This document shows, piece by piece, positions 1 to 64,000 of a stretch of DNA of 64,000 bases. This stretch comes from Pyrodictiaceae archaeon. GTDB taxonomy: Archaea; Thermoproteota; Thermoprotei_A; Sulfolobales; Pyrodictiaceae. Below the pieces are notes generated by a model. It made no database searches. It saw only the letters and a list, made by a program, of their open reading frames with translations, and had not been told where the DNA came from. A program made the position numbers and the translations under genes. The first letter of the stretch is position 1. Each line of letters starts with the position of its first letter. The DNA lies in assembly GCA_027036135.1 (NCBI GenBank), contig JALVSY010000016.1, forward strand, positions 124,001 through 188,000. The letters are read 5' to 3'.

Positions 1-4
1 GCCC

Positions 5-871
5 GTGCTCCTTGTACCAGCGATGCACCTTGGTATGTGGAGGAGGGCGAGACCACTCGTTGCTGAGCTTAGGCGACAGGGGCTCCATGTCCTTGAGCCC
101 TACGTGGAGGGTGAGCAGGCCAAGTACCCATCAACCGAGCTCATAGCTTGGTGGATCGAGGCCACACTGACAAGAGGGAGAGATCTTGAGGGTAGACATG
201 TGCTCGTAACTGCTGGGCCTAGCCGCGAGCCCATAGACGCTGTACGTGTCATAACCAATCCGTCCTCGGGGAAAATGGGCCTATACTTGGCGCTCGAAGC
301 CGCCTGGAGAGGAGCAGAAGTAACGCTACTGCATGGGCCTCTCTGCGTAAACTTGTCGCCGCAGTGGAGGAACTATGTGAAGAGCTACGAGTTTGTGCGC
401 GCCGAGGAGGCTGCTAGGCTCATAAAGGAGCATGTTAGGGGCAAGGATGTAGCTCTTTACGCGGCTGCTATAAGCGACTATGCTCCCGCCGAGGAAGAGA
501 GCGGCAAGATAGACTCCCACCATGTACAAGAAGTGATTATAAGGCTGAAGCAGACGCCAAAAGTCATATCTGTTGGCGTGGAGGCGGAGCCGCGCGCCAT
601 CCACATAGGCTTCGCAGCCGAGGCGACAACGCTGAGGGAGAGGCTCATCGAGAGGGCTAAGAAGAAGCTCGAGCACTACAGGCTAGACGCCGTAGCCGCT
701 AATAGCGTTGTTGAGCCAGGAGCCGGGTTCTGGGCTGAGACCAACCACGTCTACCTAGTGACATGGAGGGGCAACGTGGTAGAGATACCCAGGATGCACA
801 AGAGACTGGTTGCGAGAAGAATACTCGATGCAGCTAAGGAGCTACTAGAGAAGGGGCCGCGGCCTCGCTAA
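5..871 (+). CDS. coaBC: Phosphopantothenoylcysteine decarboxylase / phosphopantothenate-cysteine ligase, C-terminal part (5' truncated by window edge)
   Basis: CoaB-like region GRHVLVTAGPSREPIDAVRVITNPSSGKMGLYLA; ORF begins at the window edge. Confidence 0.9.
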   Translation: MLLVPAMHLGMWRRARPLVAELRRQGLHVLEPYVEGEQAKYPSTELIAWWIEATLTRGRDLEGRHVLVTAGPSREPIDAVRVITNPSSGKMGLYLALEAAWRGAEVTLLHGPLCVNLSPQWRNYVKSYEFVRAEEAARLIKEHVRGKDVALYAAAISDYAPAEEESGKIDSHHVQEVIIRLKQTPKVISVGVEAEPRAIHIGFAAEATTLRERLIERAKKKLEHYRLDAVAANSVVEPGAGFWAETNHVYLVTWRGNVVEIPRMHKRLVARRILDAAKELLEKGPRPR

Positions 872-1293
872 GCAGGCTCGGTTCCGCGGGGAGGTTTGCC
901 AGCGTATTGGACAGCGTCCTCGAGGTCACGGAAGACCCTAACACATAGCCTCTTGCGGCCACGGAGCCTCATCTTTAGTGGAACGAGGTAGTAAACACTC
1001 CCCGTGAACGGGTCATCGGGTACCCAGAGCACAAGTATACGGTATCCCGTCTCGGCCACTGCTAGCTCCATTGCCCTGGATAATAGGGGCCTAGCCCTGT
1101 CTCCGCATGCTCTCATACGTGGCACTTCTAGCTGGTATGGCGGCTGCTGCCTCTTCTCATAGACGCGGCCACGGCCAGCGATCCACACTGTTACTGCTGC
1201 TGTGCCCCCGGGTAGTAGGCGCTCCTCTTCCTCCTCTATCTCTATCGGCTCGAGTTCCTCCTCGGGCTCGAGCTCCGGCAGCTCGAGCGCCAA
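868..1293 (-). CDS. Hypothetical protein with acidic N-terminus
   Basis: 141 aa ORF, Glu-rich N-terminus, no recognised family; convergent with coaBC. Confidence 0.6.
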   Translation of the reverse strand: MALELPELEPEEELEPIEIEEEEERLLPGGTAAVTVWIAGRGRVYEKRQQPPYQLEVPRMRACGDRARPLLSRAMELAVAETGYRILVLWVPDDPFTGSVYYLVPLKMRLRGRKRLCVRVFRDLEDAVQYAGKPPRGTEPA

Positions 1294-1388
1294 GCCCCTT
1301 CCCCGATCTATATAAGTTCTAGGCGTCTCTTGTGGTTATAAGCATAGCCCATGGATTTGATTGATCCAGTGATAATAGTACGGTACTA

Positions 1389-2294
1389 CTAGGCCTGCCT
1401 AGCTCGCCAAGCGACACCATTCTCTGTGGCCAGGGGCTCTACTAGGTCCTCCTCCTCTAGCCACGCTATTACCGAGACGAGGGCTGTTCTATTAAGGAGT
1501 AGCTGGCGGGGATTAGGCTCTGCAGCGGATAGATCTCGAGTCGCTAAGTAGGCTAGCTTGTCCAGGGTTAGTGGGCCGTGCTCCCTAATGGCTCCTAGTA
1601 CGTACTCCTTTACCCTCTTCACTGCCTGTATGTTCGCGTCTATCATCGCTACCGCTCTCTTCGCTTCAGCAACCGGGCCGTGGCCAGGAACTATCCTGTA
1701 GCCGGCTTCTGCTAGTTCTCTTAGCCTTGCTAGGCTCTCTCGCCACTCTCTTAGATCAGCTGCAAAGGGTATACCGAACCTAGCCAATACTCTTTCGCCG
1801 AGAACCGCGTCGCCCGCTGCAACTACCTGGTCGTCTTCGATAACGATGCCGCTGTGGCCATGCGTATGCCCGTGGAGGTCCAGGCTCCGGATACCTGGCA
1901 ATACTTCCTCGCTCCATCCGAAGGTATTGGTTACTCTTAGGGCTACTGGCGGCATGGCTGCTAAGGCTTCCGAGATAACACCGCCATAAACGACATTGAA
2001 CCTCGCCTTGACGCTCTCCACCAGGGCTAAGCAGAGCCTATGTGCACGAACCCTTGTATCAGAGCTAAGCAACCCGGGGGCTGCCGCTAAGTGATCGGTG
2101 TGGCCATGCGTGAGCACTATGTCCGTTAAGCTGAGCCCAAGGCTTCCCAGCGCCTCTGTTATTGTCTTATCGCGGTCAGCTCCTATACCGGGGTCAATAA
2201 CGGCTACGCGGTCACCAAGGTTAACGATGATGGTATTAGGGCTACCCGGTACAAGCCATGTATGCTCTCCGAGGCGGCGAGGCTTCCTAGCCAA
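1389..2294 (-). CDS. MBL-fold metallo-hydrolase
   Basis: THGHTDH metal motif and HGHTHGHSG. Confidence 0.9.
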   Translation of the reverse strand: MARKPRRLGEHTWLVPGSPNTIIVNLGDRVAVIDPGIGADRDKTITEALGSLGLSLTDIVLTHGHTDHLAAAPGLLSSDTRVRAHRLCLALVESVKARFNVVYGGVISEALAAMPPVALRVTNTFGWSEEVLPGIRSLDLHGHTHGHSGIVIEDDQVVAAGDAVLGERVLARFGIPFAADLREWRESLARLRELAEAGYRIVPGHGPVAEAKRAVAMIDANIQAVKRVKEYVLGAIREHGPLTLDKLAYLATRDLSAAEPNPRQLLLNRTALVSVIAWLEEEDLVEPLATENGVAWRARQA

Positions 2295-2408
2295 TCCCTA
2301 GCACCTAGCCTCAGCCTACAAGCGTCTCGGTGAAAAGCCCTTACGCTACACCGCAAATAGTACGGTAGGGAAACTAAATCAGTGTACCCGGGTCTATGAC
2401 TAAGACTT

Positions 2409-2471
2409 GCGGGCAGCTCACCCGCCTGACGCCGGGGAAGCGCCCCGCTATAGAGGGGATGAGGGCGGGGT
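2409..2471. other. Cluster of GC-rich hairpins, two mutually exclusive (candidate structured RNA)
   Basis: GCGGG 2409-2413/CCCGC 2421-2425; CGGGG 2433-2437/CCCCG 2443-2447; alternative CCCCGC 2443-2448/GCGGGG 2465-2470. Confidence 0.3.
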
Positions 2472-2535
2472 CCACAGGGCGGCGAATACCTCCCTTTATC
2501 TTCTACTAGTTTCTATGAGTGGAGAGTAATGGGGT

Positions 2536-3363
2536 ATGAGTAGCCGGGATGAGTGGGGCTGGCTTGGTAAAGCGCTACGCAGTGTGCTTGACTCCGAGCT
2601 ACGGAGATGGGGAGGCTTAAGACTCGTTGATGCTTTTATTGGTCCCCGTTATTCTTATGTGGAGTTGGATGGTGGATTGTGTGGTGTAGCTTATTCTCCT
2701 AGGGAGACTGGGCGGGTCGTAGAGGAGCTAGAGCATGCTACTCCCCGGTATCTTGCTCGGCTCGTTGAGCGTGGTCTCGGGGGCGGGGCTGCTTCGCTCG
2801 CACTAGCCGCCGCAAATGCTGCCACAATGGCGTGGATCTACGAGACCCCGGATCCACCAATTCTCATCGAGGCGCGTCTCAGTGATTTCATTGAGCTACG
2901 CAGCGGCGATGTTGTGGCAGTTATTGGGTTCATGAGAGGAGTTGTAGAGGAGCTAGTGAACAGAGCGAGTAAGGTCTATGTTATAGAGCTTAGTGAGGAG
3001 CTAAGGCAAGAGGCCAGCGGCATCAGCGGCGTAGAGGTCCTCGGCGCTGAGGACGGCATGAAGGTTCTCCCCCAAGTATCCGTGCTGGTGGCAACTGGTA
3101 GTGCGCTCCTCTACCCAGCTATATTCCGGCAGCAACTAGCCAAGGCGAGGAATGCCCGAGAGAGAGTAATTGTTGGCCCCACGTCTAGTTTCCACCCGCG
3201 CTTAGCAAGGCTTCTAGGCCTTACGGGGCTTGGCGGGGTATACATTGATCCATCGCTTTGCAGGATTCTGAGATGGCATGTCGCGGGCGGGGGAGGGATT
3301 CATAGCCTTAGGCGCCGGAGCTCCAAGCCCCCCTTGCTCCCGAGGTTCTTTGCTAGGGCTTAG
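2536..3363 (+). CDS. DUF364 / Rossmann-like protein (putative heavy-metal chelation family)
   Basis: Pattern GDVVAVIGFMRG...VYVIELSEELR...VLVATGSALLYPAIFRQQL...VIVGPTSSFHP. Confidence 0.75.
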   Translation: MSSRDEWGWLGKALRSVLDSELRRWGGLRLVDAFIGPRYSYVELDGGLCGVAYSPRETGRVVEELEHATPRYLARLVERGLGGGAASLALAAANAATMAWIYETPDPPILIEARLSDFIELRSGDVVAVIGFMRGVVEELVNRASKVYVIELSEELRQEASGISGVEVLGAEDGMKVLPQVSVLVATGSALLYPAIFRQQLAKARNARERVIVGPTSSFHPRLARLLGLTGLGGVYIDPSLCRILRWHVAGGGGIHSLRRRSSKPPLLPRFFARA

Positions 3364-4682
3364 GCCTGTGTACGCATACCCCATTCACGGAGAGCGTTCA
3401 CGCCCATGTATATCCCGCGCTGCATTACATGAAGCAGATAGAGGCTCTGAGGCTGCTTTATCTCGTAGCACTTGTTCTCCGATGGCTCTTCACCGAGCAT
3501 GTGTAGTACAGATGATATAAGCGAGGCCATTTTCACCGCATTATCGCCGAATCTCTTGATTATCTCTTGTGGACAGAATCTTAACCCGAATAGCTGAGTT
3601 GACAAGTAGTAGAGTAAGTCCTCGCTAGGTGCAACCTCGAGACCGCGGATGGCAGAGAACCCTCTCTCATATACTAGCTTCACGTACTTATTGACGCTGA
3701 ATGTGTTGACGTAGACGTATTTCCCGAGGCGTGCTATCCCGCTAAGACCTATTGCGAGAAACTTATCATAGTCTACTATATATTCGTCAACGAGTTCGGA
3801 GCCTTTGTCCATGCACCAGGGAGTGGCTGGCTTATAACCATGCCTAGCTGCTTCCTCGAGGATCACTTGATAGAGTAGTCGCTCATGTGGGTGCCAAGGC
3901 CCCTCTCTTCTACGCCTCTCATATTCTCGTAGTCCTGGTGCCGGCATTAAGGGGTAGAATGTTACCTGGTCTGCGCCTAGCTCTAGGGCTTTGCTTGCCT
4001 CCTCTCGTATTATCTCTGGTGTATCGCTCTTCACACCCCATAGCATGTCTATGTTAAGGGTCTTGAACTTGCCCCTAGCAGCCCTAACTGCCTCTAAGGA
4101 GTGCTCTACGCTGTGGTGGAGTCGCCCGAGCTCCCGGAGCCTATCATCGCGTAATGCTTGTACGCCTATGCTGAGCCTCGTCACTCCCACTGAGCGCAGG
4201 ACACTGACAGCATCATCGTTTATATCTAGGGGACTTGCCTCTGTTGACACACTTATGGCTCTTCCATAGTAGCTGCGAAGAAGATCTATGAACTCTGCTA
4301 ACGAGTATACGTTTATTGATGGTGTTCCGCCACCTATGTAGACTACCTGTATCCTCGGGTTCTCCGCGACCGTTGCTAGCCACTCAGCCTCCTTCTTTAT
4401 AGCGGCCATGTAGTCGGTATAGGCCTTTGGCTCGTACGCGTACCGTACAAAGCAACAGAACTTGCACAGCGGTGTATGGCAGAAGGGCATGTGGACGTAG
4501 AGCGCATAGTCCCCGGGCTCGAGAGACGCTAGGTACTTGACGTGCTTCTCCCCGTTAAGGTTACTTGCCTCGATTTTCTCGAAGAAGCTTTCTACCCTTT
4601 TAGTTACAAGCGGGCCAAGTATCTTACCGAGGACTTGGACTGTTCTGGGAACCGCTGAAGCATCTATACTACTTGTTGGCAT
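3360..4682 (-). CDS. HemN/HemW-like radical SAM protein
   Basis: YVHMPFCHTPLCKFCCF, VVYIGGGTPS, SIGVQ motifs. Confidence 0.85.
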   Translation of the reverse strand: MPTSSIDASAVPRTVQVLGKILGPLVTKRVESFFEKIEASNLNGEKHVKYLASLEPGDYALYVHMPFCHTPLCKFCCFVRYAYEPKAYTDYMAAIKKEAEWLATVAENPRIQVVYIGGGTPSINVYSLAEFIDLLRSYYGRAISVSTEASPLDINDDAVSVLRSVGVTRLSIGVQALRDDRLRELGRLHHSVEHSLEAVRAARGKFKTLNIDMLWGVKSDTPEIIREEASKALELGADQVTFYPLMPAPGLREYERRRREGPWHPHERLLYQVILEEAARHGYKPATPWCMDKGSELVDEYIVDYDKFLAIGLSGIARLGKYVYVNTFSVNKYVKLVYERGFSAIRGLEVAPSEDLLYYLSTQLFGLRFCPQEIIKRFGDNAVKMASLISSVLHMLGEEPSENKCYEIKQPQSLYLLHVMQRGIYMGVNALREWGMRTQA

Positions 4683-4710
4683 TTTATTTCATCTCGTCTA
4701 TTTTTCCCTA

Positions 4711-4743
4711 AACCCGGGCTATGCTTCATAGATACCCCGGGTT
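4711..4743. promoter_or_regulatory. Composite stem-loop in divergent intergenic region
   Basis: AACCCGGG (4711-4718)/CCCGGGTT (4736-4743) enclosing CTATG-CTT-CATAG (4719-4731). Confidence 0.5.
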
Positions 4744-4843
4744 AATAGGAAAGGTGTCGGATATGTGCGAGCCGTCTCTGCATCCATAGCTCTTAAGCCT
4801 AGGCGCCTATTCTTCATAAAGTAATACCGTTAGCATAGTATGC

Positions 4844-7054
4844 TTGGTGGAGAGAGACAACCCTGATACACTCGCCTCTCCTCAGGAGAAACACCGCCAA
4901 GACTACGAGGGCCGGACAGCATTGGTAAGACCGGGAAGCGTTGCTCAGCCTATAGGGATGGTTACTGGAGATGCTAGGCCAGACTACTTCATATTTACAG
5001 CGGATCCTGATAACATACCGCCGCTCTACGACTACGTCTATGTTGAGGCCAAGGAGGTTCCACCGGGCGAGACAGAGCCAGTAACTGTAAAGATTCTTGC
5101 GCAGATACGCGGCATTAAGCGCTCAGCAATCGGAGTCTCCCCCGAGCACCCATGGCCCGTTCTGCGCAACCTCTCCCTCCCAAGGGGCAGCGACACCGTC
5201 GTGGCCGCCGCGAAGGTTCTCGGGTACAAGTGGCGCGGAGGGATATACTATCCGCGGCACGCGCCCCCCGTAGGTACATGGGTCTACTTGGCCCCGGACA
5301 AGCTCCTCGAGGAATTCTACTCCGTTGAGGAGGCTAGAAGGCTTCATGTGGGCTACCTTATCTCGAGACCAACTGTTCCGGCCTTCCTCGATCTTGAGGG
5401 AGTTAAGCGTCACGTAGCAATCATAGCTGCTACTGGTGCTGGCAAGACATGGGCAAGCGTGGTACTCATAGAGGAGTTACTGAAGAAGGGAGCAACAATA
5501 ATCGTGCTTGACCCCCACGGCGAGTACACTGCCATGAAGAGGACTGTTCATAGACTAGGCAAGGGCTACGAGAACGCAGTGAGGATTATCAAGGGGCACC
5601 GGGAGCAGGACGGTGATATACAGTACAGCATCAGCATCGCCGATATGACTGCCGAGGAGCTCGCCTCTATAGCTGGCGTGCCCTCGAAGGCCACTAGGAT
5701 AAGGAGCGTAATCTATGGCGCGAAGAGGCTCTCTAGGTGGATGGCTGAGGCAACCGGCGAGCCTAGGTGGAGGGGACTAAGAGGCATAATAAGAATAATA
5801 CAAGCAGCTATCGATGCCGCTGAGATTACCAGGACACAGGGGAATATGAGGCTTGAAGTCTTTGCCCAGAACCTAGCTACGAGGCTCGCTATGAAAGCTG
5901 GTAAGGCCCAAGATGAGCTAAAAACTATTCAGCAGAGGCTCCGAGAACTCACAGCTCTCGACGAGGGTGTCGGAAAAGGTATTAGGAGACTATGGCTGAG
6001 CCTCGGCAGAGATACGTCACCAGGCTATGACGCGATAAGGTACCTCGACGAGCTCGTGAGGATAGGCGTCTATGGTACTCGTACCATCCCGCTTGACGTG
6101 TTGCTTGAGCCGGGCACTGTGACGGTAATTAATCTTGCTGGTCTTAGAGCCGAGGTACAGGATCACCTAGTCTACAATATCCTCTACAGAGTATTTAGTG
6201 CACGACTACGCTACCTTAGACGACTACCAGGAGAGAGCTACCCATACCCTGTTGTCGTTGTGCTCGAGGAGGCTCATAGATTCGTTCCCCCGAGAACCCA
6301 GAGGCAGACGAGAAGCAGAGACATAGTTGCCACAATAGCCTCTGAGGGTAGGAAGTTCGGCGTATTCCTGGTAGCTATAACTCAGAGGCCTAGCCGGCTT
6401 GACCCCGATGTGCTGAGCCAGCTCCAGGGCCAGATAATCCTCAGAATAGTTAACCCAAGGGACCAGGAAGCTATACGTGACTCTAGCGAGCAGGTAAGCC
6501 AAGACTTACTAGATAACCTGCCAGGGCTGAATACAGGCGAGGCAGTTGTTGTTGGGCCATTGTCTCCGGCGCCCATTATGATGAGGCTACGTGACCGCGT
6601 ACTGAGCTATAGTGGAGGCGACATAAGCCTCGTAGAGGCATGGAGCGGTACTAGGAGTGATCTAAGAGTCATCGAGGAGCTTCGCAGAGAGATCATGGAG
6701 AAGGTGACTAGTATCACGGGTGACCGCTATGCTGGTGTCGCAGAGGCTCTCTCGGAGCTAACTGGGCTCGATATATCGCCTAGCTCTGCTGACCATGCGC
6801 TGAGACTTATTGTTAGGGAGAGTGTATGGGCTAGTTTCAACGAAGAGTTGGGAATAGTCTCTGGCGAGGTCGTTTACCATGATGGCAGGAGCTGCGAGGC
6901 CCGGGTAGACCTCGAGTCTAGGAAAACTAGTTGCTCGTGTTGCGGCGAGAGGCTCTGCGGTCACGTAGTCGCTGTCCTTATCCGAGCACTACTCGATGAT
7001 CTCCTAGCGCCTACACGTGGTGTCTCTGAGGAGCCTTGGTCAGAGCTGCTCTGA
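4844..7054 (+). CDS. HerA-family bipolar helicase-like ATPase with C-terminal SWIM-like zinc motif
   Basis: Walker A AATGAGKTWAS, Walker B VVVLEEAHRF, C-terminal CSCCGERLCGH; TTG start likely. Confidence 0.85.
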   Translation: MVERDNPDTLASPQEKHRQDYEGRTALVRPGSVAQPIGMVTGDARPDYFIFTADPDNIPPLYDYVYVEAKEVPPGETEPVTVKILAQIRGIKRSAIGVSPEHPWPVLRNLSLPRGSDTVVAAAKVLGYKWRGGIYYPRHAPPVGTWVYLAPDKLLEEFYSVEEARRLHVGYLISRPTVPAFLDLEGVKRHVAIIAATGAGKTWASVVLIEELLKKGATIIVLDPHGEYTAMKRTVHRLGKGYENAVRIIKGHREQDGDIQYSISIADMTAEELASIAGVPSKATRIRSVIYGAKRLSRWMAEATGEPRWRGLRGIIRIIQAAIDAAEITRTQGNMRLEVFAQNLATRLAMKAGKAQDELKTIQQRLRELTALDEGVGKGIRRLWLSLGRDTSPGYDAIRYLDELVRIGVYGTRTIPLDVLLEPGTVTVINLAGLRAEVQDHLVYNILYRVFSARLRYLRRLPGESYPYPVVVVLEEAHRFVPPRTQRQTRSRDIVATIASEGRKFGVFLVAITQRPSRLDPDVLSQLQGQIILRIVNPRDQEAIRDSSEQVSQDLLDNLPGLNTGEAVVVGPLSPAPIMMRLRDRVLSYSGGDISLVEAWSGTRSDLRVIEELRREIMEKVTSITGDRYAGVAEALSELTGLDISPSSADHALRLIVRESVWASFNEELGIVSGEVVYHDGRSCEARVDLESRKTSCSCCGERLCGHVVAVLIRALLDDLLAPTRGVSEEPWSELL

Positions 7055-7232
7055 CGGACTACTCCTTCTATTTAAGCTTATTCCTACATCGCCTCGGGGC
7101 AAGCGACCAAGAGGTTTTAACGCACAGCCATGAGTAGAGTACTTGCAGAGGTGCTACACACCACCCATCGCCTATCTACTCAGGAGAATAGAGAATCCCT
7201 CTTGACCACGCGTAGAGGAGGGCTGGTATGGT

Positions 7233-8099
7233 GTGTCCATAACAGTAGCGCTCATACACATGAGGCTTAAGCCCCTAGCCAAGAAGAGTAATCTCGAGAA
7301 AGCAAGGAAGCTCGTGAGAGAAGCAGCGCTAAAGGGTGCAAGCGTCGCCGTGCTTCCCTCCTTTGTTAATACGGGTCCCTTCTTCCTCTACTATCCACGT
7401 ACTCGTAACAAGTCAATAGCCCGTAACCAGGCTGAACGTGTACCTGGTAGCACCTTCGAGTACTTGTCGATGATGGCGATAGAGAATGGCATCTACTTGA
7501 TAGCTGGCCCCATAGTTGAGAGAGCTGGGCCGAAGATGTTCCTCACGACACTAGTGATAATGCCCAATGGCGCGCTGCTTACAAAGTATCGTAAGATAAG
7601 TTGTAACATTGTTGACGAGGATCTAGGGATAAGCCCTGGCAGAGAAGTAGTAGTATTCAATGAAGTAGGTAGAGCAATGGGCATAATGTCGGAGGACGAT
7701 ATCTACTACCCAGAGATAGCGCGCGCCCTCCTCCTGGGGGGCGCAACAGCATTTGTCACCACGCTAAGGCCCGGCGAGGATGTGAACAAGGTTAAGCTTA
7801 CACTCCTAGCCAGGAGCATGGAGAATAAGGTACCAATACTCGCTGTTGGAGGCGCGTTCGAGACCGTAGAAAACGTAATAGATATCCCGACAATGGTTGT
7901 TGACCCGCAGAACGGTATCGTAGAGGAGATCAATGAGCCCAAGGATACTTTTCTCCTAGTAGAGGTAATGGAGAAGCCTAGCAACATGCGGGACATAGTT
8001 GATGCAAGCCTACGAGCAAAAACCCTTGCATCAATACTCTGCAAAGCAGCCAAGGAAAGCCTAATAGAGAACCTTGTATCGAAATACCGCCAACAATAA
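7233..8099 (+). CDS. Carbon-nitrogen hydrolase (nitrilase superfamily) family protein
   Basis: Nitrilase-like architecture (VAVLPSFVNTGPF, TKYRKISC, ALLLGGATAFVTT). Confidence 0.7.
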   Translation: MSITVALIHMRLKPLAKKSNLEKARKLVREAALKGASVAVLPSFVNTGPFFLYYPRTRNKSIARNQAERVPGSTFEYLSMMAIENGIYLIAGPIVERAGPKMFLTTLVIMPNGALLTKYRKISCNIVDEDLGISPGREVVVFNEVGRAMGIMSEDDIYYPEIARALLLGGATAFVTTLRPGEDVNKVKLTLLARSMENKVPILAVGGAFETVENVIDIPTMVVDPQNGIVEEINEPKDTFLLVEVMEKPSNMRDIVDASLRAKTLASILCKAAKESLIENLVSKYRQQ

Positions 8100-8282
8100 T
8101 CATTAATTAAAATCCAACAATACTACGGAAAATGCAAGCTTAGTACTATTGATAAAAACCACTACGCCGGGCAGAGTGCTAAGCCTAGGATTATCTATAC
8201 GTGCCCCGCTTCTCTTAATGCTAGCTTATGGGATGCTCCTCTTATGCTAGCACTAATTGTGTGGCCCTTTACGCCTCGTTTT

Positions 8283-8329
8283 ATAACCTGGTTATCTGTT
8301 CAAAGCCAACTTATTTTTAGACCTGGTTA
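8283..8329 (+). promoter_or_regulatory. Candidate operator/promoter: two ACCTGGTTA repeats flanking a TATA-like TTATTTTTAG
   Basis: ACCTGGTTA at 8286-8294 and 8321-8329; first lies in ATAACCTGGTTAT palindrome (8283-8295); AT-rich box 8311-8320. Confidence 0.45.
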
Positions 8330-8364
8330 ACACGAGTTAAATAATATCGTGGAGAGGAGAAGCC

Positions 8365-9549
8365 ATGAGCAGAGCGGTCCTCGTCTCACTTGTAGTTATA
8401 GTGGCTATAGTTGCTGGTCTCGTGGGCTACTACGCGGGTAAGGAAGGCACGAAGACTCAGACAATAACAGTGACTCCGGCTGGGACGCAAAAACCGAGCA
8501 CCGTAACTGTTACAATGACGCCTAAGCCCAAGAAGCTTAAAGTATATGTCTACAGCGACTTCATGGCGTGGGGCTCCGATCCTAAGTTATTCGACAAGCT
8601 GGTAAGGGATTTCGAGAAGGAGACAGGAATAAGCGTTGAGATACGTAAATTCGATGACGCCAGGACTATGGTTACGACCGCTATAGCTGAGTACAAGAAA
8701 GGAGTAAAGACAGCTGATATACTCATAGGCGTTGATAGCCTACTAGTAGCCGAGTTAAAGAATAACAATATGCTCCAGTGCTACTTATCGCCATTCGCTG
8801 ACCCTAAGCTAGCAGAGGCGCTTGACCCAGAGAAGTGCGTGACGCCCATAGACTATGGTCTTATCGCCCTTGTCTATGATCCTTCGAGGCTATCTAAGGA
8901 CGAGCTAGCAATGATAGAGAACGGTGTTACCCTCAGTGAGCTAGTCAAGCTAGCGCCCAGAATAGTGACAGAGGACCCAACTAAGAGTAGTCCTGGGCTA
9001 AACTTCCTACTCTACACAATAGCCCTAGCTAACAAGGCCGGGCTTGACTGGAAGACACTATGGAAGCAAATGAAGAATAACAAGCTACTCGTACTAGGCT
9101 CTTGGAGCGACGCATTCAACGAGTTCATGCGCAAGGGTAGTACCAGAGCCATAGTCGTGAGCTATGGTACTGATCCAGCATATAGCGCGTGGGAGAACCT
9201 CAGACACGGCAAGCCAATGAAGCCCAGCATTAATGCAACAGTACTAGTACTCAACGGCAAGAGGTATGGATGGGTACAGGTAGAGGGTGTTGCTATACTC
9301 AAGGGAGCAGACATGGATGCTGCCAAGAAGTTTGTTAACTGGCTACTAAGTATTGAGGTACAGAGCCTCATACCAGAGAATCAGTGGATGCTGCCAGCAA
9401 GGCCCGGGGTGTCTCTCCCAGTGTTCTATAAGTATGCATTGACCGAGAAGGATGTAGACGAGTTAGCAAACACTCTGCTACCGCCCCAGGAGATTTCAAA
9501 GAACCTAGAGAACTGGCTAACACAGTGGCTAAGCATCATGAGCAAGTAA
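8365..9549 (+). CDS. ABC transporter substrate-binding protein (thiamine-binding-like)
   Basis: N-terminal hydrophobic segment, Thr-rich linker, then LKVYVYSDFMAWGSDPKLFDKLVRDFEKETGISVEI and TPIDYGLIALVYDP. Confidence 0.85.
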   Translation: MSRAVLVSLVVIVAIVAGLVGYYAGKEGTKTQTITVTPAGTQKPSTVTVTMTPKPKKLKVYVYSDFMAWGSDPKLFDKLVRDFEKETGISVEIRKFDDARTMVTTAIAEYKKGVKTADILIGVDSLLVAELKNNNMLQCYLSPFADPKLAEALDPEKCVTPIDYGLIALVYDPSRLSKDELAMIENGVTLSELVKLAPRIVTEDPTKSSPGLNFLLYTIALANKAGLDWKTLWKQMKNNKLLVLGSWSDAFNEFMRKGSTRAIVVSYGTDPAYSAWENLRHGKPMKPSINATVLVLNGKRYGWVQVEGVAILKGADMDAAKKFVNWLLSIEVQSLIPENQWMLPARPGVSLPVFYKYALTEKDVDELANTLLPPQEISKNLENWLTQWLSIMSK

Positions 9550-9605
9550 TGAGAGCAAGCAAATACATCGCCTAAATAATAGCCTAGCGGAGAATAATGA
9601 ACTAA

Positions 9606-10595
9606 TCATTGCGTTTTTCCCTCATGCTGCTCCTCCGTCCTCCTTACATGGCGCCGAGCATACCTCTTCATACTACGTGGTGGAGGCCTCGTTCTACGAG
9701 CCGGAACGAAGACTACCAGGGCACGGAGAACCTCGGGGACCTCGTGTACTAGTTTTCGCGCTATCCGCATCGACTCGCGATGAGCTGTTCCAAGAGTCAT
9801 GCCGGGTGGTGCTTCTAGCCATAGTTCTACCTCATAGAATGTACCGTAGCTCTCTATCTTGAGGCGCCTAACCCTGCTATACCTTGTTGCTTGCCTAACA
9901 GTGCTTAGTACTTTGGCTCGGATCTCCCTGTACACGTGATGCGGAGTAATACCTATGAGGTGATATACTGCTTCCTGGGCTATCCCTATCACACCATAGG
10001 ATACATAGATACCCATAATTATCGAGGCTATTTGTTCAACAAGGGTACTGCTTAGGAGATTAGACAAGACTATCGCAATGCCACCGGCTAGCTCTAGTAC
10101 AAAGTCCAGACTTAGCTTCTCAGCGATAGCACGGATACTTACTATTCTTAGCCCTACTTGGCTAAGCCCCCGCCTAGCTAGTTTCTCAAGCACAAGGCTA
10201 GTGGCACTACTCGTGAAGAGGTATAGTGAGTAAATCGCTGGAGTAATGCCCACGTGGCTACTAAGTAGGTTCCTTATTATCGCTAGCACTGTTACTACAA
10301 GGGCTATGAACGAGGTTATTAGGACGGCTAGCGACTCTATTCTTAGAACCTCGTACCTTGTGCGATAAATGAGGGCCCGTGACGCTGCTATCTTGAGGGC
10401 TACTGCTAACCCGCCAAACGACATAGCTTCTACAAGCCAGATTAATCCCTCCATTAGTATTACATCAGAGCCAGTAACCATATATAGGATTATGCCGACC
10501 AACGATAAAGCAAGAGAGACAAGCGATATAATGTACGTTGTTCTTACAGCCCTAGTAGCCGTCAATATCTTCCTCACAGCTATCCGTCTCACCAA
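9606..10595 (-). CDS. Cation-diffusion-facilitator-like membrane transporter
   Basis: Multiple N-terminal TM segments plus cytosolic C-terminal domain (MTLGTAHRESMRIARKLVHEVPEV). Confidence 0.65.
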   Translation of the reverse strand: MVRRIAVRKILTATRAVRTTYIISLVSLALSLVGIILYMVTGSDVILMEGLIWLVEAMSFGGLAVALKIAASRALIYRTRYEVLRIESLAVLITSFIALVVTVLAIIRNLLSSHVGITPAIYSLYLFTSSATSLVLEKLARRGLSQVGLRIVSIRAIAEKLSLDFVLELAGGIAIVLSNLLSSTLVEQIASIIMGIYVSYGVIGIAQEAVYHLIGITPHHVYREIRAKVLSTVRQATRYSRVRRLKIESYGTFYEVELWLEAPPGMTLGTAHRESMRIARKLVHEVPEVLRALVVFVPARRTRPPPRSMKRYARRHVRRTEEQHEGKTQ

Positions 10596-10831
10596 GGCCG
10601 CCTACCTCCTCAGCCATAGCGCCTGCTCGGATCAAATTGGCGCAAGGCAATAGACAGTAGGAGCATAGCGCTTATCCTTATTTGACCAGCTGCGAGCCTC
10701 TACCTCTTAGCCCAGGATGCTTGAAAATAGTGACTAATTAGCCTAGATTTACATAGCGCTAAGAGTAAAACCATGTTCTAGTAATGGGGCATGCAATCAT
10801 GCAGCTTCAAATGGTATTGATTAGTGCTGTT

Positions 10832-11614
10832 TCATTGCTGGGTGCTTGTCTCTGCTTGGCTGGGTAGCTTAACTCTTATTCGGACCTCTTCAAGGCCCTT
10901 ATCGGTTATCATGAATGGTACCCAGCCATAGGCTACGGGTACGCCGCGAGCCTTCTTGATCAGTATTTCTTTCACGGAGTAGCCTGCCTCCATGGCTGCT
11001 GAGTGGTACCTCGTAACTATGAACACGTCTACCATGTACTCCATCGTTGCGGCTATATCGGCGTATAACTGGGTGGGTGTATGCAGCGTAGCGAATACTG
11101 GCATGCCTCGTTTCTTCGCTATGAGTATTCTCAGCATATTGACAAAGTCATAGACCATGTTGGCGTCATGCCACTGGAAGAACGGGTTAAGACTGTCAAG
11201 AACAATGGCTCCCTTACCTCTTATACCCTTTGCATCTAGTACCCTTGTTATAGTGGATATTGCTGCGTGTATATCCAGGCTTCTGAGGCGATCAGCTATG
11301 GGTGCTTCTGTCTCGTAGCCATAGCGTCCACCATACCCATCTATAAAGACTAGTTTCCCTTCATTGACAAACCTTCTTGCCTCTATACCCTTGAACTCAA
11401 GTGACTCTATTATATCGGCCGGGTCATCGTCAAGTGCTAGGTATATGATGGGCTCGTCTCGGTTCAAGAGGCTTGCTGCTATTTGTTGGATTATATAGGT
11501 TTTTCCGGTTCCGCCCTCGCCTGCTAGGAGGACGAAGCTATTACGCCAAATACCTTTGGGGAGAAGCTTGTCTAGAAGGGGTATGTTAAATCTTATGAGC
11601 ATTTCTTCTCCCAA
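10832..11614 (-). CDS. RecA-superfamily ATPase (KaiC/RAD55-like)
   Basis: Walker A AGEGGTGKTYI, Walker B GAIVLDSLNPF. Confidence 0.85.
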   Translation of the reverse strand: MGEEMLIRFNIPLLDKLLPKGIWRNSFVLLAGEGGTGKTYIIQQIAASLLNRDEPIIYLALDDDPADIIESLEFKGIEARRFVNEGKLVFIDGYGGRYGYETEAPIADRLRSLDIHAAISTITRVLDAKGIRGKGAIVLDSLNPFFQWHDANMVYDFVNMLRILIAKKRGMPVFATLHTPTQLYADIAATMEYMVDVFIVTRYHSAAMEAGYSVKEILIKKARGVPVAYGWVPFMITDKGLEEVRIRVKLPSQAETSTQQ

Positions 11615-11752
11615 GGCGAGCTTCTACCACAGTTAATGTATTCCCTGCTAGAGTAAAAATATACATATTGGTTTAGACTAGGAATAGTACATAAATACGA
11701 CTCGAAGAAGACCATAGTATCTAGAGAATGTGCTTGAACCACATGTTCTCTG

Positions 11753-12427
11753 GTGCTGGTCTTGAAGTGGTTTAAGGAGAACGGGCCTGCTTATACTATT
11801 CTCCGTGTATTGCTTGAGCCCGGCGAAGAGGTATATGCCGAACCTGGTGCACTAATGCTGACGCGTGGAGACATAGATGTCAAGACGAGTAGCGGCGGTA
11901 TAGGGAAAGCGTTGGCAAGGAAGCTTCTCGGCGGCGAGAGCTTCTTCATTAATAGGTACCATGCTTTAAGCGAGGCTGAGATATGGTTCGTGCCATCAAC
12001 CCCAGGTGATATAGAGACTATAGAGATGAGCCACGATGAGTGGATAATCCAGGACACTAGTTACCTCGCTCATAGCGGCGATATAGATATCAGCGCTAAG
12101 TTTACCGGGCTGCGAGGCCTCATAGCGGAGGGTAGCTTGTTCTGGCTACGCGCTAGCGGCAGCGGCTTGCTATGGGTCTCAAGCTACGGGGCTATCCGGA
12201 GAGTAGAGGTAGGATCGGGAGAGAAACTCATCGTAGATAACTATCACTTCGTGGCAATGCCCGCTGACACGAACTATGTCGTGAAGAAGTTCGGCGGCCT
12301 TAAGACATTCCTATTCGGCGGCGAGGGCTTCGTCATAGAGGTTAGGGGCCCTGCAACAATCTATGTCCAGACCAGGATACTGCCACCGCTAGCGAAGCTA
12401 CTTAGTAGATACATCTCGAGAGACTAA
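11753..12427 (+). CDS. AIM24 / TIGR00266 family protein
   Basis: AYTILRVLLEPGEEVYAEPGALM...GGIGKALARKLLGGESFF. Confidence 0.85.
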   Translation: MLVLKWFKENGPAYTILRVLLEPGEEVYAEPGALMLTRGDIDVKTSSGGIGKALARKLLGGESFFINRYHALSEAEIWFVPSTPGDIETIEMSHDEWIIQDTSYLAHSGDIDISAKFTGLRGLIAEGSLFWLRASGSGLLWVSSYGAIRRVEVGSGEKLIVDNYHFVAMPADTNYVVKKFGGLKTFLFGGEGFVIEVRGPATIYVQTRILPPLAKLLSRYISRD

Positions 12428-12445
12428 GGACCAGGTGTCTCTCCT

Positions 12446-13426
12446 TCAGGGAGGTGTATGTCTCCAGAGAGATATCGGTGAAGGCTCTACAAGGCCTGGC
12501 CTATTTTTCCCTTCCCTAAGCCTTCTAAGCGCCCTCGATATTGGCTCTGCGTCAAACGCTATGGTTGTGTGAAGCGCTGCTAGGCCAACGTACTCGCCGA
12601 ATCTCCGGTGAAGCTCTGCATCAACAGCTTGTTCAGGGACACCGTAGGCCTCTGATGCTAGGCGCTTAAGCCACCTATCAAGGGGGAGTGCACCATAGTC
12701 CCGGCAAGCGAGGAGCCTCATCAGTGCCAGTGTATATTTTCCTACTCCTCTTACCTCTCTTGCCTCATCTATATCACTGCAACCTAGCTCATATATTCGC
12801 CTCCTAATTGCCTCCATTACTGTTCTGGCTCGGTACCCAAGCCCAGCCTTCCTCAAGAGGTCTAAGCTAAGGTTCTCGGGCAGGGGTGTCTCGAGGTATA
12901 CGCCCATACCCTTTGCTGCGAGCCTCCTAGATACTAGTCTGTGGAGGCGATAGAGCATACCCCATCCCTGCTTGAAGCTCGCGTTTTGCTGGCATACCGC
13001 TATGAGGAATGCCGCCCAGATACTGGTGCCACGGAGCCTTAGCCCGGGCATTGTCTCGGCCACACCGCCCACAAGGGGGTCGCCGCGGGCTCTTCTCCAG
13101 TAGTCTGTGAGGTCTTCCCATATGCCTAGGCGGTACTCGAGCTCGCCGAGCTTTTCTTCCCAGCAATTATTCCCGGGCTCGCTGAATACCTTGAGGCTTA
13201 GAACACCATTATCCTCCGAGAGTACTGCTATGGCTCCTCTACAGAGCTCTATTCTGTGAACGCTGCCGTCGTACATCCAGCCAAAGCTATACGTCATGGC
13301 TGTGTGGTGGAAGCTATATCCCTTATCTGTCTCCACGAGCGCCTCGTATACCGGCCCCAATAGCCTTACATCCTCCAAGACCTTGCTCCCACCTATGAGG
13401 CGGGCAACAACGCTTAAGTCTAGCAA
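12446..13426 (-). CDS. HhH-GPD family DNA glycosylase
   Basis: VRGVGKYTLALMRLLACRDYGALPLDRWL (HhH plus conserved Asp). Confidence 0.8.
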   Translation of the reverse strand: MLDLSVVARLIGGSKVLEDVRLLGPVYEALVETDKGYSFHHTAMTYSFGWMYDGSVHRIELCRGAIAVLSEDNGVLSLKVFSEPGNNCWEEKLGELEYRLGIWEDLTDYWRRARGDPLVGGVAETMPGLRLRGTSIWAAFLIAVCQQNASFKQGWGMLYRLHRLVSRRLAAKGMGVYLETPLPENLSLDLLRKAGLGYRARTVMEAIRRRIYELGCSDIDEAREVRGVGKYTLALMRLLACRDYGALPLDRWLKRLASEAYGVPEQAVDAELHRRFGEYVGLAALHTTIAFDAEPISRALRRLREGKNRPGLVEPSPISLWRHTPP

Positions 13427-13567
13427 AGAAACGCCGAGGCTACGCAGTAGGCCCCTGGCTCTCTCCTAGATGGGTGGGAGCCCTGTGGCCCAGGATAACT
13501 CCCCACGTATTACGGTATTTAGGCCTTTACCACGAATGCCTCAAATGACGGGACTAGGAGGGTCACT

Positions 13568-14035
13568 ATGCCGAGTAACGCGGAGCTAGCAGCAATCTTA
13601 TCAGGGTTCCTGCCCGGTTATGAACCTAGGTACGCATACATAGTCCTTTCAAGACTACTCGGGAGCACACAAGCACTAGTTATTAGTATAGGTGAGGCAG
13701 TTCTATTAGCAGTCTTGCTCGGCCTTGTAGCCGAGGAGACATGGGAGCTATTGTTGCGCCTCTCTACGCGGATCAAGGCCCTAAGAATCCTTGTGAGACG
13801 CATAGTCTCGGCACAAGAGAAGGCAAGGAACCTAATAGAGCGTTACGGCGTAATTGGTCTCTCTCTCTTCGTAGCAGTTCCTCTCCCTGTCACCGGTATC
13901 TACACGGGCTCTGTAGTAGCTGTGCTACTTGGCCTTAATAAGCGGGCAGCGATACTCTCGCTCGTCCTTGGAGGAGTATCGTCCGTCCTTATAGTGGCTG
14001 TGCTAAGCGAGCTAGGTGGGAGAATAATTGGCTAG
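13568..14035 (+). CDS. Small multi-drug export family membrane protein (COG2426-like)
   Basis: RYGVIGLSLFVAVPLPVTGIYTGSVVAVLLGL. Confidence 0.8.
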   Translation: MPSNAELAAILSGFLPGYEPRYAYIVLSRLLGSTQALVISIGEAVLLAVLLGLVAEETWELLLRLSTRIKALRILVRRIVSAQEKARNLIERYGVIGLSLFVAVPLPVTGIYTGSVVAVLLGLNKRAAILSLVLGGVSSVLIVAVLSELGGRIIG

Positions 14036-15215
14036 GGCTCCGCTAGGCACTGTAAGGGTACGCGGCGAGGGAGCTAGGCTCGTTGAGAAGAAAGGAGCAC
14101 TAATGATTTACCGTAAGTGGGTTGAGGCCCGGGGCGTTGAGCACGGCGAGCTAGTTGTCGTGGAGAACGAGAGAGGAGAGACTATTGGTTGCGGCTTCTA
14201 TGACGAGGTGGGCCCGGTTGCGCTGAGGCTCGTTGAGACACTTGATTGCTCGTTCGCGTCACCTGAGGAGGCGCTCTATACCCTCTTGGAGAGAAGCTAT
14301 GATGCGAGGAGACGGGCTGGTCTCGTGGGTGCTGAGAAGGGGTATCGCCTAGTACATAGTGATGGCGATTATCTTCCGGGGCTCATAGTTGATGTCTACT
14401 CGGAGCTGGCTGTGACCCAGCTGAGTAGCGCTGTATGGGACAAGTACCGGGACCTCGTAACGAGGCTAGTAGTTGAGGTTACGGGTGCTCGCCATGTGTA
14501 CGAGAAGAGTGTGCAGCGTACCCGGCTAGACATAGGGCTTAAGCCCTTCGAGAAACTACTCTACGGCGACAAGACGACCACAGTTATACGGGAGGGCGAT
14601 TCAGTCTTCTTCGTAGATGCTAGGCATGGCCAGAAGACTGGGTTCTTCTTGGACCAGAGAATGAACAGACTAGATTTTGGGCGGCTCGCGAAGGGCCGTG
14701 TGCTTGACCTCTTTAGCTATACTGGTGGCTTTGGCATACATGCTCTTGTAGCAGGAGCCGAGAGAGCCGTCTTCGTGGAAGAGGACGAGAATGCGATAAG
14801 GATTCTCAGAAAGAACCTCGAAATAAACAGGGTAGCGGATCGCGCACAGATAGTTAATGAGAACGTGTGGGGCTTCCTGGGAAGAAAGCACGGAGAACTA
14901 TACGACGCCGTGGCTGTTGATCCGCCCGCCTTTATCCCGCACCCAGGAGCATATGTACAGGGCTCGAGGGCTTATAGGAAGCTCTATTCCAGAGCCCTTA
15001 GGCTGGCTAGTAGCGGTGGCCTAGTATTCCTAAGTAGCTGTAGTGCCCACTTACCGAGACAAGACTTCGCCTCAATCGTTGCCGAGGCATTCCAGTTAGC
15101 AGGCAAGGACTACCTGCCCCTCGGAGATATTAGAGGGATGCCACCGGATCACCCGGTTAGGCCCGTTGCGCCGCACTTATCGTACCTCAAGGCCTTCTTC
15201 GCCATAGCGTACTAG
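14028..15215 (+). CDS. Class I SAM-dependent rRNA methyltransferase (RlmI-like, PUA domain)
   Basis: GRVLDLFSYTGGFGIHAL, DAVAVDPPAF, FLSSCSAHL. Confidence 0.9.
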   Translation: MARAPLGTVRVRGEGARLVEKKGALMIYRKWVEARGVEHGELVVVENERGETIGCGFYDEVGPVALRLVETLDCSFASPEEALYTLLERSYDARRRAGLVGAEKGYRLVHSDGDYLPGLIVDVYSELAVTQLSSAVWDKYRDLVTRLVVEVTGARHVYEKSVQRTRLDIGLKPFEKLLYGDKTTTVIREGDSVFFVDARHGQKTGFFLDQRMNRLDFGRLAKGRVLDLFSYTGGFGIHALVAGAERAVFVEEDENAIRILRKNLEINRVADRAQIVNENVWGFLGRKHGELYDAVAVDPPAFIPHPGAYVQGSRAYRKLYSRALRLASSGGLVFLSSCSAHLPRQDFASIVAEAFQLAGKDYLPLGDIRGMPPDHPVRPVAPHLSYLKAFFAIAY

Positions 15216-15272
15216 GGGATAGATGTCCTCCCGGAGGAGCAGGGGCGCTTATGTAGTATGACTCGTGGCTAG

Positions 15273-16868
15273 TTGTTCTCTGGGAGTAGGTGGCGAGTCC
15301 AATTGCCCCTCGTCATTAAGGATGTAGGCGAGGAAGTAGGTATTGTTCTTAGCAATGCTACCTCGTCTATAGCCCCAATAGCGCTTCGGCGCGACAAGGA
15401 GCTAGCTGTCCGTGAGGAAGACCTAGTGCTTATCGAGGACGCTAACATAGGGGAAGGCTACTACATGTTAGGCGTTGTTAGATGGCTAACTCGCTACGAG
15501 CCCTTCCTGCGCAGGAGTACCCATAACGTCTACATAGAGCACCCTGAGGCCCTAACCTCTGAAGTAGTCATGCCGTTCTCTAACGCTTTTGTGGAAATCT
15601 ATGGAGCGGTTTGTGATGGTTCAAGTATCTGTGGCGGCAGGGGCTTTGTGAGCAACGTTTACCCGCCTACCCCTGGGAGCAAGGTCTATAGAGTGGTTAA
15701 TGCCGAGCACTTATCCAGCTACTTGACGGTTTCATCACCCATTAGTGTTGGCGTGCACAAGTATAGTGGCTGGAGACTGCCCCTTGACTCTGCCTGGCTT
15801 AATTACCACGTAGGAGTCTTCGGCGCCACGGGTACTGGTAAGAGCAGACTAGTCCTACGACTCTTATCCGAGATAATCCGGGCAGGTTATAACCTAATAG
15901 TGTTCGACCACAATGGTGTGGACTATGCACCCTTCGCGCAGAGACTTGGAGGCGAGGTAATTGATGCTTCTAGTATACGCATTGAGCCGCGCATATTCTC
16001 TTCAATAGTAGCAAGGCTAGTTGATGTACAGGGTATGCAACGCGACGTTGTAGAAGTTGCAGCGCTCTGCTACTCTATGAAAGTCTATAGGGACAACGGG
16101 GACAAGTACAATAAGTACTCGCTAAACGAGTGCAACAACTTCATAGGTCCGCCACGCGGCGCGACACTGACAAAGAGACAAACAAACAATAGGGAGGAGA
16201 GGAGCCCCAAGGACGAGTTCCTCTACGTGCTTGAGCGTGCCACACGGTTCCTCTATACCCGTGGAAGCGATGCTGCTCTTGTAAAGCTCAGGCTCTTAAC
16301 AAGGCTAAACGTACCTAGCCGTGTATTTGATAAGCTCCGTGAACGCGTACTAGAGCCCGAGGACATAGTCGCCAGGGCTCTAGAAAAGCACCTAGTAATC
16401 ATTGATATGAGTATAGAGCAGGACATAGAGGTAAAGAGGGGGATAATCGCCTCCATTGCTGAGGCTGTGTGGGGCCATATAGCGCAGCGGGGGGAGGCCC
16501 GGATAGGCATAGTGGTTGACGAGGCGCAGAACTATGCCTGCGAATACTGCGGTGAGTCGGCAAAAGCTCTTGAGACCGTTGCGCGGGAGGGAAGGAAGTG
16601 GAAATACTTTCTTATAGTGGCTAGTCAGCGTGTTAGCCGCGACATAAGGCCAGGTATAAGGAGCAACCTAGGTACTGTGTTCTTCTCAAAGCTACAAGCA
16701 ACCGGTGATCTCCAAGAACTCTCAGGCTACCTAGACCTAGGAAGGGTGTCCGAAGCAAATCTCGCGATGCTTAGACGTAGAGAATTCTACGCAGCGGGTC
16801 TAATGAACCCGCTTAGGAGACCCATGCTACTAGTAGTAGATGATATTAGCTCTCTGGTATCGAAATAA
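15273..16868 (+). CDS. herA: HerA DNA helicase-like ATPase (DUF87)
   Basis: GVFGATGTGKSRLV, IGIVVDEAQNY; convergent neighbour of NurA; TTG start. Confidence 0.8.
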   Translation: MFSGSRWRVQLPLVIKDVGEEVGIVLSNATSSIAPIALRRDKELAVREEDLVLIEDANIGEGYYMLGVVRWLTRYEPFLRRSTHNVYIEHPEALTSEVVMPFSNAFVEIYGAVCDGSSICGGRGFVSNVYPPTPGSKVYRVVNAEHLSSYLTVSSPISVGVHKYSGWRLPLDSAWLNYHVGVFGATGTGKSRLVLRLLSEIIRAGYNLIVFDHNGVDYAPFAQRLGGEVIDASSIRIEPRIFSSIVARLVDVQGMQRDVVEVAALCYSMKVYRDNGDKYNKYSLNECNNFIGPPRGATLTKRQTNNREERSPKDEFLYVLERATRFLYTRGSDAALVKLRLLTRLNVPSRVFDKLRERVLEPEDIVARALEKHLVIIDMSIEQDIEVKRGIIASIAEAVWGHIAQRGEARIGIVVDEAQNYACEYCGESAKALETVAREGRKWKYFLIVASQRVSRDIRPGIRSNLGTVFFSKLQATGDLQELSGYLDLGRVSEANLAMLRRREFYAAGLMNPLRRPMLLVVDDISSLVSK

Positions 16869-16899
16869 AATGTGGCTTGAGTCCCTATAGCATGATAAT

Positions 16900-18174
16900 T
16901 TAGCGTTTTCTTCTTTCATAGATATACCTCTTCTCTGGATTAGTATGGCTCATTACGATTACGTGTTCTCCTCGGAGCCCTTCTTCTCGGAGCATATCAA
17001 CCAGGTGCTTGATTACTCTACGACGTACCAGTTCTAGCATGTATGACTCAAGTCTGACATAGCTATCTATGAGGTCTATTGGGTAAGGAAAACCTGTAGC
17101 TGGGTTTGTGAGCATGGATAGTATGGAGAGTATTCGCTCCATGCCGAGCCCACCGTAGTCTAATACCTCGACGCGAATGGCTTGCCGAGGGCCTTGGCGC
17201 GGTTTATAGAACGCTACCACTATATTGCCGTACTCTGGCCTCTTTTCTAACAGCTCCTTGACACCCTCTACATAGCCCTTTACGTTCTTTCCTCTCTTCT
17301 TCCTATCCTCGGCTATTATCTCGGCATACTTGGGCACGAGCTCTGAGAACCTTCCCAGCACCACATAGTTTCCGGGCTTAAGAACTATGCTCATCACTGC
17401 TTTATCGTTAAGGGGCAAGGACTCGCCATTGTTTAGGACTCTTAGGAGCCTAGAGTAGCTCCGCTTCACTACCCCAACAAGCGTTATTTTCTGTTCCCTA
17501 GCCCGCTCAAGGACACTTATAGTAGCCTTATCTAGTCTACTTAGCACCCTGCTCTTCTCGATGCTTTTCCAGGGCCGGAACAATAGCTTGTAGGGTACTA
17601 GCTCGCCGTCAAAGAGGATCATGCGTGGCCTTAGTTTTCCCTCAGCGTGTTTTCTCAGAACCCTCATAGCAATCTTTTTCTCGAGTATCTTAGCGTAGAG
17701 CGGTATACGATTCCTCATCTCCTCGTCATCCGCGAAGAGAATCTCGACAAGAGACTCTACTGGCTTCTCATCTCCTTGGGCTACGCCGCCATAGCCTATA
17801 TAGCCAGCGATGATAGCGGCTAAGTGTCCCCCGACAAGATCTACTCCCCCATCCATTGGGAAAGTAGAGTCAATAGCCACCCCTGGCAAAGGCTTATCAT
17901 AGCCAAGTACACCCCACTCAAGCTTATCAAGGATCTTCATCACTTTGTCAAAGTTGTCTCGGAACTCAATAATCCTCCCAGCAATTCTCTCAGCAAGCCT
18001 TCTGGTCTCCTCAAGCATACTTTGTACAGCGGGCGTAAACTCAACTAGCTCAGTCTCCTCATCTAGTAGTCCAAACCTACGAAGAATATCTTCCTCGCTC
18101 TCCATTACTACTCTTCCTCGTAATAACTGGGAACCCCCAGGCAAGGAATATGGTAACGTACTACCTTGTATCAC
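16900..18174 (-). CDS. nurA: DNA double-strand-break repair nuclease NurA
   Basis: VAIDSTFPMDGGVDLVGGHLAAI, LFDGELVPYKLLF; adjacent to HerA. Confidence 0.85.
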   Translation of the reverse strand: MIQGSTLPYSLPGGSQLLRGRVVMESEEDILRRFGLLDEETELVEFTPAVQSMLEETRRLAERIAGRIIEFRDNFDKVMKILDKLEWGVLGYDKPLPGVAIDSTFPMDGGVDLVGGHLAAIIAGYIGYGGVAQGDEKPVESLVEILFADDEEMRNRIPLYAKILEKKIAMRVLRKHAEGKLRPRMILFDGELVPYKLLFRPWKSIEKSRVLSRLDKATISVLERAREQKITLVGVVKRSYSRLLRVLNNGESLPLNDKAVMSIVLKPGNYVVLGRFSELVPKYAEIIAEDRKKRGKNVKGYVEGVKELLEKRPEYGNIVVAFYKPRQGPRQAIRVEVLDYGGLGMERILSILSMLTNPATGFPYPIDLIDSYVRLESYMLELVRRRVIKHLVDMLREEGLRGEHVIVMSHTNPEKRYIYERRKR

Positions 18175-18314
18175 TTGCTATAGTAGGTGCAGCGTAAACT
18201 CGGTTGCTAGGTTTCACCGTCATAATACTACATTAGGTTTCGTAAGGACTACGAGTGTCCTTGATAATTTTTTAAGCTGGTATCTGTGAGTAGTGGCAAA
18301 GAGGGGGTATTGCG

Positions 18315-18488
18315 ATGGCCGGCGTACGTGACCCTGAGATAATGAAGATAGTGTACAACCGTGTACTCAACAAACTAGTCTGTAGGAAGTGTGGTGCGCT
18401 TAACCCTCCTGGTGCGAAGAAGTGTAGGCGCTGTAAGAGCAAGAACTTGAGACCCAAGAGAGCGTTCATAGGCATGAAGAAGGGCTAG
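18315..18488 (+). CDS. rpl40e: 50S ribosomal protein L40e
   Basis: Manual translation [57 protein letters not shown]; two CxxC; absent from ORF track. Confidence 0.95.
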
Positions 18489-18508
18489 TGCTTTTCTCTG
18501 AACCATTG

Positions 18509-18928
18509 TTATTCTTTCTCCTCTACCCTGCTTAGTATTCTCCTAGCTCCATCGAGGGCGTATAGGACTAGTTCTCTCAATTGTAGCGCGTTATCAACGC
18601 ATTCTGCTGGTACATCGTAGACGACTGTTAGGAAGCCATCATAGTCGAGGGCATACTTGTAGGTGGTGCTTGTGAAATTTTCGCGGAGTATGCTACCTAG
18701 TGCTTCCTGGTAAGGCTCAACATCTAGCGGTATCGCTATGCGGAGCGTCTTCGTATCTTGCTCCACGCTGAATACTATGCCTAGCCTACCATGTTTCGGA
18801 TCCTCGTACTCAGCTACTAGCATACCCTCCATTCTCCTATAGGTGAGACCGAGTGCTCTTATCATCGATTCTAGCTCTGAGAGGTCGGAAACCATTCCAC
18901 CAGCCCCTCTACATTCTAACCTAGTCAA
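18509..18928 (-). CDS. Hypothetical protein (possibly YbjN/secretion-chaperone-like fold)
   Basis: 139 aa; tight tandem with DHH gene; fold is a guess from sequence pattern. Confidence 0.6.
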   Translation of the reverse strand: MTRLECRGAGGMVSDLSELESMIRALGLTYRRMEGMLVAEYEDPKHGRLGIVFSVEQDTKTLRIAIPLDVEPYQEALGSILRENFTSTTYKYALDYDGFLTVVYDVPAECVDNALQLRELVLYALDGARRILSRVEEKE

Positions 18929-18940
18929 GTTCTCCCAGGC

Positions 18941-19987
18941 CTAGGCTATGGGTTGTGGTTCTAGTCCTCGCTTCCTTAGCATCTCCTCAACTACTTTTAT
19001 GGCTTCACTGAGTGCACGCTCAAGCGGGGCATGAGTGCTCATTGCCGCTGCCTGGGAATGTCCGCCGCCTCCGCCACCTAGTCTCTTAGCGAGTTCCTCC
19101 ATGATATCACGGCCTAGGTGTATACCGTGCTTTTCCTCAACCTCTCTCCGGGCTCTCGCTACTACTCTCGTCTCGGAGCCGTGCTCGGAGACTATTATCG
19201 CTATATCCGCTCCTAGGTCTAGTAGTGCTCGGGCCGCACTGGCTTCATAGGCACCTACATGGGTTATCGCTACTATTAGTTCACCTGCCCTCATTAGGTG
19301 CATTCTCTTTGCTGCCTTGAGCCTTGCTATTCTCTGCGAGATATCTGGTGGAGGCGACTGCAGCGCCTTCAGTACAAGGCCTAGGTCTGCTCCCTCATCA
19401 ATCATGTCTGCTGCAACTCTTAGTACACGGGGAGTTGATAGAAGAAAATGCCTCGTATCATACACTATTCCCGCAAGAAGCATCTCTAGCTCCTTCTTCT
19501 CTAGCTTTTCGCCCAGCCCTTCCCTAATTAGTAGGTAGACGAGCTCGCACGTAGAGCGGGCACCCGGGTCATATATCGCTAGCTCGGCGTCAGCAACAAT
19601 GCTATTAGAGCCGTGGTGGTCAATAACTATCTTCGTGACTTCCTTCGCGAAACTAGCTAAACGGCCAAGCTGTTCATAGGAAGCTGTATCAACTATAATA
19701 ACTAGCGCCGATTCCCTCGGCGCCTCGTCTTCGAGCTCACCAGGCTCTATGCCTAAGAGCTCCCTAGTAATCCTCTTAGATACCTGGTTCATTCCTTCTG
19801 GAAGCAACAGTCTTGCATCAAAGCCCCCTCTCCGAAGAACGTTGCGCACCACGTAGACCGCGCCAACTGCATCGGGGTCAGCGTTACGATGAGCAGTCAC
19901 GACTATGGGGGTACCAGCTTCCTCTACGAACTCAATTAGTCTCTTCGCCGCCTCTCTTAACTCCCCTTTCTCTGAGTCTTTTCGCAA
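18941..19987 (-). CDS. DHH/DHHA1 family phosphoesterase
   Basis: HRNADPDAVGAVY, VIIVDTAS, IDHHGSN, GGGGGGHSQAAA. Confidence 0.9.
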   Translation of the reverse strand: MRKDSEKGELREAAKRLIEFVEEAGTPIVVTAHRNADPDAVGAVYVVRNVLRRGGFDARLLLPEGMNQVSKRITRELLGIEPGELEDEAPRESALVIIVDTASYEQLGRLASFAKEVTKIVIDHHGSNSIVADAELAIYDPGARSTCELVYLLIREGLGEKLEKKELEMLLAGIVYDTRHFLLSTPRVLRVAADMIDEGADLGLVLKALQSPPPDISQRIARLKAAKRMHLMRAGELIVAITHVGAYEASAARALLDLGADIAIIVSEHGSETRVVARARREVEEKHGIHLGRDIMEELAKRLGGGGGGHSQAAAMSTHAPLERALSEAIKVVEEMLRKRGLEPQPIA

Positions 19988-20264
19988 GCCATGTCACCGC
20001 TTCATTTATTGCCTCCGCTATTATCTCGTCATAGGATAGAGGGGCTATAACGCGCCCAGTTGCCTTGACATCAACCGCTAGGTCAAGTTCCCTTCCCTGC
20101 TTTTTTAGATCAGCGGTAATGGTTATCTCTAGCTCGTCGAGCCTCCTCTTTACACGGTTCTCGATCTCTCTTCGTATATGCTTCTCGAGCTCTACTAGTA
20201 TTTCCTCAAGCTCGTCCTCGCTGAGAGGGCTGCGCTCAAGCCCAACACTGATAGTCTTTGGCAA
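19932..20264 (-). CDS. DUF3194 family protein
   Basis: Sequence pattern and position next to prefoldin beta. Confidence 0.75.
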   Translation of the reverse strand: MPKTISVGLERSPLSEDELEEILVELEKHIRREIENRVKRRLDELEITITADLKKQGRELDLAVDVKATGRVIAPLSYDEIIAEAINEAVTWLAKRLRERGVKRGGEETN

Positions 20265-20399
20265 AGCCTAGCTATCCCCCGTAAGGAGTACGGAATCCGA
20301 CTATGTACTGTCTGTATGTAAAAACAGGAGGACAAGGCTCTCCTATATCACTACTCTAGAGAGACAAGAAATAGGGAATGCCTTGGCCACTTGCTGTTC

Positions 20400-20783
20400 T
20401 TAGCCTGCCCCCTGCTTACCTAGTGTCGTCTTTGTCTGTAGCTCCCGGATCTCCCTGGCTAGCTGGTCTAGTTGTTTCTTAACCTCCTCCTCTTGTTTCT
20501 TGAGCTTCTGGAGCCTTATCTCGAGTATCTCGAGCTTGTCCTTGAGCTCTTGGACTAGTTTCTCCTTGTCAACCCTAACCAGGATACCAGCCTGCATCTT
20601 ATAGACTGGCGCATCGCTACCAGCCTCTTCTAGGAGCTTTAAAACCCGCTGCGTCTCAGCTATCTCTGCCTCAACAGCTGCTCTCTCCTGTGCCAGCCTA
20701 GTATACTGCGCTTGTAGGCCTTGGAACCTCGTAAGCTTATTCTCTATCTCCGGGGGAAGCCTCTGAGCCATGGAGTCCTCCAC
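20400..20783 (-). CDS. pfdB: Prefoldin subunit beta
   Basis: Coiled-coil protein LPPEIENKLTRFQGLQAQYTRLAQERAAVEAEIAETQRVLKLLE...GILVRVDKEKL. Confidence 0.95.
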   Translation of the reverse strand: MEDSMAQRLPPEIENKLTRFQGLQAQYTRLAQERAAVEAEIAETQRVLKLLEEAGSDAPVYKMQAGILVRVDKEKLVQELKDKLEILEIRLQKLKKQEEEVKKQLDQLAREIRELQTKTTLGKQGAG

Positions 20784-21078
20784 CTACTGCTCTAACCGCT
20801 TCAAGGGTTGTAGCTGCTAGGCCAAGATAAGCGTTTATCAAAGTCCTTGCCGCTGATAAGTCGCGGGCCCGGATAAGTATCTCTACCCGGTTGTCGCTAA
20901 CAAGTATCTCTACACTACCCCGGTGAGGATCAGGCGGGTTACGAGCCTCAACACCAAGCGCCTGGTTAAGGGCCCTTACCTCGCGCTGGCTCAACCCTTC
21001 TAGCCTTATACGTGCTAAAACCCGATACAAGGTCCTCAACACCCACGATGCGCAGAGTAGGCCCGCATACTCTTCCAC
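20737..21078 (-). CDS. pcc1: KEOPS complex subunit Pcc1
   Basis: VEILVSDNRVEILIRARDLSAARTLINAYLGLAATTLEAV; position before prefoldin. Confidence 0.75.
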   Translation of the reverse strand: MEEYAGLLCASWVLRTLYRVLARIRLEGLSQREVRALNQALGVEARNPPDPHRGSVEILVSDNRVEILIRARDLSAARTLINAYLGLAATTLEAVRAVGGGLHGSEASPGDRE

Positions 21079-21610
21079 TACCAGTGCATAGAAACGTTAC
21101 CTCCGCCAAGCCCTCGCTAAAGGGCCTAATAACCGCCACCACATCCACACTATCATCGTCACGAGAGAGAACAATTTTGCCAAGAAATACACGGGTCAAC
21201 GTATCCGCTAAGCTAAATAACGTACTAGAAGGGGGAGCATCCAAGAAGACACCGAGGCTTCTTGCACCAAAAGCTCTCTGAGCCCCTGGCGTCTCACGTG
21301 AGAGCTTTACACCCTTCATTACTATTCGTGCTATAAGCCCGAGCCTTGTATCAGGCGGTTCAAGGGGCTCATATACGCGTAGAGAACCTGGGTTACCCTT
21401 CCATACACTAACAATTATTACTCTCTTGGCGCCCCGTGCAATAGCCTCGTAGTAGAGCTCCTCTAGCGTAGCCTTACCCCGTGTTAGCTTCACCGCGTTA
21501 GGGAGCACAGAGACTAGGTCCTTAACGAAGCTGCGAACTCTCTGTGAGGGCCTATGAGAGGTCGTAACAAGGATACTTACACGCTGTGCCACTAATTGTT
21601 CACCACTCAA
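20966..21610 (-). CDS. Brix-domain ribosome biogenesis protein
   Basis: ILVTTSHRPSQRVRSFVKDLVSVLPNAVKLTRGKATLEELY. Confidence 0.9.
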   Translation of the reverse strand: MSGEQLVAQRVSILVTTSHRPSQRVRSFVKDLVSVLPNAVKLTRGKATLEELYYEAIARGAKRVIIVSVWKGNPGSLRVYEPLEPPDTRLGLIARIVMKGVKLSRETPGAQRAFGARSLGVFLDAPPSSTLFSLADTLTRVFLGKIVLSRDDDSVDVVAVIRPFSEGLAEVTFLCTGSGRVCGPTLRIVGVEDLVSGFSTYKARRVEPARGKGP

Positions 21611-21735
21611 TCAGAGGCCAAGGCTATATAGAAGCCGTGAAGAGGCGATAAAGCAGGCCTAACTAATTACAACAATGCCTGGTACAAAACCCGGTCAAGA
21701 ATATAGGTAGAAGCACTAGCTAAGCCAGCACTCTC

Positions 21736-22002
21736 TTAGTCTCTACGTACTATTATGCGTGGGAAGTGCTTACTAAGCCCCGTCCTAGGCACATAGGCGC
21801 CTCCAGCCCACACTGCCCCACACTTAGTGCACATCCATAGCCCGGTACTGATTCTCTTAACGTGGCCGCGAGTACCACAGAATGGACACTCGTGGTCAGC
21901 GTATCTCCTCTCCATTACCTCTTTCCATCTCTTACGGAGCGTGGCGCCGTATCTGGGCCCGAAGCGGCCAGCTATCCCGACAGCCCTTGTTCGGCGAGCC
22001 AT
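21736..22002 (-). CDS. rpl37ae: 50S ribosomal protein L37Ae
   Basis: CPFCGTRGHVKRISTGLWMCTKCGAVWAGGAY. Confidence 0.97.
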   Translation of the reverse strand: MARRTRAVGIAGRFGPRYGATLRKRWKEVMERRYADHECPFCGTRGHVKRISTGLWMCTKCGAVWAGGAYVPRTGLSKHFPRIIVRRD

Positions 22003-22092
22003 ACCCTTGTCCCCGGAGCACTCCTCTGTTGAAGGGGGTTATTATTTAAGACTAGTTCTAGTCTCTTCTTATTCCCGGTCTGTTATGTCGAT

Positions 22093-23094
22093 TTACTCTG
22101 GTTCCTTGCCTTCCTCTTCTTCTACAACTGTCTCCTCTACTACCTCGGGTTGCTCTATGGTCTCGGCTTCTAGGTGCTCACGCCTCGGCGCTGGCTGCGG
22201 GGGAGCGGTCTCCTCAGCCTTCTCCTGCTTTGATAGTTCTTCCTCGAGCCTAGCCCTATACGGCACAACTACTTCTTCGAGCTTGCTGAGATAGGTCTTG
22301 GCCTTATTGAGGGCTATGGAGACCGCTGTTAGCACCTCCTTGTAGTCTAGGCTACCCATACCAGTCTTCTGCATACCAGCAATCAGGCCATCGTCTGATA
22401 CAGCTACTACTAGCCTCGTATCCGCTACCTGCTCCTCCTCATACGTGGGATCTACTAGTAGCTTGCCAGAGATCTTTGCTAGGGTAACCGAGACTACCTT
22501 GTGATTTATCGGTAGCATCATTGTGTACCTTGTTCTATCAACCCTGTAGCCGTCCTCCATCTTGACCGGCGTTGGCAGCCTTGTGACGAGGAGAGCAGCC
22601 ATACTCCCGAGCATTGAGGCGTCGAAGAGGTTACCGTCATGGTTGAGCACGTATATGTCGACGAATACTCGCCAGACATGCTTCCCCGGCTCAAGCACTA
22701 GCTTGTCCAGAGCAACTGCTCTTATCTCTCGCAGGCTCCGGTCAATAACCCTTGCAAGCTCTATTGCGTTCTCATCCGGTGGACCTGGCTCGAAAGTAGG
22801 TGATGCCAATGGAACGAACTCTGCGTGGACAACGAGCACGCCTTCATTAGGGGTGTCGGGGAACGGTGCGACTATGTCTGTCTTAACGCCTACTAACACA
22901 ACAGTGTGACCTAGGCGGACGAGCGCCGAGCCCTCGGCCTTCTCAACGTAGCCCGGTACTATCTCTATGTTCCTTATCTCGTCTAGCCGCCTCCCATCTA
23001 GCCTTACTCCACGAGCCAGTAGGGTCTCCATAGTATAGCGCTTAAGCTTAGGCATAACTGGTTGAAACGAGGGAGTAATGCTCATGGCTATCAA
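22093..23094 (-). CDS. rrp42: Exosome subunit Rrp42
   Basis: RNase PH-like; [17 protein letters not shown]; tandem with Rrp41 and Rrp4. Confidence 0.95.
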
Positions 23095-23858
23095 CCCGTA
23101 GTAGATGTTTCAACCTCTACATACTTTTTACGAAGAGCCTCTTTTTGCAGCTTGTAAATCTCGAGAATGCCCCTACGCGCGAGCTCAAGGGCATTGATAA
23201 ACTCATCGTGTGTAAGAACACCGTTGAGCTGGAGCAACAAGACCTTGTCAAGGCTAGGCGCCATTGCTACCGGCATATCAGCCTCGGCATAGTTGTCCTC
23301 AACCTCGTTTATATCCAGCACGAGGACGCCATCAACTTTGCCGACGGCTACGCCTGCAACAAGATCCCTCATAGCGATACCCGCATCGGCTAGAGCAAGG
23401 CTAGCAGCAGTAATGGCGGCTGTCCTTGTACCGCCGTCTGATTGGAGAACCTCCATATAGACGTCTATCGATGTACGTGGATACATCTCTGTCAACACTA
23501 CGGACTCCAGCGCTTCCCTAATAACCTTCGATAACTCCACCTCCCTCCTAGTAGGCGCTGGTGTCTTCCTCTCCTCGGTAGAGAAGGGCGCCATGTGGTA
23601 TCTGCAGCGAATAATAGCTCTATCAGGTAGGGCTACGTGGCGTGGAACAGCTTCTCTCGGGCCATACACCGCTGCGAGAACCCTGGTAGCACCATACTCT
23701 ACTAGCGCAGAGCCGTCAGCGTTGCCGAGCACGCCTACCTCTATCCTTATGGGTCTTAGCTGCTCCGGCAGTCTACCGTCTATCCTGACAGCCACCTTCT
23801 CGCCGTTTCTCTCCTCCCATCGAATGAGCGTGGGTTTCTCCGCTCCAGTACCACCCAT
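23091..23858 (-). CDS. rrp41: Exosome catalytic subunit Rrp41
   Basis: RNase PH-like; [46 protein letters not shown]. Confidence 0.96.
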
Positions 23859-23861
23859 TGC

Positions 23862-24581
23862 TTAGACCCCTCTCCTTTCTCTCTCTTTGCGGATAAACTC
23901 CCTTACTCTCTCAGTTAGCCCCGTTGTATGAGCTTCTGCCTCTATCTTCTTTATTGATAATATGAGTACCTCCTCTATGTCTTTGTTAGGGCACTTTATG
24001 AGTATCCGCCCATTCTGGCCTACGAGGATCTCGCACCCAGTCTCCTTTATCAGCATATTCACCATTGAGCCCTTCTTGCCTATGACTCGTGGAACCCTGC
24101 TAGGCTTAATCTCGACAATAGAGCCCTCGGTTACTCTTCCAAGCCCCTTACCCTTGATTGTGAGAAGAGGGTCTCTCGCCCTGTCAAATGCTATGACTTT
24201 TGCTACCACATAGTCGCCTACATCAAGGTATCTCTTAAGGCTATCCGTGACTGGGTTAAAAGGTTTATCTAAGGCCTCTTGAACAGTCAATATACCCTTA
24301 TACGGCGACGATATGTCTATCTCCCAGTGCGTTAGCCCTATGTCCTCAACAAGCCCTATTACTATATCACCTGGTCGCGGGATATAGGCGCCCTCCAAGG
24401 GGATTATATTTATCTTGTACATGTCGTCTACTTGCTCAATGCTTACTAAGCCAGTTATCGTAGTGTAGAACTTTTTCCCTCTTCTCTCGATGAACAGAGA
24501 CTCTGCCTCTACATCATCTCCCTCAGCTATCAAGTCTCCTGGCACAACTATCGATCTCGGGCTCACGTGTATCTTTGCCAA
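23862..24581 (-). CDS. rrp4: Exosome RNA-binding subunit Rrp4
   Basis: VVPGDLIAEGD, S1 and KH regions (RVPRVIGKKGSMVNMLIKETGCEILVGQNGRILI). Confidence 0.95.
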   Translation of the reverse strand: MAKIHVSPRSIVVPGDLIAEGDDVEAESLFIERRGKKFYTTITGLVSIEQVDDMYKINIIPLEGAYIPRPGDIVIGLVEDIGLTHWEIDISSPYKGILTVQEALDKPFNPVTDSLKRYLDVGDYVVAKVIAFDRARDPLLTIKGKGLGRVTEGSIVEIKPSRVPRVIGKKGSMVNMLIKETGCEILVGQNGRILIKCPNKDIEEVLILSIKKIEAEAHTTGLTERVREFIRKERERRGV

Positions 24582-24587
24582 GGCTTG

Positions 24588-25301
24588 CTACACCACACTT
24601 ACTACCTTTATGTCCACATTGCCCTGGGTTATTTTACTAAGTTTATCTATGACTTCTTGCTGCAAGCCAGCAGGAATCTCTAGCTCTGCTACAAGGCTCC
24701 CGTCTGTGCGCCAATTCATGTTCTTTACCTCGCCTAGCTTCGCTAGAACAGAGGAGACTCTCCCCGAGTACTCAGAGGGTACAACTATCTTTAGCAAGGC
24801 CTTAGCGAGCTTTATTGGTATAACACGGCTAATAGCTCTGATTATCTGGGGTACCTGTTCCTCGACACTTTTGTAGAGGTCTATACCTACCCTTGCCTGC
24901 TCCATTGCCGCCTCTATCCTCGCCGGAGGGATAGGGAGCTTGGTCTTAGGATCAATTGCGTTCCTAGCAATATAGTTAATGATCTGCCTCTTCTTAGCCT
25001 CTATGAGCGCGCGTCGCTGTTCAGCAGTTAGTTGGAGCTCTCCTCGGCGAACAATAATAGCAGCTATCTTGACGACATCATCTGTGCCAAATACCTTGCG
25101 GAGAAGCTCTGGAGAAGCGCGAAGCCCCTTGCGCAAATCGGTATAGACAGCGTCGCTAATAACTAGGTCCTCTAAGCTGACCTCTTTGCCCTGCTTATAA
25201 TCAAAAGCTAGATCGGGGTTAACTAGTACCTCGAAACGCTTACCAGCTATCTCGAGACGCGCAACAACTGGCTCATGCTCGCCCTTACTCTTCCGAGGCA
25301 T
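24588..25301 (-). CDS. sdo1: Ribosome assembly factor SBDS
   Basis: [27 protein letters not shown]...[15 protein letters not shown]. Confidence 0.95.
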
Positions 25302-25306
25302 ACTCG

Positions 25307-26038
25307 CTAGACACCAAGTTTTTCTAGAAGCTTCTGGAGCTCCTCTTTAGTTAATTTCCGGAACTTGCCAGTAGCCTTCTCAACTAAGCCTATCTCGAGA
25401 GTCTCAACACTAGGCTTGCCCTCCATAGCTGAGGCCACAGCCTTTATCCCGAGCAGCATTGCCTCCTCAAGGCTCATGTCGTCACGGTATTCGCGCTGCA
25501 GGACCTCTATTGCTTGTGAGCCTCCCTGGCCGAGGCCATAAGCCTTGTAGCCTATGTACTGGCCACTTGGCTCGGCGACGAAGAGCTTAGGCCCAGCCTC
25601 GTCAATACCGATTATCATCAATGTTATTCCGAAGGGCCTTACGCCTCCATGCTGTGTATATATCTGCATTAGGTCGCATATCTGCCTAGTTAGGTACTCA
25701 ACCGGTATGCGCTCACCATAGACGAACTTATACTGGATTGCTAGTTGTCTCGCATAGTCTATCAATACTCTGCCATCACTACCAAAGCCGACAAAGCCGG
25801 CCCCAATATGTTCGTCTATCATGTACACTTTCTCTAGGTGCTCTAGGTCAATAAGCGGGGATGTCTTCCTCTTCTCCGCGACAATGACCGCGCCCTCGGG
25901 AACCCTTACACCGACCATCGTCCAGCCACGCTTAGCGGCCTCCATGGCGTACTCTACTTGGAATAGCCTACCATCTGGCGAGAACATCGCGGTGGTTCTA
26001 TCATATCCCATCATAGCCGGTGGCGCCGGGAAGGACAA
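25307..26038 (-). CDS. psmA: Proteasome subunit alpha
   Basis: [28 protein letters not shown]. Confidence 0.97.
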
Positions 26039-26076
26039 GATAACCAGCCCCCAAGCCTAGGAATGAGGCGCGACAG

Positions 26077-26090
26077 TTTAAAAATAAAAG
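26077..26090. promoter_or_regulatory. TATA-like element, usable for psmA (-) and for a + strand RNA
   Basis: TTTAAAAATAAAAG about 40-50 bp from psmA start; also upstream of the 26.1-26.4 kb non-coding region. Confidence 0.45.
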
Positions 26091-26137
26091 CATTTCTAGA
26101 ACCCGCCTAGGTTCAAGTATTAAACACGCTGCCAAGC

Positions 26138-26216
26138 ATTCTTCATAGCGGAGCCGGTGATGACGAGTCCGAAAACAGAGACAATAGGCCGCTATGAAGA
26201 ATCTTCTCGCCCCTGA
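26138..26216 (+). ncRNA. Candidate C/D-box-like sRNA overlapping a perfect 14-bp inverted repeat
   Basis: C box GTGATGA 26157-26163, D'-like CAGA 26176-26179, C'-like TGAAGA 26195-26200, D box CTGA 26213-26216; 12-nt C-D' and C'-D intervals; IR ATTCTTCATAGCGG 26138-26151/CCGCTATGAAGAAT 26189-26202. Confidence 0.4.
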
Positions 26217-26264
26217 GGCACGACAAGTTAATGAGAACCCTTCTCTTATACCATTGCATCTCGT

Positions 26265-26309
26265 GGGCCTCTCGGGTGCCACCGGGCCCCAGACACCCAC
26301 AGCCGTGGG
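26265..26309. other. GC-rich nested hairpins in non-coding DNA (candidate structured RNA)
   Basis: GGGCC 26265-26269/GGCCC 26285-26289 enclosing GGTGCCACC 26275-26283; CCCAC 26296-26300/GTGGG 26305-26309. Confidence 0.35.
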
Positions 26310-26348
26310 CTGGATGAAGGGGCCTGCGCGCATCTATGTCACAATACA

Positions 26349-26424
26349 CTACTAGTCGTGATGAGCGCGTCCTTCGTGCAGAGCCAAGGGCGATGAAAGT
26401 AAGGCCCCATTGCTGAACAAGTAG
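26349..26424 (+). ncRNA. Candidate C/D-box sRNA
   Basis: GTGATGA 26358-26364, CAGA 26379-26382, CGATGA 26391-26396, CTGA 26413-26416 (59 nt C to D); flanks CTACT/AGTAG can pair. Confidence 0.5.
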
Positions 26425-26449
26425 CTAGGGAAGAAGCAGGCTTGGTAAT

Positions 26450-27088
26450 ATGCAGAGACGTGTCTCCAGGGTACTCCGCGCCCTAAGAAAGAGCGCGAAA
26501 AAGGGTCGCCCTTGCCTCGGCATAGTTGTTATTGCTGGCTTAGCGCGCTTAACGCCCTCCGAGACTTGGGCAGCCGTGGAGGAGCTTGAGGCGAGGGGCC
26601 TAGCCCGGATAAGTGGTGATCGTGTTTGCTATACTGGCGCTCTTGATCGCGTTGAGGAGGTCTCCCTAGGCCCTCTTATTAGCCGTGTATTGGAGCGTAT
26701 TCGTTCTAGGCGCGACATAGTTCATAGCGCTGAGGTGGTTAGGGGCTCTATACCCTTTGTGGATATTGTTATCGCTAGACGTGACGGCATTGTCTTCCTC
26801 GTGCGTCTAGTGAAGCGGGAGCCACCTGAGCGCCTAGTAGCTATTGCAAGGAAGCTAGCCAAGGTAGCTAGACGTGTCGCAGGAGACAAGGAGGAGTTAC
26901 CGATAGGGCGTTTAGCCCCACGAATCATCGTACCAGTGTTAGTGAGTGAGCACGGGGCCCCAAGGATAATCGAGGGCGTAGTCTTTAAGCCTACTGAGAA
27001 GCTTTTTGAGCTCGTGCTTAACCCCTGGCCTGAGATAAATCATCCACTTACCCGAGTCTATAGAGTTCATCAGAGTTCTTCTACATAG
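26450..27088 (+). CDS. Hypothetical protein, possible N-terminal winged-helix-like region
   Basis: 212 aa; TPSETWAAVEELEARGLARISGDRVCYTG resembles wHTH; rest unassigned. Confidence 0.6.
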   Translation: MQRRVSRVLRALRKSAKKGRPCLGIVVIAGLARLTPSETWAAVEELEARGLARISGDRVCYTGALDRVEEVSLGPLISRVLERIRSRRDIVHSAEVVRGSIPFVDIVIARRDGIVFLVRLVKREPPERLVAIARKLAKVARRVAGDKEELPIGRLAPRIIVPVLVSEHGAPRIIEGVVFKPTEKLFELVLNPWPEINHPLTRVYRVHQSSST

Positions 27089-28260
27089 TAGTCCTCAGCG
27101 GCTCTTATAGCCGTGTCTCGTATCTTCTCATACTCTGCTCGTAGGGTCTCTGGCCTAGCCCTCGTTGTTACCGGGCCGCTCCCTAGCCTACAATACTCCT
27201 TGGTCTTCGCGGCCTCTTCGTATATACCTATTCTTCTACCGATGCTAATTATTTCCTCTTTATCGAGGCCGGCAAGAGGCCTTATCAACGGGATTTTTAG
27301 GGGTACAACACGCGCCAAGGCGTAGAGGTTGTGAAGCGTCTGACTAGAGACCTGGCCAATGCTCTCCCCCGTGAATATTGCTTTGTAGCCCTGCTTCTCA
27401 GCAACCACTTCAGCAGCCTTAAACATCACAGCCCTCAGCACTACTTGGGCGTAGTCGCGCCTAACACTCGTCCTTATAGCCTCCGTAACCGCTCTGAAAT
27501 CAACTACGTAGAGCTGTGGACTGTAGCCGTGAAGCCATAGCTCTACGAGCCTCTTGCCAACACGCTTAGCATCGTTAACCGAGCGAGGAGAAGCAAGGAT
27601 AAAGTGCAGGAGATCAACCTCAATGCCACGCTTAGCAGCCATCCATGCTGCGACCGGCGAGTCAAGTCCTCCGGAGAACAGTGTTAGGGCTCTTCCCTCC
27701 ACCCCTATGGGCAAGCCACCTGGCCCGCGTCGGAACCCCTTATGGACGTATGCCTTATCCCCTCTTACCTCGACAAAGACTTCTACCTCCGGGTTCTCTA
27801 GGTCAACCCCTGCTGAGTAGTTGTAGAGGGCTGATCCGACTTCCCGGGCAACATCAAGGCTCGTGAACCCCTCGACGCCGGCGCGCTTAGCTCGTACAGC
27901 GAACTTCCTCCCCTTGACCCACTCCGCCGCCACAAGCTTAACTCTCTCAGCTAGCTCTCTGAGATCATGATACTCTATGATATATGCGATTGTTGAGCCG
28001 TGGATACCGAATGTATGTGTTGCAGCGAGAACGGCTCTCTCGAGATCATTATCACTATCACACCTACCAACTAGCCGTGCTTGTATTATAGCTGGTCTCT
28101 TGCATCTAGCCTCAAATTTCTCGAAAGCAGCTACTAGGTTCTCAACTAGTCTTACCTGGAAACGAGGCCTAACCCTATCCGACTTGAGAACTATCTCCCC
28201 GGCAAGGGCTGCATAGAAAACCTTCTCCATAAACTTCTCCGAGCATGGACGAGGTAACAC
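27070..28260 (-). CDS. thiI: tRNA 4-thiouridine synthase ThiI (THUMP plus PP-loop)
   Basis: ALTLFSGGLDSPVAAWMAAKRG, FTGESIGQVSSQTLHNL. Confidence 0.93.
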   Translation of the reverse strand: MLPRPCSEKFMEKVFYAALAGEIVLKSDRVRPRFQVRLVENLVAAFEKFEARCKRPAIIQARLVGRCDSDNDLERAVLAATHTFGIHGSTIAYIIEYHDLRELAERVKLVAAEWVKGRKFAVRAKRAGVEGFTSLDVAREVGSALYNYSAGVDLENPEVEVFVEVRGDKAYVHKGFRRGPGGLPIGVEGRALTLFSGGLDSPVAAWMAAKRGIEVDLLHFILASPRSVNDAKRVGKRLVELWLHGYSPQLYVVDFRAVTEAIRTSVRRDYAQVVLRAVMFKAAEVVAEKQGYKAIFTGESIGQVSSQTLHNLYALARVVPLKIPLIRPLAGLDKEEIISIGRRIGIYEEAAKTKEYCRLGSGPVTTRARPETLRAEYEKIRDTAIRAAEDYYVEEL

Positions 28261-28282
28261 TAAGCAGGAAATAGGGGTTTCT

Positions 28283-28954
28283 TCACCGGAGCCCTACTAG
28301 CTCTATGGATTTCCTCACAACCCTTTCCACGAGATCCCTTAAAGGCTCTATATCACCGGATCGGAGAAACTCCGGTTCAATGCCCTTAGTTTGCGCAAGA
28401 TTCACTATGCTATCCACTTCCTGTCTTAGGAGAACTGGTAGGTATACCGTTACGCCACCACTTCTCCTAGCATAACTGGTTATGCCTCTACAGAGACCCT
28501 CAACATCAATATCAATAATCTTCTTCCTCGTCTTGAATATAAATGTCTTGAAGTAGATCTCTCTCCCTATTAGTGGGCGTAGAGATGCACATATAACTAA
28601 CTCGTCAAGGGCGATTGGGTCGCCGTAGAGCCTCCTGCAAGGCATAGGATCAATTATTTTGGGCTCAGTTATATTCTTTAATGCTGTCTCACTGTTATCC
28701 GTGTAGACATAGACTGTGTTCATCCATAGAACCTTCTCTGGCACGTCATTAGAGTCTACTAGCAAGTAGCTAGTATCGTGGAACAAGTAGCTCCTAGACT
28801 TTATAATCTTCTCGATTTCCTCTTTATCCATATTCCTCGCTACTGCTAGCCCACTGGCCAGTGGATGCTTTATACCGAAAACCTCGTCTAGAATCTCAAA
28901 GAGCAAACCCGGTATACGTATCGCTCCTTGGCCAAGTGCCTTAGAGAACTCCAA
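28283..28954 (-). CDS. Hypothetical protein
   Basis: 223 aa intact ORF, no recognised family. Confidence 0.55.
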   Translation of the reverse strand: MEFSKALGQGAIRIPGLLFEILDEVFGIKHPLASGLAVARNMDKEEIEKIIKSRSYLFHDTSYLLVDSNDVPEKVLWMNTVYVYTDNSETALKNITEPKIIDPMPCRRLYGDPIALDELVICASLRPLIGREIYFKTFIFKTRKKIIDIDVEGLCRGITSYARRSGGVTVYLPVLLRQEVDSIVNLAQTKGIEPEFLRSGDIEPLRDLVERVVRKSIELVGLR

Positions 28955-29093
28955 GCCCCCGTATCCCTATTGTTGTATATTGGTGTGTTAGTAGTGGTGT
29001 TCTTAGCTATTTTCACTAGGAAACAAGTATCTATATCTTTATTAGTGCCTGTACAGCTCTACTTAGGTTCCGAAACATTGTTACTGAAATTAT

Positions 29094-29822
29094 TTAGCAT
29101 ATACAGTTCTTGCGGGGGGTAAGCTCGAACTTAAACATCTCCATCGAGTAGGCATCTATGACGAGCATCTTGCCCTTAGCTACTTCGCCTACACCAGTCA
29201 CATACTTCACAAGCTCCGTGACAGCTATAGAGCCCACAATCCCGACGACCGAGCCTATTAGGGGAATTTGTTGAGGTGTCCTAAGCTTTGGTGGAAGCAC
29301 GCATCGTAGACAAGGAGTTTCTCCTGGTACTATTATTGTAACTTGTCCCTGGAAGCCATGTATACCTGCATATACATAAGGCTTGCCAAGTCGATAGGCG
29401 GCCTCGTCTATTAGGAACCGAGTCTCCCAGTTATCGAGACCATCAATAACTATGTCTACCTTCTTCAACAATTCCTCAACGTTTTCCCTCGTTATACCCT
29501 CTGTCACAACCTCTATCTCTACATTAGGGTTTAGTTTCCTTAGCTTCTCAGCCGCCGAGATGGGCTTCGCCTTGCCTATATCGTCCGTCCAGTGAAGTAT
29601 TTGTCGGTTAAGATTACTAAGCTCAACTATATCATTATCAACTAGGACTAGCTTACCGACGCCGACAGCTGCCAGGTAAATTGCCTCAACAGAGCCCAGG
29701 CCACCAACACCAGCAACAAGTACCTTTGTGTTCTTAAGCTTCCGCTGCCCCTCAACACCAAGTATCGGTAGTTGCCTAGCATACCTCTTCATCTCGTGGC
29801 TGGCAAGCCCGCCGCTGCCCAC
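29094..29822 (-). CDS. ThiF/MoeB/HesA family adenylyltransferase (E1-like)
   Basis: RYARQLPILGVEGQRKLKNTKVLVAGVGGLGS, PCLRCVLP. Confidence 0.93.
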   Translation of the reverse strand: MGSGGLASHEMKRYARQLPILGVEGQRKLKNTKVLVAGVGGLGSVEAIYLAAVGVGKLVLVDNDIVELSNLNRQILHWTDDIGKAKPISAAEKLRKLNPNVEIEVVTEGITRENVEELLKKVDIVIDGLDNWETRFLIDEAAYRLGKPYVYAGIHGFQGQVTIIVPGETPCLRCVLPPKLRTPQQIPLIGSVVGIVGSIAVTELVKYVTGVGEVAKGKMLVIDAYSMEMFKFELTPRKNCIC

Positions 29823-29944
29823 GAAGAATCACCAGATACCTCCCCTTTCCTCGGCTACGCTTATTCCCCGGAGGAGCCTATTATCGTTAAGCGTGCCTCT
29901 TCTCAGAGAAAGACATGGTAGTAGACATAGCCTAGTGCAGCAAT

Positions 29945-30017
29945 TAATAGGGGTCGGATCGTCGTGAGGTCTTCACAGCATAGCTCTGTCTGGGACGGCG
30001 TCGCCATCCCCCTATTA
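29945..30017. repeat. 9-bp perfect inverted repeat enclosing 55 nt
   Basis: TAATAGGGG 29945-29953 / CCCCTATTA 30009-30017. Confidence 0.5.
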
Positions 30018-30093
30018 GGCTCTACCGTGGCCAAGAGGCCCTTTATAGCATTTTAAGTACAAGTGACGAGGCTTATAGAACACGGTAATAGAT

Positions 30094-30813
30094 ATGAAGG
30101 AGCATTTACTAGCGCTACGGGGCCGCGACTCCGTTGGTAATGTAGTTATTCTCCCACTAGGTTCTCTCGAAAATCATGGAGTCTTACCCCTTGGCACGGA
30201 TACGCTTATAGCGAGCTGTGTCGCGGAGAGAGCTGTTCTAGACACCAGTTGCCCCAATGTGCTCGTAGCACCTGTTATCCAGTACACGGTCTCGATAGAG
30301 CATAGTATTCCCCGCGTGACAGTTGAGCCCGATACATTTACCAGGTACCTGGTAGAGGTCTCTAGGAGCCTGCTTGAATGGAGCAAGGGCTTGATACTCG
30401 CTGTTTTTCATGGGGGGGTTTATCCGGTTGCCTACATGGCTGCTAGGAAGCTACGAGCTGAGGGCTTCAACATAGCTGTTTTCGACTCATGGAGGACTGT
30501 TACTAGTTACCTAGAGAAACGTTACGACGCTGAAGTAGGGTTAATGCATGCAGACCCTGTAGAGGCTAGTCTCCTCCTTGCATGCGGCTATAGCATAGGG
30601 ATCAGAGAGGCCGGAAAAGAAGATGTCATCAATGCTCTTAAGACGAGCAAACAACGAGAACCCAAACATGCTCCATGGGTTCATAGAGATGTTCCCGACC
30701 TCTACCCCAACGAGGAGGTAATTGCCTCGAGAGAGCTCGGGAGAGAGCTTCTAGATTTTCTCGCCAAGAAGCTCGCGGATTACACGTGTAGCCTCGCCAG
30801 GCGGGACCCCTAG
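30094..30813 (+). CDS. Creatininase-family amidohydrolase, ArfB-like (riboflavin/F420 pathway deformylase candidate)
   Basis: GSLENHGVLPLGTDTL, AVFHGG, HADPVEASLLL metal-ligand pattern; riboflavin genes nearby. Confidence 0.8.
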   Translation: MKEHLLALRGRDSVGNVVILPLGSLENHGVLPLGTDTLIASCVAERAVLDTSCPNVLVAPVIQYTVSIEHSIPRVTVEPDTFTRYLVEVSRSLLEWSKGLILAVFHGGVYPVAYMAARKLRAEGFNIAVFDSWRTVTSYLEKRYDAEVGLMHADPVEASLLLACGYSIGIREAGKEDVINALKTSKQREPKHAPWVHRDVPDLYPNEEVIASRELGRELLDFLAKKLADYTCSLARRDP

Positions 30814-31911
30814 TACCTTGTAGGATTGCATTCTCTTAACAATTGTCGTGACGGGATCATTGCTCCAGCTAAGCTCTGGTATGAGAGCCAGCGACGCACC
30901 CATTGCTAGAGAGTTATATTCCTTGCTCCAAAGGCCTAGGAGTCTGACACAGCTAGAAGTTATACTTAATAACAATGCCTCAGCTAGTTCCCTTGCCTTG
31001 CTCCGGGAAACAGGGTGCACGGACAAATAGGCATACGATGCCTCCTCAACCACAAATGGCGGTATCCATGCCGCGTTATCTGTTCCGAGAGCCACATTGG
31101 TCTCGGCGACTAGCGCGGGGAGGAGATCAAGTCGGGGAAGCCTACCTGTGTGATACATGTTTGAGCGAGGACAGAAGATGATACCTATACCCTCCCGGGC
31201 TACTTGCATTAACTCATCATCACTGAGCATGGTTAGATGCACAACTGCATGGGGCTTAGCCTCGAGAGCCACTTTGTAATCTTCTTTCTCGTAAAGCTCC
31301 CTGGTCTCCGATACATGGACGTGAACATATCCATAGACTCGGTGAGCAAGCTGTACGAGTTCTACTAGCTCCGGCAGTGCAAGGTCGAAGACAGTATCGA
31401 GACCAACACCTCCATATTTCTCTAAAAGCTCCCTGTATTCTGTATACACTTTCTTATTTGGTTGAGCGAGTACGCGGAGGCTTAACCCATGCTTATCGGT
31501 AACACGGGCAACAAGACCGGCTCCTACCTGGCCTAGCTCAGCATATACACCGAGAAAAAGAGTTCCGCGATTCCGTATATTGGTAGCCGCAATAGAGAGT
31601 CTTTCCTCCAAGGTATCAGGGCTTAGCCTCGATAGGAGACTATACTTTAGCCCCCTTGGTAGCTCCACTAAGTCTTCTAGGCGCCTATCCTCGCCCGTCT
31701 CAGCTATGGCATAGTCCAGTAAATGGAGATGAGCATTACACAGCCCAGGAAGAATTACTACAGGGAGCTTCCTGGCCCCGGGTGGGCACCCTGGCGAAAA
31801 ACCAGCTATGACGCCGCCGTCTATCTCTATACACGGCCTAGTGACTAGCTCTATGCTCTTATCATTCGGGTTTATAGCGTAGAGTGCTTCAAAGAACACA
31901 CGGTTACTCAA
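30751..31911 (-). CDS. Amidohydrolase family protein (TRZ/ATZ/guanine deaminase-like)
   Basis: PGLCNAHLHLLD, GYVHVHVSET, FCPRSNMYHTGRLPRLDLL, ALGTDNAAW. Confidence 0.88.
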   Translation of the reverse strand: MSNRVFFEALYAINPNDKSIELVTRPCIEIDGGVIAGFSPGCPPGARKLPVVILPGLCNAHLHLLDYAIAETGEDRRLEDLVELPRGLKYSLLSRLSPDTLEERLSIAATNIRNRGTLFLGVYAELGQVGAGLVARVTDKHGLSLRVLAQPNKKVYTEYRELLEKYGGVGLDTVFDLALPELVELVQLAHRVYGYVHVHVSETRELYEKEDYKVALEAKPHAVVHLTMLSDDELMQVAREGIGIIFCPRSNMYHTGRLPRLDLLPALVAETNVALGTDNAAWIPPFVVEEASYAYLSVHPVSRSKARELAEALLLSITSSCVRLLGLWSKEYNSLAMGASLALIPELSWSNDPVTTIVKRMQSYKVLGVPPGEATRVIRELLGEKI

Positions 31912-32365
31912 TGAACACTGTTTCCCCGCTGAACTTTGCTTTCTCCAATGCCTTCATGCGACGAGCCAGCTTGATCGCGGCCTCTACAGCTCTCCTAGCA
32001 TAGTCATCTACTCTCTCAAGGGCTTGCATCCTGTTCATCCCTGGCCCCGAGATTCCCAGGGTTACGGGCTTCCCGTACTTCTCGGCTAGGTCCACTAGCT
32101 TCCTGGCAACCTGGTGGGCTATGACCTCGTCGTGCTTGGTGGCGCCCGTGATAATGGCTCCTAGCGCTACGACGGCATCTACATCGTCTTTGCGCAAGAG
32201 CTTCTCGACAAGCAGTGGTATATCATATGCACCGGGAGCCTTAACTACATAGGCCACTATCGCGCCAAGGAACTTGGCATGGTTCATGGCTCGCTGAAGC
32301 ATAAGGTACGTTACGTCATAATTGAACTCAGAGACAACTATACCGAGCCTAATTACTTCTGCCAC
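31904..32365 (-). CDS. ribH: 6,7-dimethyl-8-ribityllumazine synthase
   Basis: VVSEFNYDVT, VVKAPGAYDIPLLVEKLL, VALGAIITGATKHDE. Confidence 0.95.
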   Translation of the reverse strand: MAEVIRLGIVVSEFNYDVTYLMLQRAMNHAKFLGAIVAYVVKAPGAYDIPLLVEKLLRKDDVDAVVALGAIITGATKHDEVIAHQVARKLVDLAEKYGKPVTLGISGPGMNRMQALERVDDYARRAVEAAIKLARRMKALEKAKFSGETVFIE

Positions 32366-32423
32366 TCTTCTACCCCAAGCACATCGCCACGATATGGGCC
32401 CAAAAAGTTTACTCTAAGATCCT

Positions 32424-32876
32424 CTAGGCCGTGATGATTTCCTTAAGAAGCTTTAGAGCTTCTTGTATGGCTCGACGCGCTTCTATTGATAAACCCTCGC
32501 CTATTCCTACATCTTTAACTCCGAGTAACAAGTAGACGACCTTGCCAGTGTACGAGGATATATACCTGTGCATTAATCTAGGATTAATGTTATGAGTTGT
32601 CCAGAGGATCTGAGAAGGAGGTTCATTAATTATAGTTACGCTACCTGCCTCTACGCCTAGAGCAGCATCAACTATTATTAGAAGCTTAGGTCTTATCTCC
32701 TTTATATGATGAGTACATAGTTCAAGCCCCATAGGGCATTCAAGCACGCAACTATACCTTCTTCGCCTGAGCTCCTGTACTAGATAAAGAGCCGCTGCAT
32801 CATCCCTGCGGAGAGGCGAACCAATGCCTACTACGAGTGTCTTACACTTCCTCTGTTCTCCAAGGCTTTGGTTCAC
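32424..32876 (-). CDS. Hydrogenase maturation protease
   Basis: TLVVGIGSPLRRDDAAALYLVQEL, LLIIVDAAL; next to [NiFe] large subunit cluster. Confidence 0.9.
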   Translation of the reverse strand: MNQSLGEQRKCKTLVVGIGSPLRRDDAAALYLVQELRRRRYSCVLECPMGLELCTHHIKEIRPKLLIIVDAALGVEAGSVTIINEPPSQILWTTHNINPRLMHRYISSYTGKVVYLLLGVKDVGIGEGLSIEARRAIQEALKLLKEIITA

Positions 32877-33225
32877 GTGGATCTCCTCTTAGTAGTGCTC
32901 TCTTAAAAACCGGCGGCGGAATCTCGTTAGAAATATTATATGCTTTCCTCGGGCATATATCAATGCAATGATAGCAGAATACGCATAGACCATAATCTAT
33001 TACTGGTATTTTCTTTTTCTTCCCCCCATATGTTATCTCTGTCATCTTTATAGCTCCTGTTGGACACTCGACAGCGCATAAGCTACAACTAATACACTTA
33101 TCTGGATTAACTATGTGTAATCCCCGATATCTTTTGGTTGGATTAGGCTTAGCTTTCACCCCATACTCTATGGTAACGGGCCTTCTTAGTAGATTTTTGA
33201 GAAGTTCACGAGCCAGTTTAAGCAC
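32842..33225 (-). CDS. NuoI-like 2x[4Fe-4S] ferredoxin subunit of hydrogenase
   Basis: CISCSLCAVECP and CVFCYHCIDICP. Confidence 0.93.
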   Translation of the reverse strand: MLKLARELLKNLLRRPVTIEYGVKAKPNPTKRYRGLHIVNPDKCISCSLCAVECPTGAIKMTEITYGGKKKKIPVIDYGLCVFCYHCIDICPRKAYNISNEIPPPVFKRALLRGDPREPKPWRTEEV

Positions 33226-33233
33226 TTACACCT

Positions 33234-34394
33234 TCACCTCCTCTTTCTCACAATCTTCCGAATGGGCTCCAATCGCTGCTCACCAGTTCGTTCATCTACA
33301 ACCATTATTCTCTCCATGCATGATATGCAAGGATCAAAACTCGCAAGTATCACTGGCACATCAGATAACGTTGCATCACGATAGGCAAAGACGCTGTTTA
33401 GTATATTTGTAAAGCTAGGTGTTCTTATCCTCACCCTATAGGGGGTTCTCCCACCTCTGCTCACTACGTGATATATGAGCTCGCCTCGAGGAGCTTCGAC
33501 ACGAGATATAGCTTCTCCCGGCCTAAAGGTACGCGGAGGAATTCTTAGTGCGGCTATGGGGCCTTTTGGTAGTTTGTTAATTGCTTGTCTTATTATCTTT
33601 ATTGATTCAAGTGATTCTTCTAAACGTACAAGTACTCTAGCTAAGCAATCTCCTTCCTTACGAGTTACCATATTGAAGTCCACTTCGTCGTACCAAGCGT
33701 AGGGCGTGTCTTTTCTTACATCGATTCGTACTCCGGAGGCCCTAGCTGTTGGGCCGACTAAGCCGTATAAGAGGGCTTCATTATACTTAATCACGCCTAT
33801 GTCTTCGAGTCTAAGTCTTAGGAGTTTGTCGTTCTCGTAGACGTCCCTGTAGTATAGTATTCGTTTCTCGATATAGTCTAGGGCTCGCTTTATTTTCTCT
33901 ACGATTCCGTCATCGATGTCTCTTCGAACACCGCCTGGCCACACGTAGTCGGATAAAACTCGGTTGCCAGTAACAAGTTCTTTAAGCAACATTATCTTTT
34001 CCCTATCCCTCATTATGAGCATGAAGAGACTCTCAAAACCCAGTATTTCGGCCATTACGGCGGCAAGTAGCATGTGGCTGTGAAGTCTCTCCAGCTCCAT
34101 AGCTATGGTTCGTAGAGCAAGCGCTCTTTCAGGGAGCTTAATGTTGTTCAGTTTCTCAAGGGCTTGGACATAGCATGTTGCATGCATCAAGTTGCATATG
34201 CCGCATACACGGGTCGCTATATATAGTGTTTTTAGCCACGTGTTTCTCTCAGCCAGCCACTCGATGCCTCTATGATTGTAGCCAGTCACTATGTCTACTC
34301 CTACAACCTCCTCGCCACGGACACGGACACGTAGAAGTATCGGCTCATGGAGAGCGGGGTGTTGAGGGCCTACTGGTATTTCAATTACAGGCAT
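33234..34394 (-). CDS. [NiFe] hydrogenase large subunit, group-4 type (NuoD-like)
   Basis: RVCGICNLMHATC (L1) and DPCISCMER (L2) Ni-binding motifs; C-terminal extension after L2. Confidence 0.93.
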   Translation of the reverse strand: MPVIEIPVGPQHPALHEPILLRVRVRGEEVVGVDIVTGYNHRGIEWLAERNTWLKTLYIATRVCGICNLMHATCYVQALEKLNNIKLPERALALRTIAMELERLHSHMLLAAVMAEILGFESLFMLIMRDREKIMLLKELVTGNRVLSDYVWPGGVRRDIDDGIVEKIKRALDYIEKRILYYRDVYENDKLLRLRLEDIGVIKYNEALLYGLVGPTARASGVRIDVRKDTPYAWYDEVDFNMVTRKEGDCLARVLVRLEESLESIKIIRQAINKLPKGPIAALRIPPRTFRPGEAISRVEAPRGELIYHVVSRGGRTPYRVRIRTPSFTNILNSVFAYRDATLSDVPVILASFDPCISCMERIMVVDERTGEQRLEPIRKIVRKRR

Positions 34395-34400
34395 TGTCTT

Positions 34401-34871
34401 TCACCCCTTCCTACTTGGAGAAGCCTGCTTAAGTAAGGGCTTCATTGTACCCATGTCTGGTGGCTTAAAGAAGCCGTCGCGAAGCCACTTATTGCCCCTA
34501 AACATTACGCCAAATAGGTCGTAGATCTCCTGCTCGTAAGGCTTAGCACCTGGGACAACCTCGATGAGGGACTCGGCAATCGGCTTATCTCTAGGAACAT
34601 GGGTTCTCGCATCTATTATTGATTTATGTTTTAGAGACCAGAAGAGATAGCGTAGCTCTATTACACCCTTGTCGGGATAATCTATAGCATTAATGCTCAT
34701 TAGGTAAACCTCTCTCTCAGTTTCATCTATGAGAGCTTTTGCGAAATCTACTATGTCGCCCTGTCTCTCTAGCATCACCTCATACCTGCTGGATTCGACT
34801 CGTTTAAGCTCTAATTCCTTATCCTTAAATTTCAGCCTCAGACTCAAGTCTCTCAGCCTCGATCCTTTCAT
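34401..34871 (-). CDS. NuoC-like hydrogenase subunit
   Basis: YLMSINAIDYPDKGVIELRYLFWSLKHK...YEQEIYDLFGVMFRGN. Confidence 0.9.
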   Translation of the reverse strand: MKGSRLRDLSLRLKFKDKELELKRVESSRYEVMLERQGDIVDFAKALIDETEREVYLMSINAIDYPDKGVIELRYLFWSLKHKSIIDARTHVPRDKPIAESLIEVVPGAKPYEQEIYDLFGVMFRGNKWLRDGFFKPPDMGTMKPLLKQASPSRKG

Positions 34872-35370
34872 GCTTGAGGAGCTTTACGATAGCCTCGATT
34901 ATGGCATCAGGTCTCGGAGGACAACCAGGTACATAGACGTCTACTGGAACCACTTTGTCGGCTCCACCAACGACGCTGTAGCTATGCCGAAACGCGTGCC
35001 CGCTTATCGCGCAAGTACCCACGGCGATAACGTACTTAGGATTAGGGGTCTGCTCATATAATCGCTTCAGCCTCTCGGCCGCTTTTTTGGTCAAGGCACC
35101 CGTCACGATAATGATATCTGCATGGCGCGGATTAGGGGCTAGCTTTACTCCGAAACGCTCTGGATCATAGAGAGGAGTAAGAGCTGCTAAAACCTCGATG
35201 TCGCAGCCATTGCATGCGCCGGTATTGAAGTGTAGTATCCATGGCGACCTTGAAATAAGCCTAACACTGTGTGGTGGTTTTTCTCTCCCGTTTTTCTCCA
35301 TACTATCCCCATTTTCAATATTTTTGTTACTTCTTTCTGATAACATGTAACCCGGCTCTGAGCGGGTCAA
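34825..35370 (-). CDS. NuoB-like hydrogenase small subunit
   Basis: GACNGCDIE, GTCAISGHAFRHSYSVVGGADKVVPVDVYVPGCPPRPDAI. Confidence 0.94.
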   Translation of the reverse strand: MTRSEPGYMLSERSNKNIENGDSMEKNGREKPPHSVRLISRSPWILHFNTGACNGCDIEVLAALTPLYDPERFGVKLAPNPRHADIIIVTGALTKKAAERLKRLYEQTPNPKYVIAVGTCAISGHAFRHSYSVVGGADKVVPVDVYVPGCPPRPDAIIEAIVKLLKHERIEAERLESEAEI

Positions 35371-36746
35371 GGAAGCATCACTCCCAGAAGCGAGAAAATC
35401 GGGGCTGGAAGAACACCGACTACAATGGCTATAATCGCCAGAGTGAGAGGAATAAGTAGAAGTCTTCTCGGAGGCTCGCTAGGCAGACGACGAGGCGCTA
35501 TGACAACTGGTCTCCAGAATACGCGGAGCCAGTACCTAAGAGCATAGGCTGCTGCAAGGAATAACGCGATAACTAGTATTGCTATAGCTATCGGGTTTAA
35601 TGCAGCTTCGGCTAGGGCTATTATTACTGTTATTTCTCCCGGGAAGAGGGCAAAAACTGGTGCGCCTGCTAGGCTTAGGGCTGTAACGAATCCTATGAAT
35701 GCTGTCAATGGCATTGTTTTTGCATAAAGGCCCATATCCCGTATATTATCGCTTCCCGCTTGTTTAGTTAGTATTGATGCTAGGAGGAAGAATAAGGGTT
35801 TCACAATTCCATGGGCAAACATTATGTATAGCGCGCCTGCTGCAGCAAGCCTACTAAAGCTTACTAGCCCTGCGTACATGAAGCCGCCGTGGCTAATACT
35901 GCTATAAGATGCTATAAAGCCTAGACGACGCGCTAACAGCGCAGCCAATGCTCCTACGATTGCTGAAGTAGCGCCAAGCCAGAAACCAATGAATGCGGCA
36001 CTCTGAGGCAGATTAAGCCATTTTATGCTGTACAATAGCCTATAAAGACCATATGCCCCCGCACTAGTTACTATGCCAGAAATAATAGCTGCGCTCGAGC
36101 CAGGTAGAGAAGTGTATGTCCTGGGAAGCCAGGTATGAAACGGAAACACTCCAAGCTTTATTGCAAAAGCCACTAATATAAGCGAGAAAGCTACAAGCCC
36201 ATAACCTGTTCCAAGTACTGATGAGCCGAAGATCGCTGCTTTTTCTGATGCAAGTATACCTATCGCAACTAGGAGTAGTAGCGAACCTGCATGCATATAT
36301 ATGAAGAATTGTAATGCAATTCTCTTATCCCAGAGGTATACTAGGAAGGACGATGCTAGTAGCATTAGTTCCCAGAAAATGTAGAATAGAGTCAGACTAT
36401 AGGCATAGGCTAGCCCTATCATGGTAAAGTGTATAGATGTTATTGCTAGTCCAAGCTGCTCTCTCTCCTCCTTCAGCGTCCTAGCAGCCACGAGAGCAGC
36501 TGCAGAGACTATTCCGCTGAGTAATACTAAGAGAGCGGATGCGCCGTCAGCAGCTATGCACATAGGTAGGCCTAGTTGCTTTAACCAATAATAGCAGTAG
36601 GATCCTCCTTTATAGCCTAGTATTCCTAGTAAAGTAGACAGAATAATGAGTATCACAGTTGCTCTTAGCTTATTGTAGATGCTTGTCACTATAGCTAAGA
36701 GCGCCACCGCCATAGAGGCCACGAACCATATTAATGCGTCTAGCAT
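35367..36746 (-). CDS. Proton/sodium antiporter-like subunit (NuoM/N family)
   Basis: FAIKLGVFPFHTWLPRTYTSLPGSSAAIISGIVTSAGAYGLYR; polytopic. Confidence 0.88.
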   Translation of the reverse strand: MLDALIWFVASMAVALLAIVTSIYNKLRATVILIILSTLLGILGYKGGSYCYYWLKQLGLPMCIAADGASALLVLLSGIVSAAALVAARTLKEEREQLGLAITSIHFTMIGLAYAYSLTLFYIFWELMLLASSFLVYLWDKRIALQFFIYMHAGSLLLLVAIGILASEKAAIFGSSVLGTGYGLVAFSLILVAFAIKLGVFPFHTWLPRTYTSLPGSSAAIISGIVTSAGAYGLYRLLYSIKWLNLPQSAAFIGFWLGATSAIVGALAALLARRLGFIASYSSISHGGFMYAGLVSFSRLAAAGALYIMFAHGIVKPLFFLLASILTKQAGSDNIRDMGLYAKTMPLTAFIGFVTALSLAGAPVFALFPGEITVIIALAEAALNPIAIAILVIALFLAAAYALRYWLRVFWRPVVIAPRRLPSEPPRRLLLIPLTLAIIAIVVGVLPAPIFSLLGVMLP

Positions 36747-36752
36747 TCCCTG

Positions 36753-38024
36753 TCACCCTATGAGATTGATTATCCCTGGATAGAGGCCTAGGAAGAGGAG
36801 AATTATGACATATATTAGAGAGAAAATATTATATCCTTTCAATATAGAGTCGCGGTTAAGACTCATCAAGTACCTCATTACATAAGCCGCCGCCACCAGG
36901 AAAAAGAAGCTAGCAGTAACTGCCATCCATGGATATCCTATTCTAGCAAAGAATGTTATTACTGAAAGCTTCGCAGTAAACCCGTAAAATGGCGGAAGCC
37001 CCATTAAGCTAAGCAAAGCTGGCACAATCGAACCAATAGTATCCTTATCCTTTACAGAGGCGAGTGCTAGAGCTAATGCCATATTACTTGACGTTATAAA
37101 GTATACCACAACATTGAAAGACACTATACCGCTAAGCGCACAAGCAACTCCAAGGAGTAATGTATAGCCAGCATCGCTCACCATGCTAAAGCCAAGCATT
37201 CTTCGTACACTTAACTGCACCAATGCCGAGAACTCGCCAATAGCCATACTAGCCGCAGCTAGTATGGCGAGAACCCAGGCAAGTATTAGTCCCATTGCCT
37301 TGGCCGCACTTATTAGTCTAAAGAACACGTAAAGGGTAGGGGCATCAACAAGGAGTATAGCTAGCGTTATTCCGACTATGGGTGCGTTAGCAGCCACGTC
37401 GGGCAGCCATGGATGGAATGGTGCAAGGCCCACCTCTAATGCGAGGCCCGTTATTAGGAAGATGAGCCCAAATACTAGGCTTGGGGTTGTTACACTGATA
37501 TCTGTAAGGCTATAGACGTGATTTGAAACGAGCAATGCTGTTCCAGCTATTACTAGCGCTCCTGCGAGTATTGACGTAAAGAAGTACTTCACAGCAGCCT
37601 CTTCGGAGCCCTTATAGCTGAGATATATGCCTGTAAGCGATAAAGCTCCAAGCTCTAACCCTAGAATCAGTATTGCCGGGTTAATAGATAAGGTTATTAT
37701 TATACCTGCATACATAGTCCAGGGTATGAGGGGGGCAACTACATGATCTATTTCGCGCCAGAGCATTGCTATAATAAGGCTAGATGATACTAAGAGGAGT
37801 ACAAGCATAGCAATACTATGCTTGTCGAAGCCGAGAAGGGGTAAACCATTAACAGTAATGACTCCGCCTCTCTGTGTAACTAGAAGTACTGCTACTAATA
37901 TTAGTGCAATAAGCGATGACATGGTTGATGTAAGTTTCTTGTCTCGTAGTAGCATCGATATAAGTGAACACAGTACTACTATGAGCGTAAGCGTGATTAG
38001 AGAGGCCTCTGGTCCAAGCATCAC
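36753..38024 (-). CDS. Second antiporter-like subunit (NuoN/M family)
   Basis: ALEVGLAPFHPWLPDVAANAPIVGI; polytopic. Confidence 0.87.
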   Translation of the reverse strand: MMLGPEASLITLTLIVVLCSLISMLLRDKKLTSTMSSLIALILVAVLLVTQRGGVITVNGLPLLGFDKHSIAMLVLLLVSSSLIIAMLWREIDHVVAPLIPWTMYAGIIITLSINPAILILGLELGALSLTGIYLSYKGSEEAAVKYFFTSILAGALVIAGTALLVSNHVYSLTDISVTTPSLVFGLIFLITGLALEVGLAPFHPWLPDVAANAPIVGITLAILLVDAPTLYVFFRLISAAKAMGLILAWVLAILAAASMAIGEFSALVQLSVRRMLGFSMVSDAGYTLLLGVACALSGIVSFNVVVYFITSSNMALALALASVKDKDTIGSIVPALLSLMGLPPFYGFTAKLSVITFFARIGYPWMAVTASFFFLVAAAYVMRYLMSLNRDSILKGYNIFSLIYVIILLFLGLYPGIINLIG

Positions 38025-38028
38025 ATTC

Positions 38029-39849
38029 TCACCTTAAGAGCGCAAAGGCTGCTATTACGAGGAGAACCATACCAAGAGCGTAAAGTGCATAATACGCACT
38101 CATTCTTCCACTTCTCCTCGGCACTATGGCTTCAAGCTCACTAACAATTATTTTGATGGAATTATCTAGACCTACGTCAACTACGCGTAGCATACCTATC
38201 CCGAGCAGAGTAAAGACGAAGCGCAGCGATGGTACAAGATAATCTACGTAAAACCTATCAATGTAGAAGCCTTCTAGAAGCGTTGAGTAAATATATCTTG
38301 GCACTAAGAGCCTTCTTCTATAAGCCTCAACTACTAGTACTATACCGGTTATTGCCAGCGCTAAGGCTATGCCTATGAAGGCTATATTTGTGCTTAAATG
38401 AAGCCCCGGCCCTATTAAGATGGGTGATGCAAGCGTCAAGAACGAGAGAACTAAGAGAGCAGTTGCCATGGGTACTGGTACTCTCGTTATAGCCTCAATG
38501 CCTTCTTTTCTGGGCCTGGCCAATACTAGGTAGTAGAATAGTTTGAAGCTGTAGGCAGCAGTAATGAGCGAAGTTACTAGTAATACTATGGAGGCGGAAA
38601 GAGAGACTTTACTTACGAATATTATGAGTTCATCCTTTGTCCAGAAGCCATTGAACGGTGGAATACCTGCAAGTGCCATAGTACCGCAGAACAAGCTGAG
38701 GGCAAGAATAGGTGATTTACGTGCAACTCCCATAGTGCGTCTGAGATCTCTTGCTGTCTCGGGGCCGAGTAGGGGCTCTAGCTCATGTATTACTACTCCT
38801 ACGCAGAGGAATAGTAGGGCCTTGAATACCGCATGGCTTATGACGTGGCCTAGCGCGGTATCAACGCTACCTATAATCGCGAGTGCTGCTCCTAGCGCAG
38901 TAAATATGTAGCCTAGTTGGCTTATAGTTGAGTATGCTAGCAGTCTCTTAGCATCATATTGTGCTAGTGCTGAGAGAGCAGCATAGAGAGCCGTTATTGC
39001 ACCAACCCACATAACTATGCTGGGTAGGTACGTTGATGCAATAAGCGGTGAGAGTAATAAAGCGAGCCTCGCTATAAGATAGACGCCTGCTTTAACCATT
39101 GTAGCTGCGTGTATTAGTGCTGATACTGGTGTTGGGCCCTCCATTGCGTCTGGTAGCCATACATGGAGCGGAAGCTGCGCGCTTTTCGCAATAGCTCCTA
39201 TGAGAGCTGAGGCGAAGAACACCGAGGCTACATGAGGCGACGTCTCCTTGAGTGCTATAAGGCTTAATGTATGTGTATGTATGTAAGTATATGCTATTCC
39301 TGCAAGGAAAACTACGTCACCTAACCTTGTTGTGACAAAGGCCTTTACTCCTGCTATGCCAGCTCTCGGGCGCTCGTAGTAATGACCTATTAAGGTGAAG
39401 CTGCATAGCCCTACACCTTCCCAGAATGCATAGAGCGCGGCTATGTTGTTGGTCAGTACGAGGCCCTGCATTGATGCTATGAATAAGAGCATGAAGGCAT
39501 AGTACCTTGCATAACCAGGGTCTCTTTCCATGTAGCTTACGGAATAGAGTATGACCAGGAATCCTATTAGACCGATAATTATGCTAAAGATTTTGGAGAG
39601 GTCATCAACTACTATGCTGAAGACGGCCTTGGCTGGGATAAAGGGAGTGTATATCGAGGCTACATTGTAGACTCCTTCAAGGCCGCTTCGATAGAGCAGT
39701 ATTGAGGCTATAAGTACGACAAAGGATGCGCTAAGCGCTACTAGCTCAGATGCGCGACGCCCTATCACTCTGCCAAGGACTAGTGCTAAGGGCGTCGCCA
39801 ATAATGGTAAGAATACGAGTAATCCCAGATAATCAGCTGGACTCATCAC
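38029..39849 (-). CDS. NuoL-like antiporter subunit
   Basis: FWEGVGLCSFTLIGHYYERPRAGIAGVKAFVTTRLGDV, AIAKSAQLPLHVWLPDAMEGPTPVSALIHAATMVKAGVYL. Confidence 0.95.
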   Translation of the reverse strand: MMSPADYLGLLVFLPLLATPLALVLGRVIGRRASELVALSASFVVLIASILLYRSGLEGVYNVASIYTPFIPAKAVFSIVVDDLSKIFSIIIGLIGFLVILYSVSYMERDPGYARYYAFMLLFIASMQGLVLTNNIAALYAFWEGVGLCSFTLIGHYYERPRAGIAGVKAFVTTRLGDVVFLAGIAYTYIHTHTLSLIALKETSPHVASVFFASALIGAIAKSAQLPLHVWLPDAMEGPTPVSALIHAATMVKAGVYLIARLALLLSPLIASTYLPSIVMWVGAITALYAALSALAQYDAKRLLAYSTISQLGYIFTALGAALAIIGSVDTALGHVISHAVFKALLFLCVGVVIHELEPLLGPETARDLRRTMGVARKSPILALSLFCGTMALAGIPPFNGFWTKDELIIFVSKVSLSASIVLLVTSLITAAYSFKLFYYLVLARPRKEGIEAITRVPVPMATALLVLSFLTLASPILIGPGLHLSTNIAFIGIALALAITGIVLVVEAYRRRLLVPRYIYSTLLEGFYIDRFYVDYLVPSLRFVFTLLGIGMLRVVDVGLDNSIKIIVSELEAIVPRRSGRMSAYYALYALGMVLLVIAAFALLR

Positions 39850-40138
39850 GGCTTCTCACCTCCTCGGAGAAAGCATCTATAGTCGTGACACCTCTCCTCC
39901 GCGAAGCGGAGAAAGCGACGGCAGCCGCGATGCCCGCCATTACGGTTTCAATGAGGGCTAGGAACACATAGAGCCCTGTATCACCGCCTACAAGGACTAT
40001 GGATGCTGTGGCTGCTCCAGATACAAGTTCGATACCGATAAGTACCCTAAGAAATGAACTATAACGCGTAAGTGTGACTAAGCCAGCCCCTATTAATACA
40101 CCTATCACTGTAGCATAGAGCGGACAAGCCCCGGTCAC
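39833..40138 (-). CDS. NuoK-like subunit
   Basis: 101 aa, LTRYSSFLRVLIGIELVSGAATASIVL; between NuoJ- and NuoL-like genes. Confidence 0.85.
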   Translation of the reverse strand: MTGACPLYATVIGVLIGAGLVTLTRYSSFLRVLIGIELVSGAATASIVLVGGDTGLYVFLALIETVMAGIAAAVAFSASRRRGVTTIDAFSEEVRSRDESS

Positions 40139-40566
40139 GCCAGGTCACCTCGTTGTAAAAGCACTCTTACCAGGAGAAACGCGACAAGAACAATTATCGA
40201 TGATAACCCGACAAGGACGGCGCCTAACCTAGTAACGGGGCTAGGCGTGCTACACGTGAAGCGTGACGAGATTATAGCGAAGGTTAGAATAATTACAATT
40301 GCTGCAAAGATGCCAGCAATCGGCATGGCACCTAGCTCTCTGCCGGCAAGCCTAGGGGCTAGGAACATTATTGCAGCAGTAAAACCAGCTACTAATGAGA
40401 TCTGCATGATAGCTGCCGCATAGGCTCCTATGTTGAGCATGAGCAGTGCTAGGGAGATTAGTGCAACACTAGTAGCTATTATAGCTGCTTCATCACGGTT
40501 AGCCAAGGAGGCATAGACAGCTGATATAATTGCTATAAAGCCTATGAGCAAGCTGACTGCGCTCAT
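40135..40566 (-). CDS. NuoJ-like subunit
   Basis: 143 aa polytopic protein between NuoH- and NuoK-like genes; LLMLNIGAYAAAIMQISLVAGFTAAIMFL. Confidence 0.8.
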   Translation of the reverse strand: MSAVSLLIGFIAIISAVYASLANRDEAAIIATSVALISLALLMLNIGAYAAAIMQISLVAGFTAAIMFLAPRLAGRELGAMPIAGIFAAIVIILTFAIISSRFTCSTPSPVTRLGAVLVGLSSIIVLVAFLLVRVLLQRGDLA

Positions 40567-41531
40567 GAGGCAGCACCTCCTAGCATTAGTGATAGGAAGG
40601 CTATGAGGATCGATAGGGGTACTAGGTAGCCCCAGGAGAGCTTAATCATGTCCTTGAGTCTTATACGGGGTGTTGATGCATCAACAATTATTGATAAAAA
40701 TGCTATAACTAAGCCTATAGCGAGTAAGCTTATGACGGCAAAGACTCCTTGAGAGGGCTGTGGAGCTAGCAATAGGGATACGTAGAAGAGAAGAGCCGTT
40801 ACACCATGGACCTCGTGACCTAGTCTCATGAATGCTAGTTTTCTCCCGGAAAATTCGGCTTCAAATCCACCAGCTACCTCGGTTTCGGCTTCAGCTATTG
40901 TGAAGGGATCTTCTCCCAAATCCGCTTGAACTAGAATGAAACCTACTAGAAGAGCGAGGAGCCAGAGGGGGAAGAGGAAAGGCTTATGCGCTAATCCTTC
41001 CCAAAGCTTGGCCCTAATAACATCCATGTCTAGGGAACCTGTGGTGGCATACGCGACGCCTACAAGGCTTATCAAGCCTATATCATAGCTCATTAAGAGT
41101 CCTATGAACCTAAGCCCACCGATGACACTATATGGGCTTCTAGTAGATAGTGATGCAAGGCCGAGAAGTGCTGCTGCTAAAGAGAGACAAACAGGTATCA
41201 ATAAAGCGTTATAGCCTATATCTCCTAGGCCGCCGAGCCCCCAAGGCAGAAGGAGACATGCAAAAGCAGCAAGACTTATACTCCAAACAAGTGCTGCAGC
41301 AGCAACTGCTTCGTGCATTGTAAGTGGAGTTATGTCTTCCTTTCCAAGGAGCTTCACTATGTCTATGAGAGGCTGGGCAAATCCTCGGAGTCCCGTGTAG
41401 GTAGGTCCCATTCTATTCTGCATACGTGCCTCAATTTTACGCTTCAAAGCTTCAAAGCTCAGAGCAAGAGAAACAGCTGTCAACAAGCCCGGATATATTA
41501 GAGCGCTCACAAATAGCTCAAGAACGTTCAT
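40563..41531 (-). CDS. NuoH-like subunit
   Basis: RKIEARMQNRMGPTYTGLRGFAQPLIDIVKLLGKEDITP, EAETEVAGGFEAEFSGRKLAFMRLGHEV. Confidence 0.95.
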   Translation of the reverse strand: MNVLELFVSALIYPGLLTAVSLALSFEALKRKIEARMQNRMGPTYTGLRGFAQPLIDIVKLLGKEDITPLTMHEAVAAAALVWSISLAAFACLLLPWGLGGLGDIGYNALLIPVCLSLAAALLGLASLSTRSPYSVIGGLRFIGLLMSYDIGLISLVGVAYATTGSLDMDVIRAKLWEGLAHKPFLFPLWLLALLVGFILVQADLGEDPFTIAEAETEVAGGFEAEFSGRKLAFMRLGHEVHGVTALLFYVSLLLAPQPSQGVFAVISLLAIGLVIAFLSIIVDASTPRIRLKDMIKLSWGYLVPLSILIAFLSLMLGGAAS

Positions 41532-41844
41532 ACTTCCTCCCCGCGACTAATAGGGGAGGGACAAAAGCCACTACAAGCAATGGGAGCAAAGCGAGCCTAT
41601 CCCGGGTAGCGCAGAAGAACGACGCTATGGGCACCGACTCCGCTATGGCAAATACTACCAATACTATGGGGTACGGTGGGTCAAGGCTCTTAGCTTCCTG
41701 GCCTTTTTCACCACATGCATAAGGTAGTGTAGCTTCTCCCCGTCTCCTAGGTCTAGGGGCTAGTATGAATGCTGCTATGTAGTACGCAGTGGATGCTATT
41801 AATATTAGCGTGAAAGCAGCGAGATAGTAAAAATACTGGGCCAA
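41518..41844 (-). CDS. NuoA-like subunit
   Basis: 108 aa, LPYACGEKGQE motif after first TM, three TM segments. Confidence 0.8.
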   Translation of the reverse strand: MAQYFYYLAAFTLILIASTAYYIAAFILAPRPRRRGEATLPYACGEKGQEAKSLDPPYPIVLVVFAIAESVPIASFFCATRDRLALLPLLVVAFVPPLLVAGRKYERS

Positions 41845-41992
41845 AACCCTTTCCCATTATTAATAGGAATAATTACGTTCTATTTATTTATTGCACCGTT
41901 CACACCAAGAATGGTACTCGCCTACCATACGTACATAATAAAACTTATTCACTGTTATTTTAGTGTACAAGGAAAATAACTAAAGCATAATC

Positions 41993-42469
41993 TTAAGGAA
42001 TTATTGGGCCTGCGTCTGGATAGCCTTGCCTTCGCCCTGTGCCTGCTCGTCTCGTTAATTCCTCGGGGTTTCTTAGCAATAGGTAAAGGTTTTCGGCGTG
42101 CTTTTTTGCCCTATCCACGGCTATTCTGTACAATTCTTTTTCGCTGCTGGTCTCGTCCTCGTGCACTGTTACATCTATTATTGGTTTCTCTAGCTCTAGC
42201 TCAACTAGCTGTATCGCGAGGGAGTAGACTGCATAACTGATTTTGTCGGTGAGGCTCTTCCCTACCCAGCCGAAGACGATGCCCGCCTCGCATTCCTGCT
42301 CCTTCATGAGCCGCTTTATCGCCACGGGTATGTCCTTGATCCCGGGCACTGTTCTTCGCACTATTACTGCGTCAGGCATAAGTAGCTGAAGAGTCTCGAT
42401 CGCGTGTTTAGCCATGTCTACTCTAGCAAAGGTTGTATCTACAATACAGATCTTCGCCAAGGTTCTCAA
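41993..42469 (-). CDS. ribC: Archaeal riboflavin synthase
   Basis: KICIVDTTFARVDMAKHAIETL, VRRTVPGIKDIPVAIKRL, GWVGKSLTDKISY. Confidence 0.93.
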   Translation of the reverse strand: MRTLAKICIVDTTFARVDMAKHAIETLQLLMPDAVIVRRTVPGIKDIPVAIKRLMKEQECEAGIVFGWVGKSLTDKISYAVYSLAIQLVELELEKPIIDVTVHEDETSSEKELYRIAVDRAKKHAENLYLLLRNPEELTRRAGTGRRQGYPDAGPIIP

Positions 42470-43181
42470 CCTCCCTTATTATCCGGCTTCCCTCGAGGAG
42501 TACAAGGCCTCTTTCCTCGGCAATTTTCCTAGCCTTCTCTACGCTTAGTGCTGTTCCCTTGTCAAGCATCTCAACTATAACAGTTGAAGGTGTTAACCCT
42601 GCGAGCATTGCTAGGTGCAGAGATAGCTCGGTGTGCCCTCTTCTCTCACTTAGCCTTCTTCCCAGAAGTATCGGTACGTGGCCCGGGGCTACGAAGTTCT
42701 CGTAGAAATAGTGCTTGGCTTCATCGATACTACCGTTTATTATCATGCCGAGGACTTTGTCTAGTTCCCTTATTGTTAATGCTCTATCATTATCCCTTAT
42801 GCCTGTCTTGGCCCTGGCGCTGTTTACCCATATGGAGAAGGCTGGCTTGTCGCCGTAGCCTAGTGTGCGCCTCGTTAGTGGAGCCAGTTCTGGTATTGAG
42901 GCATATATCTCGTGGGCGTATGCAAGGCCCAGTTTCCTCCCAGCAAGGAGTGGCATGGAGTAACATATTAGGCCCCCTGCAAGCGTCCTCATCTCATAGA
43001 TGGTCTCGGGTGTGACGAACGAGGCGTGAATAACATAGTCTACTTCGTTCTCTCTTCTATAATCATCGTGTATTAGGACGGGCTTGCCTAGGCGGAGAGC
43101 CCGGATAGCTTCCTCTAGTACAGAGTCCATAACTACCAAGCGCCTCCTCGATAACTGCTCCGGGTACGTGCCCCGCACCAC
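42423..43181 (-). CDS. ribB: 3,4-dihydroxy-2-butanone 4-phosphate synthase
   Basis: EEAIRALRLGKPVLIHDDYRRENEVDYVIHA, RRGHTELSLHLA; true start probably MDSVLEE near 43130. Confidence 0.93.
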   Translation of the reverse strand: MVRGTYPEQLSRRRLVVMDSVLEEAIRALRLGKPVLIHDDYRRENEVDYVIHASFVTPETIYEMRTLAGGLICYSMPLLAGRKLGLAYAHEIYASIPELAPLTRRTLGYGDKPAFSIWVNSARAKTGIRDNDRALTIRELDKVLGMIINGSIDEAKHYFYENFVAPGHVPILLGRRLSERRGHTELSLHLAMLAGLTPSTVIVEMLDKGTALSVEKARKIAEERGLVLLEGSRIIREVENLGEDLYCRYNLC

Positions 43182-43238
43182 GGCGGAGCCAGAGATTGTC
43201 TACGAGTCCTTACTCCAGCTCGGGCTCCCCTAAACACT

Positions 43239-43997
43239 TTAGCTCTCCACTAATCGTCTTAGTCTCTCCGAGAGACAAGGCTCGATGGGCGGCTCCTCTA
43301 GCCGTGACTCGCAGCACTTACTAAGCACTGTATATGCGACGTGTACGCATTGCCCACAGGGGCAGAGCTCTACACAGCTAAGCCTTAGCCTTGGGGACCC
43401 AGAGCGATCACGGAACCCTATGCCTATATAGTCATTAACTATGCTTACCCCGGCTCCAAATACATAGGGCGTTATTGTTGCTCTTAGTTCATCAACGACA
43501 TGTTGTCGTAGAAGGCTGTAGTTCAGTGCGCCCCCTCCTTCGACGAGGACACTCTTGATATCATAGTTTTCTGCAAGTATTTGTAGTGCTTCCCGTAGGT
43601 CTACTTCACCTCTATCACCAAGAGTATTTATTTTCACGACGTCTGCTCCGAGCTCTCTTATCTTCTCGATCTTCTCCTTGTCATTACTAGCTGTTATTAC
43701 TATTACTTTTGGCCCTGGTTCACGGAAGATGCGTTGATTTGGGCTAACTCTTAGTTTTCCGTCAACGATTACTCGGTAGTACTTTGTTGTCCTGGGCTCT
43801 AGTCGCTTACGCAACGTAGAATCATCAATAATAATCGTGTTTGCTCCGACCATTACTGCTTCGTGAGCGCCTCTTAGGAGCCGGAGCCTGGCCAAGTCGT
43901 AGTTGCAGCTTAGCTCGCTAAATCTCGTGGAGGAGGCTATGCGTCCATCAATAGTCATGGTCGAGAATATCGTGACGTAGGGGCGCTGGCTCATCAT
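43239..43997 (-). CDS. RibD-C-type reductase (2,5-diamino-6-ribosylamino-pyrimidinone 5'-phosphate reductase-like) with Cys-rich C-terminus
   Basis: SMTIDGRIAS-like (TMTIDGRIASS), VMVGANTIIIDDSTL, VLVEGGGALNYSLL. Confidence 0.9.
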   Translation of the reverse strand: MMSQRPYVTIFSTMTIDGRIASSTRFSELSCNYDLARLRLLRGAHEAVMVGANTIIIDDSTLRKRLEPRTTKYYRVIVDGKLRVSPNQRIFREPGPKVIVITASNDKEKIEKIRELGADVVKINTLGDRGEVDLREALQILAENYDIKSVLVEGGGALNYSLLRQHVVDELRATITPYVFGAGVSIVNDYIGIGFRDRSGSPRLRLSCVELCPCGQCVHVAYTVLSKCCESRLEEPPIEPCLSERLRRLVES

Positions 43998-44006
43998 CGT
44001 CGCCTC

Positions 44007-44552
44007 CTAGCTTGGGAGGGCTCTTTTCGCTCTCTTAATAGTGCCACTGGTCCGTACAGGGACTATAACTGCTCTTCTTCGCCCAATTCTGCGCACGAGG
44101 CCCATGGCTGCAAGGACAACGTACTTGGTATCATGCGTGCAGCGTATTATCCCCACCGCTCTCTCCGGATCATAGTAGACTAGCTGAACCCTACCAAGAG
44201 CTACTGAGAGCTGGCCGCCGAGCCTCTCAACAGCCTTGAGTATGGCCTTCTCTACCTCCTGGGGGGAGGGCGGCTCCTCTCCCTCGTACACTATGTAGAA
44301 TGCAATGTATCTCCTCCTACGCTTGGCCCTCAGCTTTGCGAGGAAGTCCTCTGCTTCGCTACTCCGTAGTGCCGCCAGCGCCGCCCTGGCAACCAACTTG
44401 TTCTGTCTAACCACTTTCTCCAATGCTTTCTCAAGAGAACTAATTCTTTCCTCGATAATCCCCGTCCTCTTTGTCACCAGGTAAGAGTAAAGACTAGCTG
44501 CAATACCTACCAAGAGAACCAGGGCCGATAACAAGTACTCAGTACTTATCAC
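44007..44552 (-). CDS. rnp2: RNase P protein component 2 (Pop5) with N-terminal TM/coiled-coil extension
   Basis: C-terminal Pop5-like region RRRYIAFYIVYEG...GIIRCTHDTKYVVLAAMGL; next to Rpp30. Confidence 0.88.
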   Translation of the reverse strand: MISTEYLLSALVLLVGIAASLYSYLVTKRTGIIEERISSLEKALEKVVRQNKLVARAALAALRSSEAEDFLAKLRAKRRRRYIAFYIVYEGEEPPSPQEVEKAILKAVERLGGQLSVALGRVQLVYYDPERAVGIIRCTHDTKYVVLAAMGLVRRIGRRRAVIVPVRTSGTIKRAKRALPS

Positions 44553-44555
44553 GCC

Positions 44556-45203
44556 TTATCCCCTTAGCCTCTTCGAGTAAAGTATTGACGAGGGATAACC
44601 GGTCACGGAGAGCGAGGCAATGTTCTCTGGAACCCCGAACGAGACAAGCAGCGCTTTCATCGCTGCTGGGCTCCAAAGTTCCCATTTACTCCGAGCACCG
44701 CTAGTTATTACCAGCATTGCCTCGTACGCTGCTGCACGTCTCGCAATTATCATTATGCCTCGAAGGCTTCGGCGCGGATCATCGCTATAGAGTAATGGTA
44801 GGAGAGATACCTCTACTCCTGCGCCGCTCTCGCGGAGGAGACGGGCCTGACTCTTATCCATATACCTAGCCATCCCGGGCGGGAGTTGCACGAGAGCAAC
44901 TCGAGGATCCTTTGCAGCGTGCCTCGCTACCTCAGCGCTCTTGGGTTTCACAACTACTAGGTCGTAGTAAGGGCTTATTCTCCTCAATACTTTGAGTGCT
45001 TTACCCCAGCTATCAGCTTCTATAGTCATCCTAGTATATGCCTCGAGACCTGCCTCGATAAACGGCTTGGTATAGGCTCTTGCCTCTCGTGGATTAGGAT
45101 TATCTATAGCAACACATCTTACACCCATACCCGCGAGTAGAGGCGCGATTCTGTGCGCATCCTCTAAGCTCCTAGGCGCTACATGGAGATCGCATATCTT
45201 CAA
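44556..45203 (-). CDS. rnp3: RNase P protein component 3 (Rpp30)
   Basis: Rpp30-like TIM-barrel pattern (DLVVVKPKSAEVARHAAKDPRVALVQLP, LVITSGARSKWELWSPAAMKALL). Confidence 0.85.
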   Translation of the reverse strand: MKICDLHVAPRSLEDAHRIAPLLAGMGVRCVAIDNPNPREARAYTKPFIEAGLEAYTRMTIEADSWGKALKVLRRISPYYDLVVVKPKSAEVARHAAKDPRVALVQLPPGMARYMDKSQARLLRESGAGVEVSLLPLLYSDDPRRSLRGIMIIARRAAAYEAMLVITSGARSKWELWSPAAMKALLVSFGVPENIASLSVTGYPSSILYSKRLRG

Positions 45204-45652
45204 GCTAGGAGCCCCAGCTCCCTAAGAATTTCCTCAGCTCTCTTTAGCCGAGGCGCACCACGAAGCTGTATAACTACGTGAACCACGTCGTCTCCATCGT
45301 AGAGCCTTAGCTCGCCCATGTAGGCGTCCTGCTTACTAAACCTGATAAATAGGCGTCCGCTTCGCTCGTCGTAGCGTGAGTCAAAGAGCGCGGTCAAGAT
45401 CTTCTTGTCCTGTTCATTAAGCATCTCGCCTAGCCTCTTAACGAATTCCTCCGCGTCTTTGCCCTCGAGACGTGCAACGATACGTGTAATCGGGTTATTA
45501 TAGTGACCCTCAACAGTCGCTCTCTCAGTCCTAACCTTGTTTCTAAGTGCCTCCGGGACTACGTTCATTAGGGCTTTCTCAACCTTCTCTGGATCCTCAG
45601 TTGCATGCGCATGCGCTGCTAGCTCTACTCGGACAACCCTGGTATAGGCCAT
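45200..45652 (-). CDS. RNA-binding domain protein (COG1325-like, exosome-associated family)
   Basis: VELAAHAHATEDPEKVEKAL, GHYNNPITRI; tandem with Rpp30. Confidence 0.85.
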   Translation of the reverse strand: MAYTRVVRVELAAHAHATEDPEKVEKALMNVVPEALRNKVRTERATVEGHYNNPITRIVARLEGKDAEEFVKRLGEMLNEQDKKILTALFDSRYDERSGRLFIRFSKQDAYMGELRLYDGDDVVHVVIQLRGAPRLKRAEEILRELGLLA

Positions 45653-45848
45653 GTCTTTGCTCCTCCCAGCTATTAGCTATCTTGCCTAAAGGAGATTAAT
45701 AACACGAATAATAAGTTCCCGTCCTTGTCAGCGAGCTGACCAGGAATTACCATGGGCCTTGGAATCTTCTTGTATCAGGCCTTAGGGTATACGGGTTCCT
45801 TAAGGTATTGGTGTGATAAAAGCCCTCGTGGATATGGAGCAAGAAATT

Positions 45849-45877
45849 CCCTTCACTTGAGCCTTGGTGGTGAAGGG
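45849..45877. terminator. Stem-loop immediately downstream of rpl15e
   Basis: CCCTTCAC 45849-45856 / GTGAAGGG 45870-45877, starting 4 bp past the L15e stop on the minus strand. Confidence 0.4.
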
Positions 45878-45880
45878 TTT

Positions 45881-46561
45881 TTACTGCAGGTCTTCTTTGT
45901 GGTACTTCTCTCTGATCTCGTCGGGTGCTATGAGGCGTGCACCGCGATGGGCCTCGTGGCGCTTCTTGAGCTCTCTTTCCTTCTGCTTCTTCTTCCACTT
46001 ATACTTGTGTGTTCCCTTGAGGCCTCTGGACTTGCGTAGTCCTCTCATCTTCTTGCCAGCACTGGTTAGTCCTCTGAATACTCTGCCGCGGTTCTGCTTC
46101 TCACATATCCATTTCAGTTCCTTGTCCTCGCATATTGCCGGGTGGTTCCTATCAACCAGTATTACCTCGTACCACTTATACTCTCCATCCTCGGCCACGT
46201 AGTAGCTGTTGAGAACCTCCATGTTGGGGTACTTCCGCGCCGCTCTCTCCTCTGCTATTAAGCGGGTCGACTTGGCAGGTGCGTAGCCATAGACACCCAT
46301 CCGCTTCGGTCTCCTACCCTTGTTTGGCCTAGGCCTGTTTAGGCCTCCCTTACGCACCCGTACCCTTACCACTATTATCCCTGGCTTCGCCTTATAGCCG
46401 AGAGTCCTAGCCCGGTCTATCCTTGTTGGCTTCTCTACTCGGACTACGCTTGGCTGTCTACGCCACTCCATTAGTCTCTTCTTCCAGAGCTGAGCTAGTT
46501 CTGGTACCTCGTATCGCTGTTTCCAAGTCTCACGGAGATAGTGGTAGAGTCCATGAGCCAT
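45881..46561 (-). CDS. rpl15e: 50S ribosomal protein L15e
   Basis: [41 protein letters not shown]. Confidence 0.96.
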
Positions 46562-46753
46562 TAAGCTTCTCCCCGCTCCTTTGCTATTGTGGTTGTATCC
46601 CCAGTGCTAGGGCTCACACACCCCTTTAAAACACTATAGACTAGGAGGCTCCGTGATCACGTAGAAAGTAGGAGAGGGTGATGATTTGCCCGCATATCCG
46701 ACGAGCAGCTTCCTATGGGGAAGTGTGCGCCCCGGCTGACTCCCTCCTCTAGC

Positions 46754-47980
46754 TTAGCCTTTATGAGCCGCTGCTGCAACTATTTTTATCACGTCGTTGT
46801 CCTGTAGCTCGTAGTCCTCGCCTACACGTGTCTTTGTCTTAGCATTGATGGCGTATAGGAATGTTTTCCCAAGATCCGTGTGCACCATGTATGCTAGCTG
46901 CCTTGCAGTTGTCCCCTTTGGCACGAGGTATGCATCGGGTAGGATTCTACCCTTGCTATCAGTGAACTTGTGTATATCCTCGACAGGGTAAACCACTATC
47001 ATCTCTAGTAGCTCAAAGAAAGTCTTGTTGATTACCTCTTGAACGCCCGTTGAGCCCCATTTCCGTAGTACATGCTCACGTATATACTCTAGTGCCTGCA
47101 ACTGTTTCCTACTCAGCTTGTTCTCGTTGATTATCTCGAAGTCAGGGTCGCCGGGGAGGTATCTTATGAGCCCAGCTCTTGCTGCTCTTCGAAGAGCTAG
47201 CTCAGCAGCAGCACTTGTAGGCACGACTGGGTAGCTAAGCTCTTTCCTGAGCCGCTTAATGCCCTCCTCTGCGCCTGGTAGATCGGCCTTGTTGGCGGCT
47301 ATTATCATTGGTTTTGCGAGGCGCAATCCCCTAGCAAGGTTCCTTAGATCTTCGCGGCTCCAGCTAGTTATAGGCTTCCTTGATAAATCAGCGTATTCCA
47401 GTGCCTTCTCAACGTGGTATCGTCGAATGCTTAGCCCGCTAAGCCTCTGAGTTAGGGCCTCGACAACGTTTTGCCCGGTTGTTGAAACCTTCATGGCGAA
47501 GCGGTCCCAGTCATTGAGTATTATGCTATAGATCCATTCCTCTATCTCGTTCTCTAGCCACCTAACCTCTTCTACCGGGTCATAAGTGCCTGGTGGCACC
47601 GGGTTGCCCTGTGCATCCGTTGAGCCAGACGCATCAACTATCAATATGATAGCGTCTGCTCTGCGAATAGAGTCCAGGAACTTGTTACCCAGTCCTTTAC
47701 CCTCGTGAGCACCGGGTATGAGACCGGGAGTATCAATTATCTTCACGGGGATGAATCTCCACCCATCAATACAGTATCCCGAGGCCGGATCGCAGCGAGG
47801 AAGACCGAGCTCCACGTGTACACAGCGCTTACGTACATACCCTACACCAGTATTAGGCTCAAGCGTAACGAACGGCCTATTACCTAGCTCGACAGAGGCA
47901 AGTGTCGCTGCAGCGAAGAACGTTGATTTACCAACGTTTGTCTTACCTACTAGCCCTGCTAGCCTTTCTGGCGGAGGCAA
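46754..47980 (-). CDS. YchF-type (Obg-family) GTP/ATPase
   Basis: VGKTNVGKSTFFAAAT, IIDTPGLIPGAHEGKGLGNKFLDSIR, C-terminal TGS-like. Confidence 0.93.
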   Translation of the reverse strand: MPPPERLAGLVGKTNVGKSTFFAAATLASVELGNRPFVTLEPNTGVGYVRKRCVHVELGLPRCDPASGYCIDGWRFIPVKIIDTPGLIPGAHEGKGLGNKFLDSIRRADAIILIVDASGSTDAQGNPVPPGTYDPVEEVRWLENEIEEWIYSIILNDWDRFAMKVSTTGQNVVEALTQRLSGLSIRRYHVEKALEYADLSRKPITSWSREDLRNLARGLRLAKPMIIAANKADLPGAEEGIKRLRKELSYPVVPTSAAAELALRRAARAGLIRYLPGDPDFEIINENKLSRKQLQALEYIREHVLRKWGSTGVQEVINKTFFELLEMIVVYPVEDIHKFTDSKGRILPDAYLVPKGTTARQLAYMVHTDLGKTFLYAINAKTKTRVGEDYELQDNDVIKIVAAAAHKG

Positions 47981-48165
47981 GGACTTCCCACCTATACCAT
48001 CTTCTAGAGCGAGGCCTGGGTCAACAAAAATAGTATCTTGTGCCCACTCTGCTACGCTACATGGATGTAATGCTTCATCGACATTGCTTGAAGAAGTCGT
48101 CCTCGCTAGCGCAGGGTTGAGATTGTAAAAAAGAACTGTAATATATCGCAGTAGACGAGGTAGAG

Positions 48166-48594
48166 TTAGTAATCGCCTACTATTTCTTCGTCGCTGAAGA
48201 AGACCTTGTACTCCCTCTCGAACGACTCCTTGCTGTCACTCGCGTGTATCACGTTGGCTCCTATGTCCAGTGCGAAGTCGCCGCGAATAGTGCCTGGTGG
48301 TGCCTGCCTGCCGTCAGTCGGGCCTATCATTAGTCTTACCACGTTTATAGCGCTGTCACCTTCTAGTATCATTGCGACCACGGGGCCGCTTGTAACAAAG
48401 TTGACAAGTTCCTCGAAGAAGGGCTTCCCCTTGTGGACCTCGTAGAGTTTCTCGGCTTCTTCTCTGCTCAGCCACTTCATCTTGAGCGCCTTTATCTTCA
48501 AGCCTTTTCTCTCGAAACGGGCTATTATCTCGCCAACGAGGCCCCTCTTAACACCATCCGGTTTTATCATGACGAAGGTCTTTTCAACCGCCAC
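48166..48594 (-). CDS. ndk: Nucleoside-diphosphate kinase
   Basis: [28 protein letters not shown]. Confidence 0.97.
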
Positions 48595-48729
48595 GCCTTA
48601 TCCTCCTCCTGCCGAGGAGCTTGGTTATTGCCCTAGGACTTGTAAACTCTTATGCCGCTCCACGGGACTAGGCAGGCGCGAAAGCTGAATATCTAGGGCC
48701 TTATTGCTAGTCCTATCGGGCAGCAAGCA

Positions 48730-49614
48730 ATGACCGTGGGCGTTATAGGTCTGGGGCGGATGGGCTCAGCGGTTGCTCGGCGTTTAGCCGAGAAGGGCTT
48801 TGAGCTAGTTCTGTGGACGCGGGATCGGGAGAAACTAGGGAAAGTGGCAAAGGAGCTTGGTGCTGAGGCTGCTTCTTCTCCCCGGGAGGTCGCCGAGAAA
48901 GCGGATGATACTCACATAGTGGTTAGTGATGATCATGCACTCTACGGGGTAGTTACTGGCCCGGAGGGTGTTCTTGGTGCCCAGGAGCCAACAACGATAA
49001 TTAACCAGGTAACATGCACTATTAAGGCATCAACGAGCATCGCTGAGATGACCTCTAGCAAGGGATTCGGGTACGTAGAGGCTCCTATAATTGGTGGGCC
49101 TAGAACCGTTGAGCGGGGCGAGGCTATTATACCTTGTAGTGGTGAGGAGGAGGCTTGTGGTACAGAGAGCCTACTTGCTCTTGGCTCTGTGGTGTATCTT
49201 GGTCATCCACCCAAGGCTCTTGCAGCGAAACTTGGCTTCAACCACGTGTTCTTGGGGATAGTTAGTGCTCTTGCCGATGCATTCGCGTTGGCTGAGGCCT
49301 ATGGTATTGAATGGGAGAACTACGTTAACCTAGTTCTATCGAAGACCTGGCTCCGGGGCATAGTTGAGCGCTACGGTGATAGGCTACGACTAGGGGGAAA
49401 GACTAGTTTTGCTTCCAAGCTAGCAGCTAAGGATGCACGATACGTTGCTGAGGCGCTTGCAGAACTAGGACTCGATGCAAGCCTAGCAGCCGCAATAACT
49501 AATCACTATGCAGCAATGATTAGGGAGGGCTACGGCGATGCTGACTACCCATCAGTGGCAGGGTTCTTCGCCATGCTTGGCCGCAAGCTAAGGGAGGGCA
49601 AGGCAAAGAACTAG
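48730..49614 (+). CDS. NAD(P)-dependent 3-hydroxyisobutyrate dehydrogenase-like oxidoreductase
   Basis: VGVIGLGRMGSAVARRL, GYVEAPIIGGP. Confidence 0.9.
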   Translation: MTVGVIGLGRMGSAVARRLAEKGFELVLWTRDREKLGKVAKELGAEAASSPREVAEKADDTHIVVSDDHALYGVVTGPEGVLGAQEPTTIINQVTCTIKASTSIAEMTSSKGFGYVEAPIIGGPRTVERGEAIIPCSGEEEACGTESLLALGSVVYLGHPPKALAAKLGFNHVFLGIVSALADAFALAEAYGIEWENYVNLVLSKTWLRGIVERYGDRLRLGGKTSFASKLAAKDARYVAEALAELGLDASLAAAITNHYAAMIREGYGDADYPSVAGFFAMLGRKLREGKAKN

Positions 49615-49660
49615 TACCCACGATGCACCATTCTCGTCGGGCAATGGGTGCACCGAGCGA

Positions 49661-50533
49661 ATGAATAATACAAGCCTACTGGGCTTAGCCGCTATTATAG
49701 CTACTACTCTCTCATGGAGCCTAGCCCCGGTCTTTATTAGCAGAGCATCTAGCCGGAAGAGACTAGACCCAGTAGTGTTTAATGCTGCTCGAATGCTCTT
49801 CGCAATGCTGATACTGGTTCCTCTCGCATACCTAGCCGAGGGATTCCCCTATAAGACTCCGTGGCTTAGCCCAGAGTTCGAGGCTGGTGTATGGATTGGC
49901 GGTGTCTTTAGCACTGTTGTCGGGGACACTCTCTTCGTCTACAGCGTTAGCGTTGTTGGTGCAAGTATAGCTCTACCAGTCTCCTACCTTTTCATAATAT
50001 GGAGCGCTCTCTACGACTACCTAACCGGGTCTATTGGTAGCCGAGTCCTAGTAGCTGCTGGTCTCGCATTCCTAGGTGTGTGGCTTGTAGCCCAAGACAG
50101 TACTAGCAAGGACAAAGGACCAGGAATTGTTCCCAGAGCCATACTTGCTGCTATTGGCACCTCACTCGTATGGGCTGTTAGCATGTATGCCTATAAGCTA
50201 GCCATGAGTGTTAGCGGCGAGTACTCTGTAGCCGCTGCGCGTTCTATAGCAACTGTGCTGGTCTTGTCACCGTATGTGGCTAGAATAAGAGAGCTTAGAG
50301 GTGTATTGCTTGATACTTTTCTCAGTTCGTTCTTTGGCTACTTCTTTGGGACAATTACGTTCCTAGTAGCCCTAGGACTGCTGCCTGCGAGTATAGTTGG
50401 AATCGGCATAGCCCTAACACCCTTTGTTACTCAGCTATTATCTATTCCGCTGGCCCGCGAGAAACCTGGCCTCACAACAATAATAGGTGGACTGCTGCTA
50501 GGCATAGCGATAGCACTTACAGGGACCCATTAG
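49661..50533 (+). CDS. EamA/DMT-family transporter
   Basis: Multi-TM duplicated EamA-like architecture. Confidence 0.88.
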   Translation: MNNTSLLGLAAIIATTLSWSLAPVFISRASSRKRLDPVVFNAARMLFAMLILVPLAYLAEGFPYKTPWLSPEFEAGVWIGGVFSTVVGDTLFVYSVSVVGASIALPVSYLFIIWSALYDYLTGSIGSRVLVAAGLAFLGVWLVAQDSTSKDKGPGIVPRAILAAIGTSLVWAVSMYAYKLAMSVSGEYSVAAARSIATVLVLSPYVARIRELRGVLLDTFLSSFFGYFFGTITFLVALGLLPASIVGIGIALTPFVTQLLSIPLAREKPGLTTIIGGLLLGIAIALTGTH

Positions 50534-50609
50534 CGGAGAGCAAGGCTGAGGGCATTACTATAGCTAGGATGTTGGCCAGGTATGGAACAAAATCCTTTAT
50601 GGTGACTGC

Positions 50610-50795
50610 TTAGTGCCGGAGTGGTGTATACTTCTTTGTCCACTTGAGCTTCCTCGGGTCTCTCTTCATCTTCCATAGCTTGAAGCACTTACTGCTACAG
50701 AACCAGAGCACTGTACCATCATTCCTAACGTACATGAGCCCTGTGCCGGGCTCTATCTCGCGGCCACAATATGCACACGTATGTACTATGGGCAT
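50610..50795 (-). CDS. rpl24e: 50S ribosomal protein L24e
   Basis: [50 protein letters not shown]. Confidence 0.97.
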
Positions 50796-50801
50796 GGCTT
50801 A

Positions 50802-51071
50802 TTACCTCCTCCTACCTAGTTTACGTGCCTCACGCTCAGTCTCACGTAGTATAACTATGTCTCCCAGCCTGACCGGACCTAGGACATTACGCGTAAGTAC
50901 TCTACCCTTATCCCTACCCTCAAGTACTCTTACGCGTACCTGTATGACCTCGCCATGTACGCCAGTACGCCCTATGATCTGTATGACTTCTGCAGGGAAC
51001 CCTATCTCCTCTATTATATTGAAGTCTTTTCGCTCGCCGCTCTTCTGGCTCAAAGCGTACCCCAGCGACAC
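50802..51071 (-). CDS. rps28e: 30S ribosomal protein S28e
   Basis: [51 protein letters not shown]. Confidence 0.97.
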
Positions 51072-51138
51072 GAGTAACTAGTGGGGCCTTTAAGAAGCTC
51101 GCCCTAGTCTCTCGCCAAGCACCCGGGGGCTGAGAAAG

Positions 51139-51867
51139 GTGCGCGAGCTAGCAGAGACAATTTTGTCAAAGGCAGGGCTACGCGATGCTCAGAGACTATT
51201 AATATCGCCTAGGAGGATCCTAGCAACACTATACGCGTTCTCGATATGCAATAGACTAAGCGATTGCTCCTCTGCCACGGGAGCTATAGCCGGTCTTTAC
51301 ATAGAAGCGTTGATTGAAGGAGAGCAGCTTGATACTAGCAGGCTTCCAAGCCATATCCGTGTACATGTTGAGAGAGCACTAAGCGAGGTAGAGGACGCTG
51401 CGCTACGAGCACCTACCTCGCTTTACGCGCAGGTAGGCCTTGACGCGGACTTGCTTGCCAGGATGGGTGCCGTCTCGCTACTCAGCAGGGGACTTGTCAC
51501 GAGGCTTAGGGATTTCTTCGCGTTGTTTGCTGAGGCTCTTAGCTACGCCTATGCGTCTGACTACATAGTGTACACGAAGCCTGCGAAGAGCCTTATCCAG
51601 GTACTCAAGCCCCATACAATAGCTATGGCTAAGTGGGCCATAGAGGAGCTGTCATCATTGGGGATAAGTGCATCAATAAAAGCTGAGAGGACAGCTGGAG
51701 GCCTAGTAGCCTACATCGATATACATGAGTGCTTGGGCTCACGTGTCTCGAAGCTTGCATCCGTTAAGCCTACTAACAACTGTATATTGTACCGACTAAA
51801 CTACGAGTGCGCACTCGGCACAATAGAGTATGAATTATGTATACCGGAGTCTACGAGAACACGCTGA
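51139..51867 (+). CDS. Hypothetical protein
   Basis: 242 aa intact ORF between S28e and L7Ae, opposite strand, no recognised family. Confidence 0.6.
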   Translation: MRELAETILSKAGLRDAQRLLISPRRILATLYAFSICNRLSDCSSATGAIAGLYIEALIEGEQLDTSRLPSHIRVHVERALSEVEDAALRAPTSLYAQVGLDADLLARMGAVSLLSRGLVTRLRDFFALFAEALSYAYASDYIVYTKPAKSLIQVLKPHTIAMAKWAIEELSSLGISASIKAERTAGGLVAYIDIHECLGSRVSKLASVKPTNNCILYRLNYECALGTIEYELCIPESTRTR

Positions 51868-51959
51868 CAAGGGGCTACAAGAGGACAAGACTCGGCCAGA
51901 TATAGTTAAAAAGAAATGATTCTGAAATAATTCTACCATGCCCCGTTTAGGACTTGGTC

Positions 51960-52346
51960 TTAGCTAGTAGCTGCCTTAGTCTTTAGCTCGTTAACTGCCT
52001 TAACTATCTCGTCTACTAGATCCTTTGCCTCACCGGGGTCGATTATGCATGCGCTAGCTGCTGCAACCTCTATTCCTGCAGCCTCGCCTAGTCTCTTCTT
52101 ACTTGGCACGTAGACGTATGGTACCTTCTTCTCCTCACATAGGAGTGGCAGATGAGCTACTATCTCTGGTGGGTCAACATCCTCGGCTATTAGTACTAGC
52201 TTTGCTAAGCCTCTCTCAACGCACTTGGTTGTCTCATTCGTCCCTTTCTTTATCTTACCAGTCTTCCTAGCTATTTCGAGCGCCTTATAGGCCTTCTCGG
52301 CTAGTTCCTCGGGTACCTCGAACCTAACATAGAAGGGCTTGCTCAT
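51960..52346 (-). CDS. rpl7ae: Ribosomal protein L7Ae
   Basis: [52 protein letters not shown]. Confidence 0.98.
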
Positions 52347-52445
52347 GGCTCATCCTCCTCCCGGGGCCGGTCGTCGCCCCTCCTCTAGTGAGGGCAACAG
52401 CGCTGCTAGGGGTATAGAAAACTAGCGCAAAACTGGGGAAGAGGC

Positions 52446-54164
52446 TTATTCGTGGGAGAATATCGCCACTATATTCCTTACATTGCCTTCCTCGTCGCTT
52501 TCCACGGCGTCTATTCTCGCGAACCCTATTCTAACGAGTTGTACTACCTCGCCTCTTCTAAGGCTCCTTGCAGCCTCTTCTGCAAAGCCGTGTTCGCGAC
52601 GAAGCTCGAGTCCCTCCGGAACAACTAGTTCGAGTGGAGTAGCGTGTTCTGCTACGACCCACTGTATTATAGGGGCATTATGTTTCCTTGCTTCATCGAG
52701 GCTCCTGCTATGGTATTTAGCCTTTATTGGTTTCTTGCCCGTCTCTATTATTTCTATGTTGAACGCCTCCATGAGCCTAATTACCTTGTTTCTCTCCACT
52801 GCCTCTAAGTCACTACTAGAGACATAGATAGTGGCTTTGGGTCCTCTCACCGTTATTTTCCTCGAGCCTAGCTTGCCGTTGGGATGATATGGTATCTCGA
52901 ATACCTCCTCTTTCCAGGGGATCGCCTCGACGAGTACGGGGACGGGATCTATGACGGCCATGATTCTCTTCGCTTTGGGGTCTATTATTGAGCGGTTAAT
53001 TGCTGCTAGGTTGGCGAAGCTTATGCTAGCATCTGTATATTTGACGCCTACTTCTAGTATTAGTCTTCGTATGGCCTCTGCTGTGAATCCTCTTCGACGG
53101 AGCCCAGCTATTGTAGCGAATCGGGGATCGTCTATTCCGCTAGCTGTGCCTGCTTCGTAGAGCCTTTTGAGCGCGGATTTGCTCATTATGAATCCTTCTA
53201 GTTTTAGTCTCCCAAAGTGTATGACCTCGGGGTATTTCCAGCCAAGGCATCTGTATACGTATTTCTGCTTCTCAGTATTCTGCATATGCTCCTTAGCCCT
53301 AAGTATATGGGTTACGCCCATTAGGTGGTCATCAACGCCTGCTGCCAGGTTATAGGTTGGCCATACAACGTACCTATCGCCGACGAGGGGGTGTGGATGC
53401 TTACCTGTATCAATTATTCTGAAGGCTACCCAGTCACGTATACTTGGATCTGGGTGATTTGGATCAGTCTTGACTCTTAGAACAGCCTCGCCCTCTGCAA
53501 AATGCCCCTCAAGCATCCTGTCCCATAGTTCTAGGTTCTCTTCGATGCCTCGTAGTCTTGGAGGATATTTCTCGAGTAGTCCTTTGTCTCTGTACCTCTT
53601 ATACTCTTGGCCCGGCAAGTCATCTATGTAGGCACAGCCTTTCTTTAATAGCTTCCTAGCTATGTCGTAATAAGTTTTCATTCTCAGGCTCTGTATATAT
53701 TCCTCATCCCACTCTATGCCGAGCCATTTTAGGTCCCGGCGTATAAGCTCGTAAGCCTCTGGTAGCGGCGTCTTGGTTCTTGGGTCTGTGTCCTCGAATC
53801 GTAGTATAAGCTTGCCCTTGTACATAACCTTGTACTCGTGGCTGAGTATTGCTGGCCGTGCATTACCCAGGTGTATTGCGAAGTCAGGGTTAGGCGCAAA
53901 GCGCGTAACTACTTTACCCTCCTCGGCACCCGGTAGCGGTGGTAATGTTTTCTCCCTTTCTTCTTTCTGCTTCCTCGTCTCCATTACCCAGCCGTACTCT
54001 TTCTCCAGTAGCTGTTTTTGCTTCTCTAGAGGAAGACTATTTACCTCCTTGACTATCTCCGCAACTATTCTCGCTACTTCGCGCGCATAGGGCCTGAGAT
54101 CAGGACGAGCAGCCATTATCTTGCCCATAACGGGCCCTGTTGCTGCTCGTCCGCCGTGCTCCAC
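52446..54164 (-). CDS. gltX: Glutamyl-tRNA synthetase
   Basis: VVTRFAPNPDFAIHLGNARPAILSHEY, LRFEDTDPRTK, EGFIMSKSAL. Confidence 0.96.
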   Translation of the reverse strand: MEHGGRAATGPVMGKIMAARPDLRPYAREVARIVAEIVKEVNSLPLEKQKQLLEKEYGWVMETRKQKEEREKTLPPLPGAEEGKVVTRFAPNPDFAIHLGNARPAILSHEYKVMYKGKLILRFEDTDPRTKTPLPEAYELIRRDLKWLGIEWDEEYIQSLRMKTYYDIARKLLKKGCAYIDDLPGQEYKRYRDKGLLEKYPPRLRGIEENLELWDRMLEGHFAEGEAVLRVKTDPNHPDPSIRDWVAFRIIDTGKHPHPLVGDRYVVWPTYNLAAGVDDHLMGVTHILRAKEHMQNTEKQKYVYRCLGWKYPEVIHFGRLKLEGFIMSKSALKRLYEAGTASGIDDPRFATIAGLRRRGFTAEAIRRLILEVGVKYTDASISFANLAAINRSIIDPKAKRIMAVIDPVPVLVEAIPWKEEVFEIPYHPNGKLGSRKITVRGPKATIYVSSSDLEAVERNKVIRLMEAFNIEIIETGKKPIKAKYHSRSLDEARKHNAPIIQWVVAEHATPLELVVPEGLELRREHGFAEEAARSLRRGEVVQLVRIGFARIDAVESDEEGNVRNIVAIFSHE

Positions 54165-54204
54165 GGCATTTAGTAGAGCATAGGCCCTTGCCAGCTTCTT
54201 TACT

Positions 54205-54720
54205 TCATCTACGCTGAATCCTGATATACTTGACCACCTCCTCGGGAGCTATAATTACTATATCCTCTTCTCTCTCGCCTATTGGCGAAGAATATATGTA
54301 AACTACAATACCTGCTACGTGAGTCTTTATTCGCCTCATCTCTCTTTTCCGTGTAAGCACGACTCCGAGCGTGTCCCACTTCTTCACCTTTACTCCTTCA
54401 CAAACTTCCAACGCTACCCTTATGCCCTCAACTGGTATAGGTTCAACAGCTGAGCCGCGTTGAACAAATAGACCCGTATTGTACTCGGGGGGAAGCACTA
54501 CTACGAAGCTCTTAGTGACACGCTTCTCAACAAGGTCTATGAAGTCTATCGTGGATCCGTATACTTGTTTACCGAGACAGATAGCGTCCTTCTCATTGCT
54601 ACACCTATTGGTTACTTTCCCTACACCGTCCCTTATTTCGAGGAAAACGTCGGAGACTACATCTTCTACATAGAGCTGGGGGATTGCATAAGGTGATTTT
54701 ACACAATTTTCTTCAACCAA
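54205..54720 (-). CDS. DUF2118 family protein
   Basis: VKKWDTLGVVLTRKREMRRIKTHVAGIVVYIYSSP. Confidence 0.75.
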   Translation of the reverse strand: MVEENCVKSPYAIPQLYVEDVVSDVFLEIRDGVGKVTNRCSNEKDAICLGKQVYGSTIDFIDLVEKRVTKSFVVVLPPEYNTGLFVQRGSAVEPIPVEGIRVALEVCEGVKVKKWDTLGVVLTRKREMRRIKTHVAGIVVYIYSSPIGEREEDIVIIAPEEVVKYIRIQRR

Positions 54721-54812
54721 GGCTGATGCCCGCTAAGAATCAATGTCCGCTTAATTATACTCATATCTCGTAGAGAAAATACATACATTGACTGGGCTCA
54801 CGAGGGACCTAG

Positions 54813-55814
54813 TTACTTTGTCCTAGTAGCGGCGAACTCTGCTAGGTCGACTAGTATTTTCTTCGCCTCGTTATCGGGTAGCACGCTTAGAGCTGCTATA
54901 GCTTTGTCCGCGTATTCTCTTGCCAGCTTCTCTGCATAGTCTATTGCCCCGCTCTTCTTGATTAGGCTTGCTGCTTCTTCGAGTTCTTCTCGGCTAGCTT
55001 GCTTATTGCCGAGAATTGATACGAGTTTCTCCTTCTCATCGCCTTCGAGCTGGTTTAGCGCATATATTATTACTAGTGTCTTTTTGCCCTCCCTAATATC
55101 GCTGTACACTGGCTTTCCTATCTCTTCCTCCTTGCCGGCAACGCCTAGTATGTCGTCTCTGATCTGGAAAGCTATCCCGAGATTGCGGCCATAGAGGGCT
55201 AGGCTTGAGAGTATTGATTCATCCTCGGTAGCTACAAGCCCGCCTAGTATGGCAGATGCCTCGAAGAGGGCACCAGTCTTCTTGTATATCATTTGGAAGT
55301 AGTCATCTATATCGACATCCTCTAGTTGCTCGAACATCATGTCGAGGGCCTGGCCCTCGGCTATGACGGCTGATGCGTGTGCAAGTGTCTTTAGTGCCCG
55401 TGTAATCATGTTATGAGGTATGCCTTTTGCTTCTGCATCGCCTAGAACCTCGAACGCTTTAGCGAACAATAGGTCGCCGGCTGTTATAGCCATTGCTTCT
55501 CCCCATAGCTTGTGCACTGTTGGTACTCCTCTGCGGAACTCATCCCTATCCATTATATCATCGTGTATGAGCGTGAAGTTGTGTACTAGCTCAACTGCTG
55601 CTGCGAAGGGGAGTGCTTTCTCGGCGACCTCCCCCAGGGCCTCGGTGACCGCTATGACTATTGCTGGTCTGAGCCTCTTCCCGCCTGCACGTATAAGGTG
55701 GAGAGCAGCGTTGTATAGGTCGTCGGGCTTGCCCTGTACACGGGCATAGATATAGCCATTTACGAGCCCTGCTACCCTCTCAAGGTACTTTACTATGTGC
55801 TCGGGGAGCTTCAT
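54813..55814 (-). CDS. Polyprenyl (geranylgeranyl/farnesyl) diphosphate synthase
   Basis: AGGKRLRPA, LIHDDIMDRDEFRRGVPTVH, FQIRDDILG. Confidence 0.95.
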   Translation of the reverse strand: MKLPEHIVKYLERVAGLVNGYIYARVQGKPDDLYNAALHLIRAGGKRLRPAIVIAVTEALGEVAEKALPFAAAVELVHNFTLIHDDIMDRDEFRRGVPTVHKLWGEAMAITAGDLLFAKAFEVLGDAEAKGIPHNMITRALKTLAHASAVIAEGQALDMMFEQLEDVDIDDYFQMIYKKTGALFEASAILGGLVATEDESILSSLALYGRNLGIAFQIRDDILGVAGKEEEIGKPVYSDIREGKKTLVIIYALNQLEGDEKEKLVSILGNKQASREELEEAASLIKKSGAIDYAEKLAREYADKAIAALSVLPDNEAKKILVDLAEFAATRTK

Positions 55815-55850
55815 CTAGTACACCTCTATATCCGAATAGATAGGCATTGA

Positions 55851-56987
55851 TTAAGAGGAGCAGCTTCTACCAGGCTCAACTAGTAGTCTTGTACCCCTAA
55901 GATATAACTCTGTATCTATGCCTCTAGCCTCGAGACGCTGCCTAAGAGTAGGGTCTATATCTAGCTCTGTTTTCCTCAACTCGGCTAGTGTACTAGAACC
56001 CGTAAGGAATAACGCTACCCGTAGCTCAAAGACAAGCTGCTCAAGGAAGTCCCTGACCCCTTTTTCTAATCGTTCCCCATAAGCCCTTATCACGGGCAGG
56101 GCTACCCCGGCGATATCCGCTCCGAGAGCTATTGCCTTGGCGACGTCAAGCCCTGTCCTTATACCGCCACTGGCTATTATGCAGGAGTCTGGAGAGGCCC
56201 AGCGCACCTCTATCAGTGCCTGTAAGGTTGGGATCCCCCAGTCAGAGAAGACTCGAGCCCCCCGAGCCAGCTTATCCATACCTCTGGCCTTCGCCCTATA
56301 CATCTCAACCTTGATCCAGCTTGTCCCACCTGCTCCTGAGACATCGAAGAACCTTACTCCTCTACTACGCAGGGCGAGCGCGACTTCATAGCTAAGCCCT
56401 TGCCCCGTCTCCTTCACAATGACAGGCTTATCTAGCTCGGCTACAATATTAGCTATTTTCTCTAATACCCCCCGATACCCAGTGTCGCCTTCCGGCTGAA
56501 ACGCCTCCTGCCCAGCATTGAGGTGTATCGCGACAGCATCGGCATCAATCATTTCTATGGCCTTCCTAACCTCTGCAACGCTATAGCCTTTAACAAGCTG
56601 AGGTGCACCAATATTAGCCACTAGTGGGATTTCTGGGCCGCACCTACGGGCAATACTAAAGGTTGATGCAAGCTCTGGCCTCTCTATTGCTGCCCGCTGG
56701 CTGCCAACACCCATTGCTAGGCCTAGCTCTTGAGCCGCTTTGGCTATCGCGCAATTTATCTCAGCAGCTACCTCGTGGCCCCCCGTCATACCAGTTATCA
56801 TTATCGGTGCTTCTAGCCTCTTACCAAGAAAGCGTATGGATGTATCTACATTCCCTAGATTGATCTCGGGTAGCGCTGTGTGCCGGAGTTCTACGTGCTC
56901 GAAGAGCGTTGTTTTCCAAGCATGCTCGACATCACTGTCAAGCGCTATGCGTATGTGGTCTAGTTTTCGTAAAGGCGTGTGGTTCAT
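55851..56987 (-). CDS. fni: Type 2 isopentenyl-diphosphate delta-isomerase
   Basis: HTALPEINLGNVDTSIRFLGKRLEAPIMITGMTGG, VGSQRAA, VSGAGGTSW. Confidence 0.95.
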   Translation of the reverse strand: MNHTPLRKLDHIRIALDSDVEHAWKTTLFEHVELRHTALPEINLGNVDTSIRFLGKRLEAPIMITGMTGGHEVAAEINCAIAKAAQELGLAMGVGSQRAAIERPELASTFSIARRCGPEIPLVANIGAPQLVKGYSVAEVRKAIEMIDADAVAIHLNAGQEAFQPEGDTGYRGVLEKIANIVAELDKPVIVKETGQGLSYEVALALRSRGVRFFDVSGAGGTSWIKVEMYRAKARGMDKLARGARVFSDWGIPTLQALIEVRWASPDSCIIASGGIRTGLDVAKAIALGADIAGVALPVIRAYGERLEKGVRDFLEQLVFELRVALFLTGSSTLAELRKTELDIDPTLRQRLEARGIDTELYLRGTRLLVEPGRSCSS

Positions 56988-57000
56988 AGCACCGTTTCCT

Positions 57001-57825
57001 CTAAGGCCTTATTACTGTCCCGGGCCCTACTCCCTTTATTGCCCCTATAATTCTTCCCTCTTTGAGGCCATTGACTATCCAGACTTCTCTAATGCTACTA
57101 CACCAGTTTTCTCTTATCGCGTCTAGTTTCCGCCTAATACCCCCGGTCACGTCTACGTGGCTGCTTCCACCAGCATGCTTAGTGGCTAGCTCAAGTTCAT
57201 GTAGTCTCAGCTCGGGGATGGGCTCGCCGCTATCTGTGAGAATGCCGTCAACGTCGCTTACATAGATTACTTTTGTCGCGCCAATGCGGCACCCCATCTC
57301 CATAGCTAGCTCGTCTCCCGACACAATACACCATCCCTCATGGCTCTCGCACGGGTATATGTCGCCATAGGTTAGGGGGACCACGTCCTTGCTGAGAGCT
57401 TGTAGGGCTTGTTGCCAGCTACAATTAGGTTGAAGTCCTCTTGGCGAGCATATCGCGTGCGGCGGGTATATGAGTGAAGGAATCCCGTTGAGCGCGAGTA
57501 CGTCTGCCACTAGTAGAGCAAGCTCGTTCATTGCCGCCGCTACAACGTATAACGCGTGTGCTGCTACCGAGTCATGCTCTCGTTGCTGCGCAGCTGCATA
57601 GTGCCCGTAGCTTCCTCCTCCGAGAACTATTGCTAGCTTTGCTCTTGTGTATATCTCTGCTAGCTCCTTCGCAACTCTGTTCATCGTGCCAAGGCTCGGC
57701 GTGAACGCCTCATCTTTACGCGTTATAATGCTTCCCCCTAGCTTTATAACAAAAATACTACTTCGTCTCCTAGCCTTGCCCCTGGCCTGCATACCCCATA
57801 TACCCTCTGGAGAGATGGAGTCCAT
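57001..57825 (-). CDS. Isopentenyl phosphate kinase (start probably internal, near MQARGK)
   Basis: IFVIKLGGSIITRKDEAFTP, AIVLGGGSYGH, SDVDGILT. Confidence 0.93.
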   Translation of the reverse strand: MDSISPEGIWGMQARGKARRRSSIFVIKLGGSIITRKDEAFTPSLGTMNRVAKELAEIYTRAKLAIVLGGGSYGHYAAAQQREHDSVAAHALYVVAAAMNELALLVADVLALNGIPSLIYPPHAICSPRGLQPNCSWQQALQALSKDVVPLTYGDIYPCESHEGWCIVSGDELAMEMGCRIGATKVIYVSDVDGILTDSGEPIPELRLHELELATKHAGGSSHVDVTGGIRRKLDAIRENWCSSIREVWIVNGLKEGRIIGAIKGVGPGTVIRP

Positions 57826-58601
57826 TTACACCCCGGATCTGGGATACCTGCACCATAGAGCATATAGTATGCAGCATTCTCTATGCGCTCATATATTGAA
57901 AGGTCAGGTACTACATTGTCTTGACTATTCTCCCTAAGCTTAGCGGCTACCTCGATAACGTTAAGGCCTAGGAGCCTAGTTATCTCGGAATAGATAGGAT
58001 CCTCCAGCCTCCCTGTTATGTCGTCACCTATGTCTTCTTCGCCTACAAGCTCTAGGACTATCTCCCTATTACTTGGCAAATCTACGGGTTCTTCCCCCCT
58101 CCTATATATCAGGCTTTTTCCACGAATTATTGCTGCACGCATAGCCTCTAGATAATCGAGACCTACTCCACTCTCTCTATCTATATCATTAGCTGCTTGT
58201 AGCACCTCATCCATGGCTAACTCATAGCCACCAAGCTCTGAAACTGCTTGCACTATTGCAAGGCTCGCAGCAGCGTATATCGAGGAAGCGGGGGGGAATG
58301 AGACGCCTTTTACAGATATATCTAGTACCACGTGTAATGGTTGCTCCAGCCTAGCTGAGACTTCATCAACGAATGACTTTATTGCTAGCTCGTATCTCCA
58401 TCCCAGGGATACGCCGCTGGTCTTAACAGATGATGCCCTCTCTGCCTCCTCTATTCCAACTGCTATAGAAACAAGGCTTTGGTCCTTGCTGCGTAGAACT
58501 ATGTATGGATTAGACTTCCCGGGAAGAGGCACGCCATAATAGACTATCACTAGGGGCATACTATATCGCGTCTCTTCTCTGCTAAACCCATTATTACCCA
58601 A
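57744..58601 (-). CDS. Divergent GHMP-kinase-like protein at mevalonate kinase position
   Basis: Degenerate SFPPASSIYAAASLAIVQAVSEL where GHMP kinases have PxxxGLGSSA; flanked by MEMO and IPK. Confidence 0.65.
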   Translation of the reverse strand: MGNNGFSREETRYSMPLVIVYYGVPLPGKSNPYIVLRSKDQSLVSIAVGIEEAERASSVKTSGVSLGWRYELAIKSFVDEVSARLEQPLHVVLDISVKGVSFPPASSIYAAASLAIVQAVSELGGYELAMDEVLQAANDIDRESGVGLDYLEAMRAAIIRGKSLIYRRGEEPVDLPSNREIVLELVGEEDIGDDITGRLEDPIYSEITRLLGLNVIEVAAKLRENSQDNVVPDLSIYERIENAAYYMLYGAGIPDPGCKWTPSLQRVYGVCRPGARLGDEVVFLL

Positions 58602-58619
58602 TATCTTTCACCTGCCTAG

Positions 58620-59486
58620 CTAAGTGATCTTTATGGAGGCATATCCAACCACGCTTGTATCCCCGCCAGCTATGTCGCCGCTCGTCGCATAGGCTAGTAA
58701 CTTTGCTTGTTGAGCGCCTCGGAGCAAAGAATAATGTATTGCTGCTACAATGGGCCCGGGCCCGCAAACAGGAAGAGTATTATCCATTATCGTCTCGTAC
58801 ACCTTAGCTGCATCTAGCTCCTCGATCGCACTGATAATCCTCTTATCGTACTGGTATGCTTCGTCACGCGTAACATAGTGACTTAGATCGCTCGTAGCTA
58901 TGACTACGATACGTCTGCCGAACTCTTTCTCCGCCCCATATATTGCCTCGGCTAGCCTCTTAGCGTTCTCTATTGACTGATCATACATAGTTATGGCAAT
59001 TATTCTGAAGTTGTTCCCGAACAAGTATTGCAGGAACGGCAATTGGACCTCGATACTATGTTCGAAGAGGTGGGCTTTTTCATCGATGCTTTCCTCTCCG
59101 AGGAGCTGGGCAAGCTTCTCTACAAATTCTTCATCAACACTAGTCGTGCCTAGTGGGGTAATCCATTCCCCTCCGGGATATACCGCGAGAGGAGCACCAA
59201 GCCCTGTATGATTAGGGCCTATGATAACAAATGTTTCAGCACCACCGCTGAGGCCTAGCTCGTAGTAAGCATGGGCAGCTATGGGCCCGCTATACATTAC
59301 GCCAGCGTGTGGAACTATTAGAGCTTTTATCTCGCCGCCTTCCTCAATCTTCCTGCTTTTCTCGGGTAATTTTCCTGGGCCAAGAGGGTGTTGAAAACAC
59401 CACTCAATTTGTGAGCGTAGCGCGTCCCTGTCTGGCTCATAGAATATGCCTGCTACTGATGGGAATCGTCTAATTCGCTTAAGCAT
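58620..59486 (-). CDS. MEMO family protein (AmmeMemoRadiSam B)
   Basis: LIVPHAGVMYSGPIAAHAY, FVIIGPNHTGLG, IATSDLSHY. Confidence 0.95.
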   Translation of the reverse strand: MLKRIRRFPSVAGIFYEPDRDALRSQIEWCFQHPLGPGKLPEKSRKIEEGGEIKALIVPHAGVMYSGPIAAHAYYELGLSGGAETFVIIGPNHTGLGAPLAVYPGGEWITPLGTTSVDEEFVEKLAQLLGEESIDEKAHLFEHSIEVQLPFLQYLFGNNFRIIAITMYDQSIENAKRLAEAIYGAEKEFGRRIVVIATSDLSHYVTRDEAYQYDKRIISAIEELDAAKVYETIMDNTLPVCGPGPIVAAIHYSLLRGAQQAKLLAYATSGDIAGGDTSVVGYASIKIT

Positions 59487-59618
59487 TCATGTACGCCCAT
59501 TAGTACTTGCGTGTACAGAGCTATATTTATGGTAATAAGGAGGTTACGATGATTAGAGATTAAGTGTATATGCCGAAAAACAATCATGAACTAAGTTATT
59601 TGGAGACCTGGCTCAGTG

Positions 59619-60368
59619 TTACCAGCGTCTCCGCGGCCTGAACTCGAATGCCTCCGGAGGCTCTGGGAGGTCTTGGTCCGCTCTAAGCTTTCCTTGTTCT
59701 CTTAGGATTTCCCGTGCTAGAACCCAGTATGTGAGTGCTAGGCTTCGTCTACCCTTGTTGTTTACTGGTATGATTAAGTCGAGGTTGTCTATCCTATTAT
59801 CGGTGTCTGCTAGAGCTACAACTGGTATACCCATGCGGGCTGCCTCGTCGACAGCTTGGCTATCTGCTCTGGGGTCGCTCACCAGTATCACATCTGGCTC
59901 AAGGTACCACTCAAGGCTCGGGTTTGTAAAGGTGCCAGGCATTATTCTCCCGAGAACTGTTTTGCAGCCAACATAGGTGCAGAATTTCTGTACTGGTTTC
60001 TGCGCGTACTGCCTAACGGCGACTGCGACTATTTTCTGGGGCTCGAATCTTGCAAGGAATTTCGCGGCTATGCGTAGGCGTTCATCGGTCTTCCTTATAT
60101 CGAGTATGTAGAGGCCATCGGGCCTGACTCGGTATACGAAGCGGCGCATATATGCTGTACAGATGTGTGTACCTATGTGCATACCAGCTGATAGGTACCT
60201 CTCTAGTGGTAATAGGAGCTCAATAGTTTCCCTAGCCTGCTCGCCGCTCATAGTACTGCTTCCCCTCTGCGGAGACATGGATACCGGGTCTAAATATGCA
60301 TGATGCTCTACGTCCTCCGCGTCTGCCTCTAGGCCCCTGCTGAGCCCCGAGAGGCTTAGGAAAAACAC
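59619..60368 (-). CDS. rps2: 30S ribosomal protein S2 (start probably MSGEQARE)
   Basis: [45 protein letters not shown]. Confidence 0.96.
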
Positions 60369-60415
60369 GGGATACTAGCAATGAACGAAAGAGCATTGAG
60401 GAGAATATTATGCCC

Positions 60416-60616
60416 TTAGAGTATTCGTTTAAACTTCCTTACCTCATATATTGCTGGTACATGCGCTAGGAGGGTTTTCCTGCAACAATACCTCTTGACG
60501 CCGAGATCGTCTAGAACTTTTTCTGGGTCTTCTCCATTCTTTACTCTGCGATAGAACTCTTCCCAATATTGTGCCAAAGGTGCGCCGCAAGTAAAACAGC
60601 GAATAGGGACTATCAT
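60416..60616 (-). CDS. rpoN: DNA-directed RNA polymerase subunit N
   Basis: [21 protein letters not shown]...[13 protein letters not shown]. Confidence 0.97.
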
Positions 60617-60623
60617 TTCCTTG

Positions 60624-61085
60624 TCACCTGTAGCTCTTCTGCCATCTCCTTCTAGCGCTCCTACGCATCGGCTTCTCTGGCTCAGTCTGCCTGGGGTCGC
60701 CAGATAGCATCGATCTATCGTATTCCTCGTATATCTTTCTCAGAGCCTCGCTACCAGTGTAGGCGACTAGGCCTCTTGCTATAGCCATCCTCACTGCATC
60801 TGCCTGGCTCATGTAGCCTCCACCGTGGACATTAACCTTTATGTCAACGCTGTTAGCTATATCCTCGCCAGCGAGTAGCAGGGGCTCCATCATCTTCCAG
60901 CGCGCCATCTCAATAGGCCATATCTCTAACGGGATACCATTTATCCATACACGTCCCTTACCGGGCTTTATCACTGCTCTCGCGATGCTCGTCTTCCTCT
61001 TACCTGCAGCCACTACTATCCGTACAGGTTTCTCTGTTTGCAGGTATGCGCCGAGGAGCCTAGGTCTCGCGGCCTCGCTGCTCAT
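60624..61085 (-). CDS. rps9: 30S ribosomal protein S9
   Basis: [30 protein letters not shown]-like C-terminus. Confidence 0.97.
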
Positions 61086-61564
61086 TGCTTACTAAGCACC
61101 CCCCTCCATCCCAGCTTCTGTGCGAGTTCTCCTACACGTATAAACTTATGTCCCAGCCTGCTGGCATCAGCGAAGCTGAAGCGTGTGAACTCTTTGTTTT
61201 GGAGCTCCTTTGGCACACCTATGTATATTCTTAGTCTTCGCATTGCTTCACGGCCTTTCTGTTTCTCCTTGGGCAGCATACCCGTTATTGCCTTTTTCAC
61301 TATGAATATTGGTGAACGTGGCCTATGTGGTCCCCACTTATAGGGGTTAACATGTACCTTTAGTTCCCACCATATGCGATAGCTGTGGAATACCCTGAGA
61401 GGATCGCCACTTATCACTGCTTTCTCCGCATTAACTATGTATACTCTATAGCCTTCCAGAAGCTTCTTGGCAACGGCTGCCGCCATTCTTCCAAGTATCT
61501 GGTCTGTGGCATCAATGTATAGTACTCTCTCCGGCGGCTTAGGTGCCTCAACCTGCATAGTCAT
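61082..61564 (-). CDS. rpl13: 50S ribosomal protein L13
   Basis: YIDATDQILGRMAAAVAKKLLEGYRVYIVNAEKAVISG. Confidence 0.97.
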   Translation of the reverse strand: MTMQVEAPKPPERVLYIDATDQILGRMAAAVAKKLLEGYRVYIVNAEKAVISGDPLRVFHSYRIWWELKVHVNPYKWGPHRPRSPIFIVKKAITGMLPKEKQKGREAMRRLRIYIGVPKELQNKEFTRFSFADASRLGHKFIRVGELAQKLGWRGVLSKQ

Positions 61565-61584
61565 GGGTAAGCACCCCGAGTAAG

Positions 61585-61956
61585 TTATATGATTATCTTT
61601 ACGTTGCTGCCACGCGGGTTCTCTTCTGCTAATTGGAGTATGTGAAGTACGCGGCCTCCAGCGCTAGTTATTTTGCGAACAGCTTCAGCGCTAAATGCTA
61701 TTGCAGCAACAGTTACTGGGTGATCGATGCTACCTGCTCCTAGTACCTTTCCAGGGACTACTACGGTGTCGCCAGCATTTGTGTATCTGTTTATCTTGCT
61801 TACATTAACCTCTACTCGTAGTCTCCTGGGTCTCTCTAGGAGCTCCGCTACGTATCGCCATATTGCTGCCTTGTACTTGTTAGCAGTACTTCTTAGCCGG
61901 CGTATAGTCATTCGCAGCACTATGTTTGTTGGCCCCGTTCTCTTCGTTACCTGCAT
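61585..61956 (-). CDS. rpl18e: 50S ribosomal protein L18e
   Basis: RYTNAGDTVVVPGKVLGAGSIDHPVTVAAIAFSAEA. Confidence 0.97.
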   Translation of the reverse strand: MQVTKRTGPTNIVLRMTIRRLRSTANKYKAAIWRYVAELLERPRRLRVEVNVSKINRYTNAGDTVVVPGKVLGAGSIDHPVTVAAIAFSAEAVRKITSAGGRVLHILQLAEENPRGSNVKIII

Positions 61957-61970
61957 GTCTCTTCACACCC

Positions 61971-62867
61971 CTAACTTTGTCCCCGGCGTAGCTCCCTTAT
62001 CTGTGCTAGGAGGTTTTCAGCTTTCCTAACAATTGCGCTAATTGCCTCTAGCAAGATGGTCTCGGGTGGCAATGCACCTGTAGACTCAACCTTGAGTATG
62101 AATTCCTTATCATCATAGGTTAGCTTAGCTCCCTTCTCGCATTTCTTTGTAACACACCAGTAAAGGCCGGAGGTGTTTATGTCGTCGAGTATCCTTAGTG
62201 TGCCTTTGCGCATGTTCTTTATCTTCTCTGCTATCTGGGGGTAGCTCATCTCTATGCACTTAACACACTCATTACTCATCTCATCTAGGTCAAATTCCAG
62301 GACTGGAACATACTTGTGTGCAGCAACGCTTACTGGCATCCACTTTGCATGCTCTTTCCCGTAGCCGAGGCGAGCATATGCTTGGAGGCGGAGCCTCTGG
62401 TCTGGGGCCATTAGGACTATTGGCATATTATCGTAGACTGGTTTTACGTCTGGGTCACTAGTCTCTAGGTCTCCGCTATAGACCATTCTTTCTTCCTGTG
62501 GCCCTGTCTCAACCTCTAACCGAAAAGTTACATAGCAATCAAGGTCTCCTAGTTTCGCATTTACGCATTCTTCTGGCCGCTTATACTTCTCTAGAGCCTC
62601 TTTACTGGTAAGAGGTATCATAGCCAATCTATGAGCTATTATCTCGTCATAGAGCACCGTGTTATTATCGAATACCTCTACAAGGTCAATAGCCATAACT
62701 GGTACATCGGTGTAGCTTGCTCGCCTAACGGCGTTTACGAGGGGGAGGGGATAGCCCTTGATACGTATTCTTATTGTGTTTGCGGCCCTCTCTACTATAC
62801 ATATGCTCCTTTGCTCATCCATACCACATACCTCGATAACGTAGAGCTGAGGCCCCGTATAGGGCAA
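61971..62867 (-). CDS. rpoD: DNA-directed RNA polymerase subunit D
   Basis: VNAVRRASYTDVPVMAIDLVEVFDNNTVLYDEIIAHRLAMIPL. Confidence 0.97.
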   Translation of the reverse strand: MPYTGPQLYVIEVCGMDEQRSICIVERAANTIRIRIKGYPLPLVNAVRRASYTDVPVMAIDLVEVFDNNTVLYDEIIAHRLAMIPLTSKEALEKYKRPEECVNAKLGDLDCYVTFRLEVETGPQEERMVYSGDLETSDPDVKPVYDNMPIVLMAPDQRLRLQAYARLGYGKEHAKWMPVSVAAHKYVPVLEFDLDEMSNECVKCIEMSYPQIAEKIKNMRKGTLRILDDINTSGLYWCVTKKCEKGAKLTYDDKEFILKVESTGALPPETILLEAISAIVRKAENLLAQIRELRRGQS

Positions 62868-62943
62868 TAGGTTATGGAAAATACATTGGAGTGATAAACT
62901 GACCCTGGTTTAGAGAATTGAAACTTAAAATGGCTTCATTATG

Positions 62944-63345
62944 TTAGACGCGGCGTCCTCTTCTACCGCCTGGCCTTCTCGTAGTATCGTGCGGCAGCGG
63001 TGTTACATCTTCTATTCTTCCTATTATGAATCCTGCACGTGCAAGCGCCCTTATTGCTGCCTGTGCACCTGGACCCGGCGTCTTTGGGCCGTGACCACCA
63101 GGTGCTCTGACCTTTATGTGAAGAGCGACTATGCCTTTCTCCATTGCCTCTTGCGCGACACGGCTTGCTGCGAGCATAGCGGCGTAGGGGCTTGGCTTCT
63201 CTCTATCGGCTTTTACCACCATGCCTCCGCTGGCGCGTGCAACTGTCTCTGCACCAGTTAGGTCGGTTATGTGGATTATTGTGTTGTTATAGCTCGAGTA
63301 GATGTGCGCAACTCCCCATTTTATCTCACGAGCCGAGAACGCCAT
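62944..63345 (-). CDS. rps11: 30S ribosomal protein S11
   Basis: [39 protein letters not shown]. Confidence 0.98.
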
Positions 63346-63366
63346 GCAGGCTCACCTCTCATGGAG

Positions 63367-63909
63367 CTAGCCTTGCTCCGGAGCTTGTTGCTCGGAAGTA
63401 GTTGTCTCGGATTCCGTGAGACGCGCTCTTAGTGGACTAGTAGGTGCATAATCTATCAAGTCTTCTTCATGTCTTTTGACAAGGTAGCCTGGGCTACGTA
63501 TCCGTCTCCCAGCTATCGCTATGTGGCCATGTACTATTAGTTGACGGGCCTCGTAGATTGAGCGGGCAAGTCCTTTGCGGTAAACTATTGTTTGTAATCT
63601 TCTCTCGAGGAAGTGCTCAGCTGTTAGGCCTAGGACATCGTCTAGGGTTGCATTCTCGGAGAGGACTCCTAGCTCGTGAAGCTTAGCTAGGAGGAATTTT
63701 GCTTGTTTCTCCCTAGCCTCGGGTGAGAGAGCTAGTAGGCGACGGGCACGGTGCCTAAAGTAGCGTGCAAGAGTCTCTAGTTTCCAGAGCTCCCTCTTGT
63801 TGCGAAGCCCGTACTTGCCTACTAATTCTATCTCTTTTACTAGGCGCTCCTTTATCCATGGATGCTTGGGGCCAACCCACGTCTTTCGAGGCTTCTTGGG
63901 ATCACCCAC
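63367..63909 (-). CDS. rps4: 30S ribosomal protein S4
   Basis: GDPKKPRKTWVGPKHPW, RQLIVHGHIAIAGRRIRSPGYLV. Confidence 0.98.
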   Translation of the reverse strand: MGDPKKPRKTWVGPKHPWIKERLVKEIELVGKYGLRNKRELWKLETLARYFRHRARRLLALSPEAREKQAKFLLAKLHELGVLSENATLDDVLGLTAEHFLERRLQTIVYRKGLARSIYEARQLIVHGHIAIAGRRIRSPGYLVKRHEEDLIDYAPTSPLRARLTESETTTSEQQAPEQG

Positions 63910-63928
63910 AGCTTATCACCTACTCCTC

Positions 63929-64000
63929 TTATCTCCTTCTCTTCACTCCTATCGTCATACCCAGGCGGCCGGTTGTGGCTGTTCTCTGGCCACGTACCTT
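63929..64000 (-). CDS. rps13: 30S ribosomal protein S13, C-terminal end (truncated by window edge)
   Basis: Manual translation KVRGQRTATTGRLGMTIGVKRRR-stop; immediately upstream of S4. Confidence 0.85.
   Translation of the reverse strand, partial: KVRGQRTATTGRLGMTIGVKRRR

Follow-up and report, generated by a model that had tools for sequence, protein, structure and literature searches.

A cluster of three predicted guide RNA genes, two of the C/D box type and one probably H/ACA-like, upstream of psmA in Pyrodictiaceae

Pyrodictiaceae grow near the upper temperature limit of life, and in the genome of one of them a gap separates psmA, which starts at about 26038 on the minus strand according to the reading-frame listing of the window (the whole stretch of 64,000 nucleotides that was analysed), from a hypothetical gene on the plus strand (26450-27088), whose start at 26450 forms the right flank of the gap. 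The question is what this gap encodes. An earlier note, made from the letters of the DNA, had proposed that it holds no credible ORF and that one or more stable RNAs are made there. Searching the query 26100-26449 against 39 relatives, we obtained two close full-length matches and, in more distant genera, three separate blocks with unconserved spacers between them; an alignment of the psmA upstream regions of 14 genomes recovered these blocks as well, though not every genus has kept all of them. The psmA gene itself is 98% identical to that of two Pyrodictiaceae metagenome assemblies, and the conservation of the three blocks within the family goes far beyond chance, as does the covariation of guides with their targets. 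Boxes, conservation, guide-target pairing, covariation and the presence of a fibrillarin gene were computed, and the gap is very probably a cluster of three small guide RNA genes on the plus strand, with sRNA1 and sRNA3 of the C/D box type and sRNA2 probably H/ACA-like (Table 1). We strongly infer that stable RNAs would be made from it.

Table 1. Features of the gap between psmA and the downstream gene, in window coordinates
Feature	Position	Strand	Remarks
TATA-like element	~26078..26091	-	A/T-rich TAAAAAG-type, kept in 14 aligned psmA upstream regions
Possible cluster TATA box, GTATTAAA	26117..26124	+	~28-35 nt before sRNA1; restricted to the three closest species
Perfect 14-bp inverted repeat	arms 26138-26151, 26189-26202	.	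3' arm overlaps sRNA1 (C' box and beginning of the D guide)
sRNA1, predicted double-guide C/D box sRNA	26152..26219	+	conserved in 10 aligned genomes
sRNA1 boxes	C 26157-26163; D' 26176-26179; C' ~26193-26199; D 26213-26216	+	GTGATGA; CAGA; TATGAAG; CTGA
sRNA1 D' guide	26164-26175	+	fifth base before D' (G26171) opposite 23S C2606
sRNA1 D guide	26201-26212	+	fifth base before D (C26208) opposite 23S G2056
sRNA2, K-turn hairpin, probably H/ACA-like guide	26263..26345	+	model R3 match E 4.6e-15
sRNA2 parts	upper stem 26284-26290/26319-26325; 26292-26294; 26313-26317; 26341-26343	+	stem; GAC; GATGA; ACA
sRNA3, predicted double-guide C/D box sRNA	26355..26419	+	conserved in 13 aligned genomes
sRNA3 boxes	C 26358-26364; D' 26379-26382; C' 26391-26397; D 26413-26416	+	GTGATGA; CAGA; CGATGAA; CTGA
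sRNA3 D' guide	26365-26378	+	fifth base before D' (T26374) opposite 23S A52
sRNA3 D guide	26401-26412	+	fifth base before D (C26408) opposite 23S G121

Both sRNA1 and sRNA3 carry a box C of the form RUGAUGA and a box D CUGA near their ends, joined by a short terminal stem. The internal C' and D' boxes are present in both RNAs in degenerate form (CGATGAA and CAGA in sRNA3), and a canonical CTGA D' box occurs in the sRNA1 of G013 and G008. The GCC/GGC terminal stem of sRNA1 is 100% paired in the ten sequences and shows one compensatory change, and the stem of sRNA3 contains two covarying pairs, one of them found as C-G, U-A and G-C, a covariation as high as this being reached in 0/500 shuffles. 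In the window, the sRNA3 model matched with E 9.8e-20 and the sRNA1 model, which includes the window copy itself, with E 3.5e-20; models R1 and R2 gave one match per RNA in near relatives and weaker matches in other families of the order. The two C/D-like box sets noticed earlier are both real, being the boxes of sRNA1 and sRNA3, and the expectation of stable RNAs was borne out in that three separately conserved units lie within the interval 26130-26424, two of them with the features of C/D box sRNAs including covariation with rRNA. Compensatory covariation in relatives, which the earlier note had named as a test, was found both between guides and rRNA targets and in the terminal stem of sRNA3.

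The covariation between guides and targets is the main evidence for guide identity: the guide follows a changed 23S target at three of the four sites (2606, the 2056 region and 121), and at the fourth, A52, G-C replaces a G-U pair. The D guide of sRNA1 forms 11-12 base pairs with 23S GGGCGAGAAGA(C), a pairing that, by the fifth-nucleotide rule, would place a methyl group on G2056 (E. coli numbering). The sRNA1 relative of G007, at 1693837-1693887, carries the guide CTTCTCTCC instead of the home CTTCTCGCC, and the rRNA of that genome reads GGGAGAGAAG instead of GGGCGAGAAG, matching the altered guide, with the compensatory change located next to the 2056 site (target GGGAGAG, guide CTCTCC). A second match in the same genome, at 340583, lies inside a coding region and was discarded as chance, the former being the genuine copy. 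The D' guide of sRNA1 pairs with 23S at C2606 over 8-9 bp in Pyrodictiaceae; taken alone, it is mostly no better than shuffled guides (20-26/100 shuffles equal it in this genome and most Pyrodictiaceae), and when the whole genome was searched with the pattern of its target, matches were no more frequent than in the control. Support for this guide stems from other families and not from the home pairing alone. G044 and G088, both complete genomes from another family, have GGTCGGTCTC in the rRNA in place of GGTCGGACTC, and their sRNA1 relative carries the guide GAGAGACCGACC in place of the home GAGTCCGA, resulting in an 11-bp match to the rRNA. Owing to this compensatory change, together with the prediction of a guide for 2606 in all six thermophiles of a published survey, the C2606 assignment can be considered settled, and the coupling of C2606 and G2056 in one double guide appears common to other families of the order. 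In G088 and G044 (L191 and L192) the 23S rRNA genes extend over ~3.86 kb, as against 3.1 kb, which hints at introns or inserts.

In the home genome, the 16S rRNA and the first ~930 positions of the 23S rRNA read N, and the two sites of sRNA3, A52 and G121, were tested on G004, a genome of the same genus, and on genomes of the same family. The D' guide forms 12 bp at A52 including one G-U, which a T to C change in G007 converts to G-C, leaving all pairs Watson-Crick; a related guide in G035 also pairs at this site. At G121 the D guide forms 10-12 bp, and in G007 the rRNA reads GGGACC vs GGGGCC and the guide GGTCCC vs GGCCCC, a compensatory change. The two target sites are ~70 nt apart, and the joint score of two sites within 100 nt was reached by 0/150 shuffled guide pairs. 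Compared at the level of the guide sequences, the D guides found in G020, G040 and G074 (AAGTCCCATTG) are similar to the one for G121.

For sRNA1 and sRNA3, the C/D and C'/D' box pairs would form K-turns bound by L7Ae, on which Nop5 and fibrillarin would then assemble; each guide would base-pair with 23S rRNA, and the nucleotide opposite the fifth guide base upstream of box D or D' would receive a 2'-O-methyl group. The predicted products are Cm2606 and Gm2056 for sRNA1 and Am52 and Gm121 for sRNA3 (E. coli numbering), while sRNA2 would probably guide pseudouridylation by Cbf5 as an H/ACA-like RNA. We infer transcription, RNP assembly and the methyl marks, as well as all that is proposed for the function of sRNA2. 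The genome contains a full-length fibrillarin gene (PF01269, E 7.5e-107). Position 2606 of the 23S rRNA lies in the peptidyl transferase centre, and sRNA1 would extend the archaeal 2606 mark that is widely predicted and couple it with G2056.

Among the sites named in the main text of a survey of six thermophilic archaea, 23S C2606 is the one predicted to be guided in all, by the Cm/Um2606 guides Iho sR6, Mka sR3, Pca sR30, Tte sR152, Sac sR13 and Neq sR10 (PMC4644070). sRNA1 shares with this set, as described there, the box layout, the size of 65-68 nt, the double guides and the target C2606, and Iho sR6 and Mka sR3 likewise address 2606 by the D' guide (PMC4644070). It differs from the set in its degenerate D' box, CAGA, and in its partner site, which is G2056, whereas the survey gives C2807 for Iho and G2908 for Mka in its own alignment numbering; the survey's main text lists no partnering of C2606 with G2056 (PMC4644070). 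Compared with archaeal C/D sRNAs that target 23S domain I, sRNA3 has the normal layout, and related guides occur in other families of the order. According to the main text of the same survey, much of domain I has a low methylation density (PMC4644070), and the main text of the published surveys yielded no named equivalent of sRNA3. Judged by sequence, the locus would hold two C/D box sRNA genes with good support and, probably, one gene for an H/ACA-like RNA, which are additions to a known type of RNA.

The assignment of sRNA2 is less direct. It is conserved in nine genomes as a seven-pair stem flanked by GAC and GATGA, with 97% of the pairs kept, and around this stem an invariant 5' GAC and 3' TGA read as a K-turn in the sequence. 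We consider sRNA2 a candidate, and probably a member, of the H/ACA-like pseudouridine guides. Like Pyrobaculum sR203-sR210, as these are presented in the main text of their description, it is a single hairpin with an embedded K-turn and no clear lower stem (PMC4652768), and in the home genome its ACA follows the stem after 15 nt, where the rule for ACA or ANA is 14-15 nt. Unlike them, it falls below the cut-off of the Rfam PyrR families (14 bits against PyrR210, where the cut-off is 59), its ACA lies at ~11 nt in another genus (g2), and none was found in G004. In the home genome the seven pairs together with an A-A and two G-A oppositions amount to ~10 layers, against about 10 expected between the pocket and the sheared G-A pairs, but the pocket boundary is not fixed. 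Three target candidates were considered, the U at 23S position 1255, the U at 16S position 1410 and the U aligned to E. coli 23S C1967, and none was convincing; U1255, the best site by the pocket rule, was reached by 3/60 column permutations, and several genomes have mismatches there. A consensus fold with an outer stem was set aside, as it depends on a doubtful alignment register.

Alternatively, sRNA2 could be a K-turn RNA of other function, e.g. a chaperone pairing with 23S rRNA or a processing element bound by L7Ae, which we regard as possible, if on the unlikely side. In genera g2 and g4, 13 bases of its 3' strand are perfectly complementary to 23S GUUCCGGCGCGCA, adjoining the U aligned with E. 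coli C1967, the 5' strand is unpaired beside this U, and the ACA spacing varies; however, 8-11/200 shuffles also reach 13 bases, within the home genus the complementarity is down to 7 and 5 bases, and the layout of stem, K-turn and ACA fits the Pyrobaculum H/ACA-like RNAs (PMC4652768). It would be a rather improbable proposition that sRNA2 represents a K-turn family outside the H/ACA pocket rule, its 3' strand holding the 23S rRNA just upstream of 1967, as an assembly chaperone or an unusual guide within a conserved cluster of C/D sRNAs. Distant matches in family f4 (E 0.03-0.05) may be relatives of sRNA2. Three genomes of family f4 (L198, L199 and L200, ~1501-1573) have in common, within AT-rich flanks, a GC-rich hairpin with GGGATGAAAGGGGCTTGCGCG, which is similar to the 3' half of sRNA2 and has in addition a GAGUC/GACUC outer stem.

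The three blocks sit in a divergent promoter region with a conserved TATA-like element, and they could act in cis as a leader or promoter region for psmA or the downstream gene, with the RNA-like features being incidental. This is very unlikely, considering that two psmA regions (L027 and L028) keep the TATA-like element and have none of the three RNAs, that in G007 and G012 sRNA2 and sRNA3 adjoin unrelated genes at another locus, between a phosphoglucomutase-like gene and a gene for a predicted membrane protein, and that the guides covary with rRNA; the relocated copies and the rRNA covariation largely refute it. In G006 and G008, sRNA3 lies on the opposite strand and converges with sRNA1, and in G013 and G015 sRNA2 is absent from the cluster. 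Because sRNA3 is inverted or relocated in relatives, its conservation does not follow from that of the genes on either side, and the inversions, relocations and losses together define the RNAs as independent units and not as psmA regulation. The moved and inverted copies imply that guide genes travel as units while their rRNA targets stay fixed. At the G007 and G012 locus (L011 ~1408-1482; L013 on the reverse strand), a further C/D-like RNA is seen between sRNA2 and sRNA3, with the sequence GGCTGTGAGGA...CTGA...CCGATGA...CCGAGCC and guides that look alike in both genomes.

The TATA-like motif at the left edge of the gap, which the earlier note had listed among the features of the locus, is present and is most likely the promoter of psmA on the other strand, since it persists in relatives that lack the RNAs and its spacing fits psmA. 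The perfect 14-bp inverted repeat observed earlier is likewise real, but it is not part of a shared structural core: it is perfect in G000 and G001, has one mismatch in G002, and is missing from G004, although that genome belongs to the same genus, and from those beyond it, being confined to the three closest species. Speculatively, it might mask sRNA1 in a precursor.

The gap could also encode one long structured RNA, such as RNase P, SRP or another known RNA, in place of three guides, as it forms a continuous 270-nt stretch with a fairly stable fold; with the blocks independently lost, inverted and moved, and zero Rfam families at cut-off, we consider this extremely unlikely. The Rfam check that had been suggested thus came out empty above cut-off at both curated and permissive settings, and in the gap it recovered none of the three RNAs, returning only sub-threshold C/D and H/ACA matches at permissive settings; a tRNA scan of the whole window found none. 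For Pyrodictiaceae, the cluster would add two methylation guides whose prediction is secure, and a third guide that is probably H/ACA-like, where Rfam finds nothing. The folding-energy z-score was -1.95 when the whole region was taken, -2.7 in the inverted-repeat segment and -0.4 in the GC-rich hairpin; the GC-rich hairpins pointed out earlier are indeed present, but folding energy by itself counts for little as evidence. A small protein-coding gene on either strand is practically dismissed, as the open frames of 53-110 aa in the mechanical listing are not preserved among the four nearest species, where they are broken at differing places, in line with the earlier view that the gap has no credible ORF, and the spacer lengths between the RNA blocks vary freely.

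The downstream gene (26450-27088) had no Pfam match, and counterparts were found only inside the family, in 9/29 relatives and three genera. Its N-terminus is reminiscent of a winged helix, as is VDIVIARRDGIVFLVRLVK of a degraded nuclease motif.
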